A stretch of 64,000 nucleotides of DNA from positions 2,108,001-2,172,000 of the forward strand of contig NZ_CP107930.1 in the NCBI RefSeq assembly GCF_036021035.1. Direction: 5' to 3'. Below are positions 1 through 64,000 of this stretch, in pieces (positions within the stretch are counted from its first letter, which is position 1; every line of letters begins with the position of its first letter). The notes under the pieces were generated by a model. The model searched no databases and was not told where the DNA came from. It worked only from the letters and a program-made list of their open reading frames with translations. The DNA is from Kineococcus sp. NBC_00420. GTDB lineage: Bacteria; Actinomycetota; Actinomycetes; Actinomycetales; Kineococcaceae. A program made the position numbers and the translations under genes.

Positions 1-1
1 G

Positions 2-328
2 ATCGGTCTGGAGTTCCCCGTCCTGACGCCCCGGGAGACCGTCGTGGGCGCTCTCGTCGGCGCCGTCGGTCCCCTGGACACCAGCCACAGCGTCACCAAC
101 CCGCGCAGCGAGATCACCGGCGACACCGCCGTCCTGACCTGCTACGCCCAGGCCATGCACTTCCTGCCCGGCCAGGGACCCGACCCCGTCCAGACCCGGC
201 ACGCCCTGATGATGAACCGCTACACCGCCCGGCTCGTGCGTGACGGGGCCACGTGGCGCATCCAGCACCTCAGCATCGACAGCGCCTGGTTCGAGGGTGA
301 CCCGACCGTCCTGGTCTCCCAGGTCTGA
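2..328 (+). CDS. NTF2/SnoaL-like family protein, 5'-truncated by window edge
   Basis: The reading frame is open from base 2 to the TGA at 326-328, so the gene begins outside the window; an internal GTG at 44 is probably not the start. The visible 108 residues end in the pattern typical of SnoaL/NTF2-like proteins: a strand with an Ala-Val-Leu-Thr-Cys-Tyr core, then an Arg-Tyr-Thr-Ala-Arg-Leu-Val strand, then a strand with Trp-Arg-Ile-Gln, closing on Trp-Phe-Glu-Gly-Asp. This fold is a small cone that binds hydrophobic ligands or acts as a nonspecific isomerase, cyclase or hydrolase. No substrate can be assigned. It is followed by a GC-rich hairpin and the promoter of the next operon, so it is probably transcribed separately. 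Confidence 0.7.
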   Translation: MGLEFPVLTPRETVVGALVGAVGPLDTSHSVTNPRSEITGDTAVLTCYAQAMHFLPGQGPDPVQTRHALMMNRYTARLVRDGATWRIQHLSIDSAWFEGDPTVLVSQV

Positions 329-350
329 GCCCCCGGCGGGGTGGTCGGGA

Positions 351-373
351 CGGGCGCGGTGTCCTCGCGCCCG
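351..373 (+). terminator. GC-rich hairpin after the SnoaL-like gene
   Basis: An 8-bp perfect stem CGGGCGCG / CGCGCCCG (351-358 with 366-373) surrounds a 7-nt loop, 23 bases after the stop codon. There is no T-tract, so termination is inferred from position and stem strength only. Confidence 0.4.
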
Positions 374-413
374 AACCCGGCCACCCACCCGGCCCGTCGT
401 CAGCCACCTGTTC

Positions 414-465
414 TTGACTGAACGGTCCACCACGGCGTAGGTTAAAGACCGAACAGTCCACTACG
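414..465 (+). promoter_or_regulatory. Promoter with two 19-bp direct repeats (likely TetR operators)
   Basis: TTGACT at 414-419 and TAGGTT at 438-443 form a -35/-10 pair with an 18-bp spacer. Two 19-bp direct repeats of the form GAC(T/C)GAAC(G/A)GTCCAC(C/T)ACG lie at 416-434 and 447-465, 31 bp (about three helical turns) apart. One overlaps the -35 region and the other lies just downstream of the -10. Each copy contains an imperfect palindrome around TGAACGGTCCA. A ribosome-binding GGAG follows at 471-474 before the ATG at 482. The placement is what a repressor would use; the TetR gene closing this operon is the natural candidate (inference). Confidence 0.6.
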
Positions 466-481
466 AGAACGGAGCACGACG

Positions 482-1228
482 ATGAACGCAGCACTCACCG
501 GCAAGACGGCCCTGGTGACCGGCGGGACCTCCGGCATCGGCCTGGCGGTCGTCCGCCGGTTCGTCGAGGAAGGGGCCCACGTCGTCGTGACCGGGCGGCG
601 CCAGACGCAGCTCGACGCGGTCGCGGCCGAACTCGGCGACGCGGTGACCACCGTGCAGGCCGACGCCTCCGACCCGGCGCAGGTGAACGCCCTGTTCGAG
701 GCCGTCGCCGCTCGCGGCACCGGACTGCACGCGGTCCACGTCAACGCCGGCGGCGGGGAGTTCAAGCCCCTGGCCGAGGTCAGCGCGCAGGACATCGACA
801 CCGCCTTCGCGACCAACGTCCGCGGCACGATCCTCACCGTGCAGGGCGCGCTGCCCTTCCTCGGGGAAGGCGCCGCGATCGTGGTGACCGGCTCCACCGC
901 CGGATCGGGGACGGAGAAGGACTTCGGCCTCTACGGCGCCTCGAAGGCCGCGGTGGCGACGCTGACCCGCACCTGGGCCGCCGAGCTCGCCCCGCGCGGG
1001 ATCCGCATCAACACCGTCGTCCCCGGCCCCACCGAGACGCCGGGACTGACCGGTCTGGCCCCGGGCAACGAAGCCGGTCTCCTGGCGGCCATCGCCGCCG
1101 GGCTGCCCTTCGGCCGGGTCCTGCGCCCCGAGGAGGTCGCCGCCACCGTCCTCTTCCTCGTCTCCGACCAGAGCTCCGGCATGACCGGCGGCGAGGTCTT
1201 CGTCGACGGCGGCTCCACCATCGCCTGA
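482..1228 (+). CDS. SDR family NAD(P)-dependent oxidoreductase
   Basis: This 248-residue protein has the classical short-chain dehydrogenase layout: the cofactor motif TGGTSGIG near residues 13-20, an NAG motif after the fourth strand, a catalytic Ser in the VVTGS strand and the Tyr-x3-Lys pair in YGASK. An Arg in the second strand (TGRR) suggests NADP(H) preference, by family knowledge. The C-terminal GGEVFVDGG signature is also typical. Length matches the family (about 250). Start ATG 482 has GGAG seven bases upstream. It is the first gene of a same-strand set with an MFS exporter, an MBL-fold hydrolase and a TetR regulator. That grouping suggests a small-molecule detoxification or modification cassette, but the substrate is unknown. 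Confidence 0.9.
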   Translation: MNAALTGKTALVTGGTSGIGLAVVRRFVEEGAHVVVTGRRQTQLDAVAAELGDAVTTVQADASDPAQVNALFEAVAARGTGLHAVHVNAGGGEFKPLAEVSAQDIDTAFATNVRGTILTVQGALPFLGEGAAIVVTGSTAGSGTEKDFGLYGASKAAVATLTRTWAAELAPRGIRINTVVPGPTETPGLTGLAPGNEAGLLAAIAAGLPFGRVLRPEEVAATVLFLVSDQSSGMTGGEVFVDGGSTIA

Positions 1229-1282
1229 CCCACCCGGTCCGGACCAGCCCGCACCACACCAGCCGACGAGGAGGAGACCCCG

Positions 1283-2551
1283 GTGAGCGACCGCACCACG
1301 TCCGTCCCGGCCACGACGGAACGCGAACCCGCACCCCCACCGTCGCCCGCGCGCCGGGGACGACTCGGCGTCGCGTCCGTCGCCCTCGGGTCGTTCGCGA
1401 TCGTCCTCTCGGAGTTCCTCCCCGTCGGACTCCTCCCGGCCATCGCCTCCGGCCTCGACGTGCCCGTCGGGACGGCCGGACTGATGGTCGTCGTCACCGG
1501 GCTCCTCGCGGCGGTCGCCGCTCCCGCGGTCACGGTGGCCGCCTCCGGACTCGACCGGCGCGTCGTGCTCACCGGGCTCAGCGCACTGCTGGTCGTCTCC
1601 GACGTCCTCGCCGCCCTGGCCCCGACCTTCCCGCTCCTCCTGCTCGCCCGGGTGCTCCTGGGGATCAGCCTCGGCGGGTTCTGGGCGATCGGGGCCGGGA
1701 TCGCCGGGCGCCTCGTGGCCCCGGCGGACACGATCCGGGCGACCGCCCTGATCACCGGGGGGATCTCCGTCGCCACGGTCGTCAGCCTCCCGCTGGGCGC
1801 GGCGGTCTCGGCGTTCGCGAGCTGGCGCCTCGCCTTCGTCATCGGCGGTGCGGTCGGCCTCGCCGCCCTCGTCCTGCAACTGATCGCCCTGCCCGGTCTC
1901 CCTGCGGCGCAGCGTGTCCGGGTCTCGGCGCTCGGCGCGCTGTTCCGCGTGCCCCGCGCCCGGGTCGGACTCCTCGGGGCCGCGTTCGCCTTCGCCGCGC
2001 AGTTCGCCGCGTCCACCTACGTCACCCCCTTCCTGCAGGACCGCGCCGGCGTCGGCCCCGGGACGGTGACCTGCGCGCTTCTCGTGTTCGGCCTGGCCGG
2101 GATCGCCGGCAACTTCGCGGCCGGCGCGACGCTGGGCCGCAGCGTGCTGGGCACGGCGGGGACGGCCCAGGTCGTGCTCGCGGCGACGGTCGTGCTGCTG
2201 CCGCTGCTGGCGCGCAGCACCGTCGGGGTCCTCGTGCTCGTCGTGGTGTGGGGCTTCGCGTGGGGCGCCCTGCCGCTGGCGATGCAGACGTGGATGTCCA
2301 CCGCGTCACCGGCCGGGGCCGAGACCGGCCTCGCGCTGTTCGTGACGACCATCCAGCTCGCCATCGCCGCGGGTTCCGTCCTCGGCGGTCTGGTGGTGAC
2401 CTCCGCCGGCCTCGACACGGACTTCCGCCTCGCCGGCGCGATCGCCTTCGCCGGGGCCCTGGTGTTCGTCGTCCTCGGTGCACGGCGCACCGCGCACGCT
2501 GCCGCGCAGACCCCTTCCCCCGTCGGTTCGATCCCACCTGGAGCACCGTGA
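1283..2551 (+). CDS. MFS transporter, DHA1 type (NepI/AraJ-like)
   Basis: This 422-residue integral membrane protein has about twelve hydrophobic segments. The first segment carries SEFLPVGLLP, which resembles the start of NepI/AraJ-type sugar and nucleoside efflux proteins. A conserved cytoplasmic loop between helices 2 and 3 (SGLDRR) is a degenerate MFS motif A, and the helix 4-5 region RVLLGISLGGFWA fits DHA1 antiporters. It would export a small molecule using the proton gradient. The start is GTG 1283 with a strong GAGGAGGA at 1268-1275. The stop TGA overlaps the GTG of the next gene by 4 bp, implying translational coupling. The substrate is not predictable; the neighbouring SDR and MBL enzymes may act on the same compound. 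Confidence 0.88.
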   Translation: MSDRTTSVPATTEREPAPPPSPARRGRLGVASVALGSFAIVLSEFLPVGLLPAIASGLDVPVGTAGLMVVVTGLLAAVAAPAVTVAASGLDRRVVLTGLSALLVVSDVLAALAPTFPLLLLARVLLGISLGGFWAIGAGIAGRLVAPADTIRATALITGGISVATVVSLPLGAAVSAFASWRLAFVIGGAVGLAALVLQLIALPGLPAAQRVRVSALGALFRVPRARVGLLGAAFAFAAQFAASTYVTPFLQDRAGVGPGTVTCALLVFGLAGIAGNFAAGATLGRSVLGTAGTAQVVLAATVVLLPLLARSTVGVLVLVVVWGFAWGALPLAMQTWMSTASPAGAETGLALFVTTIQLAIAAGSVLGGLVVTSAGLDTDFRLAGAIAFAGALVFVVLGARRTAHAAAQTPSPVGSIPPGAP

Positions 2552-3420
2552 GCGCCTCTCCGGCCGTCACCACCACCCTCGACCTCGGGGGGACCACCCT
2601 CACCTACCTGCCCGACGGCGAGTTCCGCGCCGAGCCCGGTGTGGCCTACCCGGCGGGTCACGACGACCTGTTCGCCGACGACCTCGACGTGGTGGACGGG
2701 GACGGCCTGCTCGTCCTCAGCGTGGGCGCGGTCCTCATCAGCACAGGCGAGCGCCGCGTCCTGGTCGACGCCGGCATCGGCGCCCGGACCATCCCCCTCG
2801 TCCGTCCGGGGACGACCCGCGACGCCTACATGCGCGGCGGGACGCTCCTCGACAGCCTCCACGAGGTGGGCGTCGAACCCGGTGACGTCGACGCGGTCCT
2901 CCTGACGCACCTGCACGCCGACCACGTCGGCTGGCTCGGGAACGAGGCCGGCGACGGCGTCCCCACCTTCCCGAACGCGGAGCTCTGGCTCAGCGAGGAC
3001 GAGTGGGACTTCTGGACCCGCCCCGAGCAGCGGGGTGACCCCGTCGGTCCGCGACCCCATGAGCTGGAGATCATCGGTGCCCGGCGCCGGTCCCTGGTCG
3101 AGGGCTGCGAGCCCGTGGTCGGGGTGCGGACCGTCGCGACCCCGGGACACACCCCCGGACACCTCGCCTTCGCCGTCCGGGGAACCCGAGGCCACGCGCT
3201 CGTCGTCGGCGACGCCGTCCACTGCCCGGCCGAGGTCCTGCACCCGCACCTGGCCTGGGTGGGCGACCACGACGCGGCGGCGGCGATCCGCACGCGGGTC
3301 GACCTGGCCGACCGCGTCGGTCGCGACGGCGCGGTCCTCGTCGGGCCGCACTTCCCGGACGCGGTCTTCCGCCGCTACGACCCCGCGGCGACCCCGTCGC
3401 TCACGCCGCTCGCCCCGTAG
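2548..3420 (+). CDS. MBL-fold metallo-hydrolase
   Basis: A 290-residue metallo-beta-lactamase-fold hydrolase. The zinc-binding motif HLHADHVG (HxHxDH) lies near residue 121, the second His site in PGHTPGHLAF near residue 205, the bridging Asp in VGDAVHCP, and the last His in GPHFPD near the C terminus, so the dinuclear metal site is complete. The start is GTG 2548, which overlaps the stop of the MFS gene by 4 bp and has GGAG at 2540-2543; the frame is open further upstream but that part is antisense-like shadow. This subgroup resembles lactonase and hydrolase members of the fold, but the substrate is unknown. It probably works with the SDR enzyme of the same operon. Confidence 0.88.
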   Translation: MSASPAVTTTLDLGGTTLTYLPDGEFRAEPGVAYPAGHDDLFADDLDVVDGDGLLVLSVGAVLISTGERRVLVDAGIGARTIPLVRPGTTRDAYMRGGTLLDSLHEVGVEPGDVDAVLLTHLHADHVGWLGNEAGDGVPTFPNAELWLSEDEWDFWTRPEQRGDPVGPRPHELEIIGARRRSLVEGCEPVVGVRTVATPGHTPGHLAFAVRGTRGHALVVGDAVHCPAEVLHPHLAWVGDHDAAAAIRTRVDLADRVGRDGAVLVGPHFPDAVFRRYDPAATPSLTPLAP

Positions 3421-3505
3421 GCGCGGCGGACGTCGGCGACGCACCAGCTCGCCGGGGTGCGTCAGGATGGTCCGACGCCCAGGTAACGACCCCGGAGGGA
3501 CGACC

Positions 3506-4135
3506 ATGCCCAGACCCCGCTCGTTCGACGAGGCGGACGTCATCGCCCGCGCGCGGAAGGCGTTCGCCGAGACGGGTTTCGCGGGCACCTCGCTCGACAC
3601 GCTGCTGGAGGCGACGGGCCTGGCCCGCCAGAGCCTCTACAACACCTTCGGCGGCAAGCGGGACCTCTTCATGCGGGCGTTCCTCAGCGACGCCGCCGAG
3701 GCGGTGGACGCCGTGGAGTCGATCCGGCACGGCTCGGACGACCCCATCACCCGCATCCGCGCGCAGCTGGTGAAGGTGGCCGTCGAGCACGGCTCGGCGC
3801 AGGCGCCCCCGTCCCTCTTCACCAAGGCCGCCGTGGAACTCTCCGCCCAGGACCCGGAGGTCGCAGCGACCGTCGCCGCCGCCTTCGAGTCCATGCGGGC
3901 GCACTACGCCGCCTGCATCGTCGAGGCCCAGAGCGCGGGTGAGATCGAGACCGACGCCGACGCGGACTCCCTCGGGGCCTACTTCTGCGCGGTCCTCGAG
4001 GGCATGTCCACGCTCGGGGGGTCGGGGGTCTCGCGCGCGACGCTGCTCGACATCGGGCTCACCAGCCTCGCGGCCGTCCCCCTCACCGACCTCGGCCGCG
4101 ACCACCTCGGCACGGGCGAGGGCGAGTGGTCCTGA
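3506..4135 (+). CDS. TetR/AcrR family transcriptional regulator
   Basis: A 209-residue repressor-type protein. The N-terminal helix-turn-helix spans about residues 5-55 and contains the TetR pattern: an F-A-E-T-G-F-x-G-T-S-L turn, then LLEATGLARQSLYNTFGGKRDLF. The C-terminal ligand-binding half is all-helical. ATG 3506 is chosen because GGAGGGA lies at 3494-3500; the frame is open further upstream but that region is the end of the MBL gene. It is 85 bp after the MBL gene, on the same strand, so it is the last member of the SDR-MFS-MBL cassette and the likely reader of the direct repeats at 416-465. The inducer is unknown. Confidence 0.88.
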   Translation: MPRPRSFDEADVIARARKAFAETGFAGTSLDTLLEATGLARQSLYNTFGGKRDLFMRAFLSDAAEAVDAVESIRHGSDDPITRIRAQLVKVAVEHGSAQAPPSLFTKAAVELSAQDPEVAATVAAAFESMRAHYAACIVEAQSAGEIETDADADSLGAYFCAVLEGMSTLGGSGVSRATLLDIGLTSLAAVPLTDLGRDHLGTGEGEWS

Positions 4136-4149
4136 GCCGCCGCTGCCGG

Positions 4150-4165
4150 CCCGGCGTCCGCCGGG
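4150..4165 (+). terminator. Short hairpin after the TetR gene
   Basis: CCCGGC and GCCGGG form a 6-bp stem with a 4-nt loop, 15 bases after the TetR stop. It is short and has no T-tract, so it is only a possible terminator. Confidence 0.25.
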
Positions 4166-4203
4166 GCTAAGAGCGACCGGCAATAGGCGGAACGCGGGGG
4201 ACC

Positions 4204-4767
4204 ATGCCGCACGACCTGGGAGCTGAGAGCCCGCTGCTGGTGCGGTCTCTGGACGCTCCACGCCGGGCCCAGCGAACAGGGCAACCGACCGACTGCCGTC
4301 GCTCTTGGAGTCGGGCGGTGGGCAACGACAGGGCAAGCTCGGCCGGACCAGCAGATGACGCAGGCAGTTCAGAGCACGCGCAGGACCTCGTCGTCGAGGT
4401 CGGCGGCTGGGAGCACGACTGCTGCGGTCCCGCCATCGAGCGCAACGCGGTGATCGAGCTGAGCGTCTACCCCTGGACGGGGCCCGACGGTCGCGAGCGC
4501 CTCGTCGAGGGCCGCCACGACATCGGGGAAGCGGGCACTCCGGTCTACCAGCGCGTGCGCGGTCGGGTCACGGACCTGCATGTCGTGCACGAGGACGGCA
4601 CGATCGAGGCAATCGCCCGGGTACCGAGCGGCTCGGCGTTGTGCGGCACCGACGACGGGGACGACGGGCACCTGGAGACCCCGTGGACCGGGGAGCTGAT
4701 CGCGGCCCGCGGGTCGGAGTTCCTCGTCACCCTCCAGCAGGCGCCCCAGGTTCAGCAGGCTCAGTAG
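4204..4767 (+). CDS. DUF6578-like hypothetical protein
   Basis: The frame encodes up to 187 residues. The recognisable part starts about residue 62: a strand ending in GGW, then a Cys-Cys-Gly (HDCCGP), a hydrophobic strand and later RVRGRVTDLHVV. This pattern resembles the actinobacterial DUF6578 family, whose members begin with a Trp followed by a Cys-Cys-Gly. The first 60 residues look non-conserved and the true start may be GTG 4318 or later; no convincing ribosome site decides it. The 3' end overlaps the convergent lipoprotein gene by 41 bp. Function unknown. The tentative family assignment is from memory of the motif and is not certain. Confidence 0.5.
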   Translation: MPHDLGAESPLLVRSLDAPRRAQRTGQPTDCRRSWSRAVGNDRASSAGPADDAGSSEHAQDLVVEVGGWEHDCCGPAIERNAVIELSVYPWTGPDGRERLVEGRHDIGEAGTPVYQRVRGRVTDLHVVHEDGTIEAIARVPSGSALCGTDDGDDGHLETPWTGELIAARGSEFLVTLQQAPQVQQAQ

Positions 4768-5197
4768 TCGAGGCGGACTCGCTCGTGGCGGCCGACGCGG
4801 GCTGATCCTGTTCTGCCACGGCAAGGTCGGTGGGGAAGTACATGAGCGCGGAGAAACCCATTCCCTCACTCAGCACGATGGGGGTGTCGTCGTCATTGAC
4901 GGCCAGGCCCAGCTCGGGCAGGGACACCTCGACGGTGTAGGTGCCCGCCTTCAGGTAGCGCTTGATGTGTCCGGCGTCGTCGAGGGTGTCGCTGGACAGT
5001 TCACGACCCCCGCCGTCGCGGAAGGAGACGTTCGCGCGCGCGGCCGGGAGCCCATGGCAGGTGCCCTCGTGGCAGAGCGAGAAGGAAGCGGTGACCTCGA
5101 TCGAGCTGTCCGGCTCCCCGCCGCCGCACGAGGTGAGCAGTAGCGCGCACAGGCCCGTCGCGGCGAGGCCCAAGCGCTGGTGAACGGTCGTGATCAC
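4727..5197 (-). CDS. Small secreted lipoprotein, unknown function
   Basis: With the GTG start at 5197 this is a 156-residue protein opening with a lipoprotein signal peptide: an Arg-containing n-region, a hydrophobic stretch and the lipobox LLTSC ending at Cys24. A longer frame from GTG 5257 would add 20 residues ahead of the signal and is less likely. The mature part is short, with two Cys (CHEGTCHG) that could form a disulfide, then a region resembling a small beta-sandwich (a Tyr-Thr-Val-Glu-Val strand near an Ala-Gly-Thr turn, as in PEGA or CarboxypepD_reg-like domains), and a Ser/Thr/Ala/Pro-rich tail. It is probably anchored outside the membrane. Its last 41 bp overlap the convergent DUF6578-like gene. 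Confidence 0.65.
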   Translation of the reverse strand: MITTVHQRLGLAATGLCALLLTSCGGGEPDSSIEVTASFSLCHEGTCHGLPAARANVSFRDGGGRELSSDTLDDAGHIKRYLKAGTYTVEVSLPELGLAVNDDDTPIVLSEGMGFSALMYFPTDLAVAEQDQPASAATSESASTTEPAEPGAPAGG

Positions 5198-5378
5198 GAC
5201 CGCATGCTCGCACCTGACGTCGGCGCCGGTGAGGCTTCGAGGGAATGCTCCACCCACGTGGCAGCCCTCGACTGCCGTTGGCGCTCGCCTGATGCGCCGC
5301 CGCAGCGAGGCGCTCTGGTGGCGGGATGACCGCTGCTCCGGTGGGCCTGGGAACTACGTGCTGGGGAGTTTTCTGGCG

Positions 5379-5696
5379 TCAGAGTTGGTGGTTCGCGGCG
5401 CCTTGGGCGTGGATGGCGTCGATGCGTTCGTTCTCCCGCTGAAGGCGCTTCTTGCGGGCGGCTTGACCGTCGCCCCAGATGCCGAGTAAACCCACGAGGC
5501 CGAGGGTGAAGAGGATCCAGGAGCGTGCGTCGTTGATACGTCCCTGCACGCCCAAGAAGATCAGGGCGGCTATCAGGACGGCGGGCAGGATTGCGCCCAG
5601 CCATACCTGGGGGCGGTTGGAGAGCACGAACCTTTGCAGGAGCAGGACGGCGAGTCCCACGGCCGCACTCAGCAGGTGATCGATGACGCTGTTCAT
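5379..5696 (-). CDS. Small membrane protein paired with DUF2089 regulator
   Basis: A 105-residue protein with three hydrophobic segments: residues about 5-24, 32-50 and 60-78. A highly charged cytoplasmic-type tail follows (ARKKRLQRENERID). The start ATG 5696 overlaps the stop of the DUF2089 gene by 4 bp, so the two are translationally coupled. I do not recognise a named family. The arrangement of a small DNA-binding protein followed by a small multi-pass membrane protein suggests that the membrane protein senses or sequesters something for the regulator, or is simply its target gene; this is inference. Confidence 0.7.
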   Translation of the reverse strand: MNSVIDHLLSAAVGLAVLLLQRFVLSNRPQVWLGAILPAVLIAALIFLGVQGRINDARSWILFTLGLVGLLGIWGDGQAARKKRLQRENERIDAIHAQGAANHQL

Positions 5697-5983
5697 GGTG
5701 CTTGCCTCTCTGCGGCAACCCGATAGGCGCCGATGACGCGGTCGGCGACGTCTCGGGGGACGCTGCCGTCGATGACCATCCCGGAGATGGCGGTGATGAA
5801 GGGGTCAGCGGGTGCGGCCTCGACGGCCTGGACCTTCTCGATGATGCGGTCCAGGCGGGCGCGGACGGTGGGGTAAGAGACGCCGTAGGTGGCAGCGACG
5901 GCCTTCAAGGAGCCGGAGGTGAGGACCAGGGTGCGCACGAAGGATCGGTCGCTGTCGGTGAGCGCTTCAAGCCACGGTTCCAC
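5693..5983 (-). CDS. DUF2089 family regulator
   Basis: A 96-residue protein matching the DUF2089 family: a WLEALTDSDRSFVRTL opening, then SGSLKAVAATYGVSYPTVRARLDRIIEKV, which looks like a helix-turn-helix (residues about 27-52). Full DUF2089 proteins usually carry an N-terminal zinc ribbon; it is absent here. The start is set by the ribosome-binding sequence GGAAGG, which lies 6 bases before GTG 5983; the upstream TTG at 5989 abuts that site and is less likely. A perfect inverted repeat overlaps its promoter 19-40 bp upstream, consistent with autoregulation. It is coupled to the downstream membrane protein gene. Confidence 0.75.
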   Translation of the reverse strand: MEPWLEALTDSDRSFVRTLVLTSGSLKAVAATYGVSYPTVRARLDRIIEKVQAVEAAPADPFITAISGMVIDGSVPRDVADRVIGAYRVAAERQAP

Positions 5984-6001
5984 GACCAACCTTCCTGCGC
6001 G

Positions 6002-6049
6002 ATGTTCAACCTGACTTGAACATTACGCAGACGGCGACGGGAACGGCAA
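6002..6049 (-). promoter_or_regulatory. Promoter with perfect 8-bp inverted repeat before the DUF2089 gene
   Basis: On the minus strand TTGCCG (6049-6044) and TAATGT (6025-6020) form a -35/-10 pair with an 18-bp spacer. ATGTTCAA at 6002-6009 and TTGAACAT at 6016-6023 form a perfect inverted repeat around CCTGAC, overlapping the -10 and the likely transcription start. This is a repressor-type position, most simply for the DUF2089 protein itself. Confidence 0.6.
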
Positions 6050-6106
6050 GGCCCTTTGCCGGTTCCACCCGAGCGTTGGGCGGGTCGAGACTTTCGTCGC
6101 ACCTAG

Positions 6107-6388
6107 CCGCAGATCGGCGTCGAGGTCCGCCTCGGCGTGCTGCAGGGTCGCATTGCGGTGAAGGGAGTGAGGGCCCCGATCCAGGTCGGCAAACGGTGGC
6201 CGGTGGAGCGCACCCACGCCTGGTTCAACGGCTACGGCAAGCTGCGCCGGATCACCGACCGGTCCCGTCCGGTGGTGGAGTTCTGCACCCACCTCGCGGC
6301 CGCGATCACCGTCTTGCGCCGCCTGATCAACGAGGCCCGCAACCGCTACCGCTGGCCTGGTCGCCCCACCACCCGCCGGCTGCGGTGA
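6107..6388 (+). pseudogene. IS5-family transposase C-terminal remnant
   Basis: The frame from about 6107 to the TGA at 6388 encodes the end of a DDE transposase: KRWPVERTHAWFNGYGKLRR followed by a helix with AAAITVLRRLINEARN and a basic tail. The W-x-V-E-R-T-x-x-W sequence contains the catalytic Glu of IS5-type elements. Only about 90 of the usual 250-270 residues remain, an in-frame stop lies at 6104-6106, and the DD part is missing. No terminal inverted repeats were identified. It is a decayed insertion remnant between the DUF2089 promoter and the TetR gene, and the only mobile-element trace in the window. Confidence 0.75.
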
Positions 6389-6407
6389 CGCACTACTGCC
6401 GGTCGTT

Positions 6408-7052
6408 CTAAGCGCAGGCGGGCGGTGGACCGACGACCCACGCGGGCGGCGTGCCCTCCATGGGCGGCAGCTCCCCTTCGGGAGGGCAGACCGCGTCGAG
6501 CAGCAGGGCCCCGTACCGGCGCCAGGCGGAAGGGCCTTCACCGCGGGTCCGGTCGGCGATGGAGCCGATCATCGAGGACACCGACGGCACGTCGGCCGCC
6601 GTGAAACCTTCCCGGACCGCCCCCTCCGCGTGCGCGCGGTCCACGAGCCGGGTCACCGCTTCGCTCAGGTCGGCCCGCAGCCGCTCGGCGTCCGCCGTGG
6701 CGGGGGCGGCCCGCATGACGGTGGTGGACAACGCCTTGTCCCCGGCCCGCAGCTCCATCGTCCCCAGCAGGTAGGACCGCAGGCCCTCCCGGCCGCTGGG
6801 CCGGTCCGCGCAGCGTTCGGCCAGCGCGAGCAGGTTCTCGAGCTTGGCCTCGACGAGGCCCCCGAGCAGGGCGTCCTTGTCCGGGAAGCGGCGGTAGACC
6901 GTCCCGACCCCCACCCCGGCGGCCTCGGCCACGTCGTGCAGGGTCACGTCCAGACCGCGCTCGGCGAAGAGGCGGCGGGCGGCGTCGACGATGAGCGCCC
7001 GGTTGCGGACGGCGTCGGCGCGCAGCGGTCGGTCGTGGGTCGTCGTGCTCAC
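6408..7052 (-). CDS. TetR family regulator of the adjacent exporter
   Basis: A 214-residue TetR protein. The N-terminal DNA-binding domain (about residues 13-60) reads ALIVDAARRLFAERG, then LHDVAEAAGVGVGTVYRRFPDKDALL, close to the canonical pattern. The rest is the helical ligand pocket, ending in a Pro-rich tail (GTPPAWVVGPPP). GTG 7052 is chosen as the start because the TetR domain begins there and longer frames run into the operator region. It is divergent from the EmrB/QacA-type MFS gene at 7192, with two matching 23-bp palindromes in the 139-bp gap. The simplest reading is a repressor that controls itself and the exporter and is released by a substrate of the pump. Confidence 0.88.
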   Translation of the reverse strand: MSTTTHDRPLRADAVRNRALIVDAARRLFAERGLDVTLHDVAEAAGVGVGTVYRRFPDKDALLGGLVEAKLENLLALAERCADRPSGREGLRSYLLGTMELRAGDKALSTTVMRAAPATADAERLRADLSEAVTRLVDRAHAEGAVREGFTAADVPSVSSMIGSIADRTRGEGPSAWRRYGALLLDAVCPPEGELPPMEGTPPAWVVGPPPACA

Positions 7053-7080
7053 GGTTCCAGGGTACTCGTGCGCCGGGAAC

Positions 7081-7142
7081 AAATGGACGCCTCGCGTCCG
7101 TTTGCGTGTACGCTGGTGGAAGTGGACGCGACCCGTCCGTTT
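7081..7142. promoter_or_regulatory. Pair of 23-bp TetR operators
   Basis: Two near-identical 23-bp palindromes lie at 7081-7103 and 7120-7142, 39 bp apart. Each has half-sites AA(A/G)TGGACG and CGTCCGTTT around a 5-bp centre. They fill the region between the divergent TetR (start 7052) and MFS (start 7192) genes, so binding would control both directions. The -35 and -10 elements were not clear. Confidence 0.75.
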
Positions 7143-7191
7143 GACGCCGGCCTCCGATCGCCGCCGGCACCTCGAAACTCCTGGAGAACTC

Positions 7192-8706
7192 GTGAGCTCC
7201 GACACCGCTCCGACCAACACACCGCCGCACGCGGGGCAGCACGCCGCGGCGCACCCCGCCCACAAGGCCACCAAGGACCACCGCTGGTTCGTCCTCGCCG
7301 TCATCGGCATCGCGCAGCTGGCCGTCGTCCTCGACGCGACCATCGTCAACATCGCGCTCCCCGCGGCCCAGGCGGACCTCGGTTTCGCCGACGACCAGCG
7401 CCAGTGGATCGTCACGGCCTACTCCCTGGCCTTCGGGTCACTGCTCCTGCTCGGCGGTCGCCTCGGCGACCTGTTCGGGCGCAAGAACCTCTTCATCATC
7501 GGGCTCATCGGTTTCGCCGGGGCCTCCGTGATCGGCGGCCTCGCCGAGAACTTCGGACAGCTCGTCGCGGCCCGCGCCCTCCAGGGCGTGTTCGGCGCCC
7601 TGCTGGCCCCCTCGGCCCTGGCCCTGCTGACCACGACGTTCACCGATCCCAAGGACCGGGCCCGCGCGTTCGGCGTCTTCGGCGCCATCGCCGGATCCGG
7701 CGCCGCCACGGGAGTCCTGCTCGGTGGCGTCCTCACCGAGTACACGACCTGGCGCTGGTGCCTCTACGTGAACGTCGTCTTCGCCGCCATCGGCGTCGTC
7801 GGTGCCCTCCTCTTCATGCCGAAGGCCACCCGCGGACCCCGTCCCCGCCTCGACCTGATCGGCACCATCACCATCACCGCCGGCCTCGTCGGGATCGTCT
7901 ACGGGTTCTCCTCCGCCGAGACCAACGGGTGGTCCGACGCGGTGACCATCACCTGCCTCGCCGCCGGCGTCGTCCTCGTCGCCCTGTTCGTGGTCGTGGA
8001 GTCCCGGGTCTCGCACCCGCTGCTGCCGCTGCGGATCGTGCGTGACCGCGACCGCGGTGGAGCGCTCATCGCGATCGGCCTCGTCGGGGTCGCGATGTTC
8101 GGCATCTTCCTGTTCCTGACCTACTACCTGCGTCAGACGCTGCAGTTCTCCTCGCTGGAGACCGGGCTGTCCTTCCTGCCGATGCCGCTCTCGATCATGA
8201 CGGCCGCGACGCAGATCACGCCGCGCCTGCTGCCGCGCATCGGGCCGAAGGCGCTCATCACCATCGGCTCGCTCGTCGCCGCCACCGGGGTGCTGCTGTT
8301 CCTGCGCACCAACACCGAGAGCCACTGGGCCGGAACGATCCTGCCCGCCCTGGTCGTGACCGGTCTGGGCATGGGGCTGATCATCTCCTCGGCCATGAAC
8401 ACCGCGACCAGCGGTGTGGCCCGCGAGGACGCCGGCGCCGCCAGCGCCAGCGTCAACACGTTCCAGCAGGTCGGCGGTTCCATCGGCACCGCGCTGCTGT
8501 CGACGATCTTCGCGAGTTCCGTCGCCGCTCACGGCGGGAACCCCGTCGACGCCGTCCTGCACGGCTACCACGTGGCCTTCGCCTGCGGCGCGCTCGCCCT
8601 GGTGCTCGTCGCGGTCATCTCCGGCAGCCTCATCAACCGGCACTCCGTCCGTCAGGAACGCCTCGCCGCGATCGGCTCGATCCCGGTCCCGACCGTCGCC
8701 CACTGA
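7192..8706 (+). CDS. MFS multidrug exporter, EmrB/QacA (DHA2) type
   Basis: A 504-residue protein with about 14 membrane segments, the DHA2 topology. After a hydrophilic, His-rich leader of about 30 residues it shows LDATIVNIALP in helix 1, the cytoplasmic loop GGRLGDLFGRK (motif A), RALQGVFGALLAPSALALL in helix 4 and GSGAATGVLLGG (motif C, antiporter) in helix 5. It should export drug-like molecules in exchange for protons. The start GTG 7192 has GGAG five bases upstream. It is divergent from and probably repressed by the neighbouring TetR. A 19-bp hairpin closes the gene. The substrate is unknown. Confidence 0.92.
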   Translation: MSSDTAPTNTPPHAGQHAAAHPAHKATKDHRWFVLAVIGIAQLAVVLDATIVNIALPAAQADLGFADDQRQWIVTAYSLAFGSLLLLGGRLGDLFGRKNLFIIGLIGFAGASVIGGLAENFGQLVAARALQGVFGALLAPSALALLTTTFTDPKDRARAFGVFGAIAGSGAATGVLLGGVLTEYTTWRWCLYVNVVFAAIGVVGALLFMPKATRGPRPRLDLIGTITITAGLVGIVYGFSSAETNGWSDAVTITCLAAGVVLVALFVVVESRVSHPLLPLRIVRDRDRGGALIAIGLVGVAMFGIFLFLTYYLRQTLQFSSLETGLSFLPMPLSIMTAATQITPRLLPRIGPKALITIGSLVAATGVLLFLRTNTESHWAGTILPALVVTGLGMGLIISSAMNTATSGVAREDAGAASASVNTFQQVGGSIGTALLSTIFASSVAAHGGNPVDAVLHGYHVAFACGALALVLVAVISGSLINRHSVRQERLAAIGSIPVPTVAH

Positions 8707-8719
8707 CCCACCCCACCCC

Positions 8720-8760
8720 GAACCGCGATCTTGCTGGGAAACCCAGCGGGATCGCGGTTC
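8720..8760. terminator. Bidirectional 19-bp hairpin between convergent genes
   Basis: Bases 8720-8738 pair with 8742-8760 around an AAA loop; 17 of 19 positions are Watson-Crick and the two others are T opposite G. It sits between the MFS stop (8706) and the convergent lipoprotein stop (8773). There is no T-tract. It belongs to a family of similar palindromes also found at 58239-58271 and 59332-59364. Confidence 0.65.
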
Positions 8761-8772
8761 GTGTTCCCGGGG

Positions 8773-9681
8773 TCAGCCCGCGTCGAGGATCCGATCGATG
8801 TCGTCGAGGACGCGTTGCCCACCCAGCGGCCCGACCCCGGACACCCAGTAGGAGGTGTCGACGAGGGAGACCGCCGGGAAGGCGGCGGGGTTGTCCCGGA
8901 TCAACGTCGGGACGGAACCCGGGTCGGCCACGTCGGTGGTCGTGACGAACACGTGGTCCGCGGCGGCCTCGGGAACCCGTTCCGGGGAGACGTCGACGAG
9001 GATCGAGTCCTGCCAGTCGCGGTCGGGGATCGTGAACCCCACACACTCCAACGCGCTCCCGGCGAACGACGTCGGCCCGTACAGGCTCAGCGTCGTCTCG
9101 TCCCGGGGACGGACGAGGTTCGCCGTCGTCCCCGTCAACCGGTGCTCGGCCTTGATCTCCTCGCACCGCGAGCGGTACCCGGCCAGCAACCGGTCGGTCT
9201 CCTGCGCCCGACCGAGCGCCTCCCCGACGAGCCGCACGTTGTCCTGCCAGGGGTCGGCCTGGGTCGCCATGAACACCGTCGGTGCGATGCCGGCGAGCTC
9301 GTCGTAGAGGTCCCTGTGCCGTGAGTCCGTCCCGAGGATGAGATCGGGTTCCAGCGCCGCGATCGCCTCGAGGTCCGGTTCGGGGACCGTGCCGACGGAC
9401 TTCACGGCGTCGCCGACGCCCAGGTAGGCGGGGATCCCCGCCACGTTGCTCGCGACGGCCGCTCCGACCGGGGTCACCCCCAGCGCCACGGCGGTGTCGA
9501 GTTCGAGGGGTTCGAGCACGACGACCCGCCGGGGTTCCGCGGGAACCTCCGTCGTGCCCCGGGCGTGCGTCACGCTGCGCTCGGCCGCGGCGGCGGTGTC
9601 CTCCTCGGCCGAGGAGACGTCGGAGCACCCACCGAGCAGGAGTCCGGCGGTCAGGGCGAGGGCGAGGGGTCGGGAGCGCAC
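8773..9681 (-). CDS. Fe(3+)-siderophore ABC transporter substrate-binding lipoprotein
   Basis: A 302-residue lipoprotein of the FecB/FepB-type class III binding proteins. The GTG 9681 start gives an Arg-containing n-region, a hydrophobic core and the lipobox LLLGGC (Cys about 17). The mature domain reads RRVVVLEPLELDTAVALGVTP, then LEAIAALEPDLILG, typical of the N lobe, and a C lobe with VSPERVPEAAADHVFV. It would bind ferric siderophore outside the membrane and hand it to a permease; no permease or ATPase gene is adjacent, so those lie elsewhere. A DtxR/IdeR-like box directly precedes the start, which fits iron repression. Confidence 0.88.
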   Translation of the reverse strand: MRSRPLALALTAGLLLGGCSDVSSAEEDTAAAAERSVTHARGTTEVPAEPRRVVVLEPLELDTAVALGVTPVGAAVASNVAGIPAYLGVGDAVKSVGTVPEPDLEAIAALEPDLILGTDSRHRDLYDELAGIAPTVFMATQADPWQDNVRLVGEALGRAQETDRLLAGYRSRCEEIKAEHRLTGTTANLVRPRDETTLSLYGPTSFAGSALECVGFTIPDRDWQDSILVDVSPERVPEAAADHVFVTTTDVADPGSVPTLIRDNPAAFPAVSLVDTSYWVSGVGPLGGQRVLDDIDRILDAG

Positions 9682-9682
9682 A

Positions 9683-9701
9683 AGAGGGAAGCCTAGCCTC
9701 A
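9683..9701 (-). promoter_or_regulatory. Putative DtxR/IdeR iron box
   Basis: On the minus strand this 19-mer matches the TTAGGTTAGGCTAACCTAA iron-box consensus at 13 positions, including the central TAGGCT core. It lies one base upstream of the GTG start of the siderophore-binding lipoprotein, overlapping where a short-leader or leaderless transcript would begin. IdeR with Fe2+ would block expression (established for this family; inferred here). Confidence 0.5.
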
Positions 9702-9741
9702 CCTGTGGCGTTCGCGGATCAATCCCTGCGAGGATCCGGCC

Positions 9742-10776
9742 ATGACCTCGCCGGAACGCGAGACCCTGAGGTTCAACCCGGACAACGCCACGACCGACGT
9801 CGTCGAACGCGTCCACACCCCCGACGGCTCCACCCGCGTCCACAAGCAACTGCGACGCACCGGGACCGGCACCGACACCCCGGCGCACTGGAGGTCGTCG
9901 TCGACCCCCGCGGACTGGAACCACTGGGCCCGCGAGGCGGAGGTGTACGCCGACCCCGCCTTCCGCGCGTCGCTGGCCGGGACGGGCCTCGACCTGCCCG
10001 CCGCCGAGGTCGTCCCCCACGGCGACACGACGAGCCTGTGGCTGGAGGACGTCCCCGGCACCGCCGGAGCCGACTTCGCGCTCGCCGACCACGTCGCGAC
10101 GGCGACCGCCCTGGGACGCTGGCAGGCCCGACCGCCGCAGCCACGACCGATCTGGGCGTCACGCGGGTTCCTGCGCGCGTACTCCACCAGCCGCCCCGGC
10201 GACCCCGGCCTCGTCGACGACGACGCCGCCTGGCACCGGCCCCTCGTCCGCGACAACTGGCCGGCCGACCTGCGCGCCGGGTGGCGCCGGCTGCTCGACC
10301 ACCGCGAGCACCTGGTGTCCGTGGTGGAACGTTTGCCCCGCACGCTGTGCCACCTCGACGCCTGGGCCGCGAACGCGATCCGCCGGCCCAGCGGCGAGGT
10401 CGTCCTCCTGGACTGGGCGTCCGGCGGGGACGGTGCCGTCGGTGAGGACCTGGGGAACTGGCTGCCGGACGCCTGCTTCGACCTGTTCTGGCCCGCGGAA
10501 CGCCTCGGGGAACTCGAGGCCGCGTGCTGGCCCGCCCACCTCGACGGGTTGCGGGCGGGCGGGTGGGACGGGGACGAGCGCGACGTCCGGCTGGGCGTGG
10601 TGGCCTCGTGCGTGAAGTACGCGTGGCTGCTGCCGCTGCTGCTGGAACGGGCCGCCGAACCCGAGCACGACGCGTACCACCGCCCCGTCGACGCCGGGCA
10701 CCTGTACCGGCAACGCGGTCTGGTCCTGTTCCACCTGGTCCGCTGGTGCGACGAAGCCCTCGACCTGACCGGCTGA
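9742..10776 (+). CDS. Aminoglycoside phosphotransferase (APH) family kinase-like protein
   Basis: A 344-residue protein with the C-lobe of the APH/choline-kinase fold: CHLDAWAANAI near residue 202 (the Brenner-type HxDxxxxN catalytic loop) and VVLLDWASGGDG near residue 225 (the Asp that binds metal). The N-lobe has a Lys in VHKQLRRTG that could hold the ATP phosphates, then EAEVYADP. The length is typical. APH-fold enzymes phosphorylate antibiotics, choline, homoserine or sugars, and most uncharacterised actinobacterial members have no known substrate, so antibiotic resistance should not be assumed. It is divergent from the siderophore lipoprotein with a 60-bp gap and convergent with lrgB. 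Confidence 0.78.
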   Translation: MTSPERETLRFNPDNATTDVVERVHTPDGSTRVHKQLRRTGTGTDTPAHWRSSSTPADWNHWAREAEVYADPAFRASLAGTGLDLPAAEVVPHGDTTSLWLEDVPGTAGADFALADHVATATALGRWQARPPQPRPIWASRGFLRAYSTSRPGDPGLVDDDAAWHRPLVRDNWPADLRAGWRRLLDHREHLVSVVERLPRTLCHLDAWAANAIRRPSGEVVLLDWASGGDGAVGEDLGNWLPDACFDLFWPAERLGELEAACWPAHLDGLRAGGWDGDERDVRLGVVASCVKYAWLLPLLLERAAEPEHDAYHRPVDAGHLYRQRGLVLFHLVRWCDEALDLTG

Positions 10777-10777
10777 C

Positions 10778-10791
10778 GACGGGGTCCCGTC
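10778..10791. terminator. Short hairpin between APH-like gene and lrgB
   Basis: GACGGG and CCCGTC form a compact inverted repeat in the 24-bp gap between the two convergent stop codons. It is short and has no T-tract; weak support as a bidirectional terminator. Confidence 0.3.
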
Positions 10792-10800
10792 AGGAGGAGA

Positions 10801-11496
10801 TCAGGAGAAGAACCGGGCCACCAGAGGCAGCGCGACCGTCATCGCCAGGGCGTTCAGCACCATCGCCGCGCTCGACCACCCACCCGTCACGTCGGACTCG
10901 GTGAGCGCCCGCGACGTGCCGATCCCGTGCGACACCATCCCGATCGCGAAACCGCGCGCCCGCGGGTCGGACACGCGCACCCGGTCCAGCAGCCACGGGC
11001 CGACCGTCGCCCCCAGGACACCGGAGACCAGCGTCAGGACCACGGCGAGCGTCGTGTTCGCCCCGATCGTCTCCCCCACCGTCAGCGCCACGGGCGTGGT
11101 GACCGAGCGGGGCAACGTCGTGAGCACGAGGCTGTCGTCGGCCCCCAGCGCCAGGAGCGCGGCCACGGTCACGCCGACGCTCACGACACCCGTCACCACG
11201 AGGGTCACGAGCACCGCCGCCCGATCGGCGAGCAGCGCCCGACCTGACCGCAGCAGGGGCAGCGCGAGGGCCACCGTCGCCGGGCCGAGCAGCAGGGTCA
11301 GGATCGACACGGAGGCCAGGTACTCCTGGTAGGAGATGCCGAGGACCTCCAGCACCACCGAGACCACGACCATCGCGACGAGGACGGGAGCCAGCAGCGC
11401 GGGCCGCCCGAGCCGGCGGTGCAGTTCCCCGGCGCCGAGGTAGGCCGCGACCGTGAGGGCCAACCCGAAACCGGGCGCGTGGATCAGCGCGCTCAC
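10801..11496 (-). CDS. lrgB: LrgB/CidB family membrane protein
   Basis: A 231-residue hydrophobic protein of the LrgB family with about seven membrane segments. Family marks include LLGPATVALALPLL, RSVTTPVALTVGETIG near the middle and GIVSHG-type SHGIGTSRAL near the C terminus. LrgB acts with the LrgA/CidA partner; the pair is described as holin/antiholin-like, and in some organisms as a pyruvate or by-product exporter. The GTG start at 11496 overlaps the stop of the LrgA gene by 4 bp, so the pair is translationally coupled. No LytSR-type regulator is adjacent. Confidence 0.88.
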   Translation of the reverse strand: MSALIHAPGFGLALTVAAYLGAGELHRRLGRPALLAPVLVAMVVVSVVLEVLGISYQEYLASVSILTLLLGPATVALALPLLRSGRALLADRAAVLVTLVVTGVVSVGVTVAALLALGADDSLVLTTLPRSVTTPVALTVGETIGANTTLAVVLTLVSGVLGATVGPWLLDRVRVSDPRARGFAIGMVSHGIGTSRALTESDVTGGWSSAAMVLNALAMTVALPLVARFFS

Positions 11497-11918
11497 GCCG
11501 ACTCCCTGCGGCGCAACATCTTCTGCAGCAACGACCCGGCGACGACCAGGCCGGTCGCGAACGAACCGCCGACGGCGAGGGCCAGGGGCCCGGCCGAGTG
11601 GACCAGGGTCGACAACTGCGTCAGCGCCCCCACCCCGGGCGGGACGAAGAGCAGTTGCAGGTGCTTCAGCAGCGGTTCGCCCGCGGGTTCCGCCCGACGC
11701 ACGAGGCCGGGGAACCGGGCTCCGACGACGAGGAGCACCACGAGCCCGACCACGGCCCCGGGGACGGGGAGGTGGGTGACGTCGACGAGCAGCGTACCGA
11801 GCAGTTGCAGCCCGAGGAGCAGGGCCAGCGCCGCGAGGACGGCGGGCACGTGCGGGGCCCAGCCGCGGCCGGGCGGGCGGGGGGCGTCACGCCCGCCGGC
11901 ACCGGGGTTCAGTCCCAC
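11493..11918 (-). CDS. lrgA: CidA/LrgA family holin-like protein
   Basis: A 141-residue protein with four hydrophobic segments after a Pro/Arg-rich leader of about 22 residues. The pattern LPVPGAVVGLVVLL in helix 2, then LLKHLQLLFVPPGVGAL, is diagnostic of CidA/LrgA. GTG 11918 is the likely start and overlaps the stop of the DUF4253 gene by 10 bp; GTG 11930 is an alternative. It forms a coupled pair with lrgB downstream. Together they are thought to control membrane permeability or export during growth transitions. Co-transcription with a DUF4253 gene is unusual and may be accidental. Confidence 0.85.
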   Translation of the reverse strand: MGLNPGAGGRDAPRPPGRGWAPHVPAVLAALALLLGLQLLGTLLVDVTHLPVPGAVVGLVVLLVVGARFPGLVRRAEPAGEPLLKHLQLLFVPPGVGALTQLSTLVHSAGPLALAVGGSFATGLVVAGSLLQKMLRRRESA

Positions 11919-12691
11919 CAGAACCGCCACACCCCCACGCCGACGAGTTCGCCCGCGTACCCGGCGAGGTCCCCGGGCCCGTCCTGGAAGATCGCGTCGT
12001 AGCAGAACCCCAGGTGCTCCGCCGCGACGGGGAACGCCTCCGCGGCGTCGCTCGGCGGGGCCGCGACGCTGACGAAGAGGGTGTCGAAACCCATCGCCAC
12101 CACTCGCGCCCCGAACCGGTCCTCCCAGCTGCGCAGGACGGACGACAGCGTCCCCGGGTCGGCGTCGTGGTTCGTCGCCCCGAGCCAGCCGAGCTCGGCG
12201 AGCACGTCGGCCCCCCGCTCGGCCTGCACCAGTCCGAGGTGACGGTGGGGCCCGTGGGTCAGCAGCTCGTCGGCGAGCACCGCGGCGACCGAGGCGGGGT
12301 CGGCGAGGGGCGCGAGCGCCGGGGACAGACCGGGCCAGGCGGGTGCGCCGTCGGGGAACTCGTCGTCGTCGAACGCGTCCGCGAAGTCCCCGGCGAGGAA
12401 CTCCTCCACCGCCGCGGTGTCCAGGGCCCGCCAGCCGGTGGGGGCGAACTCGCCCTCCAGCCAGGGGCGGGCGACGTCGTCGTCCGCGAGGCCCTCGAGC
12501 AGGACCGGCCACAGCCCCGTGACCGCGTGCGCGGCGGCCAGTTCCGTCCACGCCCCGACCGACGCCGGCACCGCGGAGACCCACAGCAGCGGTTCCGCGC
12601 CGGGGTAGCCCGCCGGGGACACCAGCCGCCCCGACGGCAACCCGGGGACGGCGGCGACGAGCTCGGCGAGGGTGGTTGCACGTCCGGTCAC
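11909..12691 (-). CDS. DUF4253 domain-containing protein
   Basis: A 260-residue soluble protein. The C-terminal 110 residues match DUF4253: SWEDRFGARVVAMGFDTLFVSVAAPP, A-E-A-F-P-V-A-A-E-H-L-G-F-C, and the ending WRFWWD (short stretches seen at about residues 180-260). The acidic N-terminal part is variable. Members are common in Streptomyces-like genomes and have no known function; proposals include immunity-type roles, which I cannot support here. It is the first gene of a DUF4253-lrgA-lrgB run on the minus strand, overlapping lrgA by 10 bp. Confidence 0.75.
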   Translation of the reverse strand: MTGRATTLAELVAAVPGLPSGRLVSPAGYPGAEPLLWVSAVPASVGAWTELAAAHAVTGLWPVLLEGLADDDVARPWLEGEFAPTGWRALDTAAVEEFLAGDFADAFDDDEFPDGAPAWPGLSPALAPLADPASVAAVLADELLTHGPHRHLGLVQAERGADVLAELGWLGATNHDADPGTLSSVLRSWEDRFGARVVAMGFDTLFVSVAAPPSDAAEAFPVAAEHLGFCYDAIFQDGPGDLAGYAGELVGVGVWRFWWD

Positions 12692-12749
12692 CCGACCACC
12701 GTCGCAGACCGCGACCGGGAACGGGCCACCACCCCCGTGGATCGCGGGG

Positions 12750-13628
12750 TCAGGCGCTGAAGGTCTGACCCGTCAACCGTTCGTAGGCGTCGACGTAGCG
12801 GTCGCGGGTCTTCTCCACGACCTCGGCGGGCAGTTCCGGCGGCGCGTCGGCACCCCGGCGGTCCCAGCCCGACGCGGGCGAGGTGAGCCAGTCGCGGACG
12901 AACTGCTTGTCGAAACTGGGCTGCGCGCGACCGGGTTCCCAGGTCTCGGCGGGCCAGAACCGCGAGGAGTCGGGGGTGAGGACCTCGTCCCCGAGGATCG
13001 TCACCCCATCGACCGTCCCGAACTCGAACTTCGTGTCGGCCAGCACGATCCCGCGTTCGCGCGCGATCCCCTCGGCCCGGCGGTAGACCGCGAGCGTCAG
13101 GTCGCGCAGTTCCGCGGCGGCGTCGGCGCCGATGGTCGCGGCGACGTGCTCGAAGGTGACGTTCTCGTCGTGCTCGCCGAGTTCGGCCTTCGTCGCGGGC
13201 GTGAAGATCGGCTCGTCGAGGCGGGAACCGTCGACCAGTCCCGCGGGCAGTTCCAGTCCGCAGACGGTGGAACTCTCGCGGTACTCGGCCAGACCAGAAC
13301 CCGTGAGGTACCGGCGGGCCACGCACTCGACGGGGAACATGGCGAGGTTGCGGCAGACCATCGCGCGTCCGGCCACGGCGACGGGGACGTCGGTGGAGAG
13401 GACGTGGTTCGGGACGACGTCGCGCAGCTGCTCGAACCACCACAACGACAGCGCGGTCAGCACCTTCCCCTTGTCGGGGATCGTGCTGGCCAGCACGTGG
13501 TCGTAGGCGGAGATCCGGTCGCTCGCGACCACGAGCACGGTCCCGTTCTCGCCCCCGGCCGGGACGTAGAGGTCGCGGACCTTGCCCGAGTAGGTGTGGG
13601 TCCAGCCGTCCAGCTCGAGAACGCTCAT
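12750..13628 (-). CDS. purC: Phosphoribosylaminoimidazole-succinocarboxamide synthase (SAICAR synthetase)
   Basis: A 292-residue PurC that joins CAIR and aspartate with ATP in purine synthesis. Visible marks are GKVRDLY near the N terminus (the glycine-rich ATP-binding start), [12 protein letters not shown], then [14 protein letters not shown] and LADTKFEFG, followed by [10 protein letters not shown]. The length fits the longer actinobacterial PurC form. ATG 13628 overlaps the purD stop by 4 bp. The gene is the second of a purD-purC operon on the minus strand. Location is cytoplasmic. Confidence 0.96.
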
Positions 13629-14908
13629 GCGATCACGTCCGTCGCTCGCGACCCGGTCGCCACCGTCAGCGCGATGTCGCGACGGAACCGGCCACCCTCG
13701 AGGTCGATCAGTTCCACGGCCTCGTAGGCCACCGCCCGCGCCGCAGCGAGGTCGGCGCCGACGCCGACGACCGAGAGGACGCGCCCCCCGGAACTCACGA
13801 TCCCGGTGCCGTCGGGGGCGGGGGCGGTGCCCGCGTGCAGCACCGCGGCCCCGCCGACGGCGTCCGCGGCGTCGAGACCGCGCAGCAGACCGCCCGTCAC
13901 CGGGGCCTCCGGGTACCCCGGCGCCGCGAGGACGACGGTGACCGCCGCGTCCGCGCGCCAGCGCAGCGCCGGCTGGTCGCGCAGGACACCGGTCGCGCAG
14001 GCGTTCAGCACCCCGCCCAACGGGGTCGCGAGCCGGGCGAGGACGACCTGGGTCTCGGGGTCGCCGAAGCGGGCGTTGAACTCGATGACCCGCACACCGC
14101 GCGAGGTCATGGCCAGGCCGCAGTAGAGGACACCGCTGAACGGGGTGCCGCGCCGGGCCATCTCGTCGACGACGGGCTGGGCGATGCGCTCCACGACCAC
14201 GTCGGAGAGGTCGGCCGGCGCCCACGGCAGCGGCGAGTAGGCCCCCATGCCGCCGGTGTTCGGGCCCTCGTCGCCGTCCAGGGCCCGCTTGAAGTCCTGC
14301 GCGGGGGCCAGGGCGATGACGCTCTCGCCGTCGGTGAGGCAGAAGACGCTGATCTCCGGGCCGTCGAGGAACTCCTCGACGACGACCGGGCCGTGGGCCA
14401 GGCAGGTGCGGGCGTGCGCGAGGGCCGCCTCCCGGTCATCGGTGACGACGACGCCCTTGCCGGCGGCGAGGCCGTCGTCCTTGACCACGTGCGGGGCACC
14501 GAAGGCGTCCAGCGCGGCGGCGACCTCGTCCTCCGTCGTGCAGAGGTGCGCCATCGCGGTGGGGACGGCGGCGGCGGCCATCACCTCCTTGGCGAAGGCC
14601 TTGGACCCCTCGAGGCGGGCGGCCTCGGCCGACGGGCCGAAGCAGGCGATGCCGGCGGCGCGGACGGCGTCGGCGACACCGGCGACGAGCGGTGCCTCCG
14701 GACCCACGACGACGAGGTCGGCGCCGAGGCGGACCGCGAGCGCCGCGACGGCGTCGGGGTCGCTCGCGTCGACGGGTTCGACGGGGGCGACGAGCGCGAT
14801 CCCGGCGTTGCCGGGGGCCGCGAACACGCGGTCGACCCCGGGATCCTCGAGCAGGGCACGCACCAAGGCGTGCTCACGGGCACCGGATCCGATGACGAGG
14901 ACGTCCAC
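13625..14908 (-). CDS. purD: Phosphoribosylamine-glycine ligase (GAR synthetase)
   Basis: A 427-residue ATP-grasp enzyme that adds glycine to phosphoribosylamine in purine synthesis. The N domain opens [13 protein letters not shown], the ATP-grasp core has [13 protein letters not shown] and [13 protein letters not shown], and [13 protein letters not shown] and [12 protein letters not shown] mark the catalytic region. The start is GTG 14908; the frame continues upstream but the family always begins with this VLVIGSG strand. It precedes purC with a 4-bp overlap. Glycine is also the end product of the betaine pathway elsewhere in the window, but that is not evidence of co-regulation. Confidence 0.96.
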
Positions 14909-14969
14909 GGGGACCGAGGGTAGAGGTTCCGGGGTGGCCTTCACGACGTCGTAGGAGAGGATCACTCCC

Positions 14970-16061
14970 GTGCCCCGCACGATCCCCTTCGCCGTCACCG
15001 TCCGACGGCGCAGCCGCACCGGCTGGCAGCGGTGGCAGGGCTCGTGGTGGCAGATCATGCAGTGCGGTCTCGGCGCCGGGGTGGCGTGGATGCTCGCGCA
15101 GGCGTTGTGGGACCAGCCCTACCCCGTCTTCGCGTGCGTCGCCGTCGTCGTCTGCCTCGGGGTGCAGAACAACCAGCGGCTCCGGAGGGTCGGCGAGCTG
15201 GGGGTCGGCGTCACGATCGGGGTGCTGCTCGGGACGGGCGTCGTCGCCCTGGTCGGCCGGGGACCGCTGCAGATCACCGCGATCGTCGCGGCGGCCATGC
15301 TCATCGCGCGGTTCCTGGACTCGGGGATCCTGCTGGTCAACCAGGCGGCGCTGCAGGCGTCGTTCATCGTCGCCTACCCCCCGCAGGCCGGGGGGAGTGG
15401 TTCCGCGCGCTGGCTGGACGCCATGACGGGCGTGGTGGTCGCGCTGGCGATCGCGGCCCTGCTGCCGCCGGACCCGCGCCGCGACGTCCGCGGCCGGTCC
15501 CGGGCCTACGCGGGACAGTTGGCGGACCTGTTGGAGGACGGCGCCGACGCGATCCGCAGCCACGACGCCGCGAAGGCCCAGGAGGTGCTGGCCCGGGCCC
15601 GGAGCACCTCGACCGAGCTCGAGGGCTGGTCGCAGTCGGTGAACGCCGGTCAGGAGGTGCACCGGCTGTCGCCGTTGCGACGCAGCGGTCGCGGCGAGAT
15701 CGCGCAGCAGAAGAAGCTGCACGCCGGGATGGACCGGGCCACGCGCAACGTCCGGGTCGCGCTGCGGCGGGTCGCGACGGCCCTGCAGTACGGCGAGCAG
15801 ATGCCCGACTCCCTGGCCGGCGCCCTGGACTCCCTCGCGGCGTCGGTGCGCTCCCTGGGTGAACCGGCCTACGCCGGGGAGACCGTCCCGCCCTCGGTGG
15901 CGGGTCTGAAGGAGCTGGCGGTGACGCTGGGCCCGCGCACGCTCGGGGCGGAGTCGTTGTCGGCGACGGTGGTGGTCGCGCAGCTGCGCTCGACGGTCGT
16001 GGACCTGCTGCAGGCGCAGGGGGTCAGCGCCGCTGAGGCGCACCGACTGCTGCCGCACTGA
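14970..16061 (+). CDS. FUSC/aromatic acid exporter family membrane protein
   Basis: A 363-residue protein: a basic N terminus, then about five to six membrane segments between residues 30 and 165, then a long cytoplasmic helical region rich in Arg, Glu and Ala. The membrane part ([37 protein letters not shown]) fits the FUSC/ArAE superfamily, which includes YeeA- and AaeB-like putative exporters of aromatic acids. Some actinobacterial members are short like this one. The start GTG 14970 has AGGAGAGG nine bases upstream. It is divergent from purD with 61 bp between. Substrate unknown. Confidence 0.75.
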
Positions 16062-16119
16062 CCGCCGCCCTGACCTCGCCCCGCCGACCCGGGCCGCAAC
16101 GACCTGGGATAGTAGGAGC

Positions 16120-16590
16120 ATGAGCTCTCACGCCGCGGCTCCCGCCGCCATCGAAGCAGCCCCGGTCAGCGGCGGTCCCGTCTCGGGGTACGCCCGCGGG
16201 GTGGCCGTCCTCGTCCTGGGCCTGGGTGTCCTCGGGCTGATCCCGGGGGTGACGACGAACTACGACGCGATGGGGTTCTTCCGTTCCGACGCCCACCTCT
16301 TCGGGCTGTTCACGACGTCCGTCGTGAGCGCGTCGTTGCAGATCCTCTTCGGGCTGACGGTCCTCGCGTTCTCCGGGTCGCCGCGCCAGGCGCACAAGAC
16401 CGTCTGCTGGGTCGCCATCGCCTACCTGGTCGCCGGTCTGGCGGGGGCGGGCATCGTCGTGAACTCCCCCAGCGACGTCCTGCCGGTGAACGTCGCGAGC
16501 AACTGGCTGCACCTGGCCCTGGGCATCGTCATCGCGGCCGGCGCCGCACGCACCCGCGCCAAGCACGTCGAGGAACTGGGCGTCTTCTGA
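16120..16590 (+). CDS. DUF4383 domain-containing membrane protein
   Basis: A 156-residue protein with four hydrophobic segments after a hydrophilic Ala/Pro leader. The order (AVLVLGLGVLGLIPG, then GLFTTSVVSASLQILFGLTVLAF, then a third helix, then NWLHLALGIVIAAGA) is the DUF4383 pattern, found widely in actinobacteria with unknown function. ATG 16120 follows TAGGAG. The stop TGA is shared in part with the putative CTG start of the next gene. It is probably an inner-membrane protein. Confidence 0.8.
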   Translation: MSSHAAAPAAIEAAPVSGGPVSGYARGVAVLVLGLGVLGLIPGVTTNYDAMGFFRSDAHLFGLFTTSVVSASLQILFGLTVLAFSGSPRQAHKTVCWVAIAYLVAGLAGAGIVVNSPSDVLPVNVASNWLHLALGIVIAAGAARTRAKHVEELGVF

Positions 16591-17300
16591 TCCGCCTGCG
16601 TGCCGTCGTCCTCGACCTGGACGGCACCCTCTTCGACCACCGCGGCGCATCCCGCGCCGCGGTGGCGGACTGGCTCCGCAGTCTGGGCCGCGAACCCGAC
16701 GAGGCGACGCAGTCGGCCTGGTCGCAGATCGAGGAACGCCACCACGCCGACTGGCGGGCCGGTCTGGTCTCGCACGACGAGCACCGCCGTCGCCGCCTCC
16801 GCGACTTCCTCCCGCTGGTGGACTCCCCGGTCGGCGACGACGCCGTCCTGGACGAGCAGTTCCAGCGCGACTACCTCACCCGCTACCGCCGCCACTGGCG
16901 GGCGTTCGACGACGTCGAGGCGGCCCTGGCCGCGATCGGCGCGGCGGGCCTCCGCGTGGGGTTGCTGACCAACGGGATGCCCGAGCAGCAGAACGCGAAG
17001 CTCGAGGTCCTGGGCCTCGCCGGACGGGTCGGGCCGGTCGTCACCGCCGGGGAGCTCGGCCTGGCCAAGCCCCGGCCCGAGGCGTTCCGCGCGATCTGCG
17101 ACCGTCTGGGCGTCGACCCCGCCGCGACCCTGCACGTCGGCGACGACCACCCCGTCGACGTCGTGGGCGCGCGTGCGGCGGGGATGCCCGCGGTGCACCT
17201 GGACCGCCACGACGCGGGTCCGTTCGACGAACCGCACCGGATGCGGTCCCTCGCCGAACTGCCCCGGTTCCTCGGGGCTCAGGTGAGCGGCAGGTCGTAG
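16587..17300 (+). CDS. HAD family hydrolase, probable CTG start
   Basis: A complete HAD phosphatase: motif I VLDLDGTLFD (codons around 16608-16637), motif II LLTNGMP, motif III Lys in LAKPRPEAF and motif IV HVGDDHPVDVVGARAAGM, with a helical cap between I and II. The frame has no ATG, GTG or TTG before motif I; the first such codon (GTG 16662) would delete the nucleophile Asp. The frame is open upstream into the DUF4383 gene without a canonical start. CTG 16587 overlaps the DUF4383 stop as CTGA, mirroring the GTGA overlaps common here, so I place the start there (237 residues); CTG 16596 is also possible. The substrate is an unknown phosphate ester. The 3' end overlaps the convergent GNAT gene by 22 bp. 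Confidence 0.75.
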   Translation: MIRLRAVVLDLDGTLFDHRGASRAAVADWLRSLGREPDEATQSAWSQIEERHHADWRAGLVSHDEHRRRRLRDFLPLVDSPVGDDAVLDEQFQRDYLTRYRRHWRAFDDVEAALAAIGAAGLRVGLLTNGMPEQQNAKLEVLGLAGRVGPVVTAGELGLAKPRPEAFRAICDRLGVDPAATLHVGDDHPVDVVGARAAGMPAVHLDRHDAGPFDEPHRMRSLAELPRFLGAQVSGRS

Positions 17301-18118
17301 TAGTCCTCCGTCGTCACCGGCTCGAACCCGATCGAGGTGTAGAGACCGAGGGCGCGCGGGTTGTCGACGGCGACCTCGAGGCGCACCGACGTCGCCCCGT
17401 CGGCGAAGAACTCCCGACAACTGCGGCGCAGCACGTCGCGGCCGATGCCGCGGCCCTGGGACCGGGGGTCGATCGCGAACCCGTACACGCCGCCGACCGC
17501 GCCGTCCCGGGTGAGGCGGACGGTCCCGACGGGTTCCCCGTCGTGCTCGATGACCAGCGTCCGGGTGGTCCGGAGGCTCTGCAGCAGGTGCCCGGGTTCG
17601 TGCCCGAAGGCGGCGGCCAGCACCTGCGTGAGGACGGGGACGTCGTCGACGGTGGCGGCCCGCAGCGTCGTCGCGGGGTCCTCGACACCTTCCGCCGGGA
17701 CGCGGTCGAGGCGCAGGGCGTGCTCGGAGTGCTCCAGGGCCGCTCCCACGCTCTCGGCGAGGTGGCGGCCCGCCTCGGAGGCGCGCGGCACGATGAGCAG
17801 CGCCTGCTCGGAACCGCGTTCCCGGCACACGTCGATCGCCGCGGCCAGCATCGCCGTCCCGATCCCGCGTCCCCGGGCGCCGGGGTCCACCATCCCGGCG
17901 ATCTCGACCGCCGGGCCGCCGTGGGAGTCGAAGGCCGCGAACCCCACGACGCGGTCCCCCTCGAACCACAGCAGGTCGTTGGTGCGCTCCTCCGAACGGT
18001 GGCGCAGGTCCTCCCACTCGATCTTCAGGCGTCCGCCGTCGTGGGCGACGACACGGCGTTCGAGGTCGGCGACGGCGCGCAGGTCGTCGTCGGAGAGGCG
18101 GGTCCGGGGTTGCAGCAC
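17279..18118 (-). CDS. Tandem GNAT-domain acetyltransferase
   Basis: About 279 residues with two GNAT folds. The first half has DPGARGRGIGTAML (acetyl-CoA pyrophosphate loop, about residues 78-91) and the second half DPRSQGRGIGRDVL (about 217-230), each preceded by a hydrophobic beta strand. The ending LGLYTSIGFEPV is a classical GNAT C terminus. Tandem-GNAT proteins include mycothiol synthase MshD; this one is of similar size, but I see no firm mark of MshD, and many actinobacterial paralogues exist. The start is uncertain: GTG 18118 gives a compact protein, GTG 18145 and TTG 18154 are alternatives. It is divergent from the methyltransferase gene. Confidence 0.82.
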   Translation of the reverse strand: MLQPRTRLSDDDLRAVADLERRVVAHDGGRLKIEWEDLRHRSEERTNDLLWFEGDRVVGFAAFDSHGGPAVEIAGMVDPGARGRGIGTAMLAAAIDVCRERGSEQALLIVPRASEAGRHLAESVGAALEHSEHALRLDRVPAEGVEDPATTLRAATVDDVPVLTQVLAAAFGHEPGHLLQSLRTTRTLVIEHDGEPVGTVRLTRDGAVGGVYGFAIDPRSQGRGIGRDVLRRSCREFFADGATSVRLEVAVDNPRALGLYTSIGFEPVTTEDYYDLPLT

Positions 18119-18202
18119 ACCCCCATCCGACCGGTTCCGCCGCACGGCGGTCAACCGGGAATCCGCTGGTCACCGCCCCCCGGTCCGGGCCAGGGTGGTC
18201 GC

Positions 18203-19009
18203 GTGGACGACGAGATCACCGCGTACTACGACCGCGGACGGGAACGGGGCCGGCTGACGTCGGGCGCGGGACGCCTGGAGTTCTGGCGCACCACGGAACT
18301 GCTGGGCCGCTGGCTGCCCGCGGCGCCGGCGACGGTCCTGGACGTGGGCGGGGCCGCGGGCGTCCACGCCTTCCCCCTCGCGGAGCGGGGCTACGCGGTG
18401 CACCTGCTCGACCCGGTCGAACTACACGTGGCACAGGCCCGGGCGGTGGAGACCCCCGCGCCGCTGGCCTCCGTGCTGCGTGGGGATGCGCGCGCCCTGC
18501 CCTTCCCCGACGGCAGCGCCGACGCCGTTCTGCTGCTCGGGCCGCTGTACCACCTGGTCGAGGCCGCGGATCGCGCGCTCGCCCTGCGGGAGGCGTTCCG
18601 GGTGCTGCGCCCCGGCGGGGTCGTGGTCGCGGCGGCCATCAGCCGCTGGGGTTCCGCGCTGGACGGCGTGCTCCGCGGCTGGATCGCGGACGAGCAGTTC
18701 GCGGCGGTGGTCGAGGAGGACCTGCGGACCGGTCGGCACCGCAACGACTCCCGCCGCGAACGGTGGTTCACGACCGCCTACTTCCACCGTCCCGAGGAAC
18801 TCGCGGCGGAACTGTCGACCGCGGGTTTCACGGTCGACGGTCCCGTCGCGGTCGAGGGGTTGGCCGGTCTGGCCGACGCCCACCTCGGGGAACTCCTCGA
18901 CGACCCGGTCAGCCGCGAACGCCTGCTCGGCCTCGTCCGCGCGACCGAACGCGAACCCGCGCTGCTCGGGGTCGCGGGGCACCTGCTGGCGCGGGGATCC
19001 CGGCCGTGA
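18203..19009 (+). CDS. Class I SAM-dependent methyltransferase
   Basis: A 268-residue methyltransferase of the Methyltransf_11 type. Motif I is TVLDVGGAAGVHAFPLA, the acidic strand-2 end is HLLDPVELHV, motif II-III region reads GDARALPFPDGSADAVLLLGPLYHL and post-motif is AFRVLRPGGVVV. The loop GPLYHL and an insert with DLRTGRHRN are also seen in small-molecule methyltransferases of actinobacteria. The start GTG 18203 gives the usual N terminus ending ITAYYDRGRE. Substrate unknown. Its last 101 bp overlap, antisense, the end of the convergent MFS gene. Confidence 0.85.
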   Translation: MDDEITAYYDRGRERGRLTSGAGRLEFWRTTELLGRWLPAAPATVLDVGGAAGVHAFPLAERGYAVHLLDPVELHVAQARAVETPAPLASVLRGDARALPFPDGSADAVLLLGPLYHLVEAADRALALREAFRVLRPGGVVVAAAISRWGSALDGVLRGWIADEQFAAVVEEDLRTGRHRNDSRRERWFTTAYFHRPEELAAELSTAGFTVDGPVAVEGLAGLADAHLGELLDDPVSRERLLGLVRATEREPALLGVAGHLLARGSRP

Positions 19010-20543
19010 CCTCGGGGGTCCCGGCGGGCGTCCCCGTCGCGGAGCGCAGACTCGTCTCGCGGAAGAAGAACGCGATGACCAGGGCCAGCACGGCGAACGG
19101 GGTCGCGGCGAGGAACACGTCCGCCACGCCGGCGCCGTAGGCCGCCGCGACGATCCCGCGGACGGGTTCGGGCAGGGTGTGGACGTTCGGGACGCCACCC
19201 CCGCCGAGGGCGGAGGCCTCGATCCCCGCGGAGCGCAGGCCGGTCATCAGATGGGTTCCGACCCGGTGCGCGAGAACGGCTCCGAGCGCGGAGACGCCGA
19301 TCGCGCCACCCAGGGTGCGGGTGAAGGCGATGAACGAACTCGCCGCCCCGAGGTCCTCCCGGGCCACGACGTTCTGCACGGCCAGGACGAGGTTCTGCAT
19401 CATCATCCCGACGCCGGCGCCGAGGAGGAACATCGGGACCGCGACGAGGACGTAGGCGGTGTCCGCCGCGATGGTCGTCATCAGCGCGAGACCGGCGCTG
19501 AGCAGGACCCCACCGGCGACGATCCAGCCCTTCCAGCGTCCGGTGCGGGTGATGGACCGGCCGGCGACCGTCGAGGCCAGGGTGAGACCGAGGATCATCG
19601 GCAGGGTGGAGAGGCCGGCCGTCGTCGGCGACTGCAGCCGGGCGGACTGGAAGTACTGCGACAGGAACACCGTGCCGCCGAACATCGCGATGCCGACGAA
19701 CAAGCTCGCCACGGCGGAGAGCACGACGGTGGGGTCGCGGAAGAACCGCAGCGGGATGATCGGCTCGACCGCGCGGGACTCCACGAGGACGGTCAGGCCG
19801 AGCAGGACGATCCCACCGCCGACGAGGGCGGCGGTCTGCCAGGAGGCCCAGTCGAACTGCTGACCGGCCAGCGAGACCCAGACGAGCAGGGCCGACACCC
19901 CACCGGCCAGCAGCAGCGCCCCGGCGTAGTCGATGTGGACCTCGCGCTTCACGGTGGGCAGGTCGAGGGTGCGACCGAGGACGAAGAACGCGAGCACGGC
20001 GAACGGGACCCCGACGAAGAAGCACCAGTGCCAGGACAGGTGCTCGGTGAGGGCGCCCCCGACGAGCGGGCCTCCCACGGTGCCCAGCGCGAACGTCGCC
20101 CCGAGGTAGCCGGAGTAACGACCGCGTTCGCGCGGCGCGATCATCGAGGCCATGATCACCTGCGCCAGCGCGGTGAGACCGCCGGCGCCCAGCCCCTGGA
20201 CGACCCGCATGGCGATGAGCATCCCCATGCTCTGCGACAACCCCGCGACCGCCGAGGCCACCACGAAGAGGACCAGCGCGGACTGCACCAGGACCTTCTT
20301 GTCGAAGAGGTCGGAGAGCTTCCCCCACACGGGGGTGGAGATCGTCGTCGCGAGCAGCGAGGCGACCACGACCCAGGTGTACCCGGACTCGCTGCCGTGG
20401 AGGTCGGCCACGATGGTGGGCAGGGCGTTGGAGACGACCGTGGAGGAGAGGATCGCGACGAACATGCCGAGCAGGAGGCCGGAGAGGGCCTCCATGATCT
20501 GGCGGTGCGTCATGGGCGCCGGAGGAGCGGATGGTTGCTGCAC
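18909..20543 (-). CDS. MFS multidrug exporter, DHA2 type, with Arg-rich tail
   Basis: A 544-residue protein with about 14 membrane segments. Marks are AILSSTVVSNALPTIVADL (helix 1), GKLSDLFDKK (motif A), RVVQGLGAGGLTALAQVIM (helix 4) and GTVGGPLVGG (motif C). The start GTG 20543 follows AAGG; ATG 20513 is an alternative without a clear ribosome site. The C-terminal 33 residues are Pro/Arg/Gly-rich and are read antisense to the methyltransferase 3' end, so the tail may be a recent extension after loss of an earlier stop. It would export amphipathic drugs or metabolites. No regulator gene is adjacent. Confidence 0.88.
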   Translation of the reverse strand: MQQPSAPPAPMTHRQIMEALSGLLLGMFVAILSSTVVSNALPTIVADLHGSESGYTWVVVASLLATTISTPVWGKLSDLFDKKVLVQSALVLFVVASAVAGLSQSMGMLIAMRVVQGLGAGGLTALAQVIMASMIAPRERGRYSGYLGATFALGTVGGPLVGGALTEHLSWHWCFFVGVPFAVLAFFVLGRTLDLPTVKREVHIDYAGALLLAGGVSALLVWVSLAGQQFDWASWQTAALVGGGIVLLGLTVLVESRAVEPIIPLRFFRDPTVVLSAVASLFVGIAMFGGTVFLSQYFQSARLQSPTTAGLSTLPMILGLTLASTVAGRSITRTGRWKGWIVAGGVLLSAGLALMTTIAADTAYVLVAVPMFLLGAGVGMMMQNLVLAVQNVVAREDLGAASSFIAFTRTLGGAIGVSALGAVLAHRVGTHLMTGLRSAGIEASALGGGGVPNVHTLPEPVRGIVAAAYGAGVADVFLAATPFAVLALVIAFFFRETSLRSATGTPAGTPEVTAGIPAPAGAPRPRAARVRVRSRGRGRAGVRG

Positions 20544-20647
20544 ACACCTTGTTTCGGTTCGTCCCGGCAACCGCTTGAGACCTCCGTCCGGGTGACGCCC
20601 GGAAGTCGGTCGCCGCGGCGGCGACCCCGTCACTACCATCGGAGGTG

Positions 20648-21334
20648 ATGGACACCGAACCCCCCGTGCTGTCCCGCCGCGGCGAGACGATCACCCTGGA
20701 CCCCGACACCGCGGGTGACGTCCACCGGCACAGCGCCTTCAGCGTCTGGGACGACGTCGACGGGGTTCCCGCGGGCGTCGACCCCGGCACCCAGCTGCAC
20801 GCGGGCAGCGAGCCCGTCCCGGTGCGCCGCAGCGACCTCGACGACGTCGCCCGCGCCGAGACCGAGGCCCTCGTCTCCCTGGGCGGCGCGGTGGACCAGG
20901 CGTGCCTCACCCACCTGCTCTCCCTGGTGGCCGTCGAGGACGTCAGCGCGGACGCGCTGGCCGGGTGGCTGGTCGCGGCGACGGCGTCCGTGACCGAGGC
21001 GGTCGCCCCGACCTGCACCCCCAACGCCTACCTCGACACGCTGCTGCGGCGCCACGCCCGCCTCGGCGCCAGCGGTGGTGGTCTGGCCCGGCGCCGCTTC
21101 GTCGACGCCGAGTGGTGCGAGGCGGACGTGCTGCTCATGAGCCGCCGCGAGACGCCGTTGCACGCCGTGGTCGCGGAGGAGCACCTCGCCGCCCTGCGCG
21201 GCTACCTCGAGGTCACCCTGACCTCGATCGACTTCGGTCCGGAGGAGTTCCTGCAGGCCCGGGCCGTCTTCAGCTACTCCCCGCGGATCAGCCTGCACCC
21301 GGGCGCGATCCGGATCGCGCGCGTGCAGGTCTGA
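20648..21334 (+). CDS. Hypothetical protein, unknown family
   Basis: About 228 residues, acidic, soluble, with no signal peptide or membrane segment. A predicted helical middle region (LTHLLSLVAVEDVSADALAG, short stretches thereof) and a C-terminal part with EEHLAALRGYLEV and RIARVQV strands are all I can describe; no catalytic motif is visible. GGAGG lies only two bases before ATG 20648 (GTG 20645 overlaps it), so the start is not well supported, though codon use is normal for the window. It is divergent from the DHA2 exporter and ends four bases before the convergent LigD polymerase gene. Confidence 0.6.
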   Translation: MDTEPPVLSRRGETITLDPDTAGDVHRHSAFSVWDDVDGVPAGVDPGTQLHAGSEPVPVRRSDLDDVARAETEALVSLGGAVDQACLTHLLSLVAVEDVSADALAGWLVAATASVTEAVAPTCTPNAYLDTLLRRHARLGASGGGLARRRFVDAEWCEADVLLMSRRETPLHAVVAEEHLAALRGYLEVTLTSIDFGPEEFLQARAVFSYSPRISLHPGAIRIARVQV

Positions 21335-21338
21335 GGGT

Positions 21339-22277
21339 TCACGAGGTCGGGACGCGCGGTCCGGGCTCGGCGTCCGGACCGAGGTGGGCGAGCAGGTCAC
21401 CGTCGCCGAGGTAGCGCGCCGCGACCTCGTCCAGGCTCACCTGCCGCAACGACCCCGGGTCGGCGAGTTCCGCCCACGTGCGGGGTGCGGCCGCGCAGGG
21501 TCGTTCGCGCCCCCGCGGGGAGTACGGGGCGATCGTGGTCTTGGCGGAGTTGTTCTGGCTCCAGTCCAGCAGGACCCTGCCGCCGCGCAGCACCTTGGTC
21601 ATGCGCGAGACGACGAGTTCCGGCCGGTCCCGTTCCATCTCCCGGGCCAGCCGGTGGGCGTAGGAGCGCAGGACGTCGGCGTCCTGGGTCCCCGAGACCT
21701 TCGCGTACAGCTGCATCCCCTTCGACCCGGAGGTCACGGGGTGGCACTCCAGCCCGTCGGCGTCGAGGCGTTCGCGGACGGCGAGCGCCACCTCGGCGCA
21801 CTCCGCCAGCCCCGTCCCCTCCCCCGGGTCGAGGTCGATGACGAGGCGGTCGGGGTGGTGCACCCCGCCGCGCGGCCCGACGCGCCACTGCGGGACGTGC
21901 AGTTCGAGGGCGGCGAGGTTCACCAGCCACACCAGCCCGGCGAGGTCGTCGATCAACGGGTAGCGGACGCGTTCGCGGTCCTTGGTGCTGCCGGGGGCGT
22001 CGAGTTCCACCGTTCGCACCCAGTCCGGCAGACCGCGCGGGACGTTCTTCTCGAAGAACGAGTTCTTCCCGACCCCGTCCGGCCAGCGCTTCCGGGTCAG
22101 CGGCCGGTCGGCGAGCTGCGCCAGCAGGGCCGGGGCCACGGAACTCACGTAGGTGAGGAGCTCGGCCTTGGTCGTCCCCGTGGAGGGGTAGAGGACCTTC
22201 TCCAACCTCCGCAGCCGGAGGTGGCGTCCCTCGACGTCGACGACGGTCTCGTCGTGCCCCCCGGAGGTGCCCGTCAC
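21339..22277 (-). CDS. ligD: LigD-type DNA polymerase/primase domain protein
   Basis: A 312-residue stand-alone PolDom (AEP superfamily), the gap-filling polymerase of bacterial end joining. It has RLEKVLYPSTGTTKAELL at the start, KNVPRGLPDWV, the catalytic VIDLDPGEG (Asp pair), SGSKGMQLYAK and VLLDWSQNN, the standard order. The second position where most members have His (SGSKGxHxY) is Gln here. The start GTG 22277 overlaps the ligase stop by 4 bp. No phosphoesterase or ligase domain is attached, so LigD is split into separate polypeptides. It should act with the ligase and the Ku protein encoded 5.4 kb away. Confidence 0.92.
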   Translation of the reverse strand: MTGTSGGHDETVVDVEGRHLRLRRLEKVLYPSTGTTKAELLTYVSSVAPALLAQLADRPLTRKRWPDGVGKNSFFEKNVPRGLPDWVRTVELDAPGSTKDRERVRYPLIDDLAGLVWLVNLAALELHVPQWRVGPRGGVHHPDRLVIDLDPGEGTGLAECAEVALAVRERLDADGLECHPVTSGSKGMQLYAKVSGTQDADVLRSYAHRLAREMERDRPELVVSRMTKVLRGGRVLLDWSQNNSAKTTIAPYSPRGRERPCAAAPRTWAELADPGSLRQVSLDEVAARYLGDGDLLAHLGPDAEPGPRVPTS

Positions 22278-23218
22278 CGTTCCTCCCGGACGTCGGAGGG
22301 TTCGAGGTCGCTGCGCACCCCGCGCAGGGTGGGCTGGCGCAGCCTCCCGCCGGTGGTCGCCCCGAGGTGGCGCACCTCGACGACGACGACGGGCGCGGTG
22401 AAGTGTGCGCCCGCGGAATCGGGACGCGGGACGTCGACGACGGGTCGCGGGAGCTCGTGCCCGGCGAGTGCCTCCCGCAGCTCCTCCTCCATCCCCGCCC
22501 CGAGTCCGCTGCCGGCCCGCCCGACGTAGCGGAGCGCCCCGTCGGCCCCGGGGACGGCGAGGAGCAGACCGCCCATCCGGGAACCCGCCCCCTCGACGGG
22601 TCGCCACCCGACGACGAGGCAGGCCTGGTGCCGGCGGTGGGCGTGCTTCACCCAGTCGGGACTGCGTCGCCCCGGCTGGTAGGGGGAGGTCCGGCGCTTC
22701 GCGACGATCCCCTCCAGTCCCTGTTCCCGGGTCGCGGTCAGCAGCGAGGCCGCGTCGGGGTAGACGGGCGACACCTGCCACGCGCTGCCGGAGGGTTGCA
22801 GCCGGTCGAGGGACTCGCGCCGTTCCTGCCACGGGCGGTCGAGGAGTTCGACGCCGTACAGCCGCAGGACGTCGAAGGCCATGAGCGTCACCGGGGTGCG
22901 CCGGGCGGCGATCGTCGCCGACCGCGCGTCGCGGACGTGCATCCGGTCGGCGAGCGCCGAGAACGAGGGCAGACCGTCCTCGAGGGCGACGACCTCACCG
23001 TCGAGGTGGACGTCGGCGTGCGCCTCGGCGAGCGCGGTGAGTTCGGGGAAGGTGGCCGAGACGTCGCGGCCGGTGCGCGAGCGCAGCAGGACGCTCCCCT
23101 CGTGGACGTCGGCGAGGATCCGCATGCCGTCCCACTTCACCTCGTAGGCCCAGCGGTCGGCGTCGGTGGGCACGCGCGAGGCCGCGGCCGCGGTCGCGAG
23201 CATGGGCAACACGGTCAC
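22274..23218 (-). CDS. ATP-dependent DNA ligase, LigD ligase-domain type
   Basis: A 314-residue ligase with an adenylation domain and OB domain. Motif I EVKWDGMR near residue 29 holds the Lys that takes AMP, motif III is AFDVL, motif IV GLEGIVAKRR and motif V region SPDWVKHAHRRH; the OB part ends with VVEVRHLGATTGGRLRQPTL, as in LigD and LigC. It seals nicks after end joining. I prefer GTG 23218; GTG 23212 and a longer frame to 23248 are possible, and no strong ribosome site decides. It is translated first, coupled to the polymerase gene. A DtxR-like box lies further upstream but serves the divergent gene. Confidence 0.9.
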   Translation of the reverse strand: MTVLPMLATAAAASRVPTDADRWAYEVKWDGMRILADVHEGSVLLRSRTGRDVSATFPELTALAEAHADVHLDGEVVALEDGLPSFSALADRMHVRDARSATIAARRTPVTLMAFDVLRLYGVELLDRPWQERRESLDRLQPSGSAWQVSPVYPDAASLLTATREQGLEGIVAKRRTSPYQPGRRSPDWVKHAHRRHQACLVVGWRPVEGAGSRMGGLLLAVPGADGALRYVGRAGSGLGAGMEEELREALAGHELPRPVVDVPRPDSAGAHFTAPVVVVEVRHLGATTGGRLRQPTLRGVRSDLEPSDVREER

Positions 23219-23285
23219 ACTCTGTCGCCGACCGGCGACCGGGGCCACCGGACCCGGCGACCGCTCGTAGCGGGGCGCCCCGATT

Positions 23286-23304
23286 GTTGGTTAGCCTGTC
23301 CTCA
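23286..23304 (+). promoter_or_regulatory. Putative DtxR/IdeR iron box
   Basis: This 19-mer, with GGTTAG and CCT(N)TCCT cores, matches the iron-box consensus TTAGGTTAGGCTAACCTAA at 13 positions. It lies 23-41 bp upstream of the ATG of the first siderophore-interacting protein, a normal operator position for iron repression. Confidence 0.55.
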
Positions 23305-23326
23305 CACGACGTGGGGAGTTCGAGGG

Positions 23327-24304
23327 ATGAGCACGGTGACCGACACGGCCGAACGGACGACGCAGACCCAGCTGAGGCGGGCGTCGTACGCGCTGTTCCG
23401 CGTCCGGGTCTCGCGCGTCGAGCGCCTCGGGGAGAGCTTCGTGCGCCTCACCATGACCTCGCCCGACCTCGGGGACTTCGGCGCCGGCGGGTACGACCAG
23501 CGCTTCAAGGTGCTGCTGCTGAAGCAGCCGTTCGAGGCCTACGACCTCCCGGCCGAGGACTGGTACACGTGGTGGCGCGGGCTCGACGACGACGTGCGCC
23601 CGGTGATGCGGACCTACACCGTGCGCGCGTACCGCCCCGCGAGCGCCGACGCGCAGGCCGAGATCGACGTCGACTTCGTGCTGCACGGCGCGCGGGACGG
23701 GCACGCCGGGCCGGCGTCGGCGTGGGCCGCGGCCGCCACGGTCGGCAGCGAGGTCGTCCTCGTCGGGCCGAGCAGTCCCGGGACCGGGCGCATGTGGGGA
23801 GTGGAGTGGGCCCCGCCCGCCGAGGCCCGCACGCTGCTGCTGGCCGGGGACGAGACGGCTGTTCCCGCGGTCTCGGCGATCCTGGAACGACTGCCCGTGG
23901 GCGTGAAGGCGACGGTGGTGCTCGAGGTGCCGCGCGGGGGCGACCTGCTGGACCTGCGCTCCCCCGCCGACCTCACCGTCGAGTGGCTGCCGCGCAACGG
24001 TTCCCACGCCGTGGGCGAACTGCTGCAGGCCCGGGTCGAGGCGCTCGCGTCGGCGTTGGTCGACGAGGCGTCGCGGGCGAGCGCGGAGGACTTCACCGAG
24101 GTCGGGCTCGAGGGGGACGACATCCTCTGGGACGTGCCCGAGAACGCCGAGGCCGTGGGCCCGGAGTGCCTCTACGCGTGGTTGGCTGGAGAGGCGGGCG
24201 TGGTCCGGACGTTGCGACGTCACCTCGTCCGCGACGTGGGGGTGCCGCGGACCTCCGTGGCCTTCATGGGCTACTGGCGCGAGGGTCGCGCCGAGTCGGA
24301 CTGA
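23327..24304 (+). CDS. Siderophore-interacting protein (ferric-siderophore reductase), copy 1
   Basis: A 325-residue FAD-dependent reductase of the SIP/ViuB family. The FAD domain has VMRTYTVRAYRP (the RxYT signature) and DFVLHG with GPASAWAA; the NAD(P)H domain has LLLAGDETAVPAVSAILERLP and the C terminus FMGYWREGRAE. It releases iron from imported siderophores by reducing Fe3+ in the cytoplasm. ATG 23327 follows GAGGG closely. A DtxR/IdeR-like box is directly upstream. The related gene 24320 follows on the same strand, probably one operon. It is divergent from the LigD ligase. Confidence 0.93.
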   Translation: MSTVTDTAERTTQTQLRRASYALFRVRVSRVERLGESFVRLTMTSPDLGDFGAGGYDQRFKVLLLKQPFEAYDLPAEDWYTWWRGLDDDVRPVMRTYTVRAYRPASADAQAEIDVDFVLHGARDGHAGPASAWAAAATVGSEVVLVGPSSPGTGRMWGVEWAPPAEARTLLLAGDETAVPAVSAILERLPVGVKATVVLEVPRGGDLLDLRSPADLTVEWLPRNGSHAVGELLQARVEALASALVDEASRASAEDFTEVGLEGDDILWDVPENAEAVGPECLYAWLAGEAGVVRTLRRHLVRDVGVPRTSVAFMGYWREGRAESD

Positions 24305-24319
24305 CCGGTGGGAGACGAC

Positions 24320-25162
24320 GTGCGCAACCCCTTCAGGCGCGAGAAGACCGGTGGCCGCGGGCAGCGGCTGGCCGTGGTCCAGCGCACCGAGCAGCTGGCC
24401 CCGCACATGGTGCGGGTCGTCTTCGGTGGCGAGGACCTCTCCGACTTCACCGTCGAGCACGCCGATTCCTACGTGAAGCTGCTCTTCCCGGTCGAGGGCG
24501 TCGGCTACGACGAACCGTTCGACGTCGCGAGGATCCGCGAGGAGCGACCCCGGACCGAGTGGCCCGTGCAGCGGACGTACTCGGTCCGCTCCGTCGTGGA
24601 CGGCGAGGTGACCATCGACTTCGTCGTGCACGGGGACGAGGGGTTCGCCGGGCCGTGGGCGGCGCGGGCGCGGCCGGGCGACGAGTTGTGGATCACGGGT
24701 CCGGGCGGGGCGTACACCCCGTCGGAGGGTTCGGCGTGGCACCTGCTGATCGGCGACGCGAGCGCGCTGCCTGCCATCTCCGCCGCGCTGGAACGGGTTC
24801 CCGCCGGCGCCACCGCGGTGGCCGTCGTCGAGGTGCCCGGCCCCGCGGAGGAGCTGGAGCTGACCTCGCCGGGGGACCTGCGGCTGCACTGGGTGCACCG
24901 GGAGGAACCCGACCCGGAGGCCCTCGTCGCGTTCCTGGGTTCCCTCGACCTGCCGACCGGTGTGCCGCAGGCGTTCCTGCACGGGGAGGCCGACAGCGTG
25001 CGCGCCGTCCGCCGTTGGGCCCGCGCCGACCTCGGGGTCACCCGGGAACTGCTGTCGGCGTCCGGCTACTGGCGACGCGGGCGCACCGAGGAGGGCTGGC
25101 GCTCCGAGAAGCGCGACTGGGCCGCCGCGGCCGACTCCGACGACGCGACCGCCGGGGTCTGA
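24320..25162 (+). CDS. Siderophore-interacting protein, copy 2
   Basis: A second SIP-family FAD reductase, 280 residues, more diverged. Marks: VQRTYSVRSV (RxYS), IDFVVHGDEGFAGPWA, LLIGDASALPAISAALERVP and the ending SASGYWRRGRTEEGW. GTG 24320 is preferred because GTGGGAG ends five bases before it; GTG 24308 has no such site. It begins 15 bp after copy 1 and is probably co-transcribed and iron-controlled with it. Two non-identical reductases suggest different siderophore or cofactor preference, which cannot be told from sequence. Confidence 0.92.
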   Translation: MRNPFRREKTGGRGQRLAVVQRTEQLAPHMVRVVFGGEDLSDFTVEHADSYVKLLFPVEGVGYDEPFDVARIREERPRTEWPVQRTYSVRSVVDGEVTIDFVVHGDEGFAGPWAARARPGDELWITGPGGAYTPSEGSAWHLLIGDASALPAISAALERVPAGATAVAVVEVPGPAEELELTSPGDLRLHWVHREEPDPEALVAFLGSLDLPTGVPQAFLHGEADSVRAVRRWARADLGVTRELLSASGYWRRGRTEEGWRSEKRDWAAAADSDDATAGV

Positions 25163-25233
25163 CGCCCGCTGCCGGGCTGCTCGGGCACCGCAGGCGTCCC
25201 TCGCGGTGATCGGGCTCCGGCGGTCGAGGGCCG

Positions 25234-26337
25234 TCAGGACCGGGCAGCCTCGAAGCTCGTCGTCGCGGCGGCCATGACGGCCTCCAGACCGGCCGCGTCC
25301 GACGGCAGGGCGGTCACCGCGACGGTGGCAGCCCTCCCGTCCGCGGTGGCCCAACCTCGCGTCTCAGCCCCGAAGATGTCTCCGCCGTGGCCCCAGGCGA
25401 CGCTCCCGTCCGCCTGCGGGAACCTCGCGAGCCCCAACCCGTAACCGGTACCCGGGAAACCGTCGGAGGGAACGGTGTTCTGCATCTCGGCCAGCAGGGC
25501 GGGGGACAGCAGTTCCCCGCGCAGCAGCCCCGTCGCGAACCGGTTGAGGTCACTGAGGGAGGCGATGACCGCACCGGCCGCCCAGGCGATCGACGGGTCG
25601 AACTCGGTGTGGTCCTGCAGGTTCCCGGCGCCGTCGCGCAGGAAACCCTGGGGATGGGCACCGCGCAGACCGAGTTCCCCGGCAGCCGGCACGTACGTGC
25701 GTTGCAGACCGAGCGGCGCGATGACGCGTCGGTGCACCTGTTCCGACCAGGGACGCCCGGTGATCGTCTGCAGCAGGAGACCGGCGACGACGTAGTTCGT
25801 GTTCGAGTAGGACCACCGGTCACCGGGCTCGAACAGGGCCGGCATCGTGAGGGCGACGTCCAGCAGGTCCCGCGGGTCGGCGTAGCGGTAGCGGAACGAG
25901 GCAGGATCCCCGGCCCACGCGGCCATGTAGTCCGGCAGGCCGCTGGTCTGCTGGAGGACGTGGCGCACCAGGATCCGCGTACCGTCGATCCCCTTGCCGC
26001 ACAACAAGTTCGGGAGGTACTTCCCGACCGGGACATCGAGGTCGAGGGTTCCCTCCCCCACCAGCTGGAGCAGGGCCACCGCGGTGAACGACTTGGTGTT
26101 GCTGCCGATGCGCACCTGACCGTCGAGGGGGACCCCGTCCCCGGCGGCGACGTTGCGGACCGAGCCGTCGGCATCGCGGATGCTCGCGAGAGCACCGGGG
26201 AACCCGCGGTCGTGGACCAGCGCGTCCAGGGTCCGGGAGACCTCGTCCAGACGTCTCGCCGAGGGGTTCGACGACCGGTTCGCAGGAACACCGGTCCCAG
26301 CCGGGGGAGTCGAGCGGTCGGTCGTGGGTTCTGGCAC
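25234..26337 (-). CDS. Serine hydrolase, class C beta-lactamase/DD-peptidase family
   Basis: A 367-residue protein of the Beta-lactamase (PF00144) family. The nucleophile motif SNTK is at Ser79-Lys82, the Tyr-x-Asn motif is YSN near residue 177, and the third motif is WGHGGDIFG (HGG instead of KTG), as in R61-type DD-carboxypeptidases and many esterases. The length is typical. No signal peptide is visible after GTG 26337; the N terminus is hydrophilic (TTDRSTPPAG), so it may be cytoplasmic or the true start may differ. AAGGA lies about 11 bases upstream. Substrate unknown: peptidoglycan peptides, esters or lactams are all possible. Confidence 0.85.
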   Translation of the reverse strand: MPEPTTDRSTPPAGTGVPANRSSNPSARRLDEVSRTLDALVHDRGFPGALASIRDADGSVRNVAAGDGVPLDGQVRIGSNTKSFTAVALLQLVGEGTLDLDVPVGKYLPNLLCGKGIDGTRILVRHVLQQTSGLPDYMAAWAGDPASFRYRYADPRDLLDVALTMPALFEPGDRWSYSNTNYVVAGLLLQTITGRPWSEQVHRRVIAPLGLQRTYVPAAGELGLRGAHPQGFLRDGAGNLQDHTEFDPSIAWAAGAVIASLSDLNRFATGLLRGELLSPALLAEMQNTVPSDGFPGTGYGLGLARFPQADGSVAWGHGGDIFGAETRGWATADGRAATVAVTALPSDAAGLEAVMAAATTSFEAARS

Positions 26338-26700
26338 TCAGAGGTCCTTCGGGTGCTCGGGATGTGGTGCCCCAGGTGTGGTGTTCCCGGTTCGCGGCGC
26401 CTCATCGGGCTGTGGGTGCAACGATCTGGCCGGTGGTCCCGAAAGCCTAGCTCAGCTGCGCGACAGCGGTCGCGAGCCGGGAACGGAGACGGGGTACCCG
26501 CCGTCCGTCGTCCCCGTCCGGCCGGTGCTGCCCCGTGTCCGTCCTCATCCGGGAAACGGCTCCGGTGACGGCGGATCGCACCCCGGAGCGCCGCTCCTCC
26601 CCCGGGAGTCGGTGCGTCCGGAGGTTTCTCCGGGGACCGTCGACGTTCACCCGTCAGGGTCAACGGCGCCTCCGGTGCAGTGCTGGTGCGGGCGGTCGCC
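26338..26700. other. 363-bp non-coding gap between two minus-strand genes
   Basis: No gene-like frame is supported here; short frames on both strands have atypical composition. It must hold the promoter of the serine hydrolase (minus strand) and the 3' end region of the glycosylase-family gene. One imperfect inverted repeat, CGTTCACCC with GGGTCAACG (26644-26665, 8 of 9 matching), sits downstream of the glycosylase stop and could act in termination. Nothing else was recognised. Confidence 0.4.
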
Positions 26701-27573
26701 CTACGCCGACCCCGCCCGAGCCAGCAGGGCGTCGCAGACGGCGATCAACCGGACCCGCAGCGGGTCGGCCCGCTCGGCGAACTCCCGCTGGGCGCGGACG
26801 TAGGCGGCCTTGCCCTCGGGGGTCTCGATCGCCACGGGTTCGTGACCCATCGAGGTGACGTCGTAGGGCGAGGCCCGCATGTCGAGGATCCGGACGTCAC
26901 GGGCGAGTTCGAAGCAGTCGAGCAGCAACTCCCCCGGGACCGCGGGCGAGAGCTTCATGGCCCAGCGGTAGCAGTCCATCGTGGCGTGCAGGCAGCCCGG
27001 CTGTTCCTGCGCGGCCTGGTCGACCCGCGTCGGCTGCAGTTCGTTGAGCGGGACGGCGCTCGGGGTGAAGAACCGGAAGGCGTCGTGGTGGCTGCAGCGG
27101 ATCTTGTGCGACTCGACGACGTCGTCCGTCCCGTCGTGCCCGAGGCGCAGCGGCAGGCCGGCGTGCCGGACCTGCTCGGGGCGGGTCCGGTGGACCATGG
27201 CCCACTCGTGGAGCCCGAAGCAGGCGAGCATCGGCGCCCGGCCCCGGGTCGCGGCCAGGACGTCGCGGGCCAGCCGGATCGTCGCGGAGCGGGCCGAGGC
27301 CAGTCCGGGCCCGTCGACGGCCACCCCGGTACCGGAGCGGACGTAGTTGGCCCAGTCCGCGCGCTCCCCGGCGTCCTCGAGGACGACCCCCACCCCGGGG
27401 TGCCAGCGGGCCAGCTTGCCGGGCGCCCAGTTGTAGTAGGTGAAGAGGAAGTCCTCGACCGGGTGCTTCTCCCCCCGGCCGCGACGCTCCACCGCGGCAG
27501 CGGTCAACCGGTGCGCGCGCTGCGCGTGGGCGGCCTCGCGGGAACGCCACTGCGGTGACGACAGAGTGGTCAC
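26701..27573 (-). CDS. 3-methyladenine DNA glycosylase family protein
   Basis: A 290-residue protein matching the actinobacterial family annotated as 3-methyladenine DNA glycosylase: GEKHPVEDFLFTYYNW near residue 35, RWHPGVGVVLEDA, then CFGLHEWAMVHR, LPLRLG, HKIRCSHHDAFRFFTP and DCYRWAMKLSP. These motifs are highly conserved but a classical glycosylase helix-hairpin-helix is not visible, so the biochemical label rests on annotation tradition. GTG 27573 gives the usual N terminus (WRSREAAHAQRA). It is divergent from Ku with a 69-bp gap, which fits a DNA-repair neighbourhood. Confidence 0.75.
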   Translation of the reverse strand: MTTLSSPQWRSREAAHAQRAHRLTAAAVERRGRGEKHPVEDFLFTYYNWAPGKLARWHPGVGVVLEDAGERADWANYVRSGTGVAVDGPGLASARSATIRLARDVLAATRGRAPMLACFGLHEWAMVHRTRPEQVRHAGLPLRLGHDGTDDVVESHKIRCSHHDAFRFFTPSAVPLNELQPTRVDQAAQEQPGCLHATMDCYRWAMKLSPAVPGELLLDCFELARDVRILDMRASPYDVTSMGHEPVAIETPEGKAAYVRAQREFAERADPLRVRLIAVCDALLARAGSA

Positions 27574-27642
27574 CGATGAATCCTGTGCGGTGTCGTGGTC
27601 ATCCCCGTACGGTGGGATTCCGGTCGTCTGAGGGAGTACGCC

Positions 27643-28644
27643 ATGGCCCGCGCCATCTGGAAGGGCGCCGTGTCCTTCGGTCTGGTCAACGTACCCGTGC
27701 GCCTCTACGCCGCCACCGGCGAACACGACATCCACTTCCACCAGGTCCACCGTAGCGATGGTGGCCGCATCCGGATGAAGCGGACGTGCTCGGTCTGTGG
27801 TGAGGAGGTCGCCTACGACGAGGTCGCGAAGGGCTACGAGAGCCCCGACGGCAAGCTCGTCGTGCTCAGCGACGAGGACTTCAGCGACCTCCCGGTGGCC
27901 AGCGGGCACGAGATCGACGTCCTCCGGTTCGTCCCGGCCGACCAGGTCGACCCGATCCTGCTGTCGAAGCCGTACTACCTCGAACCCGAGTCGCGGGCGG
28001 CGAAGCCGTACGCGCTGCTGCGCGAGGCGCTCGCCGAGACCGACCGGATGGCCGTCGTGAAGGTCTCGCTGCGCCAGCGCGAGTCCGTCGCCGTCCTGCG
28101 CGTGCGCGACAAGGCCATCGTGCTGCAGACCCTGCTCTGGCCCGACGAGGTCCGCGCCGCCGACTTCGAGGTGCTCGAGACGGACGTCGAGCTCCGTCCG
28201 CAGGAACTGCGGATGGCCGCCTCCCTGGTCGAGTCGCTCGCGGGCGACTTCCACCCCGAGGAGTTCGAGGACGAGTACGCGGCGGCCGTGAAGACGCTCA
28301 TCGACACCCGCCTCGAGGACGCCGACGCCGCACCGTCCGCGGCGGCCGAGGAGGGCTCCGCCGCGTCCGGGACGGACGGTCCGCGTGGTGGCGAGGTCGT
28401 CGACCTGCTGACCGCCCTGCAGCGCAGCGTCGAACGTGCCCGCGGCGGCTCGTCGGCGGAGAAGCCCGCCGAGGTCGAGGACGAAGCGCCGGCCGCGAGG
28501 AAGACGACGGCGCGCAAGACGGCGACGAAGAAGGCCGCGCCGGCGAAGAAGACGGCGGCGAAGAGGACCGCCGCCGGGAAGAGCGCGACGAAGAAGGCGA
28601 GCGGACCCGCCAAGAAGACCACCACGGCGAGGAAGTCGGCCTGA
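27643..28644 (+). CDS. ku: Ku protein with histone H1-like C-terminal tail
   Basis: A 333-residue bacterial Ku. The core (residues 1-255) starts MARAIWKGAVSFGLVNVPVRLY and has CSVCGEEV, GKLVVLSDEDF, PYYLEP and AKPYALLREAL; it forms the dimeric ring that threads onto DNA ends and recruits LigD. After an acidic, Ala-rich linker comes a tail of about 45 residues made of Lys-Lys-Thr-Ala/Ala-Lys repeats (KKTAAKRTAAGKSATKK), like histone H1 and mycobacterial or Streptomyces Ku tails, expected to bind DNA nonspecifically. ATG 27643 has AGGGAG upstream. The split ligD genes at 21.3-23.2 kb are its likely partners. Confidence 0.96.
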   Translation: MARAIWKGAVSFGLVNVPVRLYAATGEHDIHFHQVHRSDGGRIRMKRTCSVCGEEVAYDEVAKGYESPDGKLVVLSDEDFSDLPVASGHEIDVLRFVPADQVDPILLSKPYYLEPESRAAKPYALLREALAETDRMAVVKVSLRQRESVAVLRVRDKAIVLQTLLWPDEVRAADFEVLETDVELRPQELRMAASLVESLAGDFHPEEFEDEYAAAVKTLIDTRLEDADAAPSAAAEEGSAASGTDGPRGGEVVDLLTALQRSVERARGGSSAEKPAEVEDEAPAARKTTARKTATKKAAPAKKTAAKRTAAGKSATKKASGPAKKTTTARKSA

Positions 28645-28751
28645 CCCCACCAGGAGGTCCCGGGCCGCGCGGTCGGATACTTGCCTGAGGCTCTCGACTT
28701 CGCCGGATCCCGGCGGAGCCGACCGACGGAAGGACCGGCCGCGCGCCCCGC

Positions 28752-30128
28752 ATGACTCCTTCGACGACCCCACCTCCCGTGGTCCGGCGCAACCTGGTCG
28801 TGGCCGCCATGCTCTCGGCGACCCTCATGGCCACGATCGACGCCTCCATCGTCAACGTCGCACTGCCGACCCTGGCCCGTGATCTCGACGCCTCGGCGTC
28901 CGACACCGTCTGGGTCACGACCGCGTTCCTGCTCGCGGCGGCCTGCTGCATCCCGGCCACCGCGGCCCTCGGTGACCGGGTCGGGCGACGGCGGCTCTTC
29001 CTCGTCGGGCTGCCCGTCTTCGCCGTGGCCTCCATCGCCTGCGCAGCCGCGCCGACCCTCGGCCTGCTCGTCGCCGCCCGCGTCGTGCAGGGCATCGGGT
29101 CCTCGCTCATCCTCGCGGTGCCGATCCCGACCTACCGCCACGTGTTCCCGCCGGAACGGCTCGGCAGCGCGCTCGGCCTCAACGCCATGACCGTGGCCCT
29201 GGGGACCTCCGCCGGCCCGACGCTGGGGGGTCTGCTCCTGAGCGTCGCGCCCTGGCCGTGGCTGTTCCTCGTGAACGTCCCGATCGCCGCCGTGTCGTTC
29301 GTGCTGGGCCTGCGCCACCTGCCCCGCGTCCCGGCCCGGCCCGGCCGCTTCGACGCCTCCGGGTCCGTGCTGATCGCCGCGGCGATCTCCTGCTTCCTGC
29401 TCGGCATCCGGGGGGTGGGAGCGACCTCGACGTTGCCGCTGTCCGTGGCGCTGCTCGTGCTCACCGTCGTGCTGATCGGGTTCTTCGTCCGGCACGAGGC
29501 GCGGAGCGCGAACCCGGTCATCCCGCTGGGGTTGTTCACCCGGCCGTTCTCGCTCGCGGTGCTGACGGCCGCGTGCTCGTTCTTCGGGCAGGGCACCGCC
29601 TTCGTGGCGTTGCCGTTCCTGTTCCAGGAGTCCTTCGGGGACAGCGCGTTGCGCTCGGCCCTGCTGTTCACGCCCTGGCCCCTGGTCATCGTGGTGGTGG
29701 CCCCGTTGTCCGGACGGGCGGCGGACCGGGTCTCGCCGCGCCTGCTGGCCCTGATCGGCCTCGTCGTCCTCGCCGGCGGGTTGCTCTCCCTCGCCCTGCT
29801 GCCCGACGGTGCCTCGACGGTGGACATCCTGGTCCGCACCGGGGTGTGCGGTCTGGGGTTCGCGGTGTTCCAGTCGCCGAACAACCGGGACATGATGGCC
29901 GCCGCCCCGTTGCGCCTCGCCGGCTCGGCCGCGGGGGTGCTGAACCTGAACCGCACGGTGTCGCAGTCGACGGGTTCGGGCGCGGTCGGCGTCCTGTTCG
30001 TGATCGCCGGGGTCGCGACCGGGTCGGCCGCCGCCCACACCCACGCCGTCTCCCTCGTGCTCACCGTGGGTGCGGTCGTCACCGCCGTCGGGGCCGTGCT
30101 GGCGGCGGTGCGACTGCGGGGCGTCTGA
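28752..30128 (+). CDS. MFS exporter, DHA2 type
   Basis: A 458-residue membrane transporter with about 14 segments: TIDASIVNVALPTLA in helix 1, ALGDRVGRRRLFL (motif A), RVVQGIGSSLILAV in helix 4 and ALGTSAGPTLGG (motif C). It is slightly shorter than most DHA2 pumps. ATG 28752 begins 107 bp after Ku, on the same strand; no clear promoter was found, so it may be separate. It ends two bases before the convergent betaine reductase gene. Substrate unknown. A broad-specificity proton-driven exporter is the family role. Confidence 0.88.
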   Translation: MTPSTTPPPVVRRNLVVAAMLSATLMATIDASIVNVALPTLARDLDASASDTVWVTTAFLLAAACCIPATAALGDRVGRRRLFLVGLPVFAVASIACAAAPTLGLLVAARVVQGIGSSLILAVPIPTYRHVFPPERLGSALGLNAMTVALGTSAGPTLGGLLLSVAPWPWLFLVNVPIAAVSFVLGLRHLPRVPARPGRFDASGSVLIAAAISCFLLGIRGVGATSTLPLSVALLVLTVVLIGFFVRHEARSANPVIPLGLFTRPFSLAVLTAACSFFGQGTAFVALPFLFQESFGDSALRSALLFTPWPLVIVVVAPLSGRAADRVSPRLLALIGLVVLAGGLLSLALLPDGASTVDILVRTGVCGLGFAVFQSPNNRDMMAAAPLRLAGSAAGVLNLNRTVSQSTGSGAVGVLFVIAGVATGSAAAHTHAVSLVLTVGAVVTAVGAVLAAVRLRGV

Positions 30129-30130
30129 GC

Positions 30131-31273
30131 TCAGGAGTCGATCGAGACGTCCCCGAGCGGTCTGCTGCAGCAGATGAGCACCTTCCCGGCCGCGATCTCC
30201 CGGGGCCGGATGCCGCCGTTGTGCTGCATGTCGACGTCGCCGGAGAGCAGGACCGTCTTGCACGTCCCGCACATCCCCTGGCTGCAGGAACTCGGCGGCG
30301 ACATCCCGGCCCGGAACGCGGCGTCGAGGATGAACTCGTCGGGGCCGCAGGGGAAGCTCCGTCCGGACTTCGCCATCCGGACCGTGAACGCGGTGGCCGC
30401 CGGCTCGTCGTCCGGGGTGGGCTGGAAGTCGCCGATGTCACCGACGCCCTCGGCGACGGACTCCACGAACGACGACGGCGCGAGGGACTCGAAGACGAAG
30501 GTCTCCTCGTGGTGGTGGGCCATGTCGAAACCGCGCTCGCGCAGGGCCTCGCGCACGGTGGCCATGTAGCCCTCCGGGCCGCACACGAAGACCTCGCGCT
30601 CGGCCAGGTCGGGGGCGATCTCCTCGAGCAGGGCCGCGTCGAGGTGGCCGCGGTGCCCGTGCCAGTCCTGGCCCGGGGAGTCCTCGCTGCAGACCTGGAC
30701 GACGTTGACGGCGGGGAACTGGGTGGGCATCCCCCACTGCTCGGAGCGGAAGACGATGTCGGCGGGGGTTCGCGCCGAGTGCACGAAGAGCACGTCGACG
30801 TCGGAGCCCAGGTCGACGAGCGTGCGGACCATGGACATCACGGGGGTGATGCCGGACCCCGCCGACAGGAAGAGGTACTTCGTCCGCGGGTGCCGGACGA
30901 CGCTGAACACCCCCAGCGGCGGCGCCGCCATGACACGGGTGCCCGGGACCATCGTGTCGTGCAGGAAGTTCGACACCAGACCGCCCGGCTTCCGCTTGAC
31001 CGTGATGGCGAGGCGGTGCGGACGGGTGGGGGGCGAGGAGATCGTGTACGACCGCTCGACCCGCCGGCCGTCGACGTCGAGGTGCAGGGTGACGAACTGC
31101 CCCGGGTCGAAGTGGAAGACGTGCCCTCCGGCCGACTCGAACCAGAACGTCTTGACGTCGTGGGTGATGTCGCGGACCCCGAGGCAGACGAGTTCGCCGA
31201 GGTCCTCCTCGTCACCCCACACCCCGACCTGCCCGGGGTGGGCGACGACCCCGAGGGGGTCGGTGACGGTCAT
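30131..31273 (-). CDS. gbcB: Glycine betaine demethylase reductase component (GbcB-like)
   Basis: A 380-residue oxidoreductase with three modules: FAD-binding ferredoxin-reductase domain (RSYTISSPPTRP near residue 75), NAD(P)H-binding domain (LSAGSGITPVMSM; FVCGPEGYM) and a C-terminal plant-type [2Fe-2S] ferredoxin with Cys330, Cys335, Cys338 and a CC pair at 368-369. It passes electrons from NAD(P)H to the Rieske oxygenase encoded just upstream, with a 4-bp overlap of start and stop. In Pseudomonas this pair, GbcA-GbcB, turns glycine betaine into dimethylglycine plus formaldehyde. The later steps are encoded in the same 20-kb block, supporting the assignment. Confidence 0.85.
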   Translation of the reverse strand: MTVTDPLGVVAHPGQVGVWGDEEDLGELVCLGVRDITHDVKTFWFESAGGHVFHFDPGQFVTLHLDVDGRRVERSYTISSPPTRPHRLAITVKRKPGGLVSNFLHDTMVPGTRVMAAPPLGVFSVVRHPRTKYLFLSAGSGITPVMSMVRTLVDLGSDVDVLFVHSARTPADIVFRSEQWGMPTQFPAVNVVQVCSEDSPGQDWHGHRGHLDAALLEEIAPDLAEREVFVCGPEGYMATVREALRERGFDMAHHHEETFVFESLAPSSFVESVAEGVGDIGDFQPTPDDEPAATAFTVRMAKSGRSFPCGPDEFILDAAFRAGMSPPSSCSQGMCGTCKTVLLSGDVDMQHNGGIRPREIAAGKVLICCSRPLGDVSIDS

Positions 31274-32532
31274 GCGATCTGCTCGCGCAGCCGCGTGACG
31301 TACCAGTTCACGAACGCCTCGACGTCGTCCTCGACCATCGAGTACGGCCCCGGGACGTACCCTGGGTTCGCGCAGCCGCGCTGGGTGTTCGCGACGAGCG
31401 CGCGGTCCTGGTCGTTCGTCGCCCGCCACACCGACGTCAGCGCGTCGAGGTCGTAGTCGACCCCTTCGACGGCGTCCGGGTGCACCAGCCACGTCGTGCG
31501 CAGGACGCTGGTCCCCGTCGAGGTCGGCAGCACCGAGAACACGACGGCGTGGTCGGAGAGCAGGTGGAACCACGAGTTCGGCTGCATGTGCAGCGACAGG
31601 TCGCCGAAGGCCGCGTCCTGGACCGAGCCCATCAGCTTCCGGCAGACCGCGGCCCCGTTCGGTGCGAACGACTTCCCCTCGCCGTCGAGCGGCAGGTGCG
31701 AGAGCTGGAACCCGACGACGCGGGTGTCGAGCTCGCGGTGGTCCGTCAGCGGCAGACCGTGCGCCGCCCGGACCTTCTCCAGCGCCTCGGCCGCCGCGGT
31801 GTAACGGTCGAAGATCGGCTTCAGCCGCGGGGTGATGTCCTCAGGGTCGTAGGCGAACAGCGGGAAGTAGGCGGTGATGAGTTCCGGGTGCCCGTCGCAG
31901 TGGTAGCACTCGCGGTTGTTCTCCATCACCAGCTTCCAGTTGCCGGCCTCGGCCAGGTCGTAGGTGACGACGACCTTCGCCGTGTCCAGCGCGTAGGGCG
32001 CGAGGTGGGGTTCGAGGATCTCGGCGACGGCGTCGAAGTCCTCCGGAGCCTCGTCGGCGAGGCAGACGAACACGAGCCCGGACAGGTTCCGGACGTGGAC
32101 CGGGCGCAGCGAGAAGCAGCTCTTGTCGAACGTCGCCGGCTGGGACTCGGCGAACAGGAGCTTCCCGTCGACCCCGTACGTCCAGCGGTGGTACGGGCAG
32201 ACGATGTTGCCGACCGCGCCCTGTCGTTCCTCGAGCAGCCGTGAACCGCGGTGCCGGCAGACGTTGTGGAACGCCCGGACCTGCTCGTCGTCGTCGCGCA
32301 CGACGATGACCGAGTACGCGCCGACCTCGACCGTGACGTAGTCGCCCGGTTCGGGGAGCTCGGCCGCGGCCGCCACGAAGATCCAGTTCCTCGCGAAGAT
32401 CACATCCAGGTCCCGCCGGTACACCTCGTCGGAGGTGTAGAACGGGGCCTCCAGGCTCTGACCCGGCACGCGGCGGGTGACGAGGTCGTCGATCGCCTCC
32501 GCGGGCGCGGCGACGACGGTCTGAGCGGTCAT
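31270..32532 (-). CDS. gbcA: Rieske oxygenase, glycine betaine monooxygenase (GbcA-like)
   Basis: A 420-residue aromatic-ring-hydroxylase-type alpha subunit. The Rieske cluster is bound by Cys92, His94, Cys112 and His115 (CRHRG and CPYHRWTYG). The mononuclear iron site is ENNRECYHCDGH in the middle. The C-terminal part has LHMQPNSWFHLLSDHAVVFSVLP. This subfamily demethylates quaternary amines (glycine betaine, stachydrine, carnitine), not rings. Context favours betaine: a BCCT carrier, dimethylglycine dehydrogenase and sarcosine oxidase lie nearby. ATG 32532 has GAGGGAGAG upstream. An IclR-type palindrome precedes it and an IclR gene is divergent. Confidence 0.87.
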   Translation of the reverse strand: MTAQTVVAAPAEAIDDLVTRRVPGQSLEAPFYTSDEVYRRDLDVIFARNWIFVAAAAELPEPGDYVTVEVGAYSVIVVRDDDEQVRAFHNVCRHRGSRLLEERQGAVGNIVCPYHRWTYGVDGKLLFAESQPATFDKSCFSLRPVHVRNLSGLVFVCLADEAPEDFDAVAEILEPHLAPYALDTAKVVVTYDLAEAGNWKLVMENNRECYHCDGHPELITAYFPLFAYDPEDITPRLKPIFDRYTAAAEALEKVRAAHGLPLTDHRELDTRVVGFQLSHLPLDGEGKSFAPNGAAVCRKLMGSVQDAAFGDLSLHMQPNSWFHLLSDHAVVFSVLPTSTGTSVLRTTWLVHPDAVEGVDYDLDALTSVWRATNDQDRALVANTQRGCANPGYVPGPYSMVEDDVEAFVNWYVTRLREQIA

Positions 32533-32581
32533 GCGGCTCTCCCTCTCGGGGTTCGGTGCGCCTCGTGCCTGTCGTGAACTG

Positions 32582-32618
32582 TGTTCCGCCCTGCGGAACA
32601 GTGCCCCATCGCGGAACA
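32582..32618. promoter_or_regulatory. IclR-type operator between gbcA and its IclR regulator
   Basis: TGTTCCGC (32582-32589) and GCGGAACA (32593-32600) form a perfect 8-bp inverted repeat with a 3-bp centre. A third half-site GCGGAACA follows at 32611-32618, 18 bp further on. The block lies 50 bp upstream of gbcA and 132 bp upstream of the divergent IclR gene. IclR proteins often bind such pseudo-palindromes, so the adjacent regulator is the likely reader. Confidence 0.65.
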
Positions 32619-32749
32619 AGTCTGGGATGGCGCGAACCGCGTGTCAAGCACTCCCGGCGCGCCGCGCCGCAGGCCCCGAAGCCAGCGGCGGCAACGGGTT
32701 TGGACGAAACACGGCCGTAACCCGCACGGCGGGTGGGTAGGGTCTGCGG

Positions 32750-33532
32750 GTGTCTCCCCGCAACGGCCCCCGTGACTCCACCGTGCAGTCCGTCGACCGG
32801 GCCGTCTCCCTGCTCCAGGCCCTCGCCCGGCGGGGCGCCGCCGGGGTGACGGAACTCTCGAGCGACGTCGGCGTGCACAAGTCGACGGTCTTCCGGTTGC
32901 TGTCCACGCTGGAGGCCCGCGGCCTGGTCGAGCAGGACGGCGACCGCGGCCGGTACCGCCTGGGCCAGACCGTCCGCTGGCTCGCCGCCGGCGCCGTCGG
33001 CGGGATCGACGTCGCGGCCTCGGCCCGTCCCCTCGCCCAGGAACTGGCGGCGACGGTGGGCGAGACCGTGAACGTCGTCGTGAGCGACGGTCTGGAGGTC
33101 ACCACCGTGGACCAGGCCGCGGGTGGGTCCATCGTGAGCAGTTCGGACTGGGTGGGCCGACGGGGCCCCCTGCACGCCACCGCCGCCGGCAAGGTGTTCC
33201 TCGCCGCCATGACCCCGGAGGAGCTGAAGGTCGTCCTGCGCCGCGGGCTCCCCCGGTTCACCGAGGCCACCGTCACCGCCCCCTCCGCCCTGCGCGCGCA
33301 ACTGGACGAGGTCCGCACCCGCGGGTGGGCCAGCGTGGTCGAGGAGCACGAACTCGGGCTCGTGGTGATCGCCGCTCCCCTGCGCAACGCCGACGACGCC
33401 GTCGTGGGCGCCCTCACCGTCGGCGGTCCCAGCTACCGCGTGAACCCCGACACGCTGCCGGGGTTCTGCGAGCCGCTGCTCGACGCCGCCGCCCGGATCT
33501 CCTGGCGCCTCGGCCACCTGAAACCGGGCTGA
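32750..33532 (+). CDS. IclR family regulator (betaine demethylation locus)
   Basis: A 260-residue IclR protein. The winged helix is at about residues 12-75 (QSVDRAVSLLQAL, then GVTELSSDVGVHKSTVFRLLSTLEARGLVEQ). The effector-binding domain has GETVNVVV, PLHATAAGKVFLAAM and GWASVVEEHELGL, all standard. The start is GTG 32750. It is divergent from gbcA and convergent with the BCCT gene; matching 19-bp palindromes lie before both of those genes, so it likely controls betaine import and demethylation. The inducer may be betaine or a downstream product. Whether it activates or represses cannot be told. Confidence 0.88.
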   Translation: MSPRNGPRDSTVQSVDRAVSLLQALARRGAAGVTELSSDVGVHKSTVFRLLSTLEARGLVEQDGDRGRYRLGQTVRWLAAGAVGGIDVAASARPLAQELAATVGETVNVVVSDGLEVTTVDQAAGGSIVSSSDWVGRRGPLHATAAGKVFLAAMTPEELKVVLRRGLPRFTEATVTAPSALRAQLDEVRTRGWASVVEEHELGLVVIAAPLRNADDAVVGALTVGGPSYRVNPDTLPGFCEPLLDAAARISWRLGHLKPG

Positions 33533-33558
33533 CCCCCGTCCCGACGGGGACGGGGGTC
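33531..33558. terminator. Hairpin between convergent IclR and BCCT genes
   Basis: GACCCCCGTCCC (33531-33542) pairs perfectly with GGGACGGGGGTC (33547-33558) around a 4-nt loop. It starts inside the IclR stop codon and ends 8 bases before the BCCT stop, so it can serve both directions. No T-tract. Confidence 0.6.
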
Positions 33559-33565
33559 GCTCCGC

Positions 33566-35176
33566 TCACTCCCCGGCGGGGACCTCGACCACCTGCCGGT
33601 CGACACCGTTGAGGTGCACCGCGGTGTCCGGGACCCGCAGCGTCGGGCCGGAGACCGGGCGCATCATCCCGTCGCTGCGGATGTCCTTCACGATCGCCAC
33701 GCACATGAAGACCATGACGACGAGGAACGGTGTCGCCGCGATGATCGTGACGTTCTGCAGCGCCTGCAGCCCGCCCGCGTAGAGCAGGACGATCGCCACC
33801 ACACCGGTCAGCGCGCCCCACATCGCGGTGAGCCACCGACGGGGTTCGTCGTCGCCGAAGCTGCAGAGCGAGGCCATCACGATGCTCGCCGCGTCGGCCC
33901 CGGAGACGAAGAAGATCGCCACCAGCACCACGACCAGGATCGAGGTCGCCGTGGCCAGCGGGAACTGCTGGAGCAGCGCGAACATCTGGGTCTCCTGCGA
34001 GTCGCCGGCGAGGACGTCGAGCGCCCCGGTCAGCTGCTCGTGGATGGCCGTGCCGCCGAACACCGAGAACCAGATCAGGCTGACCAGGGTCGGGATGAGC
34101 ATGACGCCGACGACGAACTCACGGATCGTGCGGCCGCGGGAGATCTTGGCCAGGAACGCCCCGACGAAGGGCGTCCACGAGATCCACCAGGCCCAGTAGA
34201 AGATCGTCCAGCCGGACAGCCAGTCGCCGCCGCCGTAGGCGCCGGTGCGCACCGACATCGCCGGCAGTGCGGCGAGGTAGTCGCCGGCCGCGTTGGGCAT
34301 GAGGTTGAGGATGAACACCGTCGGTCCGACGACGAACAGGAACAGCAGGAGCAGCCCGGCGAGCACCATGTTGGTGTTCGAGAGGATCTTGACGCCCTTC
34401 TCGATGCCGCTGATGGCGCTGATGACGAAGCAGACGGTCAGGACGACGATGATGCCGACCTGCCAGCTCGTCCCGCTGCCGGCACCGAAGACCTCGGAGA
34501 GGCCGCCGTTGATCTGGGCCGCCCCCAGGCCGAGGCTGACCGCGGACCCGAAGATCGTCGCGAAGATCGCCAGGACGTCGATGGCCCGGGCCGCGCCCTT
34601 GGCCCGCGGACCGCGCAGCAGGGGCGCGAACACGGCCGAGAAGCCACCGGTCCGGCCCTTGCGGTAGCTGGAGTACGCCAGGGCCAGGCCCACGACGGCG
34701 TAGATGGCCCACGGGTGCAGACCCCAGTGGAAGAGCGTGTAGCTCATCGCCGTGTCGGCGGCCGCGTTCGTACCGGCCGCGACGCCGGCCTCGGGCGGGG
34801 TCATGAGGTGGGTCACCGGTTCGGTGACCCCGTAGAACATGAGGCCGATGCCCATCCCGGCGGAGAACATCATCGCGATCCACGAGGCGCGCGAGTGCTC
34901 GGGACGCTCGTCGTCGCGGCCGAGGCGGATCCTGCCGACCTTGCTGAAGGCCAGGACCAGGGCGAAGACCACGAAGCCGGTGGCGCCGATCACGAAGGCC
35001 CAGCCGAGGTTGGTGGTGATCCAGCTCAGGACCGCGCCACTGCCGGACGCGAGCTGGTCGGGGACGACGACGCCGATCACCAGCAGGATCGCCAGCACGG
35101 CCAGTGAGACGAGCAGGACGGGCTTGTCGAGGGGGAGCTTGGAGTGCTTCTCGCTGACCCCTGGGTCGATCGCCAT
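33566..35176 (-). CDS. BCCT family betaine/choline/carnitine transporter
   Basis: A 536-residue transporter with 12 predicted membrane helices. Family marks are GMGIGLMFYGVTEPVTHL (helix 3, the Gly-Met-Gly substrate and ion region), HWGLHPWAIYA, and the signature FYWAWWISWTPFVGAFLAKISRGRTIREF, seen in short pieces across the middle of the protein, including the Trp box that binds trimethylammonium groups. It should import glycine betaine or choline. The short C-terminal tail lacks an obvious osmosensing Arg cluster, so a nutrient-uptake role is plausible. It sits within the betaine-catabolic block and carries an IclR-like palindrome upstream. Confidence 0.93.
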   Translation of the reverse strand: MAIDPGVSEKHSKLPLDKPVLLVSLAVLAILLVIGVVVPDQLASGSGAVLSWITTNLGWAFVIGATGFVVFALVLAFSKVGRIRLGRDDERPEHSRASWIAMMFSAGMGIGLMFYGVTEPVTHLMTPPEAGVAAGTNAAADTAMSYTLFHWGLHPWAIYAVVGLALAYSSYRKGRTGGFSAVFAPLLRGPRAKGAARAIDVLAIFATIFGSAVSLGLGAAQINGGLSEVFGAGSGTSWQVGIIVVLTVCFVISAISGIEKGVKILSNTNMVLAGLLLLFLFVVGPTVFILNLMPNAAGDYLAALPAMSVRTGAYGGGDWLSGWTIFYWAWWISWTPFVGAFLAKISRGRTIREFVVGVMLIPTLVSLIWFSVFGGTAIHEQLTGALDVLAGDSQETQMFALLQQFPLATATSILVVVLVAIFFVSGADAASIVMASLCSFGDDEPRRWLTAMWGALTGVVAIVLLYAGGLQALQNVTIIAATPFLVVMVFMCVAIVKDIRSDGMMRPVSGPTLRVPDTAVHLNGVDRQVVEVPAGE

Positions 35177-35246
35177 GCCGGGTCCTCTCCGGAGGGGGGT
35201 GCGGGCACCCGTGGGTGGGAGTGGAGCCTTCGCAGCCTAGGACCGC

Positions 35247-35265
35247 TGTTGCGCGATGAGCAACA
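35247..35265 (-). promoter_or_regulatory. Second IclR-type palindrome, upstream of the BCCT gene
   Basis: TGTTGCGC-GAT-GAGCAACA has the same 8-3-8 architecture and the same TGTTxCGC/GxGxAACA frame as the palindrome at 32582-32600. It lies 71 bp upstream of the BCCT start and 70 bp upstream of the divergent SRPBCC gene. The shared form suggests one IclR regulator for gbcA and the transporter. Confidence 0.5.
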
Positions 35266-35334
35266 GGTTCACGAGAACGGAACATCGATCCAACACCCCC
35301 GAAACACGGGACGCACGTCCACTACCGTCACGGC

Positions 35335-35838
35335 ATGACGGAGAACGCAGCGCAGCAGACGGTCGTCACCCGTGAGGTCGCCGCGGACGCGCGGACGGTG
35401 TTCGCCCTGCTCGCCGACCCGCGCCGCCACCCCGAGATCGACGGCTCGGACACCGTGCGGGCGGCGGCGGGCACCTCCGTGCTCACCGGTACCGGTCAGG
35501 TGTTCGTGATGTCCATGGACCAGACCGCCCTCGGGCACCCCGAGGTGTCGGACTACGAGACCGAGAACCTCGTCGTCGAGTTCGTCCCGGACGCGTTGCT
35601 GACCTGGGAGACCGCCCGCCCCGGGAAGCACCCGACCGGGTTGTGGTGGAGCTGGGCCCTGGAACCCCTCGGCCCCGGCCGGGTCCGGGTGACGCACACC
35701 TACGACTGGTCGCGGGTCACCGATCCGGCCCTGCTGGCCCGGATCACCTTCCCGCGGATCCCCGAGGACGCGCTGCGCCGCACCCTCGAGCGTCTCGCCG
35801 CCGCGGTGGAGACGCAGGAGGTCAGCGGGCGGCCCTGA
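35335..35838 (+). CDS. SRPBCC (START-like) family protein
   Basis: A 167-residue protein of the polyketide_cyc2/SRPBCC type: VTREVAADARTVFALLADPRRHPEIDGS at the start, a beta-rich middle with LTWE and WWSWALEP, then RVRVTHTYDW and a long C-terminal helix (ALRRTLERLAAAVE). The fold encloses a hydrophobic ligand cavity; the ligand is unknown. It is divergent from the BCCT gene and its 3' end overlaps the convergent GMC gene by 17 bp. No link to betaine metabolism is evident beyond position. Confidence 0.82.
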   Translation: MTENAAQQTVVTREVAADARTVFALLADPRRHPEIDGSDTVRAAAGTSVLTGTGQVFVMSMDQTALGHPEVSDYETENLVVEFVPDALLTWETARPGKHPTGLWWSWALEPLGPGRVRVTHTYDWSRVTDPALLARITFPRIPEDALRRTLERLAAAVETQEVSGRP

Positions 35839-37414
35839 GCAGGTCGGCGCACTTCTCGCCGATGGCCATCGTCGTGATGTTCGGGTTGACGGCCGGCAGG
35901 AACGGCATGATCGACCCGTCGGCGATCCGCAGGCCCCGCACCCCGCGCACCCGCAGTTGCGGGTCGCAGACCGCCATCGGGTCGGAGTCCGGACCCATCT
36001 TCGCGCTCGCGCTGGGGTGGTAGACGGTGTTGTGGGTCTTCTTCACGTAGTCGGCGATCTCGTCGTCGGTCACCACGTCCCGGCCCGGGGCGAGTTCCGC
36101 TCCGGCCCACCCGGCCATCTCGGCCTGCTCGACGATCTTCCGGGCCAGCCGGATCCCGGCGGTCATGACGGCGAGGTCGTGCCCCTCGGGATCGGTGAAG
36201 TACCGGGGGTCGACCCTGGCCCGGTCCCGGAAGTCGCGCGAACGCAACCGCACCGTCCCCCGGGACCGGCCCTGGGTGACGTTCGGGGTGAGGCAGAACC
36301 CGTTGTCCGTCGTGGGGTAGCCCCACCGCACGGTGTTCATGTCGAAGGGCACCGAGCCGTAGTGCATCATCAGGTCCGGGACCCCGGCCGCCGGGTCGGC
36401 GAGCCCGGTCGTCGCGAAGAGCCCGATCTCCCACCACTGCGACGAACTCGTCACCATGGGCTGCAGCGCGTCCCAGAAGACCAGACCCTCGACGTGGTCG
36501 TCGAGGTTCTCCCCCACCCCCGGGGAGTCGACGAGGACGTCGAGACCGAACTCCTTCAACTGGGCCGCGGGCCCGACGCCGGAGAGCATGAGCAGTTTCG
36601 GGGTGTCGATCGACCCCGCCGAGAGCACGACCTCGCGCCGCGCCGTGACCGTGCCGTGGTGGACGAGGTCGGGGGCGAGGAACTGCACCCCGCTCGCCCG
36701 CAGGGCCCCGTCCTCGCCGGGCTCGACGACGACCTTCTCGACCCAGTACCCGGTCTTCACGGTGAGGTTGGGCCGCGACGCCATGACCGGGTGCAGGTAG
36801 GCGTGCGAGGAGGACATGCGCGAGCCGTCCTCCCCGGAGTTGATCTGGAACCAGCCCGCCCCCTGGCGCACGGTCTCGCCCCGGTTGAACCGCACCGTCG
36901 GCAACCCCGCCGCGGCGGCGGCCTCGAGCAGGGCGACGCCGCACGGGTCGAGCGGTGGGACGTCGCGGAGCCGGACGGGACCGTCGGTGCCGTGGTGCGG
37001 CGCGGCGGCGGCGTTGTTCTCCAGCCGGCGGACCAGCGGCAGGACGTCGGCGGCCCCCCACCCGGTGCAGCCCAGGGCCGCCCAGGCGTCCAGACCCTCC
37101 GCCGGGGGGTGGAAGGCGATGCAGGAGTTGTGCGAGGAGCATCCCCCGAGGACCTTCGCCCGGGCGTGGCGCAGGAAGCTGTTGCCGTTCTCCTGCGGTT
37201 CGACGGGGTAGTCCCAGTCGTAGCCGGAGTCCAGCAGGTGCATCCAGTCCGCCAGCACGAGGATGTTGGGGTCGTCCACGTCGCTCGGTCCGGCCTCGAG
37301 GACGCAGACGGTGACGTCGGGGTCCTCGGAGAGCCGGGCCGCGACGACGCACCCGGCCGTCCCCCCACCGGCGACGACGTAGTCGAACTCGCCCAGGTCG
37401 CTGAACTCGCTCAC
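35822..37414 (-). CDS. betA: GMC oxidoreductase, probable choline dehydrogenase
   Basis: A 530-residue FAD-dependent GMC enzyme. The FAD-binding motif is VVAGGGTAGCVVAARLSE near residue 14, the first signature lies in KVLGGCSSHNSCIAF, the second is SAGSIDTPKLLMLSGVGP, and the catalytic pair appears as YHPSASAKMG and NPNITTMAIGEK. These match choline dehydrogenase (BetA-like) proteins of actinobacteria. It would oxidise choline to betaine aldehyde. The GTG 37414 start overlaps the APC permease stop by 4 bp and has GGAAGGG upstream. It is the third gene of an aldehyde dehydrogenase-permease-GMC operon. Other alcohols are possible substrates. Confidence 0.83.
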   Translation of the reverse strand: MSEFSDLGEFDYVVAGGGTAGCVVAARLSEDPDVTVCVLEAGPSDVDDPNILVLADWMHLLDSGYDWDYPVEPQENGNSFLRHARAKVLGGCSSHNSCIAFHPPAEGLDAWAALGCTGWGAADVLPLVRRLENNAAAAPHHGTDGPVRLRDVPPLDPCGVALLEAAAAAGLPTVRFNRGETVRQGAGWFQINSGEDGSRMSSSHAYLHPVMASRPNLTVKTGYWVEKVVVEPGEDGALRASGVQFLAPDLVHHGTVTARREVVLSAGSIDTPKLLMLSGVGPAAQLKEFGLDVLVDSPGVGENLDDHVEGLVFWDALQPMVTSSSQWWEIGLFATTGLADPAAGVPDLMMHYGSVPFDMNTVRWGYPTTDNGFCLTPNVTQGRSRGTVRLRSRDFRDRARVDPRYFTDPEGHDLAVMTAGIRLARKIVEQAEMAGWAGAELAPGRDVVTDDEIADYVKKTHNTVYHPSASAKMGPDSDPMAVCDPQLRVRGVRGLRIADGSIMPFLPAVNPNITTMAIGEKCADLLRAAR

Positions 37415-38988
37415 TGCATCCCTTCCTTCGTCGCGGGCTCCCCCGGGAGGGCGACCTCGCTCGCGTGGCTGGGGAGGACCCCGGAGTGGTGGCGCAGCCG
37501 CAACCGGTAGTAGAGGACACCGCCGCCCAGGACGACGGCGATGAACAGCAGCGCGCCCCACTTGAGGTACCAGTGGAACGGTGCCGCGGGGTTGTAGACC
37601 TCCCCGCGCGGCCAGAGCAGGTTGACCATCATGCCCAGGCCCCAGAGGACGGCGACGATGTTGACCGGCAGGCCCCACCTCCCCAGCGAGAACGGGGCCC
37701 TCGACCCGTCCGGCATGGGCACGGGCCAGCGGCCCTGCAACCGCGCGACCAGCAACGGGATCGTCACCAGCAGGTAGGCCAGGTAGATCATGCCGACCGC
37801 GAGGCTGGTGAGGACCAGGAAGATCTGCGGCTGGCCGACGTTCACGACGAGGATCACGATGGCGATGACACCGACGACGACGGCCGGCACGACGGGGGTC
37901 TTGTACCGCGGGCTGATCCGGGCGAGCTTCTCCCCCGCCGGCAGGTTGTTGTCGCGGGCCATCGCGAACATCATCCGGATGGTGGCGGTGTGCACGGCGA
38001 GGGAGCAGACCAGGACGGCGATGACGACGCAGACCAGGAACGGCTTGCCGAAACCGGACCCCACGGTCGCCAGCACCAGGTGCTGCAACCCGCCCGTCGC
38101 GGACGCGAGTTCCGGGTCGTCGACGTCGGGGACGGCCATGAGCCCCAGCAGCAGGATCAGCCCGCCGAGCACGAACGAGGCGACCACCGCGCGCAGCACG
38201 GCCTTGGGAGCGGTGCGCCGCGGGTCCTTGGTCTCCTCGCCCAGCGAACTGGCGGTGTCGAACCCGTACATGACGTACCCCGACGCCAGCGCCGCCACCA
38301 GGAACGCGCCGAAGTAGCCGCCGCTGTGGTCGACCCCGACGCCGCGGGTCTCCAGCACGACGCCGGGACCGCGGGTCACGTGGACGGCCAGCAGGACGAT
38401 GATGACGACGGCCGCGATGAGTTCGAGGAACACCCCGGTCGAGTTGATGCGCGACATCAGCTTGACGCCGAAGGCGTTGACCATCGTCGTGAACACGACG
38501 ACGATCCCCCCGAGGACGACGGCGTTCAGCGCGTAGTCCGTCGGGTCCGAACCGTCACCGAAGAACTGGAAGCCCGACCACAGCTGCGGCAGCGTCAGCT
38601 GCACCGCGAGGACGACGGCGGCGAGGGTCACGATCGAGGCGACGAGCATCGTCCAGCCCGCGGCCCAGGCGACGGTCGGCGACGCGAGGCGCTTCGTCCA
38701 GTTGTACAGCGAACCCGCGACGCTGTAGCGGCTGGAGAGCTCGGCGAAGCACAGCGCCACCATGAGCTGACCGACGAAGACGATGGGCCAGGACCACAGG
38801 TACCTCGGCCCGGCGGTGCCGAACCCGAAGTAGAAGAGCTGGAACGTGCCCGTGAGGATCGAGATGTAGCTGACGCCCGCGGCGAAGCTGGCGAAGGAAC
38901 CGATGCTGCGTTCGAGCCCGGGTTTGTACCCGTACTCGTCGAGACCGTGCGAATCCGTCGTGCTGCTGGTTGCCCCACTCGTCGTCAT
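37411..38988 (-). CDS. APC family amino acid/choline permease
   Basis: A 525-residue permease with about 12 membrane segments. Marks include GVSYISILTG in helix 1, LSSRYSVAGSLYNWTKR, GYVMYGFDTASSLGEETKDPRRTAPKAVLRA (short parts around helix 6-7, typical of the ACT/choline and GABA permease group) and MFAMARDNNLPAGEKLARI. It would import choline, ethanolamine or an amino acid. ATG 38988 has GGAG upstream, 22 bp after the aldehyde dehydrogenase, and the gene is coupled to the GMC gene. Choline uptake is the best fit by context, not by sequence alone. Confidence 0.85.
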   Translation of the reverse strand: MTTSGATSSTTDSHGLDEYGYKPGLERSIGSFASFAAGVSYISILTGTFQLFYFGFGTAGPRYLWSWPIVFVGQLMVALCFAELSSRYSVAGSLYNWTKRLASPTVAWAAGWTMLVASIVTLAAVVLAVQLTLPQLWSGFQFFGDGSDPTDYALNAVVLGGIVVVFTTMVNAFGVKLMSRINSTGVFLELIAAVVIIVLLAVHVTRGPGVVLETRGVGVDHSGGYFGAFLVAALASGYVMYGFDTASSLGEETKDPRRTAPKAVLRAVVASFVLGGLILLLGLMAVPDVDDPELASATGGLQHLVLATVGSGFGKPFLVCVVIAVLVCSLAVHTATIRMMFAMARDNNLPAGEKLARISPRYKTPVVPAVVVGVIAIVILVVNVGQPQIFLVLTSLAVGMIYLAYLLVTIPLLVARLQGRWPVPMPDGSRAPFSLGRWGLPVNIVAVLWGLGMMVNLLWPRGEVYNPAAPFHWYLKWGALLFIAVVLGGGVLYYRLRLRHHSGVLPSHASEVALPGEPATKEGMQ

Positions 38989-39010
38989 CGTGTCTCCGTG
39001 TGCTCGAAGG

Positions 39011-40483
39011 TCAGGAAGCCGTGAACCAACCCGGGGCTGCGGGTCGCGTGTTGCGCCACACGTGCTTGCTCTCGCGGTACTCCGCCAGGCCGGACGGCCC
39101 GAGCTCCCGGCCGTTGCCGGACATGCGCTGGCCGCCCCACTCGGCCTGCGGGACGTAGGGACCGAAGTCGTTGATCCAGACGGTGCCGTGCTTGAGGGCG
39201 GCCGCCACCCGGTCACCGCGGTCGGCGTCGAGGGTCTGCACCGCGCCGGCGAGACCGTAGGTGGTGTCGTTGCCCAGCGCGACCGCCTCGGCCTCGGTGC
39301 GGAACCTCTCGACGGTGAGGATCGGACCGAACGTCTCCTCCTGCACGATCCGCATCGAGCGGTCGCACCCGTCGAACACGGTCGGTTCGTAGAAGAACCC
39401 CCGCTGCAGGTCCGGGTCGTCGGGGCGCCGGCCACCGGTCAGGAGCGCCGCGCCCTCCTCCAGGCCCAGCGCGACGTAGGCCTCCACCTTCTCGCGGTGC
39501 TGGGCCGAGACCAGCGGTCCGCTCTCGACCCCGTCGACCAGGCCGCTGCCGAAGCGGATGCGCCGGGCCCGTTCGACCACCCCCGCGACGAGGTCGTCGG
39601 CGATCGACTCCTCGACGATCAGCCTGGTCCCCGAGGAGCAGACCTGCCCGGAGTGCAGGAACACCCCCGTCAGGACGGTGTCGACGGCGACCTCGAGGTC
39701 GACGTCGGCGAAGACGATGTTCGGGTTCTTGCCGCCGAGTTCGACGGTCACCCGCTTCACGGTGTCGGCGGCGGCCTTGAGGATCCCGCGACCGGTCGCG
39801 AGCCCACCGGTGAAGGAGACGAGGTCGACGGCGGGGTGGCTGGTCAGCGTGGGCCCCACGGCCGCGCCGCCGCCCAGGACCAGGTTCACGACCCCGTCGG
39901 GAACCCCCGCCTCGGCGAGCAGCTTCACCAGGTGGACCGTGCTCAGCGGGGTGACCTCGCTGGGTTTGAGGACCACCGTGTTGCCCGCCACGAGCGCCGG
40001 GGCGACCTTCCACGACATCTGCAGCAGCGGGTAGTTCCAGGGCGCGATGAGGCTGCAGACGCCGACGGGGTGGTGCACGACCCGGCTGAGGACGTCGTCG
40101 CGGCCCGTGTCGACCGTGCGGTCGACCTCGACGAGGGCTTCCCGGGCGTAGTACCGGAACACCGCCGTGACGTCGTCGACGTCGATGCGGGCCTCGGCCA
40201 GCGTCTTGCCGGTGTCCAGGGTCTCGGTGTGGGCGATCTCCTCGCGGTCGCGCTGCAGCAGGTCCGCGGTGCGCTCCAGCAGGGCCGCGCGCTCGGCGAC
40301 GGGCGTCGAGGGCCAGGTGCCCTCGTCGAAGGCGGCCCGGGCGGCGAGGACGGCGGCCTCCGCGTCGGCAGCGCCGGCTTCGTCCACCACGGTGAAGGTC
40401 CGGCCGTCGTAGGGGTTGACGACCTCGCGCGTCTCCCCGGCCAGGGCCGAGCGCCACTCACCGGCGACGAAGAGTTCAGGCAC
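39011..40483 (-). CDS. betB: Aldehyde dehydrogenase, probable betaine-aldehyde dehydrogenase
   Basis: A 490-residue NAD(P)-dependent aldehyde dehydrogenase. Marks: APWNYPLLQMSWKVAPALVAGNT (cofactor entry), VELGGKNPNIVFAD (catalytic Glu), GQVCSSGTRLIV (nucleophile Cys, near residue 280) and EETFGPILTVERF. The closest class by motif is betaine-aldehyde/gamma-aminobutyraldehyde dehydrogenase. It would turn betaine aldehyde into glycine betaine. GTG 40483 follows a strong GAGGAGG. It is the first gene of the operon with the APC permease and the GMC enzyme, divergent from a small Rieske ferredoxin. Confidence 0.88.
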   Translation of the reverse strand: MPELFVAGEWRSALAGETREVVNPYDGRTFTVVDEAGAADAEAAVLAARAAFDEGTWPSTPVAERAALLERTADLLQRDREEIAHTETLDTGKTLAEARIDVDDVTAVFRYYAREALVEVDRTVDTGRDDVLSRVVHHPVGVCSLIAPWNYPLLQMSWKVAPALVAGNTVVLKPSEVTPLSTVHLVKLLAEAGVPDGVVNLVLGGGAAVGPTLTSHPAVDLVSFTGGLATGRGILKAAADTVKRVTVELGGKNPNIVFADVDLEVAVDTVLTGVFLHSGQVCSSGTRLIVEESIADDLVAGVVERARRIRFGSGLVDGVESGPLVSAQHREKVEAYVALGLEEGAALLTGGRRPDDPDLQRGFFYEPTVFDGCDRSMRIVQEETFGPILTVERFRTEAEAVALGNDTTYGLAGAVQTLDADRGDRVAAALKHGTVWINDFGPYVPQAEWGGQRMSGNGRELGPSGLAEYRESKHVWRNTRPAAPGWFTAS

Positions 40484-40564
40484 TGGGTCCTCCTCAGGTG
40501 TGGGGTGGTCGTCCGGGTGGGACCATCCCAGCTGGAAGTGATCGCGTGCAAGGAGGAACACCAG

Positions 40565-40903
40565 ATGTCTGCTGGAACCCGGGTGGTGGCCTGCCCGTTG
40601 GCCGCCCTGCCCCCCGGTGAGGTGGTGCGGCTCGACCGCCCCGAACTCACCGCGCCCGTCTCGGTCTTCAACGTCGACGGCGAACTCTTCGCCATCGACG
40701 ACACCTGCACCCACGCCGACGAATCCCTGGCCGAGGGCTGGGTCGAGGACTGCGCGGTGGAGTGCCCCCGGCACGCCTCGGCCTTCGACCTGCGCACCGG
40801 GGTGCCGTGGAGCCCACCCGCCCTCACCCCGGTGCGGACGCACCTCGTCGAGGTCGTCGACGGGGAGGTCGTCGTCGAGGTCGGGACGCCGCGTCCGAAC
40901 TGA
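40565..40903 (+). CDS. Small Rieske [2Fe-2S] ferredoxin
   Basis: A 112-residue stand-alone Rieske protein of the dioxygenase-ferredoxin type. Cluster ligands are Cys48 and His50 (DTCTHAD) and Cys67 and His70 (ECPRHAS); the ending DGEVVVEVGTP is typical. ATG 40565 has a strong AAGGAGG eight bases upstream. It is divergent from the aldehyde dehydrogenase (81-bp gap) and convergent with purU. It is a one-electron carrier; its partner is not obvious, since GbcB already carries its own ferredoxin domain. Candidates are the GMC enzyme or a reductase elsewhere. Confidence 0.88.
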   Translation: MSAGTRVVACPLAALPPGEVVRLDRPELTAPVSVFNVDGELFAIDDTCTHADESLAEGWVEDCAVECPRHASAFDLRTGVPWSPPALTPVRTHLVEVVDGEVVVEVGTPRPN

Positions 40904-40909
40904 CGGGGT

Positions 40910-44784
<3,875 letters not shown>

Positions 44785-44795
<11 letters not shown>

Positions 44796-47643
44796 GACGG
44801 GCTCCTTCGGGGTCGACGAGGACGGCGGAGGTGACTTCGACGGTCACCAGCGAACCGTTCACCGGGACGCTGAGGCGTTCACCGGTCCGCGCGTGCCCGC
44901 CCTTGACCAGGGCCAGCGCGAACGGCCGGCCGAGGAACGCGCTGCGGTAGCTGGACGTCACGTGCCCGAGCATCGGGACCGGCGGTGCGGGCAGTTCCCC
45001 GAGCACACCACCGGGGACGAGCTCGACGATCTGGGAACCCTCCGGCAGCACCGTCTCGGCGTCCTCGGGCAGCAGACCCACCAGCTGCTTGCGCAGCGGG
45101 TCCAGGTTCTCCGCCCGGCTGAAGGACCGCTTGCCGAGGAAATCGACCTTCTTCTTCGACACGGCCCACCCGAGGCCGAGGTCGTGCGGGGTCACCGTGC
45201 CGTCGGTGTCCTGACCGATGATGGGGTACCCCTTCTCGGCCCGCAGGACGTGCATCGTCTCGGTGCCGTAGGGGGTGATGCCGAACTCCCGGCCGGCCGC
45301 GACGAGACGTTCCCAGACCGGGGCCGCGTACCAGCCCGCGACGTTGACCTCCCAGGCCAGTTCCCCCGAGAAGCTGATGCGCGAGAGCCGGACCGGGACA
45401 CCCTCGAACTCGACGTCGATCCAGGTCATGAACCCGAAGGCCTCGGCGGAGGCGTCGATCCCGAACACGGCGGCGATCACGTCGCGCGAGCGCGGTCCGA
45501 CGACGGGGAAGGTCGAGAACTGTTCCGTCACTGAGGTGAGGTGCACCCGCAGGTGCGGCCACTCGGTCTGCAGCCACTCCTCCATCCAGTCCAGGACCTT
45601 CGCGGCCCCGCCCGTGGTCGTGTAGACGAGGAAGCGGTCGTCGGCCAGCCGCAGGACGGTGCCGTCGTCGAGGACCATGCCGTCGGGGCCGCACATGACG
45701 CCGTAGCGGGCGCGGCCGACCTTCAGCGAGCTCATGAGGTTGGTGTAGAGCAGGTCCAGGAACTCGCCCGCGTCGGCACCCGAGACGTCGATCTTGCCGA
45801 GCGTGGAACCGTCGAGGATGCCCACCGAGGTCCGGACGGCGGCGCACTCGCGCAGGACGGCCGTCTCCACGTCCTCCCCCGGGCGGGGGTAGTAGCGCGG
45901 TCGCTTCCACTGCCCGACGTCCTCGAACACCGCACCGGCGGCGACGTGCCACGCGTGGACGGCGCCGGTGCGTTCGGGGTCGAACAACCGGCCGCGTTCC
46001 CGTCCGGCCAGGGTCGCGAAGCCGACCGGCGTGTAGGGCGGGCGGAACGTCGTGGTGCCGACGGCGTCCGGACCGGCTCCCAGTAGTTCCGAGAGGATGC
46101 CGGAGGTGAGGATTCCCGAGGTCTTTCCCTGGTCGTGCGCGGTACCGATCGTGGTGTAGCGCTTCACGTGCTCGGGCGAGCGCATCCCGGCGCCGACGGC
46201 CCGGTGGACGTCGGCGACGGTGGCGTCGCGCTGCACGTCGACGAACTGCCGCTCGGGCGGACCCTCGACCCGCCAGAGCAGCGCCGGGTCGGCCGGGAGG
46301 GGTTCGGGGGCGACCTCGGGCAACGCCGGCGGGGACGCCAGGTCGAGACCGAGGTTCGTCAGCACGGTCACCGCGGCGTCCCGACCCCGGGCCAGGGTTC
46401 CGGCGAGGTCGAGGGTGCCGTTCGCGGCCCCGGCGACGGTCATGCCGCGGACCTCGTCGGCGGGCAGGAACGCCCCCAGCACGGGGTCGAAGTGCAACCG
46501 GCCGCGGGCCTGGCTGAAGAGGTGGACCGCGGGGTTCCAGCCGCCGCTGACCAGCAGCAGGTCGCAGGCGAGTTCCCGCTCGCCCGCCGCACCCGAGACC
46601 GACGCCCCGGTGACGCGCTGCACCCCGGTGGTCCCGTGCACGACGGAGTCCGGGAGGACCTCGACCCCGAGCGCCGCGGCGGTGCGGAGCAGGTGCTCGG
46701 ACACCGTCGCCCGCACGTCGACGACGGTCGCGGGAACCCCGGCGGCGGCGAGGTCGAACGCGGCGGCGTAGGCGCTGTCGTTGGTGGTGAACACGACGCC
46801 CCGGCTCCCGGCGAGGACGCCGTAGCGGTGCAGGTAGGTCCGGGCGGACCCGGCGAGCATCGTGCCCGGTCGGTCGTTGTCGGCGAACACGACGGGGCGT
46901 TCGTGCGCGCCGGTGGCGACGACGACGTGTTCGGCCCGGATGCGCCAGACCCGTTGCCGCGACAGGTTCCGGGGGGCGGACGCGCCGAGGTGGTCGGTGC
47001 GGCGCTCGACGGCGAGGACGAAACCGTCGTCGTAGACGCCGAACGCCGTCGTCCGCTGCAGGTGGGTGACGTCGGCGAACCCCGCGAGTTCGGCGACGAC
47101 CGCCGCGACCCACTCCGCCGCCGGGGCACCGTCGAGGACGTCGGTACCGCCGAGCAACGCGCCACCCGCCTCGGACTGCTCGTCGACGATCGCGACGCGG
47201 GCGCCGGTGCGGGCCGCGGTCAGGGCGGCGACGAGACCGGCCGGCCCCGCCCCGACGACGAGGACGTCGACGTGCAGGTGCGAACGGTCGTAGTGGGCGG
47301 AGTCGGGGACCTCGGCGAGCTTGCCCTGGCCGGGGATGCCCCGGGCCACCAGCCCGTCGAAGAGTTCCAGGGTGCTGGCCAGCAGCATCGGCTCGGGGAA
47401 GGGTTCCTCGACCTGGACGAGGCTGCCCGGGTCCTCGGCCCAGGCCGCGCCGATCCCCCGGGGGCGGCCGAGGCGGATGCTCGTGCCGGTCTGGTGGATG
47501 CCGTGCGCGAGCAGCGCCGAGGCCAGGGTGTCGCCGGGGTGCCCCGTCAGGGTCTGGCCGGCGAAGGTGAACTCGAGCGTCCGGTCACGGTCGACGCGGC
47601 CCCCGGTCGGGATGCGGAACGGTTGGGTGATGGTGGTGTTCAC
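44785..47643 (-). CDS. soxA: Sarcosine oxidase alpha subunit
   Basis: A 952-residue SoxA. The N terminus has the Fer2_4-like fold without cysteines (LEFTFAGQTLTGHPGDTLASALLAHG), then a pyridine-nucleotide-type domain (VLVVGAGPAGLVAALTAARTG, near residue 137, and VVATGAHERPVVFADNDRPGTM) and a C-terminal GcvT domain for THF (GRARYGVMCGPDGMVLDDG; SFSGELAWEVNV; VTSSYRSAFLGRPFALALVKGG). It binds NAD+ and takes part in forming 5,10-methylene-THF from sarcosine. The GTG 47643 start overlaps the soxD stop by 4 bp. Confidence 0.95.
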
Positions 47644-47909
47644 GAGGCCCTCTCCCCGACGCGGTAGACCGTCGTGAACTGGTAGGTGGTGGTGTCCCGG
47701 ACGGCGTTGAACCAGCGCCGGCACCCCGCGCTGTGCGACCACCGTTCCGCGAACGACCCCTTCGTGTTGTCGCGGAAGAACAGGTACTCCGCCCACGCCT
47801 CGTCGCTCGTCTCGGCGGGGACCTCGGGGTAGGCGACGTGCGCCTGGCCCCCGTAGTGGAACTCCACCTCTTCGCGCGGCCCGCACCACGGGCACTCGAT
47901 GAGTTGCAC
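47640..47909 (-). CDS. soxD: Sarcosine oxidase delta subunit
   Basis: An 89-residue SoxD that opens with QLIECPWCGPREEVEFHYGGQAH, then EAWAEYLFFRDNTKG, and the conserved HSAGCRRWFNAVRDT. The Cys-x2-Cys, His and a later Cys bind zinc in this family. GTG 47909 follows GGGAGG. The gene begins 11 bp after soxB and is coupled to soxA. It completes the heterotetramer. Confidence 0.95.
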   Translation of the reverse strand: MQLIECPWCGPREEVEFHYGGQAHVAYPEVPAETSDEAWAEYLFFRDNTKGSFAERWSHSAGCRRWFNAVRDTTTYQFTTVYRVGERAS

Positions 47910-47920
47910 GACGACCTCCC

Positions 47921-49201
47921 TCAGTGCGCCACGGCGGCAGCGCCGTGCTCGTCGACCAGGCGACCGGACACGAAGCGGTCCAGCGAGAACGCCGCGTTCA
48001 ACGGGTGCGGCTCGTCGTGCGCGACCGTGTGCGCGAACACCGAACCCACCCCCGGCGTCGCCTTGAAACCACCCGTCCCCCAGCCGCAGTTCAGGTAGAC
48101 GTTCTCGAACGGGGTCTTGCCCACGATGGGCGACGCGTCGGGGGTCACGTCCACGATCCCGCCCCACGTCCGCAGCAGGTGGGCGCGGGCGAAGACCGGG
48201 AACAACTCCACGGCCGCCGCCATCTGGCGCTCGATGATGTGGAACGCGCCCCGCTGCCCGTAGCCGTTGTAGGAGTCCACCCCGGCTCCCATCACCAGTT
48301 CGCCCTTGTGGGCCTGGGAGACGTACACGTGCACGGCGTTGGACATGACGATCGTCGGGTGCACCGGCTCCAGCAGTTCCGACACCAGCGCCTGCAACGG
48401 GTGCGACTGGATCGGCACCCGGAAACCCAGCAGGTCCGTCAGCACCGACGTGTTCCCCGCCGCCGTCAGCGCGACCTTGCCGCACGCGATGTCGCCGCGC
48501 GTGGTGCGCACGCCCGTGACCCGGTCGCCGTCGGTGCGGAAACCCGTCACCTCGCAGTTCTGGATGATGTCGATCCCGGCCTCGTCCGCCCGTCGCGCCA
48601 GACCCCACGCCACGTAGTCGTGCTTCGCGATCCCCGCCCGCGGCTGGTAGGTCGCCCCGAGCACCGGGTAGCGGATGTCCTGGGAGGTGTTCACGATCGG
48701 GCAGACCTTGCGGACCTCGTCCGCGTCCAGCCACTCCGCGTCCACGCCCTGGAGCTTGTTCGCCTCGACCCGGCGCACCGAGTCCCGCACGTCCTGCAGC
48801 GTGTGTGCCAGGTTCAGCACCCCGCGCTGGCTGAAGAGGATGGGGTAGCCGAGGTCCTCCTCGAGGCCCTCCCACAGCTTGAGCGAGTGCTCGTAGATCC
48901 CCGCCGACTCGTCCCACAGGTAGTTCGAGCGGATCAGCGTGGTGTTGCGGGCCATGTTCCCGCCCGCCAGCCAGCCCTTCTCGAGCACCGCGACGTTGGT
49001 GATCCCGTGGTTCTTGGCCAGGTAGTGCGCCGTCGCCAGCCCGTGCCCACCACCGCCGACGATCACCACGTCGTAGGACGTCTTCGGCTCGGGGTTGCGC
49101 CACAGGAAGTCCGGGTGCTCCGGCAGGTCCGCCCCCGGGGTGCGCGGGGGGTGGGGAACGGCGTCACCCGGGTCGCGCGAGAAGGCGTCCACTGTGGTCA
49201 T
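47921..49201 (-). CDS. soxB: Sarcosine oxidase beta subunit
   Basis: A 426-residue SoxB with the FAD motif [20 protein letters not shown] near residue 43, [17 protein letters not shown], the active-site part [17 protein letters not shown] and the C-terminal [14 protein letters not shown]. It carries FAD and covalent FMN in known enzymes and oxidises sarcosine to glycine with O2. ATG 49201 has GGAG eight bases upstream. It opens the operon soxB-soxD-soxA-soxG-DMGDH-purU. A GntR-type palindrome sits 22-47 bp before the start. Confidence 0.96.
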
Positions 49202-49222
49202 CGGCTCGTCTCCGTCGGGGTC

Positions 49223-49248
49223 TCGACGACTGGTATATCAGTCGTCGA
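49223..49248 (-). promoter_or_regulatory. GntR-type palindrome upstream of the sox operon
   Basis: A perfect 10-bp inverted repeat (TCGACGACTG with CAGTCGTCGA) surrounds GTATAT. The core GACTG-N6-CAGTC (49228-49243) recurs at 50150-50165 before the GntR gene. It lies 22-47 bp upstream of soxB, overlapping the expected promoter, so it is probably the operator of the sox operon. Confidence 0.7.
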
Positions 49249-49296
49249 CGAGCCTAGGGGTGAGCCGTGAGCGACGTCAAGGGACGAGTGCAGCCC

Positions 49297-50079
49297 TCAC
49301 GGACGCCCACCGAGGGCGTGCGACGCCCTGGCGGCCGCCTCCACGACGGCGGGGACGACCTCGAGCAGCCGTTCCGTGGTGAGGCGGTAGGCCGGACCGG
49401 AGACGCTGATGGCCGCGACGACCGTCCCGTCGGGGCCGTGCACCGGCGCGGCCACGGCGTGGAGCCCGACCTCGAGCTCCTCCAGCGTCGTCGCGTACCC
49501 GTCGACGGCGATCTTGTCGAGGACCTCCTCGAGGTCACGGCGACGGACGAGGGTGGCGTCGGTGAAGCGGCGCAACCGGCCGGACAGACCGGCCGAGCGG
49601 ACCGGCGGGCAGAACGCCATCAGGACCTTCCCGCTCGACGTCGCGTGCAACGGCGTGCGTTCCCCCACCCAGTTGTGGGTCACCACGGAGGACGCGCCCC
49701 GGACCTGGTCGACGTTGATCGCCGCGTCCCCGTCGGCGACGGCGACGTTCACGGTCTCCCCGGTGGCGGCGGCCAGTTCCTCACACGCCGGACGGGCCCG
49801 GCGCGTGACGTCCAGCTGGTCGGCGACGGCACCGGCGAGGCGGACGACGGCCATCCCGAGCCGGTACTTGCCGCGGTCCCCGACCTGCTCGACCAGCCCG
49901 CGGCCCTCCAGCGCGGTCACCAGCCGGAACGCCGTCGACTTGTGGACGTCGAGGCGCTGGGAGATCTCGGTGACCCCGGACTCCCCGAGCTCGGCGAGGA
50001 CCTCGAGGATCGTGACGGCCCGGTCGACGGACTGCACCGGCGAGGTGCGCGGTGCGTCGCCACCGGAGATGTCCTTCAC
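49297..50079 (-). CDS. IclR family regulator (sarcosine oxidase locus)
   Basis: A 260-residue IclR protein with the winged helix QSVDRAVTILEVL, then GVTEISQRLDVHKSTAFRLVTALEGRGLVEQ, and the effector domain with GETVNVAV, PLHATSSGKVLMAF and GYATTLEELEVGLHAVA. GTG 50079 is chosen because GAGG sits six bases before it; GTG 50106 has no such site. It shares the block with another IclR gene at 32750. It lies upstream of soxB on the same strand with a 95-bp gap and is divergent from the GntR gene. Confidence 0.87.
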   Translation of the reverse strand: MKDISGGDAPRTSPVQSVDRAVTILEVLAELGESGVTEISQRLDVHKSTAFRLVTALEGRGLVEQVGDRGKYRLGMAVVRLAGAVADQLDVTRRARPACEELAAATGETVNVAVADGDAAINVDQVRGASSVVTHNWVGERTPLHATSSGKVLMAFCPPVRSAGLSGRLRRFTDATLVRRRDLEEVLDKIAVDGYATTLEELEVGLHAVAAPVHGPDGTVVAAISVSGPAYRLTTERLLEVVPAVVEAAARASHALGGRP

Positions 50080-50148
50080 GTGGTCCTCACGCCGACATGG
50101 TCTCAAACGGGTCGCCGGGCCACCGCCCGAGCGGACCGCGCTGCCGGC

Positions 50149-50166
50149 GGACTGACGTACCAGTCC
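50149..50166. promoter_or_regulatory. GntR-type palindrome before the GntR gene
   Basis: GGACTG-ACGTAC-CAGTCC is a perfect 6-bp inverted repeat whose core GACTG-N6-CAGTC equals that at 49228-49243. It sits 26 bp before the GntR start and 70 bp before the divergent IclR start. This suggests GntR autoregulation and shared control with the sox operon. Confidence 0.7.
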
Positions 50167-50191
50167 ACGGGCAGCCGCCTAGGATGCTGCC

Positions 50192-50863
50192 GTGAGTGCG
50201 GAGACCTCGCTGGAGCCGGCCCCGTCGCTGGCCGACCAGGCCTACGAGCGGTTGCGCGACCGTCTGCTCGTCCTCGACATCAGACCCGGTGAGCCACTCC
50301 ACGACGACGCCCTCGCCAAGGAGTTCGGCGTCGGACGGACACCGGTGCGCGAGGCGTTCAAACGCCTCGAGGCCGACCGCCTCGTCGTCGCCTACCCCCG
50401 CCGGGGCACGTTCGCGACCACCGTGGACATGACGGACCTGGGCCAGATCTCCGAGATCCGCCGCGCCCTGGAACCCCTGGCCGCCGCCGGTGCGGCCCGG
50501 CGGGCGGGTGCGGCCGCGCGCTCGGAGCTGCGCGAACTCGCCCGCACCGTCGCCGGCCTGCACGCCGAGGTCGACGGCGGGACGCTGACCCAGCGCGAGC
50601 TCATGCGTCACGACGTCGAGGTCCACCGCAGCATCTACCGGCACTGCGGGAACGCCTACCTCGCGGACGTCCTCGTCCGCCACGACAACCTCGCGACGCG
50701 GATCTGGTGCCTCGTCCTGGACCGGCTCCCGACCTTCGCCGGACACGTCGGTGAGCACGTGGCCCTGCTGGAGGCGATCGTCGCGGGCGACGCCGACGAG
50801 GCGGCGCGACTGGCCCACGAGCACGTCACGGGCTTCGAGGAGACCGTGCGCGGCGTCCTCTGA
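50192..50863 (+). CDS. GntR family regulator, FadR/FCD subfamily
   Basis: A 223-residue regulator. The N-terminal winged helix (residues about 14-75) reads AYERLRDRLLVLDIRPGEPL, then LAKEFGVGRTPVREAFKRLEADRLV and YPRRGTFA. The C-terminal FCD helical domain has EIRRALEPLAAAGAA, then HVEVHRSI-type HDVEVHRSIYRHCGN and a final HVALLEAI, whose His and Asp residues can bind a metal and a carboxylate effector. The start is GTG 50192. Palindromes before its own gene and before soxB make it the best candidate for control of dimethylglycine and sarcosine oxidation. Confidence 0.9.
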   Translation: MSAETSLEPAPSLADQAYERLRDRLLVLDIRPGEPLHDDALAKEFGVGRTPVREAFKRLEADRLVVAYPRRGTFATTVDMTDLGQISEIRRALEPLAAAGAARRAGAAARSELRELARTVAGLHAEVDGGTLTQRELMRHDVEVHRSIYRHCGNAYLADVLVRHDNLATRIWCLVLDRLPTFAGHVGEHVALLEAIVAGDADEAARLAHEHVTGFEETVRGVL

Positions 50864-50956
50864 ACGCCGCGCACCACCCGCTCCGACCACAAAACGCACC
50901 GGAGACACGATCGAGTGGGCACATTGCTCGTCGAGCACGGCCTCCCATGCGCCAAG

Positions 50957-51433
50957 ATGTCACCCGTGCGCCGTCTCGACACCATCGATGCCCGGATCCT
51001 CCTCGCCCTGGACGAGGATCCCCGCGCGACCGTGCTGGGCCTCTCGCGCCAGCTGGGTCTGGCCCGGGGCACGGTCCAGGCGCACCTCGAACGCCTCGAG
51101 GCCGACGGTGTCCTGCACCGCTTCTCCCGGCGGCTCGCCCCCGCCGCGCTGGGGTTCTCGGTCTCCGCGTTCGTCATGATCGAGATCCACCAGGGGCAGC
51201 AGGACGACACCCTGCGCCGGCTCAAGGACACCCCCGAGGTCCTCGAGGTGCACGGCATCACCGGTGACGGTGACCTCATGTGCCGGGTCGTGGCCCGCGA
51301 CGCCGACGACCTCTACCGGGTGGGACAGGGGCTGCTGTCCATCCCCGGGGTCGTCCGGACCCGGACCTCCCTGGCCATGCGCGAACTCGTGCCCTACCGG
51401 ATCGACCCGCTGCTGAGCGATCTCGCCGACTGA
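50957..51433 (+). CDS. Lrp/AsnC family regulator
   Basis: A 158-residue protein: HTH at residues about 5-50 ([48 protein letters not shown], in short pieces) and a RAM ligand-binding domain ([48 protein letters not shown]). ATG 50957 gives the usual AsnC N terminus; GTG 50915 would add 14 odd residues and GTG 50966 would drop three. Lrp/AsnC proteins respond to amino acids. Its location beside the glycine-forming pathway is suggestive, but target genes cannot be named. Confidence 0.88.
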
Positions 51434-51463
51434 TCGGCGGCGCCACCCGGCCGTTCCCGGGCC

Positions 51464-51492
51464 CCCCGACCCCCCTCGCGGCGAGGTCGGGG
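51464..51492 (+). terminator. Hairpin after the AsnC gene
   Basis: CCCCGACC (51464-51471) pairs with GGTCGGGG (51485-51492) around a C-rich loop that can itself fold (CTCGC/GCGAG). It lies between the AsnC stop and the aroC start, with no T-tract. Confidence 0.45.
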
Positions 51493-51518
51493 CCCCCCGG
51501 TGCGGCAGAATCAGGCGC

Positions 51519-52754
51519 GTGCTGCGCTGGCTGACCTCAGGTGAATCCCACGGACCCGCGCTCGCGGGGATCCTCGAAGGCCTCCCCGCGGGGGTGGAGG
51601 TCGACAGCGCCCAGATCCGCACGGCGCTCGCCCGTCGCCGCCTCGGCCACGGCCGCGGTGCCCGGATGGGCTTCGAGCAGGACGAGCTCGAGGTCATCGG
51701 CGGCATCCGCCACGGGGTCACCCAGGGCGGTCCGATCGCGCTGCGCATCGGCAACACCGAGTGGCCGCGCTGGTCGGAGGTCATGGCCGCGGACCCGGTC
51801 GACGCCGAGGGCCGCCGCTACGACGAGCCGGGCCGGCTGCCGGCCCGGGGCCGTTCCGCCCCCCTGACCCGGCCGCGCCCGGGTCACGCCGACCTCACCG
51901 GCATGCAGAAGTACGGCTTCGACGACGCCCGGCCGGTGCTGGAACGCGCCTCGGCCCGCGAGACCGCGACCCGCGTCGCGCTCGGCGAGGTCGCCCGCGC
52001 CTTCCTGGCCCAGACCGTCGGGGCCGAGGTCGTCTCGCACGTGGTGTCGCTGGGCACCGTGGCCGCCCCGGCCGGCGTCGTCCCCGCCCGCGGGCAGCGG
52101 GACGTCATCGACGCGGACCCGGTCCGCTGCGTGGACCCCGCGACCAGCGCGGCGATGGTTGCCGAGATCGACCTGGCCCACACCGAGGGCGACACCCTCG
52201 GCGGGGTCGTCGAGGTCGTGGTGCACGACCTACCGCCGGGCCTCGGGTCCTACGTGCACTGGGACCGCAAGCTCGACGCGCGTCTCGCCGCGGTGCTCAT
52301 GGGCATCCAGGCCATCAAGGGCGTCGAGGTCGGCGACGGTTTCGAGACCGCCCGCCGCCGCGGTTCCGCGGCGCACGACGAGATCGAGCGCACCGACGGC
52401 GGGGACGGCGCAGAGGGCATGACCGTCCGCCGCCGCACCGACCGGGCCGGCGGCATCGAGGGCGGGATGACCAACGGCGAGGTCCTCCGGGTCCGCGCCG
52501 CGATGAAACCCATCTCGACCGTCCCGCGCGCCCTGGACACCGTCGACACCTCCTCCGGCGGTGCGGCGCAGGCGATCGCGCAGCGTTCCGACGTCTGCGC
52601 GGTCCCCGCGGCGGGTGTCGTCGCCGAGGCCATGGTGGCGCTCGTGCTCGCCGACGCGGTGCTGGAGAAGTTCGGCGGCGACAACGTCGAGCAGGTGCGC
52701 GCGAACGTCGCGTCCTACCTCGACGGCCTGAAGATCCACGTCGCCGGCGCCTGA
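51519..52754 (+). CDS. aroC: Chorismate synthase
   Basis: A 411-residue AroC that makes chorismate from EPSP using reduced FMN. Signatures are [24 protein letters not shown] at the start (first motif region), [37 protein letters not shown]-type blocks in the middle and [16 protein letters not shown] plus [20 protein letters not shown] near the end. GTG 51519 is the start required by the conserved N terminus. No other aro gene is in the window, though the rest of the aro cluster usually follows; here a terminator and the convergent cls gene follow instead. Confidence 0.97.
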
Positions 52755-52761
52755 TCGACCG

Positions 52762-52821
52762 ACTCCTGGGAAGGTTTCCACCCCACCTCACGTCGTGAAG
52801 GGTGGAAACCTTCCCAGGAGT
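52762..52821. terminator. 22-bp perfect hairpin between convergent aroC and cls
   Basis: Bases 52762-52783 pair perfectly with 52800-52821; the 16-nt loop holds a further TCACG/CGTGA mini-stem. It occupies the space between the aroC stop (52754) and the cls stop (52847). It is one of the longest perfect palindromes in the window and lacks a T-tract. Confidence 0.7.
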
Positions 52822-52846
52822 GGCCGGGGACGGGCGGGCCGGGCTC

Positions 52847-54298
52847 TCACTGCAACGCGGCGGTGAGGCGCATGACGTTGTCGAGGTAGCGCTGGCGGAG
52901 GGGTCGCTGCGACCACTCCGCCGGCGTGAGTTCCCGGGACCGTTCGCGGTACTCCGAGACCTTCGCGGTGAGTTCCCCGACGAACGCGGGTTCCAGGCCG
53001 AGCAGCGACACCTCGTAGTCGAGGCTGAACGAGCGCATGTCCATGTTGCTGGACCCGATGACGGCCCGTTCGCCGTCCACGACCAGCACCTTGCTGTGCA
53101 GGACGGCGGGGAACGGCAGCATGTGGATCCGGACCCCGGCGTCGAGCAGGGTCGTGTAGTACGACCGCTGCGCGTGGTGGACCATGAACTGGTCCGCCTT
53201 CTCGGACACGAAGAGCTCGACGTCGACGCCCCGGTAGGCCGCGGTCGTGATGGCCTGCTCCAGACCGTCATCGGGGATGAAGTAGGGGCTGACGACGGAG
53301 ACCGAACGGGTCGCGGCGTGGATCAGCGCGGAGAACATCCGCAGGTTCGGTTCCGTCGGGAACCCCGGACCCGAGGGGACGACCTGGAAGGCACCCGTGG
53401 AGCCGCCGGACGGTTCCGGCCCCACGGCGTCCGCCTGCACCAGCGTCTCCCCCGTCTCGGCGAGCCAGTCCGTCGCGAACACCGACTCCAGCGACTGGAC
53501 GACGAACCCCGTGAGTTCCACGTTCAGGTCGACCCAGCGTCGCCCGGCGCGGACGTTCTTGCGGACGAGGTAGCCCGGGTCGATGAGGTTCTGGGAACCG
53601 ACGAAACCCGTCCGGCCGTCGACCACGACGAGCTTGCGGTGGTTGCGCAGGTCCGGGCGACGCCACCGGCCGCGCAACGGGTCGATCGGCATCATGCGGT
53701 GCCACTCGACCCCGTCGGCGGTGAGCCGCTCGTTCATGCGGGTGTGACCGGGGTACTTGCGCGACCCGAGGTGGTCGTAGAGGAAACGCACCGTCACCCC
53801 GCGCGCGACGGCGTCGCGCAGGGCGTCGAAGAAGGGTTCCGTCGTGGCGTCGAGGGCCGCGATGTAGAACTCGACGTGCACGCTGCGCTCGGCGGTCGCG
53901 ACGGCCGCCGCGAGCGCACCGACGAACTCCCCGTCCGGCAGCAGCCGCCGGTGGTCGCCGGAGACGCAGGGCAGCGAGGTGAGCCGGCGGTTCAGCCCGA
54001 GCAGCGAGGCGAGGTGCGCGTCGGCCACCAGACCCGGCGGCAGCGAGGGGAGGTTCTCGACGCGTTCGGCGATGACCTGGTTCACCTGCTGCTGCAGCCG
54101 GTGCCGGCGGCCCGTGACGTAGGGGCTGCCCAGCAGCAGGAACAGCGGCAGTCCGACGATCGGCAGGAAGAGGATGAGCAGCAGCCAGGCCGAGGAGGAA
54201 CCGGGTTTTCGGTTCTCGGGAACGGTTCCGACCGCCACCACCTTCACCACGTAATCGAGGACCACGAGGGCCTCGCTGAGGATCGCGATCAGGCTCAC
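52847..54298 (-). CDS. cls: Cardiolipin synthase (phospholipase D family)
   Basis: A 483-residue cardiolipin synthase: two N-terminal membrane helices (residues about 2-25 and 37-60), then two PLD domains, each with an HxKx4D motif: HRKLVVVD near residue 220 and HSKVLVVD near residue 400, both followed by GSxN. It joins phosphatidylglycerol molecules or uses CDP-diacylglycerol at the membrane. GTG 54298 overlaps the TetR stop (GTGA) and has GAGG five bases upstream; GTG 54304 is an alternative. It is co-directional with and downstream of the TetR gene. Confidence 0.93.
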   Translation of the reverse strand: MSLIAILSEALVVLDYVVKVVAVGTVPENRKPGSSSAWLLLILFLPIVGLPLFLLLGSPYVTGRRHRLQQQVNQVIAERVENLPSLPPGLVADAHLASLLGLNRRLTSLPCVSGDHRRLLPDGEFVGALAAAVATAERSVHVEFYIAALDATTEPFFDALRDAVARGVTVRFLYDHLGSRKYPGHTRMNERLTADGVEWHRMMPIDPLRGRWRRPDLRNHRKLVVVDGRTGFVGSQNLIDPGYLVRKNVRAGRRWVDLNVELTGFVVQSLESVFATDWLAETGETLVQADAVGPEPSGGSTGAFQVVPSGPGFPTEPNLRMFSALIHAATRSVSVVSPYFIPDDGLEQAITTAAYRGVDVELFVSEKADQFMVHHAQRSYYTTLLDAGVRIHMLPFPAVLHSKVLVVDGERAVIGSSNMDMRSFSLDYEVSLLGLEPAFVGELTAKVSEYRERSRELTPAEWSQRPLRQRYLDNVMRLTAALQ

Positions 54299-54891
54299 CG
54301 GCACCTCACCACCCGGGAGGCCCTGCGCGGCAGCAGGAAGCGTCGACCGATGTCCATCAGCATCCCGCGCAGGGCGTCGTCCGGGATGTCCCGGCACGTC
54401 TCGTCGCCCAGCGGGCCGACCATCCCGGTCAGGAAGAACACCGTCGCCACCCGCCGCTCGTCGTCGGCGTCCGGGCCGGCGAGCAGTTCGCGCAGTTCCT
54501 CACCGATCTCGCGCATGCGCGGGTGGTGCTCCTGCAGGTGCGCGAACACCGGGTCGACCGCCGCGACGACGTAGATCCGGCGGACCTCGACGATGAGGTC
54601 CACGAGACCCGTGAGGGCGGTCTCGACCTGCGCCCGACGACCCCGCCGGGCCCGGGCCGCCTCGACGATCTCGAGCACGCGGTCGAGGAAGGGCGCGACC
54701 ACCCCGACGACGAGTTCGTCCTTGGTCTTGTAGTGGTGGTACACCGCGGCCTTGGTGACGCCCATCTCGTCGGCGATCATCTGCAACGACGTGCCGCTGA
54801 TGCCGTGCTCCGCGAACAACCGCAGCGCCGCCTCGTGCAGGCGGGTCCGACCGGGCCCCGGCGGACGTCCGTCGCCGACCGTCGCCGTCAT
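54295..54891 (-). CDS. TetR family regulator, likely of the MMPL exporter
   Basis: A 198-residue TetR protein with the DNA-binding part HEAALRLFAEHGISGTSLQMIADEMGVTKAAVYHHYKTKDELV at about residues 18-62 (seen in pieces of the canonical pattern), followed by a helical ligand domain. ATG 54891 has GGGAG upstream. It is divergent from the MMPL gene (start 55124) with a palindrome in the gap, and co-transcribed with cls. The combination suggests a membrane-stress or lipid-responsive unit in which one repressor controls both lipid synthesis and an exporter (inference). Confidence 0.88.
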   Translation of the reverse strand: MTATVGDGRPPGPGRTRLHEAALRLFAEHGISGTSLQMIADEMGVTKAAVYHHYKTKDELVVGVVAPFLDRVLEIVEAARARRGRRAQVETALTGLVDLIVEVRRIYVVAAVDPVFAHLQEHHPRMREIGEELRELLAGPDADDERRVATVFFLTGMVGPLGDETCRDIPDDALRGMLMDIGRRFLLPRRASRVVRCR

Positions 54892-54985
54892 CGATCTCCC
54901 GCCCGTCACCGTGGACGTCCGGTGCCGTCCGGACGTCACTGTACCTGCGGCTACGACTTTCGACGGATGATCCACCCGTCGACAA

Positions 54986-55001
54986 CTAGCCGATCGACTA
55001 G
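54986..55001. promoter_or_regulatory. TetR-type palindrome between tetR and MMPL gene
   Basis: CTAG-CCGATCGA-CTAG is a 16-bp palindrome with one mismatched pair (14 of 16 symmetric positions). It lies 95 bp upstream of the TetR start and 122 bp upstream of the MMPL start. The rare CTAG tetranucleotide at both ends, unusual in this GC-rich DNA, supports a functional site. Confidence 0.5.
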
Positions 55002-55123
55002 GTGACGTCCCTTGGCCCGCCTCGCGCGGCCGGGGTACCGTCGAGCATCTCCACGCAGTAGAGCTACGTCGCCACCGGCGCCGACGGACCTCGTGTCGTC
55101 CCTCACGAAGGAGCCTTCCCCCG

Positions 55124-58100
55124 ATGGCAACCCTGCTGTACCGACTGGGCCGCTTCAGCGCCCGCCGCCACTGGCAGGTGCTCGCCGTCTGGGCCGTCCT
55201 GCTGGCCGTCCTCGCCGGCCTCGCCTACGGCGTCGACAAGACCGCCGCGACCGACACCAGCTTCTCGATCCCGGGGACGCAGGCCAGCGAGGGTCTGGAC
55301 CTCATCGGGCAGAAGTTCTCCTCCGGCGCCAACAACGCCACCGCGACGGTCGTCTTCCAGGCCCCCGCGGGGCAGACCCTCACCGGTGCCGACGCGGCCT
55401 CCGTCGAGGACCTGCTGGCGCAGCTGCGGGGTCTCGACGGGGTCGTCTCGGTGAGCGACCCGCTCGCGGCCGAGACCCCGATGCTCTCCGCCGACCGGAC
55501 GATCGCGTCCTCCACGGTGACCTTCGACGGGGTCGTCGGGGACATCACCAAGGAGCAGGCCGACGCGCTCGTCGCGGCGACGGACCACGACGCCGGCGAC
55601 GTCCGCGTCGAGATGACGTCGCAGGTCGTGACGAGCGAGGCCGGGCACGCGAGCGAGGCCATCGGCGTCGCCGTCGCGTTCCTCGTCCTCATCCTCACCT
55701 ACGGCGCCCTGGCCGCCGCGGGGGCGAACCTCCTCACGGCGGGCCTCGGGGTCGGCGCCGGCATCCTCGGCATCACGGCGCTGGGCAACGTCGTCTCGCT
55801 CTCGGCCACCACCCCGGCCCTGGCCGGCATGCTCGGGCTCGCGGTCGGCATCGACTACGCGCTGTTCGTCTTCGCCCGGACCCGCACCGAGCTGCGCCGC
55901 GGCGAGACCCTCGACCGCGCGATCGCCAAGGCCACCGGGACGGCCGGGACGGCCGTCGTGTTCGCCGGGACCACGGTCATCATCGCCCTGGCCGGTCTCG
56001 CGGTCGTCGACATCCCGTTCCTCACCCAGATGGGTCTGGCCGCCGCGGCCACGGTCTTCATCGCCGTCATCGTGGCCCTGACCGCCGTCCCGGCGTTCCT
56101 CAAGGTCCTCGGCCTGAAGGTGCTGCCCAAGAAGGAACGCCACCGCGACCCGGCCGGTCTGCGGGCCGCCGCGGAGAGCGACGACCACGCCGAGGCCGAC
56201 CTGGCCGGTCCGGGGCTGCTGGGCCGCTGGGCCCGCGGCGTCACCAACCACCCCGTCGTCTCGCTGCTCGTGGCCGTCGTGCTCGTCGGCGCCATCGCCA
56301 TCCCCGTCGCCTCGATGCGGACGGCGCTGCCCTCGGCCGAGAACGACGACCCGGCGAGCTCCTCCCGCCAGGCCTACGACCTGCTCGTCCAGGGCTTCGG
56401 GCCGGGCTCGCAGTCCAGCCTCCTCGTCCTGGTCAACGGCACGGACGCGACCGCCGTCGCCGGCGCGGCCACCGAGGTCACGAACGAGGTCAAGGGCCTC
56501 GCCGACGTCGCGGCCGTCGTGCCGGGCATCCCCTCCGCCGACGGCACCGCGCAGCTCATCACCGTCGTGCCGGGCAGCGGGCCGACGGACACCCGCACCA
56601 GCGACCTGGTCCGCAGCATCCGTTCCGCCACCGGCGGCACCACCGGGGCCGAGGTCCTCGTCACCGGTCAGACCGCGCTGGACATCGACGTCACCGACTC
56701 GCTCAACGACGCGCTGCCGAAGTACATCGCGCTGATCGTGGTCCTGGCGCTCCTCCTGCTGATCATGCTGTTCCGCTCGCTGGCGGTCCCGCTGCTGGCC
56801 ACCGTCGGGTTCCTGCTCTCGCTCGGTGCCTCGCTGGGGGCCGTCGTCGCGATCTACCAGTGGGGCTGGCTCTCCGACGTCTTCCAGGTCGCCCAGCCGG
56901 CACCGCTGCTGAGCTTCATGCCGGTGCTGGTCGTCGGGATCCTGTTCGGGCTCGCGATGGACTACCAGATGTTCATGGTCTCGGCGATCCACGAGCAGCA
57001 CGCCCACGGCCGCAGGCCCAAGGACGCCGTCCTCGCCGGGTTCCGCCGGTCGGCGCCCGTCGTCGTCGCGGCCGCGTTCATCATGTCCGGCGTCTTCGTC
57101 GGGTTCGCCACCAGCGGCGACCAGATCATCGGGTCGATCGGCATGGCCCTCACCGTGGGCGTCCTCGCCGACGCACTCGTCGTCCGCATGGTCATCATGC
57201 CCGCGGCGCTGACCCTGCTCGGCAACGCCGCCTGGTGGATGCCGCGGTGGATGCAGAAGCTCGTCCCGAACGTGGACGCCGAGGGTCGCAGCCTCGAGGC
57301 CCTCCTCAGCACCGAGGCCGCCGCCTCGAGCGGACCGGCTCCCGCGCAGGCGGTTCCGGTCCCCAGCCAGCGCGAGGAACGTCGCCGCCCGGTCGACCCG
57401 GAACTCGCGAGGACCCCGCACGGGATGCCGGCCGAGCAGCGGGTCGCGCGGATCCTGCAGGACCTCCCGCTCGGGATCGTCGGGCTGGTCACCGGGTCGG
57501 CGGGGAACCCGCTGGCCGGCGCCGTGCTCACCGTCACCGACCCCGCGGGACAGCAGGTCGTGCGGAGCACGTCCGACGAGGTCGGGTTCTACGAGCTGCC
57601 GCTGGAGGCGGGCGGCACGTTCGTCCTCATCGTCGCCGCGGCGGACGCGAAGCCCGCCGCCCACCTCGTCCCGGTCTCCGACCGCACGGTGCGCCACGAC
57701 GTCCGGCTCGTCGGCAACGCCGCCGTGCACGGCCTCGTGACGGGGGCCGACGGGAGGGACCCGGTGTGCGACGGCGTCCTCACCCTGCTCGACGTCCAGG
57801 GCCGGGTGGTGGCCTCCACCCGCACCGACGAGACGGGTCGCTACCGGTTGAGCGACCTGGTCGCCGGCACGTTCGTCCTGAGCGTGCTGAGCGAGTCGTT
57901 CCGTCCGGTGGCCCGCACGATCGACCTCGGGCCCGGCCAGGAGCTCGAGGAGGACGTGCGCCTCAGCCACGGTGGCCGCTTGATCGGCCAGGTGTCCGCC
58001 GCCAGCGACGGACGCGGGGTGCCCGAGGCCGCCGTGACGCTGGTGGACGGTGGCGGCTCCGTCGTCGAGCGCGCCACCACCGACCCCGAGGGGTCGTTCC

Positions 58101-58243
58101 ACTTCGACGACCTCTCCGCCGGCCACTACACGCTGACCGCGGCGGGCTACGCCCCCGTCGCGACCACCGTCGAGGTCGACGAGGGCACCCACCGCGACGT
58201 CGAGGTCGAGCTCGGCGAAGGAGCCACCCCCTCCGACTCGTGA
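55124..58243 (+). CDS. MMPL/RND exporter fused to three beta-sandwich repeats
   Basis: A 1039-residue protein. Residues 1-710 form an actinobacterial MMPL exporter: helix 1 near 15-36, then an extracytoplasmic domain, helices with AGMLGLAVGIDYALFVFARTR (MMPL signature, near 245), a second half from 350 and GILFGLAMDYQMFMVSAIHE near 610. Such proteins export lipids or drugs. After the last helix and a linker with NAAWWMPRWMQKLVP come three similar domains of about 85 residues (about 780-865, 866-948, 949-1035), each with GLVTG or GQV start, a GVTL-type strand, an S/RTDExGxY/F turn and an AGTFVL or AGHYTL strand. These resemble CarboxypepD_reg domains. ATG 55124 has AGGAG upstream. It is divergent from TetR-cls. 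Confidence 0.9.
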   Translation: MATLLYRLGRFSARRHWQVLAVWAVLLAVLAGLAYGVDKTAATDTSFSIPGTQASEGLDLIGQKFSSGANNATATVVFQAPAGQTLTGADAASVEDLLAQLRGLDGVVSVSDPLAAETPMLSADRTIASSTVTFDGVVGDITKEQADALVAATDHDAGDVRVEMTSQVVTSEAGHASEAIGVAVAFLVLILTYGALAAAGANLLTAGLGVGAGILGITALGNVVSLSATTPALAGMLGLAVGIDYALFVFARTRTELRRGETLDRAIAKATGTAGTAVVFAGTTVIIALAGLAVVDIPFLTQMGLAAAATVFIAVIVALTAVPAFLKVLGLKVLPKKERHRDPAGLRAAAESDDHAEADLAGPGLLGRWARGVTNHPVVSLLVAVVLVGAIAIPVASMRTALPSAENDDPASSSRQAYDLLVQGFGPGSQSSLLVLVNGTDATAVAGAATEVTNEVKGLADVAAVVPGIPSADGTAQLITVVPGSGPTDTRTSDLVRSIRSATGGTTGAEVLVTGQTALDIDVTDSLNDALPKYIALIVVLALLLLIMLFRSLAVPLLATVGFLLSLGASLGAVVAIYQWGWLSDVFQVAQPAPLLSFMPVLVVGILFGLAMDYQMFMVSAIHEQHAHGRRPKDAVLAGFRRSAPVVVAAAFIMSGVFVGFATSGDQIIGSIGMALTVGVLADALVVRMVIMPAALTLLGNAAWWMPRWMQKLVPNVDAEGRSLEALLSTEAAASSGPAPAQAVPVPSQREERRRPVDPELARTPHGMPAEQRVARILQDLPLGIVGLVTGSAGNPLAGAVLTVTDPAGQQVVRSTSDEVGFYELPLEAGGTFVLIVAAADAKPAAHLVPVSDRTVRHDVRLVGNAAVHGLVTGADGRDPVCDGVLTLLDVQGRVVASTRTDETGRYRLSDLVAGTFVLSVLSESFRPVARTIDLGPGQELEEDVRLSHGGRLIGQVSAASDGRGVPEAAVTLVDGGGSVVERATTDPEGSFHFDDLSAGHYTLTAAGYAPVATTVEVDEGTHRDVEVELGEGATPSDS

Positions 58244-58271
58244 TCTTGCGGGGATTCCCGGCAAGATCACG
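58239..58271 (+). terminator. Hairpin at the end of the MMPL gene
   Basis: Bases 58239-58253 pair with 58257-58271 at 14 of 15 positions around ATT. It begins two bases before the MMPL stop codon. It shares the GTGATCTTGC/GCAAGATCAC core with the palindrome family of this window. No T-tract. Confidence 0.6.
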
Positions 58272-58281
58272 GACAGCAGGG

Positions 58282-58321
58282 TGAAACCCAGGGTTGACAC
58301 AGTCGTCAACCCTGGGTTTCA
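58282..58321 (+). promoter_or_regulatory. 40-bp perfect palindrome overlapping TTGACA and a start codon
   Basis: TGAAACCCAGGGTTGAC (58282-58298) and its exact complement (58305-58321) flank ACAGTC. The left arm contains the -35-like TTGACA (58294-58299) and the right arm ends on the A of the ATG at 58321. It may be an operator, a terminator of MMPL, or a 5' hairpin. A leaderless start at GTG 58330 would fit a transcript beginning just after the palindrome. Confidence 0.6.
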
Positions 58322-58716
58322 TGGTCTGGGTGACGGACACCGAGGAGTGGCGCGAGGCCCTGCCGCACCGCGCCGGCGACTTCTCCCTGGGCGCCGTCTC
58401 GGCCCGCCTCGCCACCCACACGACCCCGGCCGTCGTGCGCGACGTGGTGGACGACCTCGGACGCGGCCTCCTCGCCCAGCTGTGGGGAGAGCCCGCCGAC
58501 CGCGACTGGCTCGGCGAGTGCGGGGGCCCGCTGGGGGCCGCACTGGTGCTGGCCGAGGTCGACGCCGCCGCGTCGGCGCTGCGCTCGCACGTGGCCGGTG
58601 CGCGCGCCTCGCTCCTCGCCGACCTGGTCGAGGACCACAGCCTGGTGGAACTCGCCGAACTCATCGGCGTCTCCCGGCAGGCCCTGCACAAGACCCTCAG
58701 GAACCGTGGACTGTGA
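58321..58716 (+). CDS. Small helix-turn-helix protein
   Basis: About 131 residues, acidic and helical. The C terminus is a clear helix-turn-helix: LVELAELIGVSRQALHKTLRNRG (short pieces at residues about 108-130). The rest has no recognised domain; a helical region with AALVLAEVDAAASALRSHV precedes the HTH. The start is ATG 58321, or GTG 58330 if the mRNA is leaderless; no ribosome site is visible before either, since the palindrome occupies that place. It overlaps or abuts the following membrane-protein gene. It may bind the palindrome at 58282-58321, which would make it autoregulated (inference). Confidence 0.7.
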   Translation: MVWVTDTEEWREALPHRAGDFSLGAVSARLATHTTPAVVRDVVDDLGRGLLAQLWGEPADRDWLGECGGPLGAALVLAEVDAAASALRSHVAGARASLLADLVEDHSLVELAELIGVSRQALHKTLRNRGL

Positions 58717-58727
58717 GGACGACGACG

Positions 58728-59336
58728 ATGTCCCAGGAACTCATCGACACGCTCCCGACGCACCCCTTGCGGCGCCGAGGCCCGGCGCGGCGGCTCTACG
58801 CGAGCGGCCTCGGCGTGCAGCTCCTCGGCTGGGTGGCCCTCCTCGGCCTCGCGCTCGGAGTGGGCAGGGGGTCCTCGGCCGTCGGCTTCGTCGCCCCGTT
58901 CAGCTTCATCGGACCCGACGCGCTCGGCGCACTGCTCCGGCGACGCGCCTGGTGGCACGTCCCGCTACGCAACGCCGGCAGCATCCCCGACCGGATCGAG
59001 CTGGCCTACTGGACGCTCCTGGCCCTGGGGGTGGCCGTCGTCTCGGCCGTCCTAGCTCTCCGCCAGGACCCGGACACCAGCATGCTGTGGGTCCTCTTCG
59101 CCTTCACGATCGTCTTCGGAGCCCTGGCCCGCGACCGGCAGCCCGACCCGGAACCCGCCGGCGTGTGGTGGTTCAGGGCCGCTCCGATGTACACGGCCGC
59201 GGCCGCGATCCTGACCGTCGCCACGGTCTCCGGCGTGATCGCGCTGACCGCGGCGATCGTCGCGGGCGTCGCCGCGGCCTGCCTGCTCGTCGTCACCCGC
59301 CTCGTCGCCGCCCGCCGCCACCCCTCCGACGCGTGA
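58728..59336 (+). CDS. Membrane protein paired with the HTH gene
   Basis: A 202-residue protein with four to five hydrophobic segments: about residues 24-44, 45-58, 85-104, 112-125, 145-190. An N-terminal basic stretch (RRRGPARR) precedes the first. ATG 58728 has GAGGA eight bases upstream; GTG 58713 in the same frame overlaps the HTH stop by 4 bp (GTGA) and is an equal alternative. I do not recognise a family. With the HTH gene it forms a two-gene unit that resembles the DUF2089-membrane pair at 5.4-6.0 kb in arrangement only. Confidence 0.65.
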   Translation: MSQELIDTLPTHPLRRRGPARRLYASGLGVQLLGWVALLGLALGVGRGSSAVGFVAPFSFIGPDALGALLRRRAWWHVPLRNAGSIPDRIELAYWTLLALGVAVVSAVLALRQDPDTSMLWVLFAFTIVFGALARDRQPDPEPAGVWWFRAAPMYTAAAAILTVATVSGVIALTAAIVAGVAAACLLVVTRLVAARRHPSDA

Positions 59337-59364
59337 TCCCGCTGGGAATCCCCACGAGATCACG
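59332..59364. terminator. Hairpin between convergent membrane-protein and ABC genes
   Basis: Bases 59332-59346 pair with 59350-59364 at 12 of 15 positions around AAT. It overlaps the membrane-protein stop and lies 16 bp from the convergent ABC stop. It shares the GTGATC/GATCAC ends of the palindrome family. Confidence 0.5.
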
Positions 59365-59379
59365 GGTCGGGGGTGGGGG

Positions 59380-62100
59380 TCAGGCCTGCTGGCGCAGGGT
59401 CCGGGCGAGCTCGCGGCGACCGGCCTGCTCGGCGGGGTCGGGCACCGGCAACGAGGCGATCAGGCGCTTCGTGTAGTCGTGGCGCGGGTCGCGCAGCACC
59501 TGTTCGCTGGTGCCGTGCTCGACGAGGCGGCCGTGGAACAGCACCCCGATCCGGTCGGCGAGCATGTCCACCACGGCGAGGTCGTGGGAGATGAACAGGG
59601 CCGCGAAACCGAACCGCTGCTGCAACTGCGTGAACAGCTCCAGCACGGTGGCCTGCACCGAGACGTCGAGCGCCGAGGTGGGTTCGTCGGCGATGAGAAG
59701 CTCGGGGTCGAGGGCGATCCCCCGGGCCAGCGAGCACCGCTGGCGCTGACCGCCCGACAACTCGTGCGGGTAGCGGTCCGCGTACGACGTGGGCAGCTCG
59801 ACGGCCTCGAGCAGCTCGCGGACGCGCGCGGCCCGTGCGGTCGCGCCGACCTCGGGCCGGTGCACCACCAGGGGTTCCGCGACGCACTCCCCGATCGTCA
59901 GCCGCGGGTTGAACGACGCGGCGGGGTCCTGGAACACGAACCCGATCTGCTTGCGCAGCGGCCGGAACGCGCGCTCCTTGAACCCGACCATCTCGTGACC
60001 GAAGACGGTGAGCGACCCACCGGCGGCCGGGGTCAGACCGGCGAGGGTCCGCCCGATCGTCGTCTTCCCCGAACCGGACTCCCCGACCAGACCCAGGACC
60101 TCACCCCGCGCGATCGAGAAGTCGACCCCGCGCACAGCGTGGAAGTCCGGCTTGCCGATCCCCCCGGGGAACACGACCTGCAGCCCCCGGGACACGACGA
60201 CCGGGTCAGCGACGGACACCTCGCGCAGCGGTTCCCCGGAGGAGGCCCCGGTCGAGATCCCGTCGACCTCCGTGACCGAGAGCCGCGGTACCGCGGCGAG
60301 CAGACGCCGCGTGTAGTCGGCCTGCGGCGCGGCGAACAGGGTCGCCACGTCGGCGACCTCGACGACCTCCCCGCGGTACATCACGGCGACCCGGTCGGCC
60401 AGGTCGGCGACGACGCCCATGTTGTGCGTGATGAGGACGATCGCCGTACCCGTCCGGTCCCGCAGGTCCCGCAGCAGGTCGAGGATCTCGGCCTGCACGG
60501 TCACGTCGAGGGCCGTCGTGGGTTCGTCCGCGACGATGAGTTCCGCGCCCAGGGCCAGGGCCATCGCGATGACGATGCGCTGCTTCTGCCCGCCGGAGAA
60601 CTGGTGCGGGTAGTAGTCGTAGCGCGAGGCCGCGTCGGGGATGCCCACCTGCTCCATCGCCGCGACGGCCCGCGCCTTCAACTCCTTGCGGGGGGTCCGT
60701 GGGTTGTGCGCCCGCAACCCCTCCACGATCTGGAAGCCCACGGTGTAGACGGGGTTCAGCGCCGTCGACGGCTCCTGGAAGACCATCGACACGTCGGCAC
60801 CGCGCATCGCCCGCAGCCGCGCCGACGACGCGGTGAGGACGTCGGTCCCGGCGAGGACCACCGCCCCCGAACGGGTCGCGGTCTCGGGCAGCAACCCGAG
60901 GATGCTGCGGGCGGTCACGCTCTTCCCGGAACCGGACTCACCGACGATCGCCAGGACCTCGCCCGCCACGACCCGCAGCGACAGGTCGCGGACCGCGGGG
61001 ACGTCACCGGAGTCCGTCGCGAAGGTGACGTCGAGGTGGGAGATGTCGAGGATCGCGCCCTCGGAACGGGTGGGGACGGCGGCGCGCGCGGGGACGTGCC
61101 CGGCGGCGAACGCCGCCTTCAGCGCACGCTTGCGGCGGCGGAGCCGGGGGTCGGACAGGTCGTTCATGGACTCACCGACGAGGGTGATGCCGAGCACCGT
61201 CAGCACGATCGCGAGACCCGGGAACAGCGCCGTCCACCAGATGCCGCTCGTCACGTCGGAGACGGCCTTGTTCAGGTCGAAACCCCACTCCGACGCCGAG
61301 GTCGGCTCGATGCCGAAACCCAGGAAGCCCAGGGCCGCGAGCGTCAGGATCGCCTCGGAGGCGTTGAGGGTGGAGATGAGCGGGATGTTGCGGGTGGCGT
61401 TGCGGAACACGTGGCGCACGATGATGCGCAGGGTCGACTCCCCCAGCACCTGGGCGGCCTCCACGAACGGTTCGGCCTTGATCCGGGCCGCCTCCGAACG
61501 CACCACGCGGAAGTACTGCGGCACGAACACCACGGTGATGGAGATGGCGGCGGCGAGGACCCCGCCCACGACCTTCGACTGACCGCCCGAGATGACGATG
61601 GTCATGACGATGGCCAGCAGCAGCGACGGGAAGGCGTAGACGGCGTCGGCGACGACGACGAGCACCCGGTCGAACCAGCCGCCCAGGTACCCGGAGACCA
61701 GACCGAGGGCCACCCCGACGAAGAGGCTCATCGCCACGGCGACCACGATCACGAACAGCGCGGTCCGCGTACCCCACAGGACGCGGGAGAAGACGTCGAA
61801 GCCGCCGACGGTCGTGCCCCAGAGGTGCGCCGAACTCGGCGGTTGCTGGGCGCCGAACCCGCCGTCGGCGTCGCTCAACTGCGCGTACCCGTAGGGCGCG
61901 ATGAGCGGGACGAACACGGCGATCAGGACGACCACGCCGACGATGACCAGTCCGGTGAGGAGCATGCCGCGCTGCAGCCCGACCGAGGACCGCAGTTCCC
62001 GCAGGACGGGCAGGCGCCACAGCGGTGACGACCGCCGGCCCGACGTCGGGAGGTCGGAGGTGGGATCGGGGGCCACGGTGTCCTGCTGCGGATCCGTCAT
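59380..62100 (-). CDS. Fused peptide-type ABC transporter: permease plus two ATPases
   Basis: A 906-residue single polypeptide that contains what is usually three proteins. Residues about 1-330 are a DppC-type permease with an N-terminal leader, six membrane helices and the EAA loop (EAAQVLGES). Residues about 345-610 are a DppD-type ATPase with GESGSGKS, the Q-loop VFQEPSTALNP, SGGQKQR and LIVADEPTTALDV. Residues about 630-900 are a DppF-type ATPase with GESGSGKT, VFQDPAASFNP, LSGGQRQR and LIADEPTSALDV. All Walker residues are present. ATG 62100 begins one base after the DppB stop. It would import peptides, nickel or similar oligomeric solutes with the DppB permease and the binding protein upstream. 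Confidence 0.93.
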   Translation of the reverse strand: MTDPQQDTVAPDPTSDLPTSGRRSSPLWRLPVLRELRSSVGLQRGMLLTGLVIVGVVVLIAVFVPLIAPYGYAQLSDADGGFGAQQPPSSAHLWGTTVGGFDVFSRVLWGTRTALFVIVVAVAMSLFVGVALGLVSGYLGGWFDRVLVVVADAVYAFPSLLLAIVMTIVISGGQSKVVGGVLAAAISITVVFVPQYFRVVRSEAARIKAEPFVEAAQVLGESTLRIIVRHVFRNATRNIPLISTLNASEAILTLAALGFLGFGIEPTSASEWGFDLNKAVSDVTSGIWWTALFPGLAIVLTVLGITLVGESMNDLSDPRLRRRKRALKAAFAAGHVPARAAVPTRSEGAILDISHLDVTFATDSGDVPAVRDLSLRVVAGEVLAIVGESGSGKSVTARSILGLLPETATRSGAVVLAGTDVLTASSARLRAMRGADVSMVFQEPSTALNPVYTVGFQIVEGLRAHNPRTPRKELKARAVAAMEQVGIPDAASRYDYYPHQFSGGQKQRIVIAMALALGAELIVADEPTTALDVTVQAEILDLLRDLRDRTGTAIVLITHNMGVVADLADRVAVMYRGEVVEVADVATLFAAPQADYTRRLLAAVPRLSVTEVDGISTGASSGEPLREVSVADPVVVSRGLQVVFPGGIGKPDFHAVRGVDFSIARGEVLGLVGESGSGKTTIGRTLAGLTPAAGGSLTVFGHEMVGFKERAFRPLRKQIGFVFQDPAASFNPRLTIGECVAEPLVVHRPEVGATARAARVRELLEAVELPTSYADRYPHELSGGQRQRCSLARGIALDPELLIADEPTSALDVSVQATVLELFTQLQQRFGFAALFISHDLAVVDMLADRIGVLFHGRLVEHGTSEQVLRDPRHDYTKRLIASLPVPDPAEQAGRRELARTLRQQA

Positions 62101-62101
62101 G

Positions 62102-63199
62102 TCAGTACCTCACTCGAGGGTCGATCAGGGCGGCGATGACGTCCACCACGAAGTTCGTGACGGCGACGATCACGGCGAGCAGGACGACGATGCCCTGCAC
62201 GGCGACGAAGTCGCGGGCGGTGAGGTACTGCGCGAGCTGGTTCCCCAGCCCACCCCACTCGAACGTCGTCTCGGTGAGGACGGCTCCGCCGAGGAGCATG
62301 GCGATCTGCAGGCCCATGGCGGTGATGATCGGGATCAGGGCCGGTCGCAGCGCGTGCCGGGTCACGAGGCGGAACTCGCTGACCCCGCGGGAGCGCCCGG
62401 ACTCCACGTACTGGGCGTCGAGGGTGCCGATGAGGTTCGTCCGAGTCAGGCGCAGGAACGTGCTGCCGGTGATGACCCCGAGGCAGACGGCCGGCAGGAC
62501 CGCGTGCGAGAGCACGTCGCCCAGCGCGCCGAGGTCACCGATGCGCAGGGCGTCCAGGGTGTAGATCCCGGTGGGGTTCACGACCCCGCCCATGACGAGC
62601 TGCACGTTCGAACTCGCCCGGCCGGCGACCGGGAGGACCGGCCAGAACGACCCGAACACCAGTTTCAGGAGCAGACCGGCGAAGAACACCGGGGTCGCGT
62701 AGCCCAGGACCGCGAGGATGCGCAGGGTCGCGTCGGGCCAGCGGTCCCGCACCCGGGCCGCCACCATCCCGAGCGGGATGCCCAGCACGACGGCGACGAT
62801 CACGGCGTAGAACGCGAGTTCGAGCGTCGCGGCGCCGTACTCGAGCAGCACGTCGGTGACCGCACGGCCGTCGGAGATGGAGGTCCCGAAGTCACCGTGC
62901 AGCAGGTTCCCCATGTACTCGACGTACTGGACGAGGATCGGCCGGTCGTAACCGGCCTGGTGGACGCGTTCGGCCAGCTGCGCCGACGTGAGCCGCCCGC
63001 CGAGGGCCGCGGTGATGGGGTCGCCGGTGATCCGCATCAGGAAGAACACGAGCGTGGTGAGGATCCACACGGTCGGGATGATCAGCAGGAACCGGACCAC
63101 CAGGTAACGCAGGAGGCCGGAACCACCGCCTCGTCGGGGCGCCGCGACCGGGTCGGGTGCGCCGTCGGTGGTACCGGGGACAGCGGTCGTCGATGACAT
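62102..63199 (-). CDS. ABC transporter permease, DppB type
   Basis: A 365-residue inner-membrane permease. After a Pro/Gly-rich leader come LRYLVVRFLLIIPTVWILTTLVFFLMRITGDP and GYDRPILVQYVEYMGNLLHGDFGTS, the standard DppB opening (short pieces at about residues 32-125), then the EAA region (RSRGVSEFRLVTRHALRPALIPI) and the ending RDFVAVQGIVVLLAVIVAVTNFVVD. ATG 63199 has GGAG six bases upstream. It is followed by the fused permease-ATPase gene with a 1-bp gap. A 15-bp hairpin separates it from the binding-protein gene upstream. Confidence 0.94.
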   Translation of the reverse strand: MSSTTAVPGTTDGAPDPVAAPRRGGGSGLLRYLVVRFLLIIPTVWILTTLVFFLMRITGDPITAALGGRLTSAQLAERVHQAGYDRPILVQYVEYMGNLLHGDFGTSISDGRAVTDVLLEYGAATLELAFYAVIVAVVLGIPLGMVAARVRDRWPDATLRILAVLGYATPVFFAGLLLKLVFGSFWPVLPVAGRASSNVQLVMGGVVNPTGIYTLDALRIGDLGALGDVLSHAVLPAVCLGVITGSTFLRLTRTNLIGTLDAQYVESGRSRGVSEFRLVTRHALRPALIPIITAMGLQIAMLLGGAVLTETTFEWGGLGNQLAQYLTARDFVAVQGIVVLLAVIVAVTNFVVDVIAALIDPRVRY

Positions 63200-63260
63200 G
63201 GGTTGCTCCGGGGGTGGGCAGCGCCTGCAGGGTCGTGGCGCCGGGGCGACGGGGACCGCA

Positions 63261-63305
63261 CGCACGACGAGGCGCCCACCGCGCGGGCGAGCGCCTCGTC
63301 GTGCG
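63261..63305 (-). terminator. Intercistronic 15-bp perfect stem-loop after the binding-protein gene
   Basis: CGCACGACGAGGCGC (63261-63275) pairs perfectly with 63291-63305 around a 15-nt loop. It sits 10 bases after the binding-protein stop and 62 bases before the DppB start, in the same operon. This is the usual place for an attenuating or mRNA-protecting hairpin that keeps binding-protein levels above those of the permease. Confidence 0.65.
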
Positions 63306-63314
63306 GCCGGAGGC

Positions 63315-64000
63315 CTACTTGCTCAGCGACGACAACCGGAACCGGAAGGAGGCGTCGAGCGTGTCGTCGACCCCCTTGACGTCGGTGCCGGAGATCGCGA
63401 CCTGCGAACCCTGCAGCAGCGGCAGCGTCGGCAGCTGCGCGGCGACGTCGTCCTGGATCTTCCCGATCAGCGCCTTGCGCTGGTCGGCGTCGGTCATCCC
63501 GACCTGCTCCGCGATCTCGGCGTTGATCGCCTGGTCGCGGAAGTGGTTGGCGAGGAAGCTCGCCGACTCGTCGGTGTCGTAGAAGAACGGCGTGAGGTAG
63601 TTGTCCCCGTCGGAGTAGTCGGGGAACCAGCCCAGCTGGTACATCGGGTACACGTCGGAGGAACGGTCCTTGGAGTACTGGACCCACTCCGTCGACTGCA
63701 GGTCGACCGTGAACAGCCCGGTGTCCTCGAGCTGCTGCTTCACCTGCGCGTACTCGTCACCCGAGGACGCACCGTAGTGGTCGGGGTTGTACTGCAGCTT
63801 GATGTCGATCGGGGTGGTCACCCCGGCCGCGGCGAGGACCTGCTTGGCCTTGTCGACGTCCGGCCCACCGGAACCGTCGCCGTAGGCGCTCTTGAGGGAC
63901 TCGTTGGCCCCGGCGAGACCCTCGGGGAGGTAGGAGTAGAGCGGGGTGTAGGTGCCCTTGTAGACCTGGTTGGCGATCGCCTCGCGGTCGACGGAGTCGG
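63315..64000 (-). CDS. ABC transporter substrate-binding protein, family 5, 5'-truncated by window edge
   Basis: The frame is open from base 64000 to the TAG at 63315-63317, giving the last 228 residues; the start lies beyond the window and an internal frame start near 63821 is not real. The visible part has DREAIANQVYKGTYTPLYSYLPEG, then the C lobe LGWFPDYSDGDNYLTPFFY (the conserved peptide/nickel binding block) and a final helix before SGTDVKGVDDTL. This is a DppA/OppA-type (SBP family 5) protein that feeds the adjacent permeases. Whether it has a lipobox cannot be seen here. Confidence 0.92.
   Translation of the reverse strand, partial: DSVDREAIANQVYKGTYTPLYSYLPEGLAGANESLKSAYGDGSGGPDVDKAKQVLAAAGVTTPIDIKLQYNPDHYGASSGDEYAQVKQQLEDTGLFTVDLQSTEWVQYSKDRSSDVYPMYQLGWFPDYSDGDNYLTPFFYDTDESASFLANHFRDQAINAEIAEQVGMTDADQRKALIGKIQDDVAAQLPTLPLLQGSQVAISGTDVKGVDDTLDASFRFRLSSLSK

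Follow-up and report, generated by a model that had tools for sequence, protein, structure and literature searches.

The two 19-bp repeats at the promoter of a four-gene operon in Kineococcus sp. NBC_00420 are very probably two operators (O1 and O2) for the TetR-family regulator whose gene closes the operon and which would repress its own transcription until released by a ligand. The operon probably derives from an SDR gene with its TetR gene and the double operator. The regulatory feature is real, conserved and of a common kind, one among very many TetR-controlled enzyme operons. The whole stretch of DNA analyzed, hereafter the window, is 64,000 nucleotides long, and its relevant features are as follows.

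414-419, + strand: predicted -35 hexamer TTGACT, overlapping O1; T414, T415 and the GAC of O1 are invariant in nine loci
416-434, + strand: repeat 1, GACTGAACGGTCCACCACG
416-427, + strand: O1 core GACTGAACGGTC, candidate operator; imperfect palindrome with self-complementarity at 8 of 12 positions
438-443, + strand: predicted -10 hexamer TAGGTT; five of six columns invariant in nine loci, 18-bp spacer to the -35
447-465, + strand: repeat 2, GACCGAACAGTCCACTACG
447-458, + strand: O2 core GACCGAACAGTC, candidate operator where transcription is expected to start; imperfect palindrome with self-complementarity at 8 of 12 positions
482-1228, + strand: SDR oxidoreductase, 248 aa; PF13561, E 2e-59; 76-86% identical relatives stand behind the same candidate operators
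1283-2551, + strand: MFS transporter, 422 aa; PF07690; among nine loci, relatives (78-81%) in L014 and L035 only
2548-3420, + strand: MBL-fold hydrolase, 290 aa, GTG start; PF00753; relatives include lactonases and methyl parathion hydrolase
3506-4135, + strand: TetR-family regulator, 209 aa; PF00440 and PF16925 above cut-off; probable repressor of 482-4135

The initial annotation, for a cassette listed from 414 onward, had placed two direct repeats at a 31-bp spacing around the -10 of the operon. The pair and its spacing were confirmed by reading (16 of 19 positions identical, 31 bp from start to start), with TAGGTT bracketed by the two copies; the first copy begins at 416, and 414 is instead the first base of the -35. 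Together, TTGACT and TAGGTT form a sigma-70-like promoter. This promoter was not reported by a generic promoter scan, which requires a closer match to the consensus. Each repeat is a near-palindrome of the form GAC-N6-GTC, and for this reason the pair is best read as two TetR-type operators.

We compared the promoter across loci with closely related TetR proteins. A TetR scan of genome contigs gave eight loci, six of them close (77-85% identity; two from Curtobacterium, three from Klenkia and one from Kineococcus rubinsiae), and whole-genome searches added L035 (genome G078, of the window's genus, 89%) and L036 (genome G491, of another family, 80%). A match in G134 had the same contig coordinates as that of L014 and was counted once. 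The resulting set of nine comprises the window and all eight close loci found (TetR identity 77-89%). Close homologues are rare, the TetR protein having matches at 1e-30 in 3 of 394 genomes of the class, its own included.

In all nine loci the SDR gene (76-86% identity) is preceded by O1, the -10 and O2, at a spacing of 30-32 bp. The mean majority-base fraction was high for the two operators (O1, 0.91; O2, 0.89) and the -10 (0.96), compared to 0.74 for the spacer, 0.65 for the leader and 0.46 for the upstream DNA (390-409); the value for O1 is partly accounted for by the -35, and the spacer is also fairly conserved. Three loci (the window, L011 and L015) carry the strict 12-mer at both sites without mismatch and three more (L012, L013 and L016) with a single mismatch in one site, so that six of the nine are within one mismatch per site. 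L014 has two and one mismatches, and at a limit of one mismatch L035 lacks both sites and L036 has O1 alone; because of this poor fit, the three rest on the looser GAC-N6-GTC and were accepted on that form, the MAFFT alignment and position. The tetR and SDR genes of L036 are divergent and share one pair between them.

None of seven distant TetR homologues (33-41% identity; L037-L042 and L025) had a pair with three or fewer total mismatches. All seven have a nearby SDR match, partial in L039 and L025, and the L025 homologue has an in-frame stop. At the threshold used, no pair was present in the other two loci from the contig scan, L017 (37%) and L018 (58% over 59 residues). Looser GAC/GTC repeats are visible by eye between genes in L037-L042. 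The initial annotation had proposed a search for the repeat in front of homologous TetR/SDR operons and had named a lack of conservation, together with a lack of TetR binding, as fatal to its reading; the search found the repeat pair at every close locus and, at the thresholds used, at none of these distant ones. Among the close loci, conservation of O1, the -10 and O2 is far above that of the upstream DNA.

Owing to their near-palindromic form, the two sites can be compared as direct or as inverted copies. Over the 12-base cores, the inverted reading was better in six of the nine loci, tied in two (the window, 10:10, and L036) and worse in L015; over 24 bases it was again better in six, tied in L011 and worse in the window (15 vs 18) and L015. 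The script for this comparison required GAC-N6-GTC and gives no independent evidence for that form; the MAFFT alignment is independent. The term 'direct repeats' is apt for the window over 24 bases, but each copy is itself a near-palindrome and most loci agree better as inverted copies. The cores of L014 and L035 matched at 11 of 12 positions when inverted, compared to 7 when direct. In these two loci, the inner halves of the two operators differ correspondingly from those of the remaining loci, a pattern to be expected from recognition of the two sites by a single protein.

Repeats of this kind might have arisen by chance, and direct repeats of at least 16/19 with a spacing of 19-60 bp are not rare in the GC-rich window (12 pairs, where 20 Markov copies averaged 2.55). 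A 16/19 direct repeat on its own is weak evidence. The palindromic pair, on the other hand, is not due to chance. The strict pair pattern, GACYGWWCRGTC-N16..22-GACYGWWCRGTC, i.e. sites 28-34 bp apart, had a single occurrence in the window, and 300 Markov copies contained none. It was recovered from only 4 of the 394 class genomes (five places, the window included) and was absent from the reversed control, and a looser pair search gave one chance pair per 432,560 random bases. Since the repeats are conserved in nine loci, the chance reading, to which we attach next to no probability, is in effect refuted.

Within the window's own genome, the looser palindrome GAMYGWWCRKTC was found at 10 places, and the two in the window form the sole pair. 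Four of the eight unpaired places are inside listed ORFs (L004, L006, L007 and L008) and four are outside (L002, L003, L005 and L009). A broader two-site pattern yielded no matches in this genome, a result that carries no information: the pattern required G or T ahead of the GAC of O2, and the window's own pair escaped it for this reason.

Outside the window, the strict pair was recovered from three genomes of a single family, at four places in all. At L043, L044 and L046 it precedes an SDR gene and has a TetR gene on its opposite side (the TetR was identified from translations in L043 and L046, and by eye from the sequence in L044), and at L045 it precedes a TetR gene. The L045 and L046 TetR proteins, the two that were scanned, score above the Pfam cut-offs of both TetR_C_13 and the LmrA/YxaF-like domain, and the site class thus seems to belong to a broad TetR_C_13 group.

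The TetR protein of the window scored above cut-off for TetR_N (PF00440; 35.9 bits, cut-off 24) and TetR_C_13 (43.7 bits, cut-off 27) and below cut-off for TetR_C_13_2 (LmrA/YxaF-like; 24.8 bits, cut-off 27) and the ScbR autoregulator receptor model NF041196 (43.3 bits, cut-off 150). Its AlphaFold model (pLDDT 87.3) has the all-helical TetR fold, and CifR-operator DNA complexes rank first by Foldseek. CifR gave Z 19.3 (rmsd 2.5 over 190 residues), with 3bru (19.1), NemR (18.5), 4l62 (18.5) and 3qbm (18.4) within 1 Z of it, and the YxaF/QdoR structure gave Z 18.0 (rmsd 2.8 over 181 residues, 18% identity). By sequence, the best solved relative was 2i10, ahead of CifR. The helix-turn-helix region is near-identical among the nine TetR proteins.

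Autoregulated repression of the operon is likely, judging from its sequence, and we infer binding, repression and co-transcription along the following lines. Without ligand, TetR dimers would cover the -35 by binding O1 and the expected start of transcription by binding O2. The two sites, about three helical turns apart, would lie on the same face of the DNA, and RNA polymerase would be excluded. A small ligand would free TetR and allow the SDR, MFS, MBL and tetR genes to be transcribed together, and tetR, as the last gene, would close a negative feedback loop. Our guess from the enzymes encoded is a small hydrophobic ligand, either a carbonyl or a lactone compound, on which the SDR would be the first to act. 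The self-regulation suggested in the initial annotation thus gains inferential support, with the pair before the SDR gene in every close locus and between the divergent tetR and SDR genes in L036.

The sites could instead be bound by another regulator, either an activator or a different TetR, with the linked TetR acting elsewhere. The own genome holds two further TetR-like matches at E <= 1e-6, and the operator role is sequence-based. However, each of the nine close loci has both the pair and a linked tetR, which is reversed in one of them, and sites over the -35 and the expected start are in the position of a repressor. We consider control by another regulator improbable.

By analogy with characterized systems, the TetR protein may repress from O1 and O2 and be released by a small molecule, and a QdoR-, CifR- or QsdR-like working of the operon would be of a known kind. 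PMC8481877 describes QdoR as autoregulated, with two operators at its main target promoter and a detoxifying enzyme as target. QdoR/LmrA (YxaF) of Bacillus subtilis resembles the present system in the type of repressor and in the paired operators, which are seen here as sequence only. These flavonoid repressors differ in the target enzyme, in the 18% identity and in the TetR_C_13_2 domain, which is below cut-off here. The CifR/cif system of Pseudomonas aeruginosa is alike in its fold and in a TetR repressor over an operon with MFS and hydrolase genes. The morB gene of that operon encodes an oxidoreductase, and a 2012 report by Ballok is said, going by its title, to concern two binding sites for CifR. 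According to PMC8244358, morB and the genes for an MFS transporter and a hydrolase are in an operon under repression by CifR, and certain epoxides release the repressor. The differences are the identity of 25-26%, the hydrolase, which there is an epoxide hydrolase and not an MBL, and cifR, which is divergent from its operon. The QsdR/qsd system of Rhodococcus erythropolis, likened by description only, also places an actinobacterial TetR over a lactonase operon. QsdA is a phosphotriesterase-like lactonase, not an MBL, and qsdR lies upstream of its operon, unlike the tetR gene at the operon end here. More generally, PMC3511530 supports the prediction of TetR targets from gene neighborhood. No description of the locus was among the literature matches listed, most subscription papers being outside the search, and the 12-mer searched as text gave a single match, unrelated (cotton).

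The description of the four genes as tightly arranged was borne out at the MFS/MBL junction, where the MFS stop and the MBL start share four nucleotides, GTGA (2548-2551), as annotated, but the SDR-MFS and MBL-tetR gaps are 54 and 85 nt. The 85-nt gap makes co-transcription of tetR with the other genes less certain, although a terminator scan found none. We rejected a hairpin between the enzyme genes and tetR as a conserved element (window 3421-3505, z -0.16 vs shuffles). Folding of this gap in eight loci left L011 alone standing out from shuffles; this strong hairpin, between the SDR gene and tetR of a Curtobacterium locus (L011, 5888-6000), had a z of -2.28. A second operator right before tetR was also rejected, an eight-locus alignment inspected by eye having no conserved pair there. 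A site-like stretch near tetR was noticed by eye in L012.

Gene content varies among the nine loci. Six have SDR and tetR next to each other without MFS or MBL, L014 and L035 have SDR-MFS-tetR, and the window alone has SDR-MFS-MBL-tetR; all three loci with MFS are of the window's genus. The conserved unit is SDR, TetR and the double operator, and MFS and MBL are probably later additions. Because gene content is nested, we infer that MFS was gained before MBL: a pump and then a lactonase-type hydrolase would have been inserted between SDR and tetR of the ancestral unit in the window's genus.

The MBL protein is a member of the Lactamase_B family (PF00753; 66.5 bits, cut-off 22.7) and the SDR of adh_short_C2 (PF13561; 201.5 bits, cut-off 27). 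The search of the phylum with the MBL protein, detailed below, found 15 places with relatives, of which 11 were read as loci and four were without a locus. The HxHxDH, H, D and H columns of MBL, which we take to be the metal ligands, are invariant in 11 aligned sequences (L054 left out), and since these motifs are kept, a hydrolase role is likely from the sequence. Methyl parathion hydrolases and acyl-homoserine lactonases are among its solved relatives in the PDB. AidB/AidC, YtnP and methyl parathion hydrolase are sequence relatives that share the metal-ligand motifs; the window's MBL nevertheless falls far below the NCBIfam cut-offs for AidB (NF047979; 102.9 bits, cut-off 360) and YtnP (68.2, cut-off 425), as it does for all NCBIfam lactonase models listed. 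At 1e-30, none of the 296 other genomes searched in the order, among them 10 of the same genus, had a match to MBL, an absence that is not strict because at most eight candidates per genome were scored. At 1e-25, matches at 34-42% identity came from 14 genomes among 395 others in the phylum (at most six candidates per genome scored). Close relatives were absent from plasmids, with 862 records matching, all below 60% identity.

The initial annotation took the four genes as one unit that modifies, hydrolyzes and exports a single compound. In this dedicated pathway the SDR would reduce the compound, the MBL open a lactone or ester and the MFS export the product, with the same compound as TetR ligand. 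The genes are on the same strand, probably under a single promoter, with the GTGA overlap between MFS and MBL, and an SDR gene is also present in 4 of the 11 MBL-relative loci read (L047, L048, L053 and L057), a count without a background rate. In addition, PMC6476934 describes a lactonase operon whose TetR repressor, QsdR, lets go in response to lactones. The gene content of the close loci does not support a dedicated pathway, as both MFS and MBL are missing from six of the nine and MBL from another two. SDR genes are frequent in actinomycetes, which weakens the MBL-SDR neighborhood as evidence. A dedicated pathway is in our opinion rather unlikely. In L048 (1498-3140), a distant MBL relative is followed by an SDR gene on the same strand, a separate MBL-SDR neighborhood.

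It is closer to an even call, though still short of one, that MFS and MBL ride as passengers, or as cargo that broadens its scope, in a general xenobiotic-response locus, placed there because the promoter is inducible. The nested contents (SDR and TetR; SDR, MFS and TetR; SDR, MFS, MBL and TetR) are consistent with cargo, as is the lack of MBL matches at 1e-30 in the 10 other genomes of the genus, with at most eight candidates scored in each. The GTGA overlap suggests a selected coupling and argues against it, and so does the composition of MBL, whose GC3 (0.94) is like that of its neighbors (0.93-0.98).

On our preferred reading of an ancestral SDR-TetR unit with two operators, O1/O2 is a concrete conserved candidate operator for an uncharacterized TetR group, and might be used as a biosensor part once the TetR ligand is identified. 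The nested gene content also points to a way in which cargo can be added behind an inducible promoter. The TetR proteins share 75-93% identity across several genera, and the TetR and SDR trees disagree in places with modest support; together these suggest that transfer may have taken place. It is a speculative and doubtful extension that the SDR, TetR and inverted operator pair form a small transferable control unit, spreading among actinobacterial orders and collecting detoxification genes, with the operators co-evolving as one cooperatively bound site.

Two further features of the window were observed. Upstream of the promoter lies the end of a gene for a SnoaL-like protein (2-328, + strand), with no match in the six close contig loci searched or in L035 and L036. 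Downstream of the operon, a second TetR-like ORF (6408-7415, - strand) faces an apparent MFS-type ORF (+ strand, to 8706), as judged from translations. Between these two ORFs, two similar palindromic sites, TGGACGCCTCGCGTCCGTTTG and TGGACGCGACCCGTCCGTTTG, lie 39 bp apart (7084-7143), an architecture as at O1/O2 with a different motif.

Follow-up and report, generated by a model that had tools for sequence, protein, structure and literature searches.

Why does an MMPL-family exporter of Kineococcus sp. NBC_00420 end in three CarboxypepD_reg-like domains, on which side of the membrane do these domains lie, and what might they do there? The gene lies in a stretch of 64,000 nucleotides (the window), to which positions refer unless genome coordinates are given, and runs from an ATG at 55124, with AAGGAG just 5′ of it, to a stop codon at 58243 (1039 codons, no internal stops). 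The gene and its parts are:

55124..58243, + strand: MMPL-family exporter with a C-terminal tail of three CarboxypepD_reg domains, 1039 amino acids (ORF, Pfam profiles, orthologues)
55124..57271, + strand: MMPL core, amino acids 1-716, 12 predicted transmembrane (TM) helices (Pfam, MmpL3 alignment, AlphaFold2)
55853..55858, + strand: Asp244-Tyr245, first MMPL Asp-Tyr pair, opposite IDY of MmpL3 (alignment)
56960..56965, + strand: Asp613-Tyr614, second MMPL Asp-Tyr pair, opposite TDY of MmpL3 (alignment)
57272..57469, + strand: linker, amino acids 717-782, polar, partly disordered, no TM helix, predicted to be cytosolic (hydropathy, AlphaFold2)
57476..57709 (genome 2165476-2165709), + strand: CarboxypepD_reg domain 1 (profile match, AlphaFold2)
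57725..57964 (genome 2165725-2165964), + strand: CarboxypepD_reg domain 2 (profile match, AlphaFold2)
57983..58213 (genome 2165983-2166213), + strand: CarboxypepD_reg domain 3 (profile match, AlphaFold2)

That exporter and tail form one gene, as a preliminary description of this DNA proposed, is confirmed by the unbroken reading frame and by orthologues in nine of ten congeners. Eight of these have whole orthologues with the same tail, 68-84% identical across the full length; the ninth copy, in G003, is split over two frames on a draft contig, and no orthologue of the tailed MMPL was found in congener G001. The tail evolves faster than the MMPL core (dN/dS 0.32-0.66 vs 0.19-0.38), and since these tail values indicate purifying selection, it is a maintained part of the coding sequence. 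The concern that the fusion might be an annotation error was put to rest: there is no stop between the parts, and the congener orthologues and the selection on the tail rule out sequencing or annotation error. A chance origin of the MMPL-tail combination is likewise excluded. Two paralogues elsewhere in the same genome (49% and 46% identity) lack the tail. In Kineococcus vitellinus, a second MMPL stands in tandem after the tailed one (L066:5769-7799; 70% over 630 amino acids, truncated by the contig end).

The core is a typical MMPL transporter. Pfam PF03176 matches it in two stretches (E 2.6e-84, 283.5 bits against a cut-off of 20.5), and it can be aligned with MmpL3 end to end (E 1e-46). With MmpL3 and other MMPL transporters it shares the 12 TM helices (residues 13-35, 176-198, 203-221, 226-258, 263-294, 298-333, 377-400, 523-550, 554-578, 599-627, 632-662, and 667-698) and the two Asp-Tyr pairs, D244-Y245 in TM4 and D613-Y614 in TM10, and a structure search with the full-length model returned MmpL3, MmpL4, and MmpL5. 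It is not the MmpL3 trehalose monomycolate exporter, as it scores 168.6 bits against an equivalog cut-off of 1400. By analogy with the family, the exporter would be driven by protons. The C-terminal region of MmpL3 is cytosolic but different in kind from the CarboxypepD_reg tail.

The three repeats that the preliminary description had recognized at the C terminus are genuine CarboxypepD_reg domains by both profile and fold. PF13620 matches three stretches (E 2.2e-31), each singly above the curated cut-off, and AlphaFold2 predicts three beta-sandwiches for residues 781-1034 with a mean pLDDT of 94.7. Domains in like positions are 48-55% identical between proteins, whereas unlike domains within one protein are 34-38% identical, which argues that the domain order has been kept; some residues are invariant in all three domains. 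The closest PDB structures by fold are pilin and adhesin domains of the CnaB type, from surface proteins. Although the tail matches the fold and profiles of CnaB, SdrD_B, and pilin domains, it differs from them in being very probably cytosolic and in having too few lysines (0-2 per three-domain tail) for isopeptide bonds, so that CnaB chemistry throughout the tail is ruled out; with only 0-1 cysteines, the tails should contain no disulfide.

On which side of the membrane does the tail lie? In the full-length AlphaFold2 model, 12 TM helices with both termini on the same side are followed by short helices, the disordered linker, and the tail; as this model was built from four full-length rows, has weak parts, and averages pLDDT 69.7, only its helix count is used here. 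Homology to MmpL3 would make the side of the termini the cytosol. An extra helix, suggested earlier as a way to place the tail outside, is not supported: there is none in the model, and no hydrophobic TM helix was found by hydropathy in the linkers of 103 tailed exporters (maximum 1.37). What sister MMPLs carry at this position is also informative. Eight loci among the nearest tail-less MMPLs, from other Actinomycetes families (L031, L034, L035, L036, L037, L038, L039, and L044), are longer at the C terminus by about 180-230 residues, and a profile of this extension matches ABC ATPases (best E 2.5e-7, FbpC). This domain has degenerate nucleotide-binding motifs, including an altered Walker A, and occupies the same position as the CarboxypepD_reg tail. 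ABC ATPases are cytosolic, and the C termini of DHA2, FUSC, and MMPL exporters, all of which can bear the tail, are held to be cytosolic. Because the 12 helices keep the termini together, the linker has no helix, sister proteins have an ATPase-like domain in this place, lysine and cysteine are scarce, and the same tail occurs on these three kinds of exporter, we consider the tail very probably cytosolic, as judged from models and comparisons. The fusion of MMPL and pseudo-ATPase in other Actinomycetes families is worth a separate study.

Is the tail a peculiarity of MMPL proteins? A survey of carriers, as the preliminary description had advised, gives a negative answer, since most carriers are MFS exporters (93 of 113 distinct tails); those examined resemble DHA2 exporters, for example EmrB, OtrB, and Tcr3. 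Three DHA2-type MFS exporters of the same genome (at 4461673, 2943649, and 288625) bear a homologous three-domain module, 36-50% identical, on a membrane fold unrelated to MMPL. Tail matches at E 1e-15 or better, weaker ones including partial or unrelated CarboxypepD_reg proteins, are present in 77 of 395 sampled genomes of the class, and among 84,980 species genomes searched with two peptide patterns, convincing relatives are confined to Actinomycetota. The carriers comprise two MFS types, FUSC (a three-domain tail in Nocardia miyunensis, L090:2547-5762), and two MMPL types, the second of which (L169) is unrelated to the first; the triple-domain tail also occurs as a free protein (L087, L091, and L092). 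On some MFS-b exporters (L177, L179, L180, L181, L182, and L186), the matches span about two domains only, which suggests that the length of the module varies. In a quick, midpoint-rooted tree of tails with several long branches, those of the Kineococcus MMPLs form one clade (SH-aLRT 96) amid MFS tails, and those of FUSC and the second MMPL are placed elsewhere. As the Kineococcus clade nests among MFS tails, the MMPL probably captured its tail from a pre-existing module, and as the MMPL, FUSC, and second-MMPL tails stand apart, the module appears to have moved between pump folds several times.

A possible partner emerges from gene order. Many tailed MFS genes are followed by one that encodes a protein of ~270 amino acids, in which a single CarboxypepD_reg domain is combined with a YceI (lipocalin-like) domain; no evident signal peptide was found in the alignment of these proteins. 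In the class sample, 35 of the 37 strongest CarboxypepD_reg-YceI genes immediately follow a tailed exporter gene on the same strand, the matches being separated by -25 to 378 bases, with a 4-base overlap of stop and start in several loci. At one of these in the same genome (G000:C1:4460747-4462449; L046:2245-6224), a tailed DHA2 exporter and the CarboxypepD_reg-YceI gene share 4 bases, and a MarR-type gene lies upstream. Two Gordonia loci have in a row a free triple CarboxypepD_reg protein, a CarboxypepD_reg-YceI protein, and a tailed MFS exporter (L091:792-5138 and L092:4851-9281). The triple tail is present in 39 of 42 genomes with a CarboxypepD_reg-YceI gene vs 14 of 353 without, kinship being ignored in these counts; gene adjacency carries more weight. 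Each of the 11 Kineococcus genomes has exactly one such gene, and it is beside a tailed MFS gene, not beside the MMPL. In the neighborhoods inspected, neither the MMPL of the window nor its congener copies had an adjacent YceI gene, so for the MMPL the partner would have to act from a distant gene. Many tailed MFS genes also have no YceI neighbor. The CarboxypepD_reg domain of the YceI protein is 30-34% identical to each of tail domains 1-3, none being closer, which does not support its derivation from tail domain 1.

How can these observations be combined? The reading we place first, if at somewhat short of even probability, is that the captured tail of the MMPL exporter serves as a cytosolic docking platform for a carrier. 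A proton-driven, TetR-controlled MMPL pump would have gained at its C terminus a module that already existed in actinobacteria, namely three prealbumin-like (CarboxypepD_reg) beta-sandwiches in a set order. Hanging in the cytosol from a flexible linker, this module would bring the substrate to the pump by drawing in a cytosolic partner. The best candidate for that partner would be the CarboxypepD_reg-YceI protein of the same genome (L099:572-1435), which is leaderless and lipocalin-like and is encoded next to a sister exporter, a tailed MFS protein; its cargo may be hydrophobic or prenylated molecules. Docking, hand-over, and the identities of substrate and partner are all inferred. The earlier suggestion that the tail binds cargo or a partner protein thus survives as an inference, from a module common to unrelated pumps and from the adjacent YceI genes. 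An ordered module on unrelated pumps, its cytosolic side, the YceI adjacency, the Gordonia gene rows, and the precedents of AcpM and BcnA/BcnB suggest a docking module for export pumps; against docking count the missing YceI neighbor of the MMPL, the lack of a preferred tail domain, the unpaired MFS genes, the fast evolution of the tail, and the low-pLDDT parts of the model. The extension to a general actinobacterial hand-over, in which a triple CarboxypepD_reg plug on MFS, MMPL, and FUSC pumps recruits CarboxypepD_reg-YceI proteins that deliver hydrophobic compounds, is more doubtful.

It is also possible, although rather unlikely, that the tail works in the cytosol to assemble or stabilize pumps, joining protomers (as in MMPL trimers) or different tailed pumps, with no carrier involved. 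This would account for tailed pumps that have no YceI neighbor and would suit both the presence of the same tail on MMPL and MFS pumps of one genome and a fold that elsewhere, as in pilins, forms rods and assemblies, but it leaves unexplained why 35 of 37 CarboxypepD_reg-YceI genes follow tailed pumps and why free triple-domain proteins exist. These free proteins and the tailed YceI point to protein contacts, and they also make it quite improbable that the tail is a sensor or gate, as the Pfam name might suggest, that binds a substrate or signal directly and regulates transport, even though residues are invariant across all three domains and most carriers are akin to drug exporters.

If the tail were instead a useless remnant that recombination between pump genes left behind and that the cell tolerates, its repeated transfers in the tree, its faster evolution than the core, and the absence of such an MMPL from G001 would be readily understood; purifying selection, intact copies in eight congeners, the kept domain order, and repeated independent retention make this very improbable. 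Hardest to credit is a tail outside the membrane that contacts the cell wall like most CarboxypepD_reg and CnaB domains. Its nearest PDB folds are indeed surface pilins and adhesins, but the 12 TM helices that bring the termini to one side, the lack of a further helix, a degenerate ATPase at the same position in relatives, too little lysine and cysteine for isopeptide bonds throughout or a disulfide, and partner YceI proteins without evident signal peptides all speak against it.

For the docking platform, two known systems offer partial parallels. MmpL4 and MmpL5 with AcpM, among the structures found in the PDB search, are likewise MMPL exporters with a cytosolic partner; AcpM, however, is a separate acyl carrier protein, whereas the presumed docking part in Kineococcus is fused to the pump. 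The YceI-type lipocalins BcnA and BcnB, which have a domain like that of the presumed partner, are reported to capture antibiotics, and their crystal structures contain octaprenyl pyrophosphate (PMC5350466). The protein in that study is released from the cell, unlike the presumed partner, in which no signal peptide is evident and a CarboxypepD_reg domain is joined to the YceI domain. In Streptomyces sp. Go-475, a carboxypeptidase regulatory-like domain has been reported at the N terminus of a terpene synthase (PMC6007079), possibly another tie of such domains to isoprenoids.

CarboxypepD_reg, MMPL, MFS, and YceI are each established families, and public annotation may list such multidomain proteins singly and without comment. 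We found no published description of the shared exporter tail or its pairing with YceI proteins, in a search that reached few subscription journals. Little is known of how exporters gather hydrophobic substrates from the cytosol; a tail that recurs on unrelated pumps and is paired through gene order with a lipocalin-like protein is a directly testable candidate for such delivery, in the Actinomycetia, a group rich in antibiotic export.

Finally, the surroundings of the gene point to its regulation:

54295..54975, - strand: TetR-family regulator, divergent, beside all nine congener copies
54980..55007, no strand: palindrome between TetR and exporter genes, candidate operator
58239..58271, no strand: inverted repeat at the stop codon, 16-nucleotide arms, 94%, candidate terminator

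Control of the exporter by the divergent TetR-family regulator is probable. Further downstream, a perfect 17-nucleotide inverted repeat with a 6-nucleotide loop (58282-58321) may be a terminator or the operator of a gene for a small HTH-like protein (frame 58294-58716); the possible start codon (ATG) of that gene lies at the end of the repeat's right arm.
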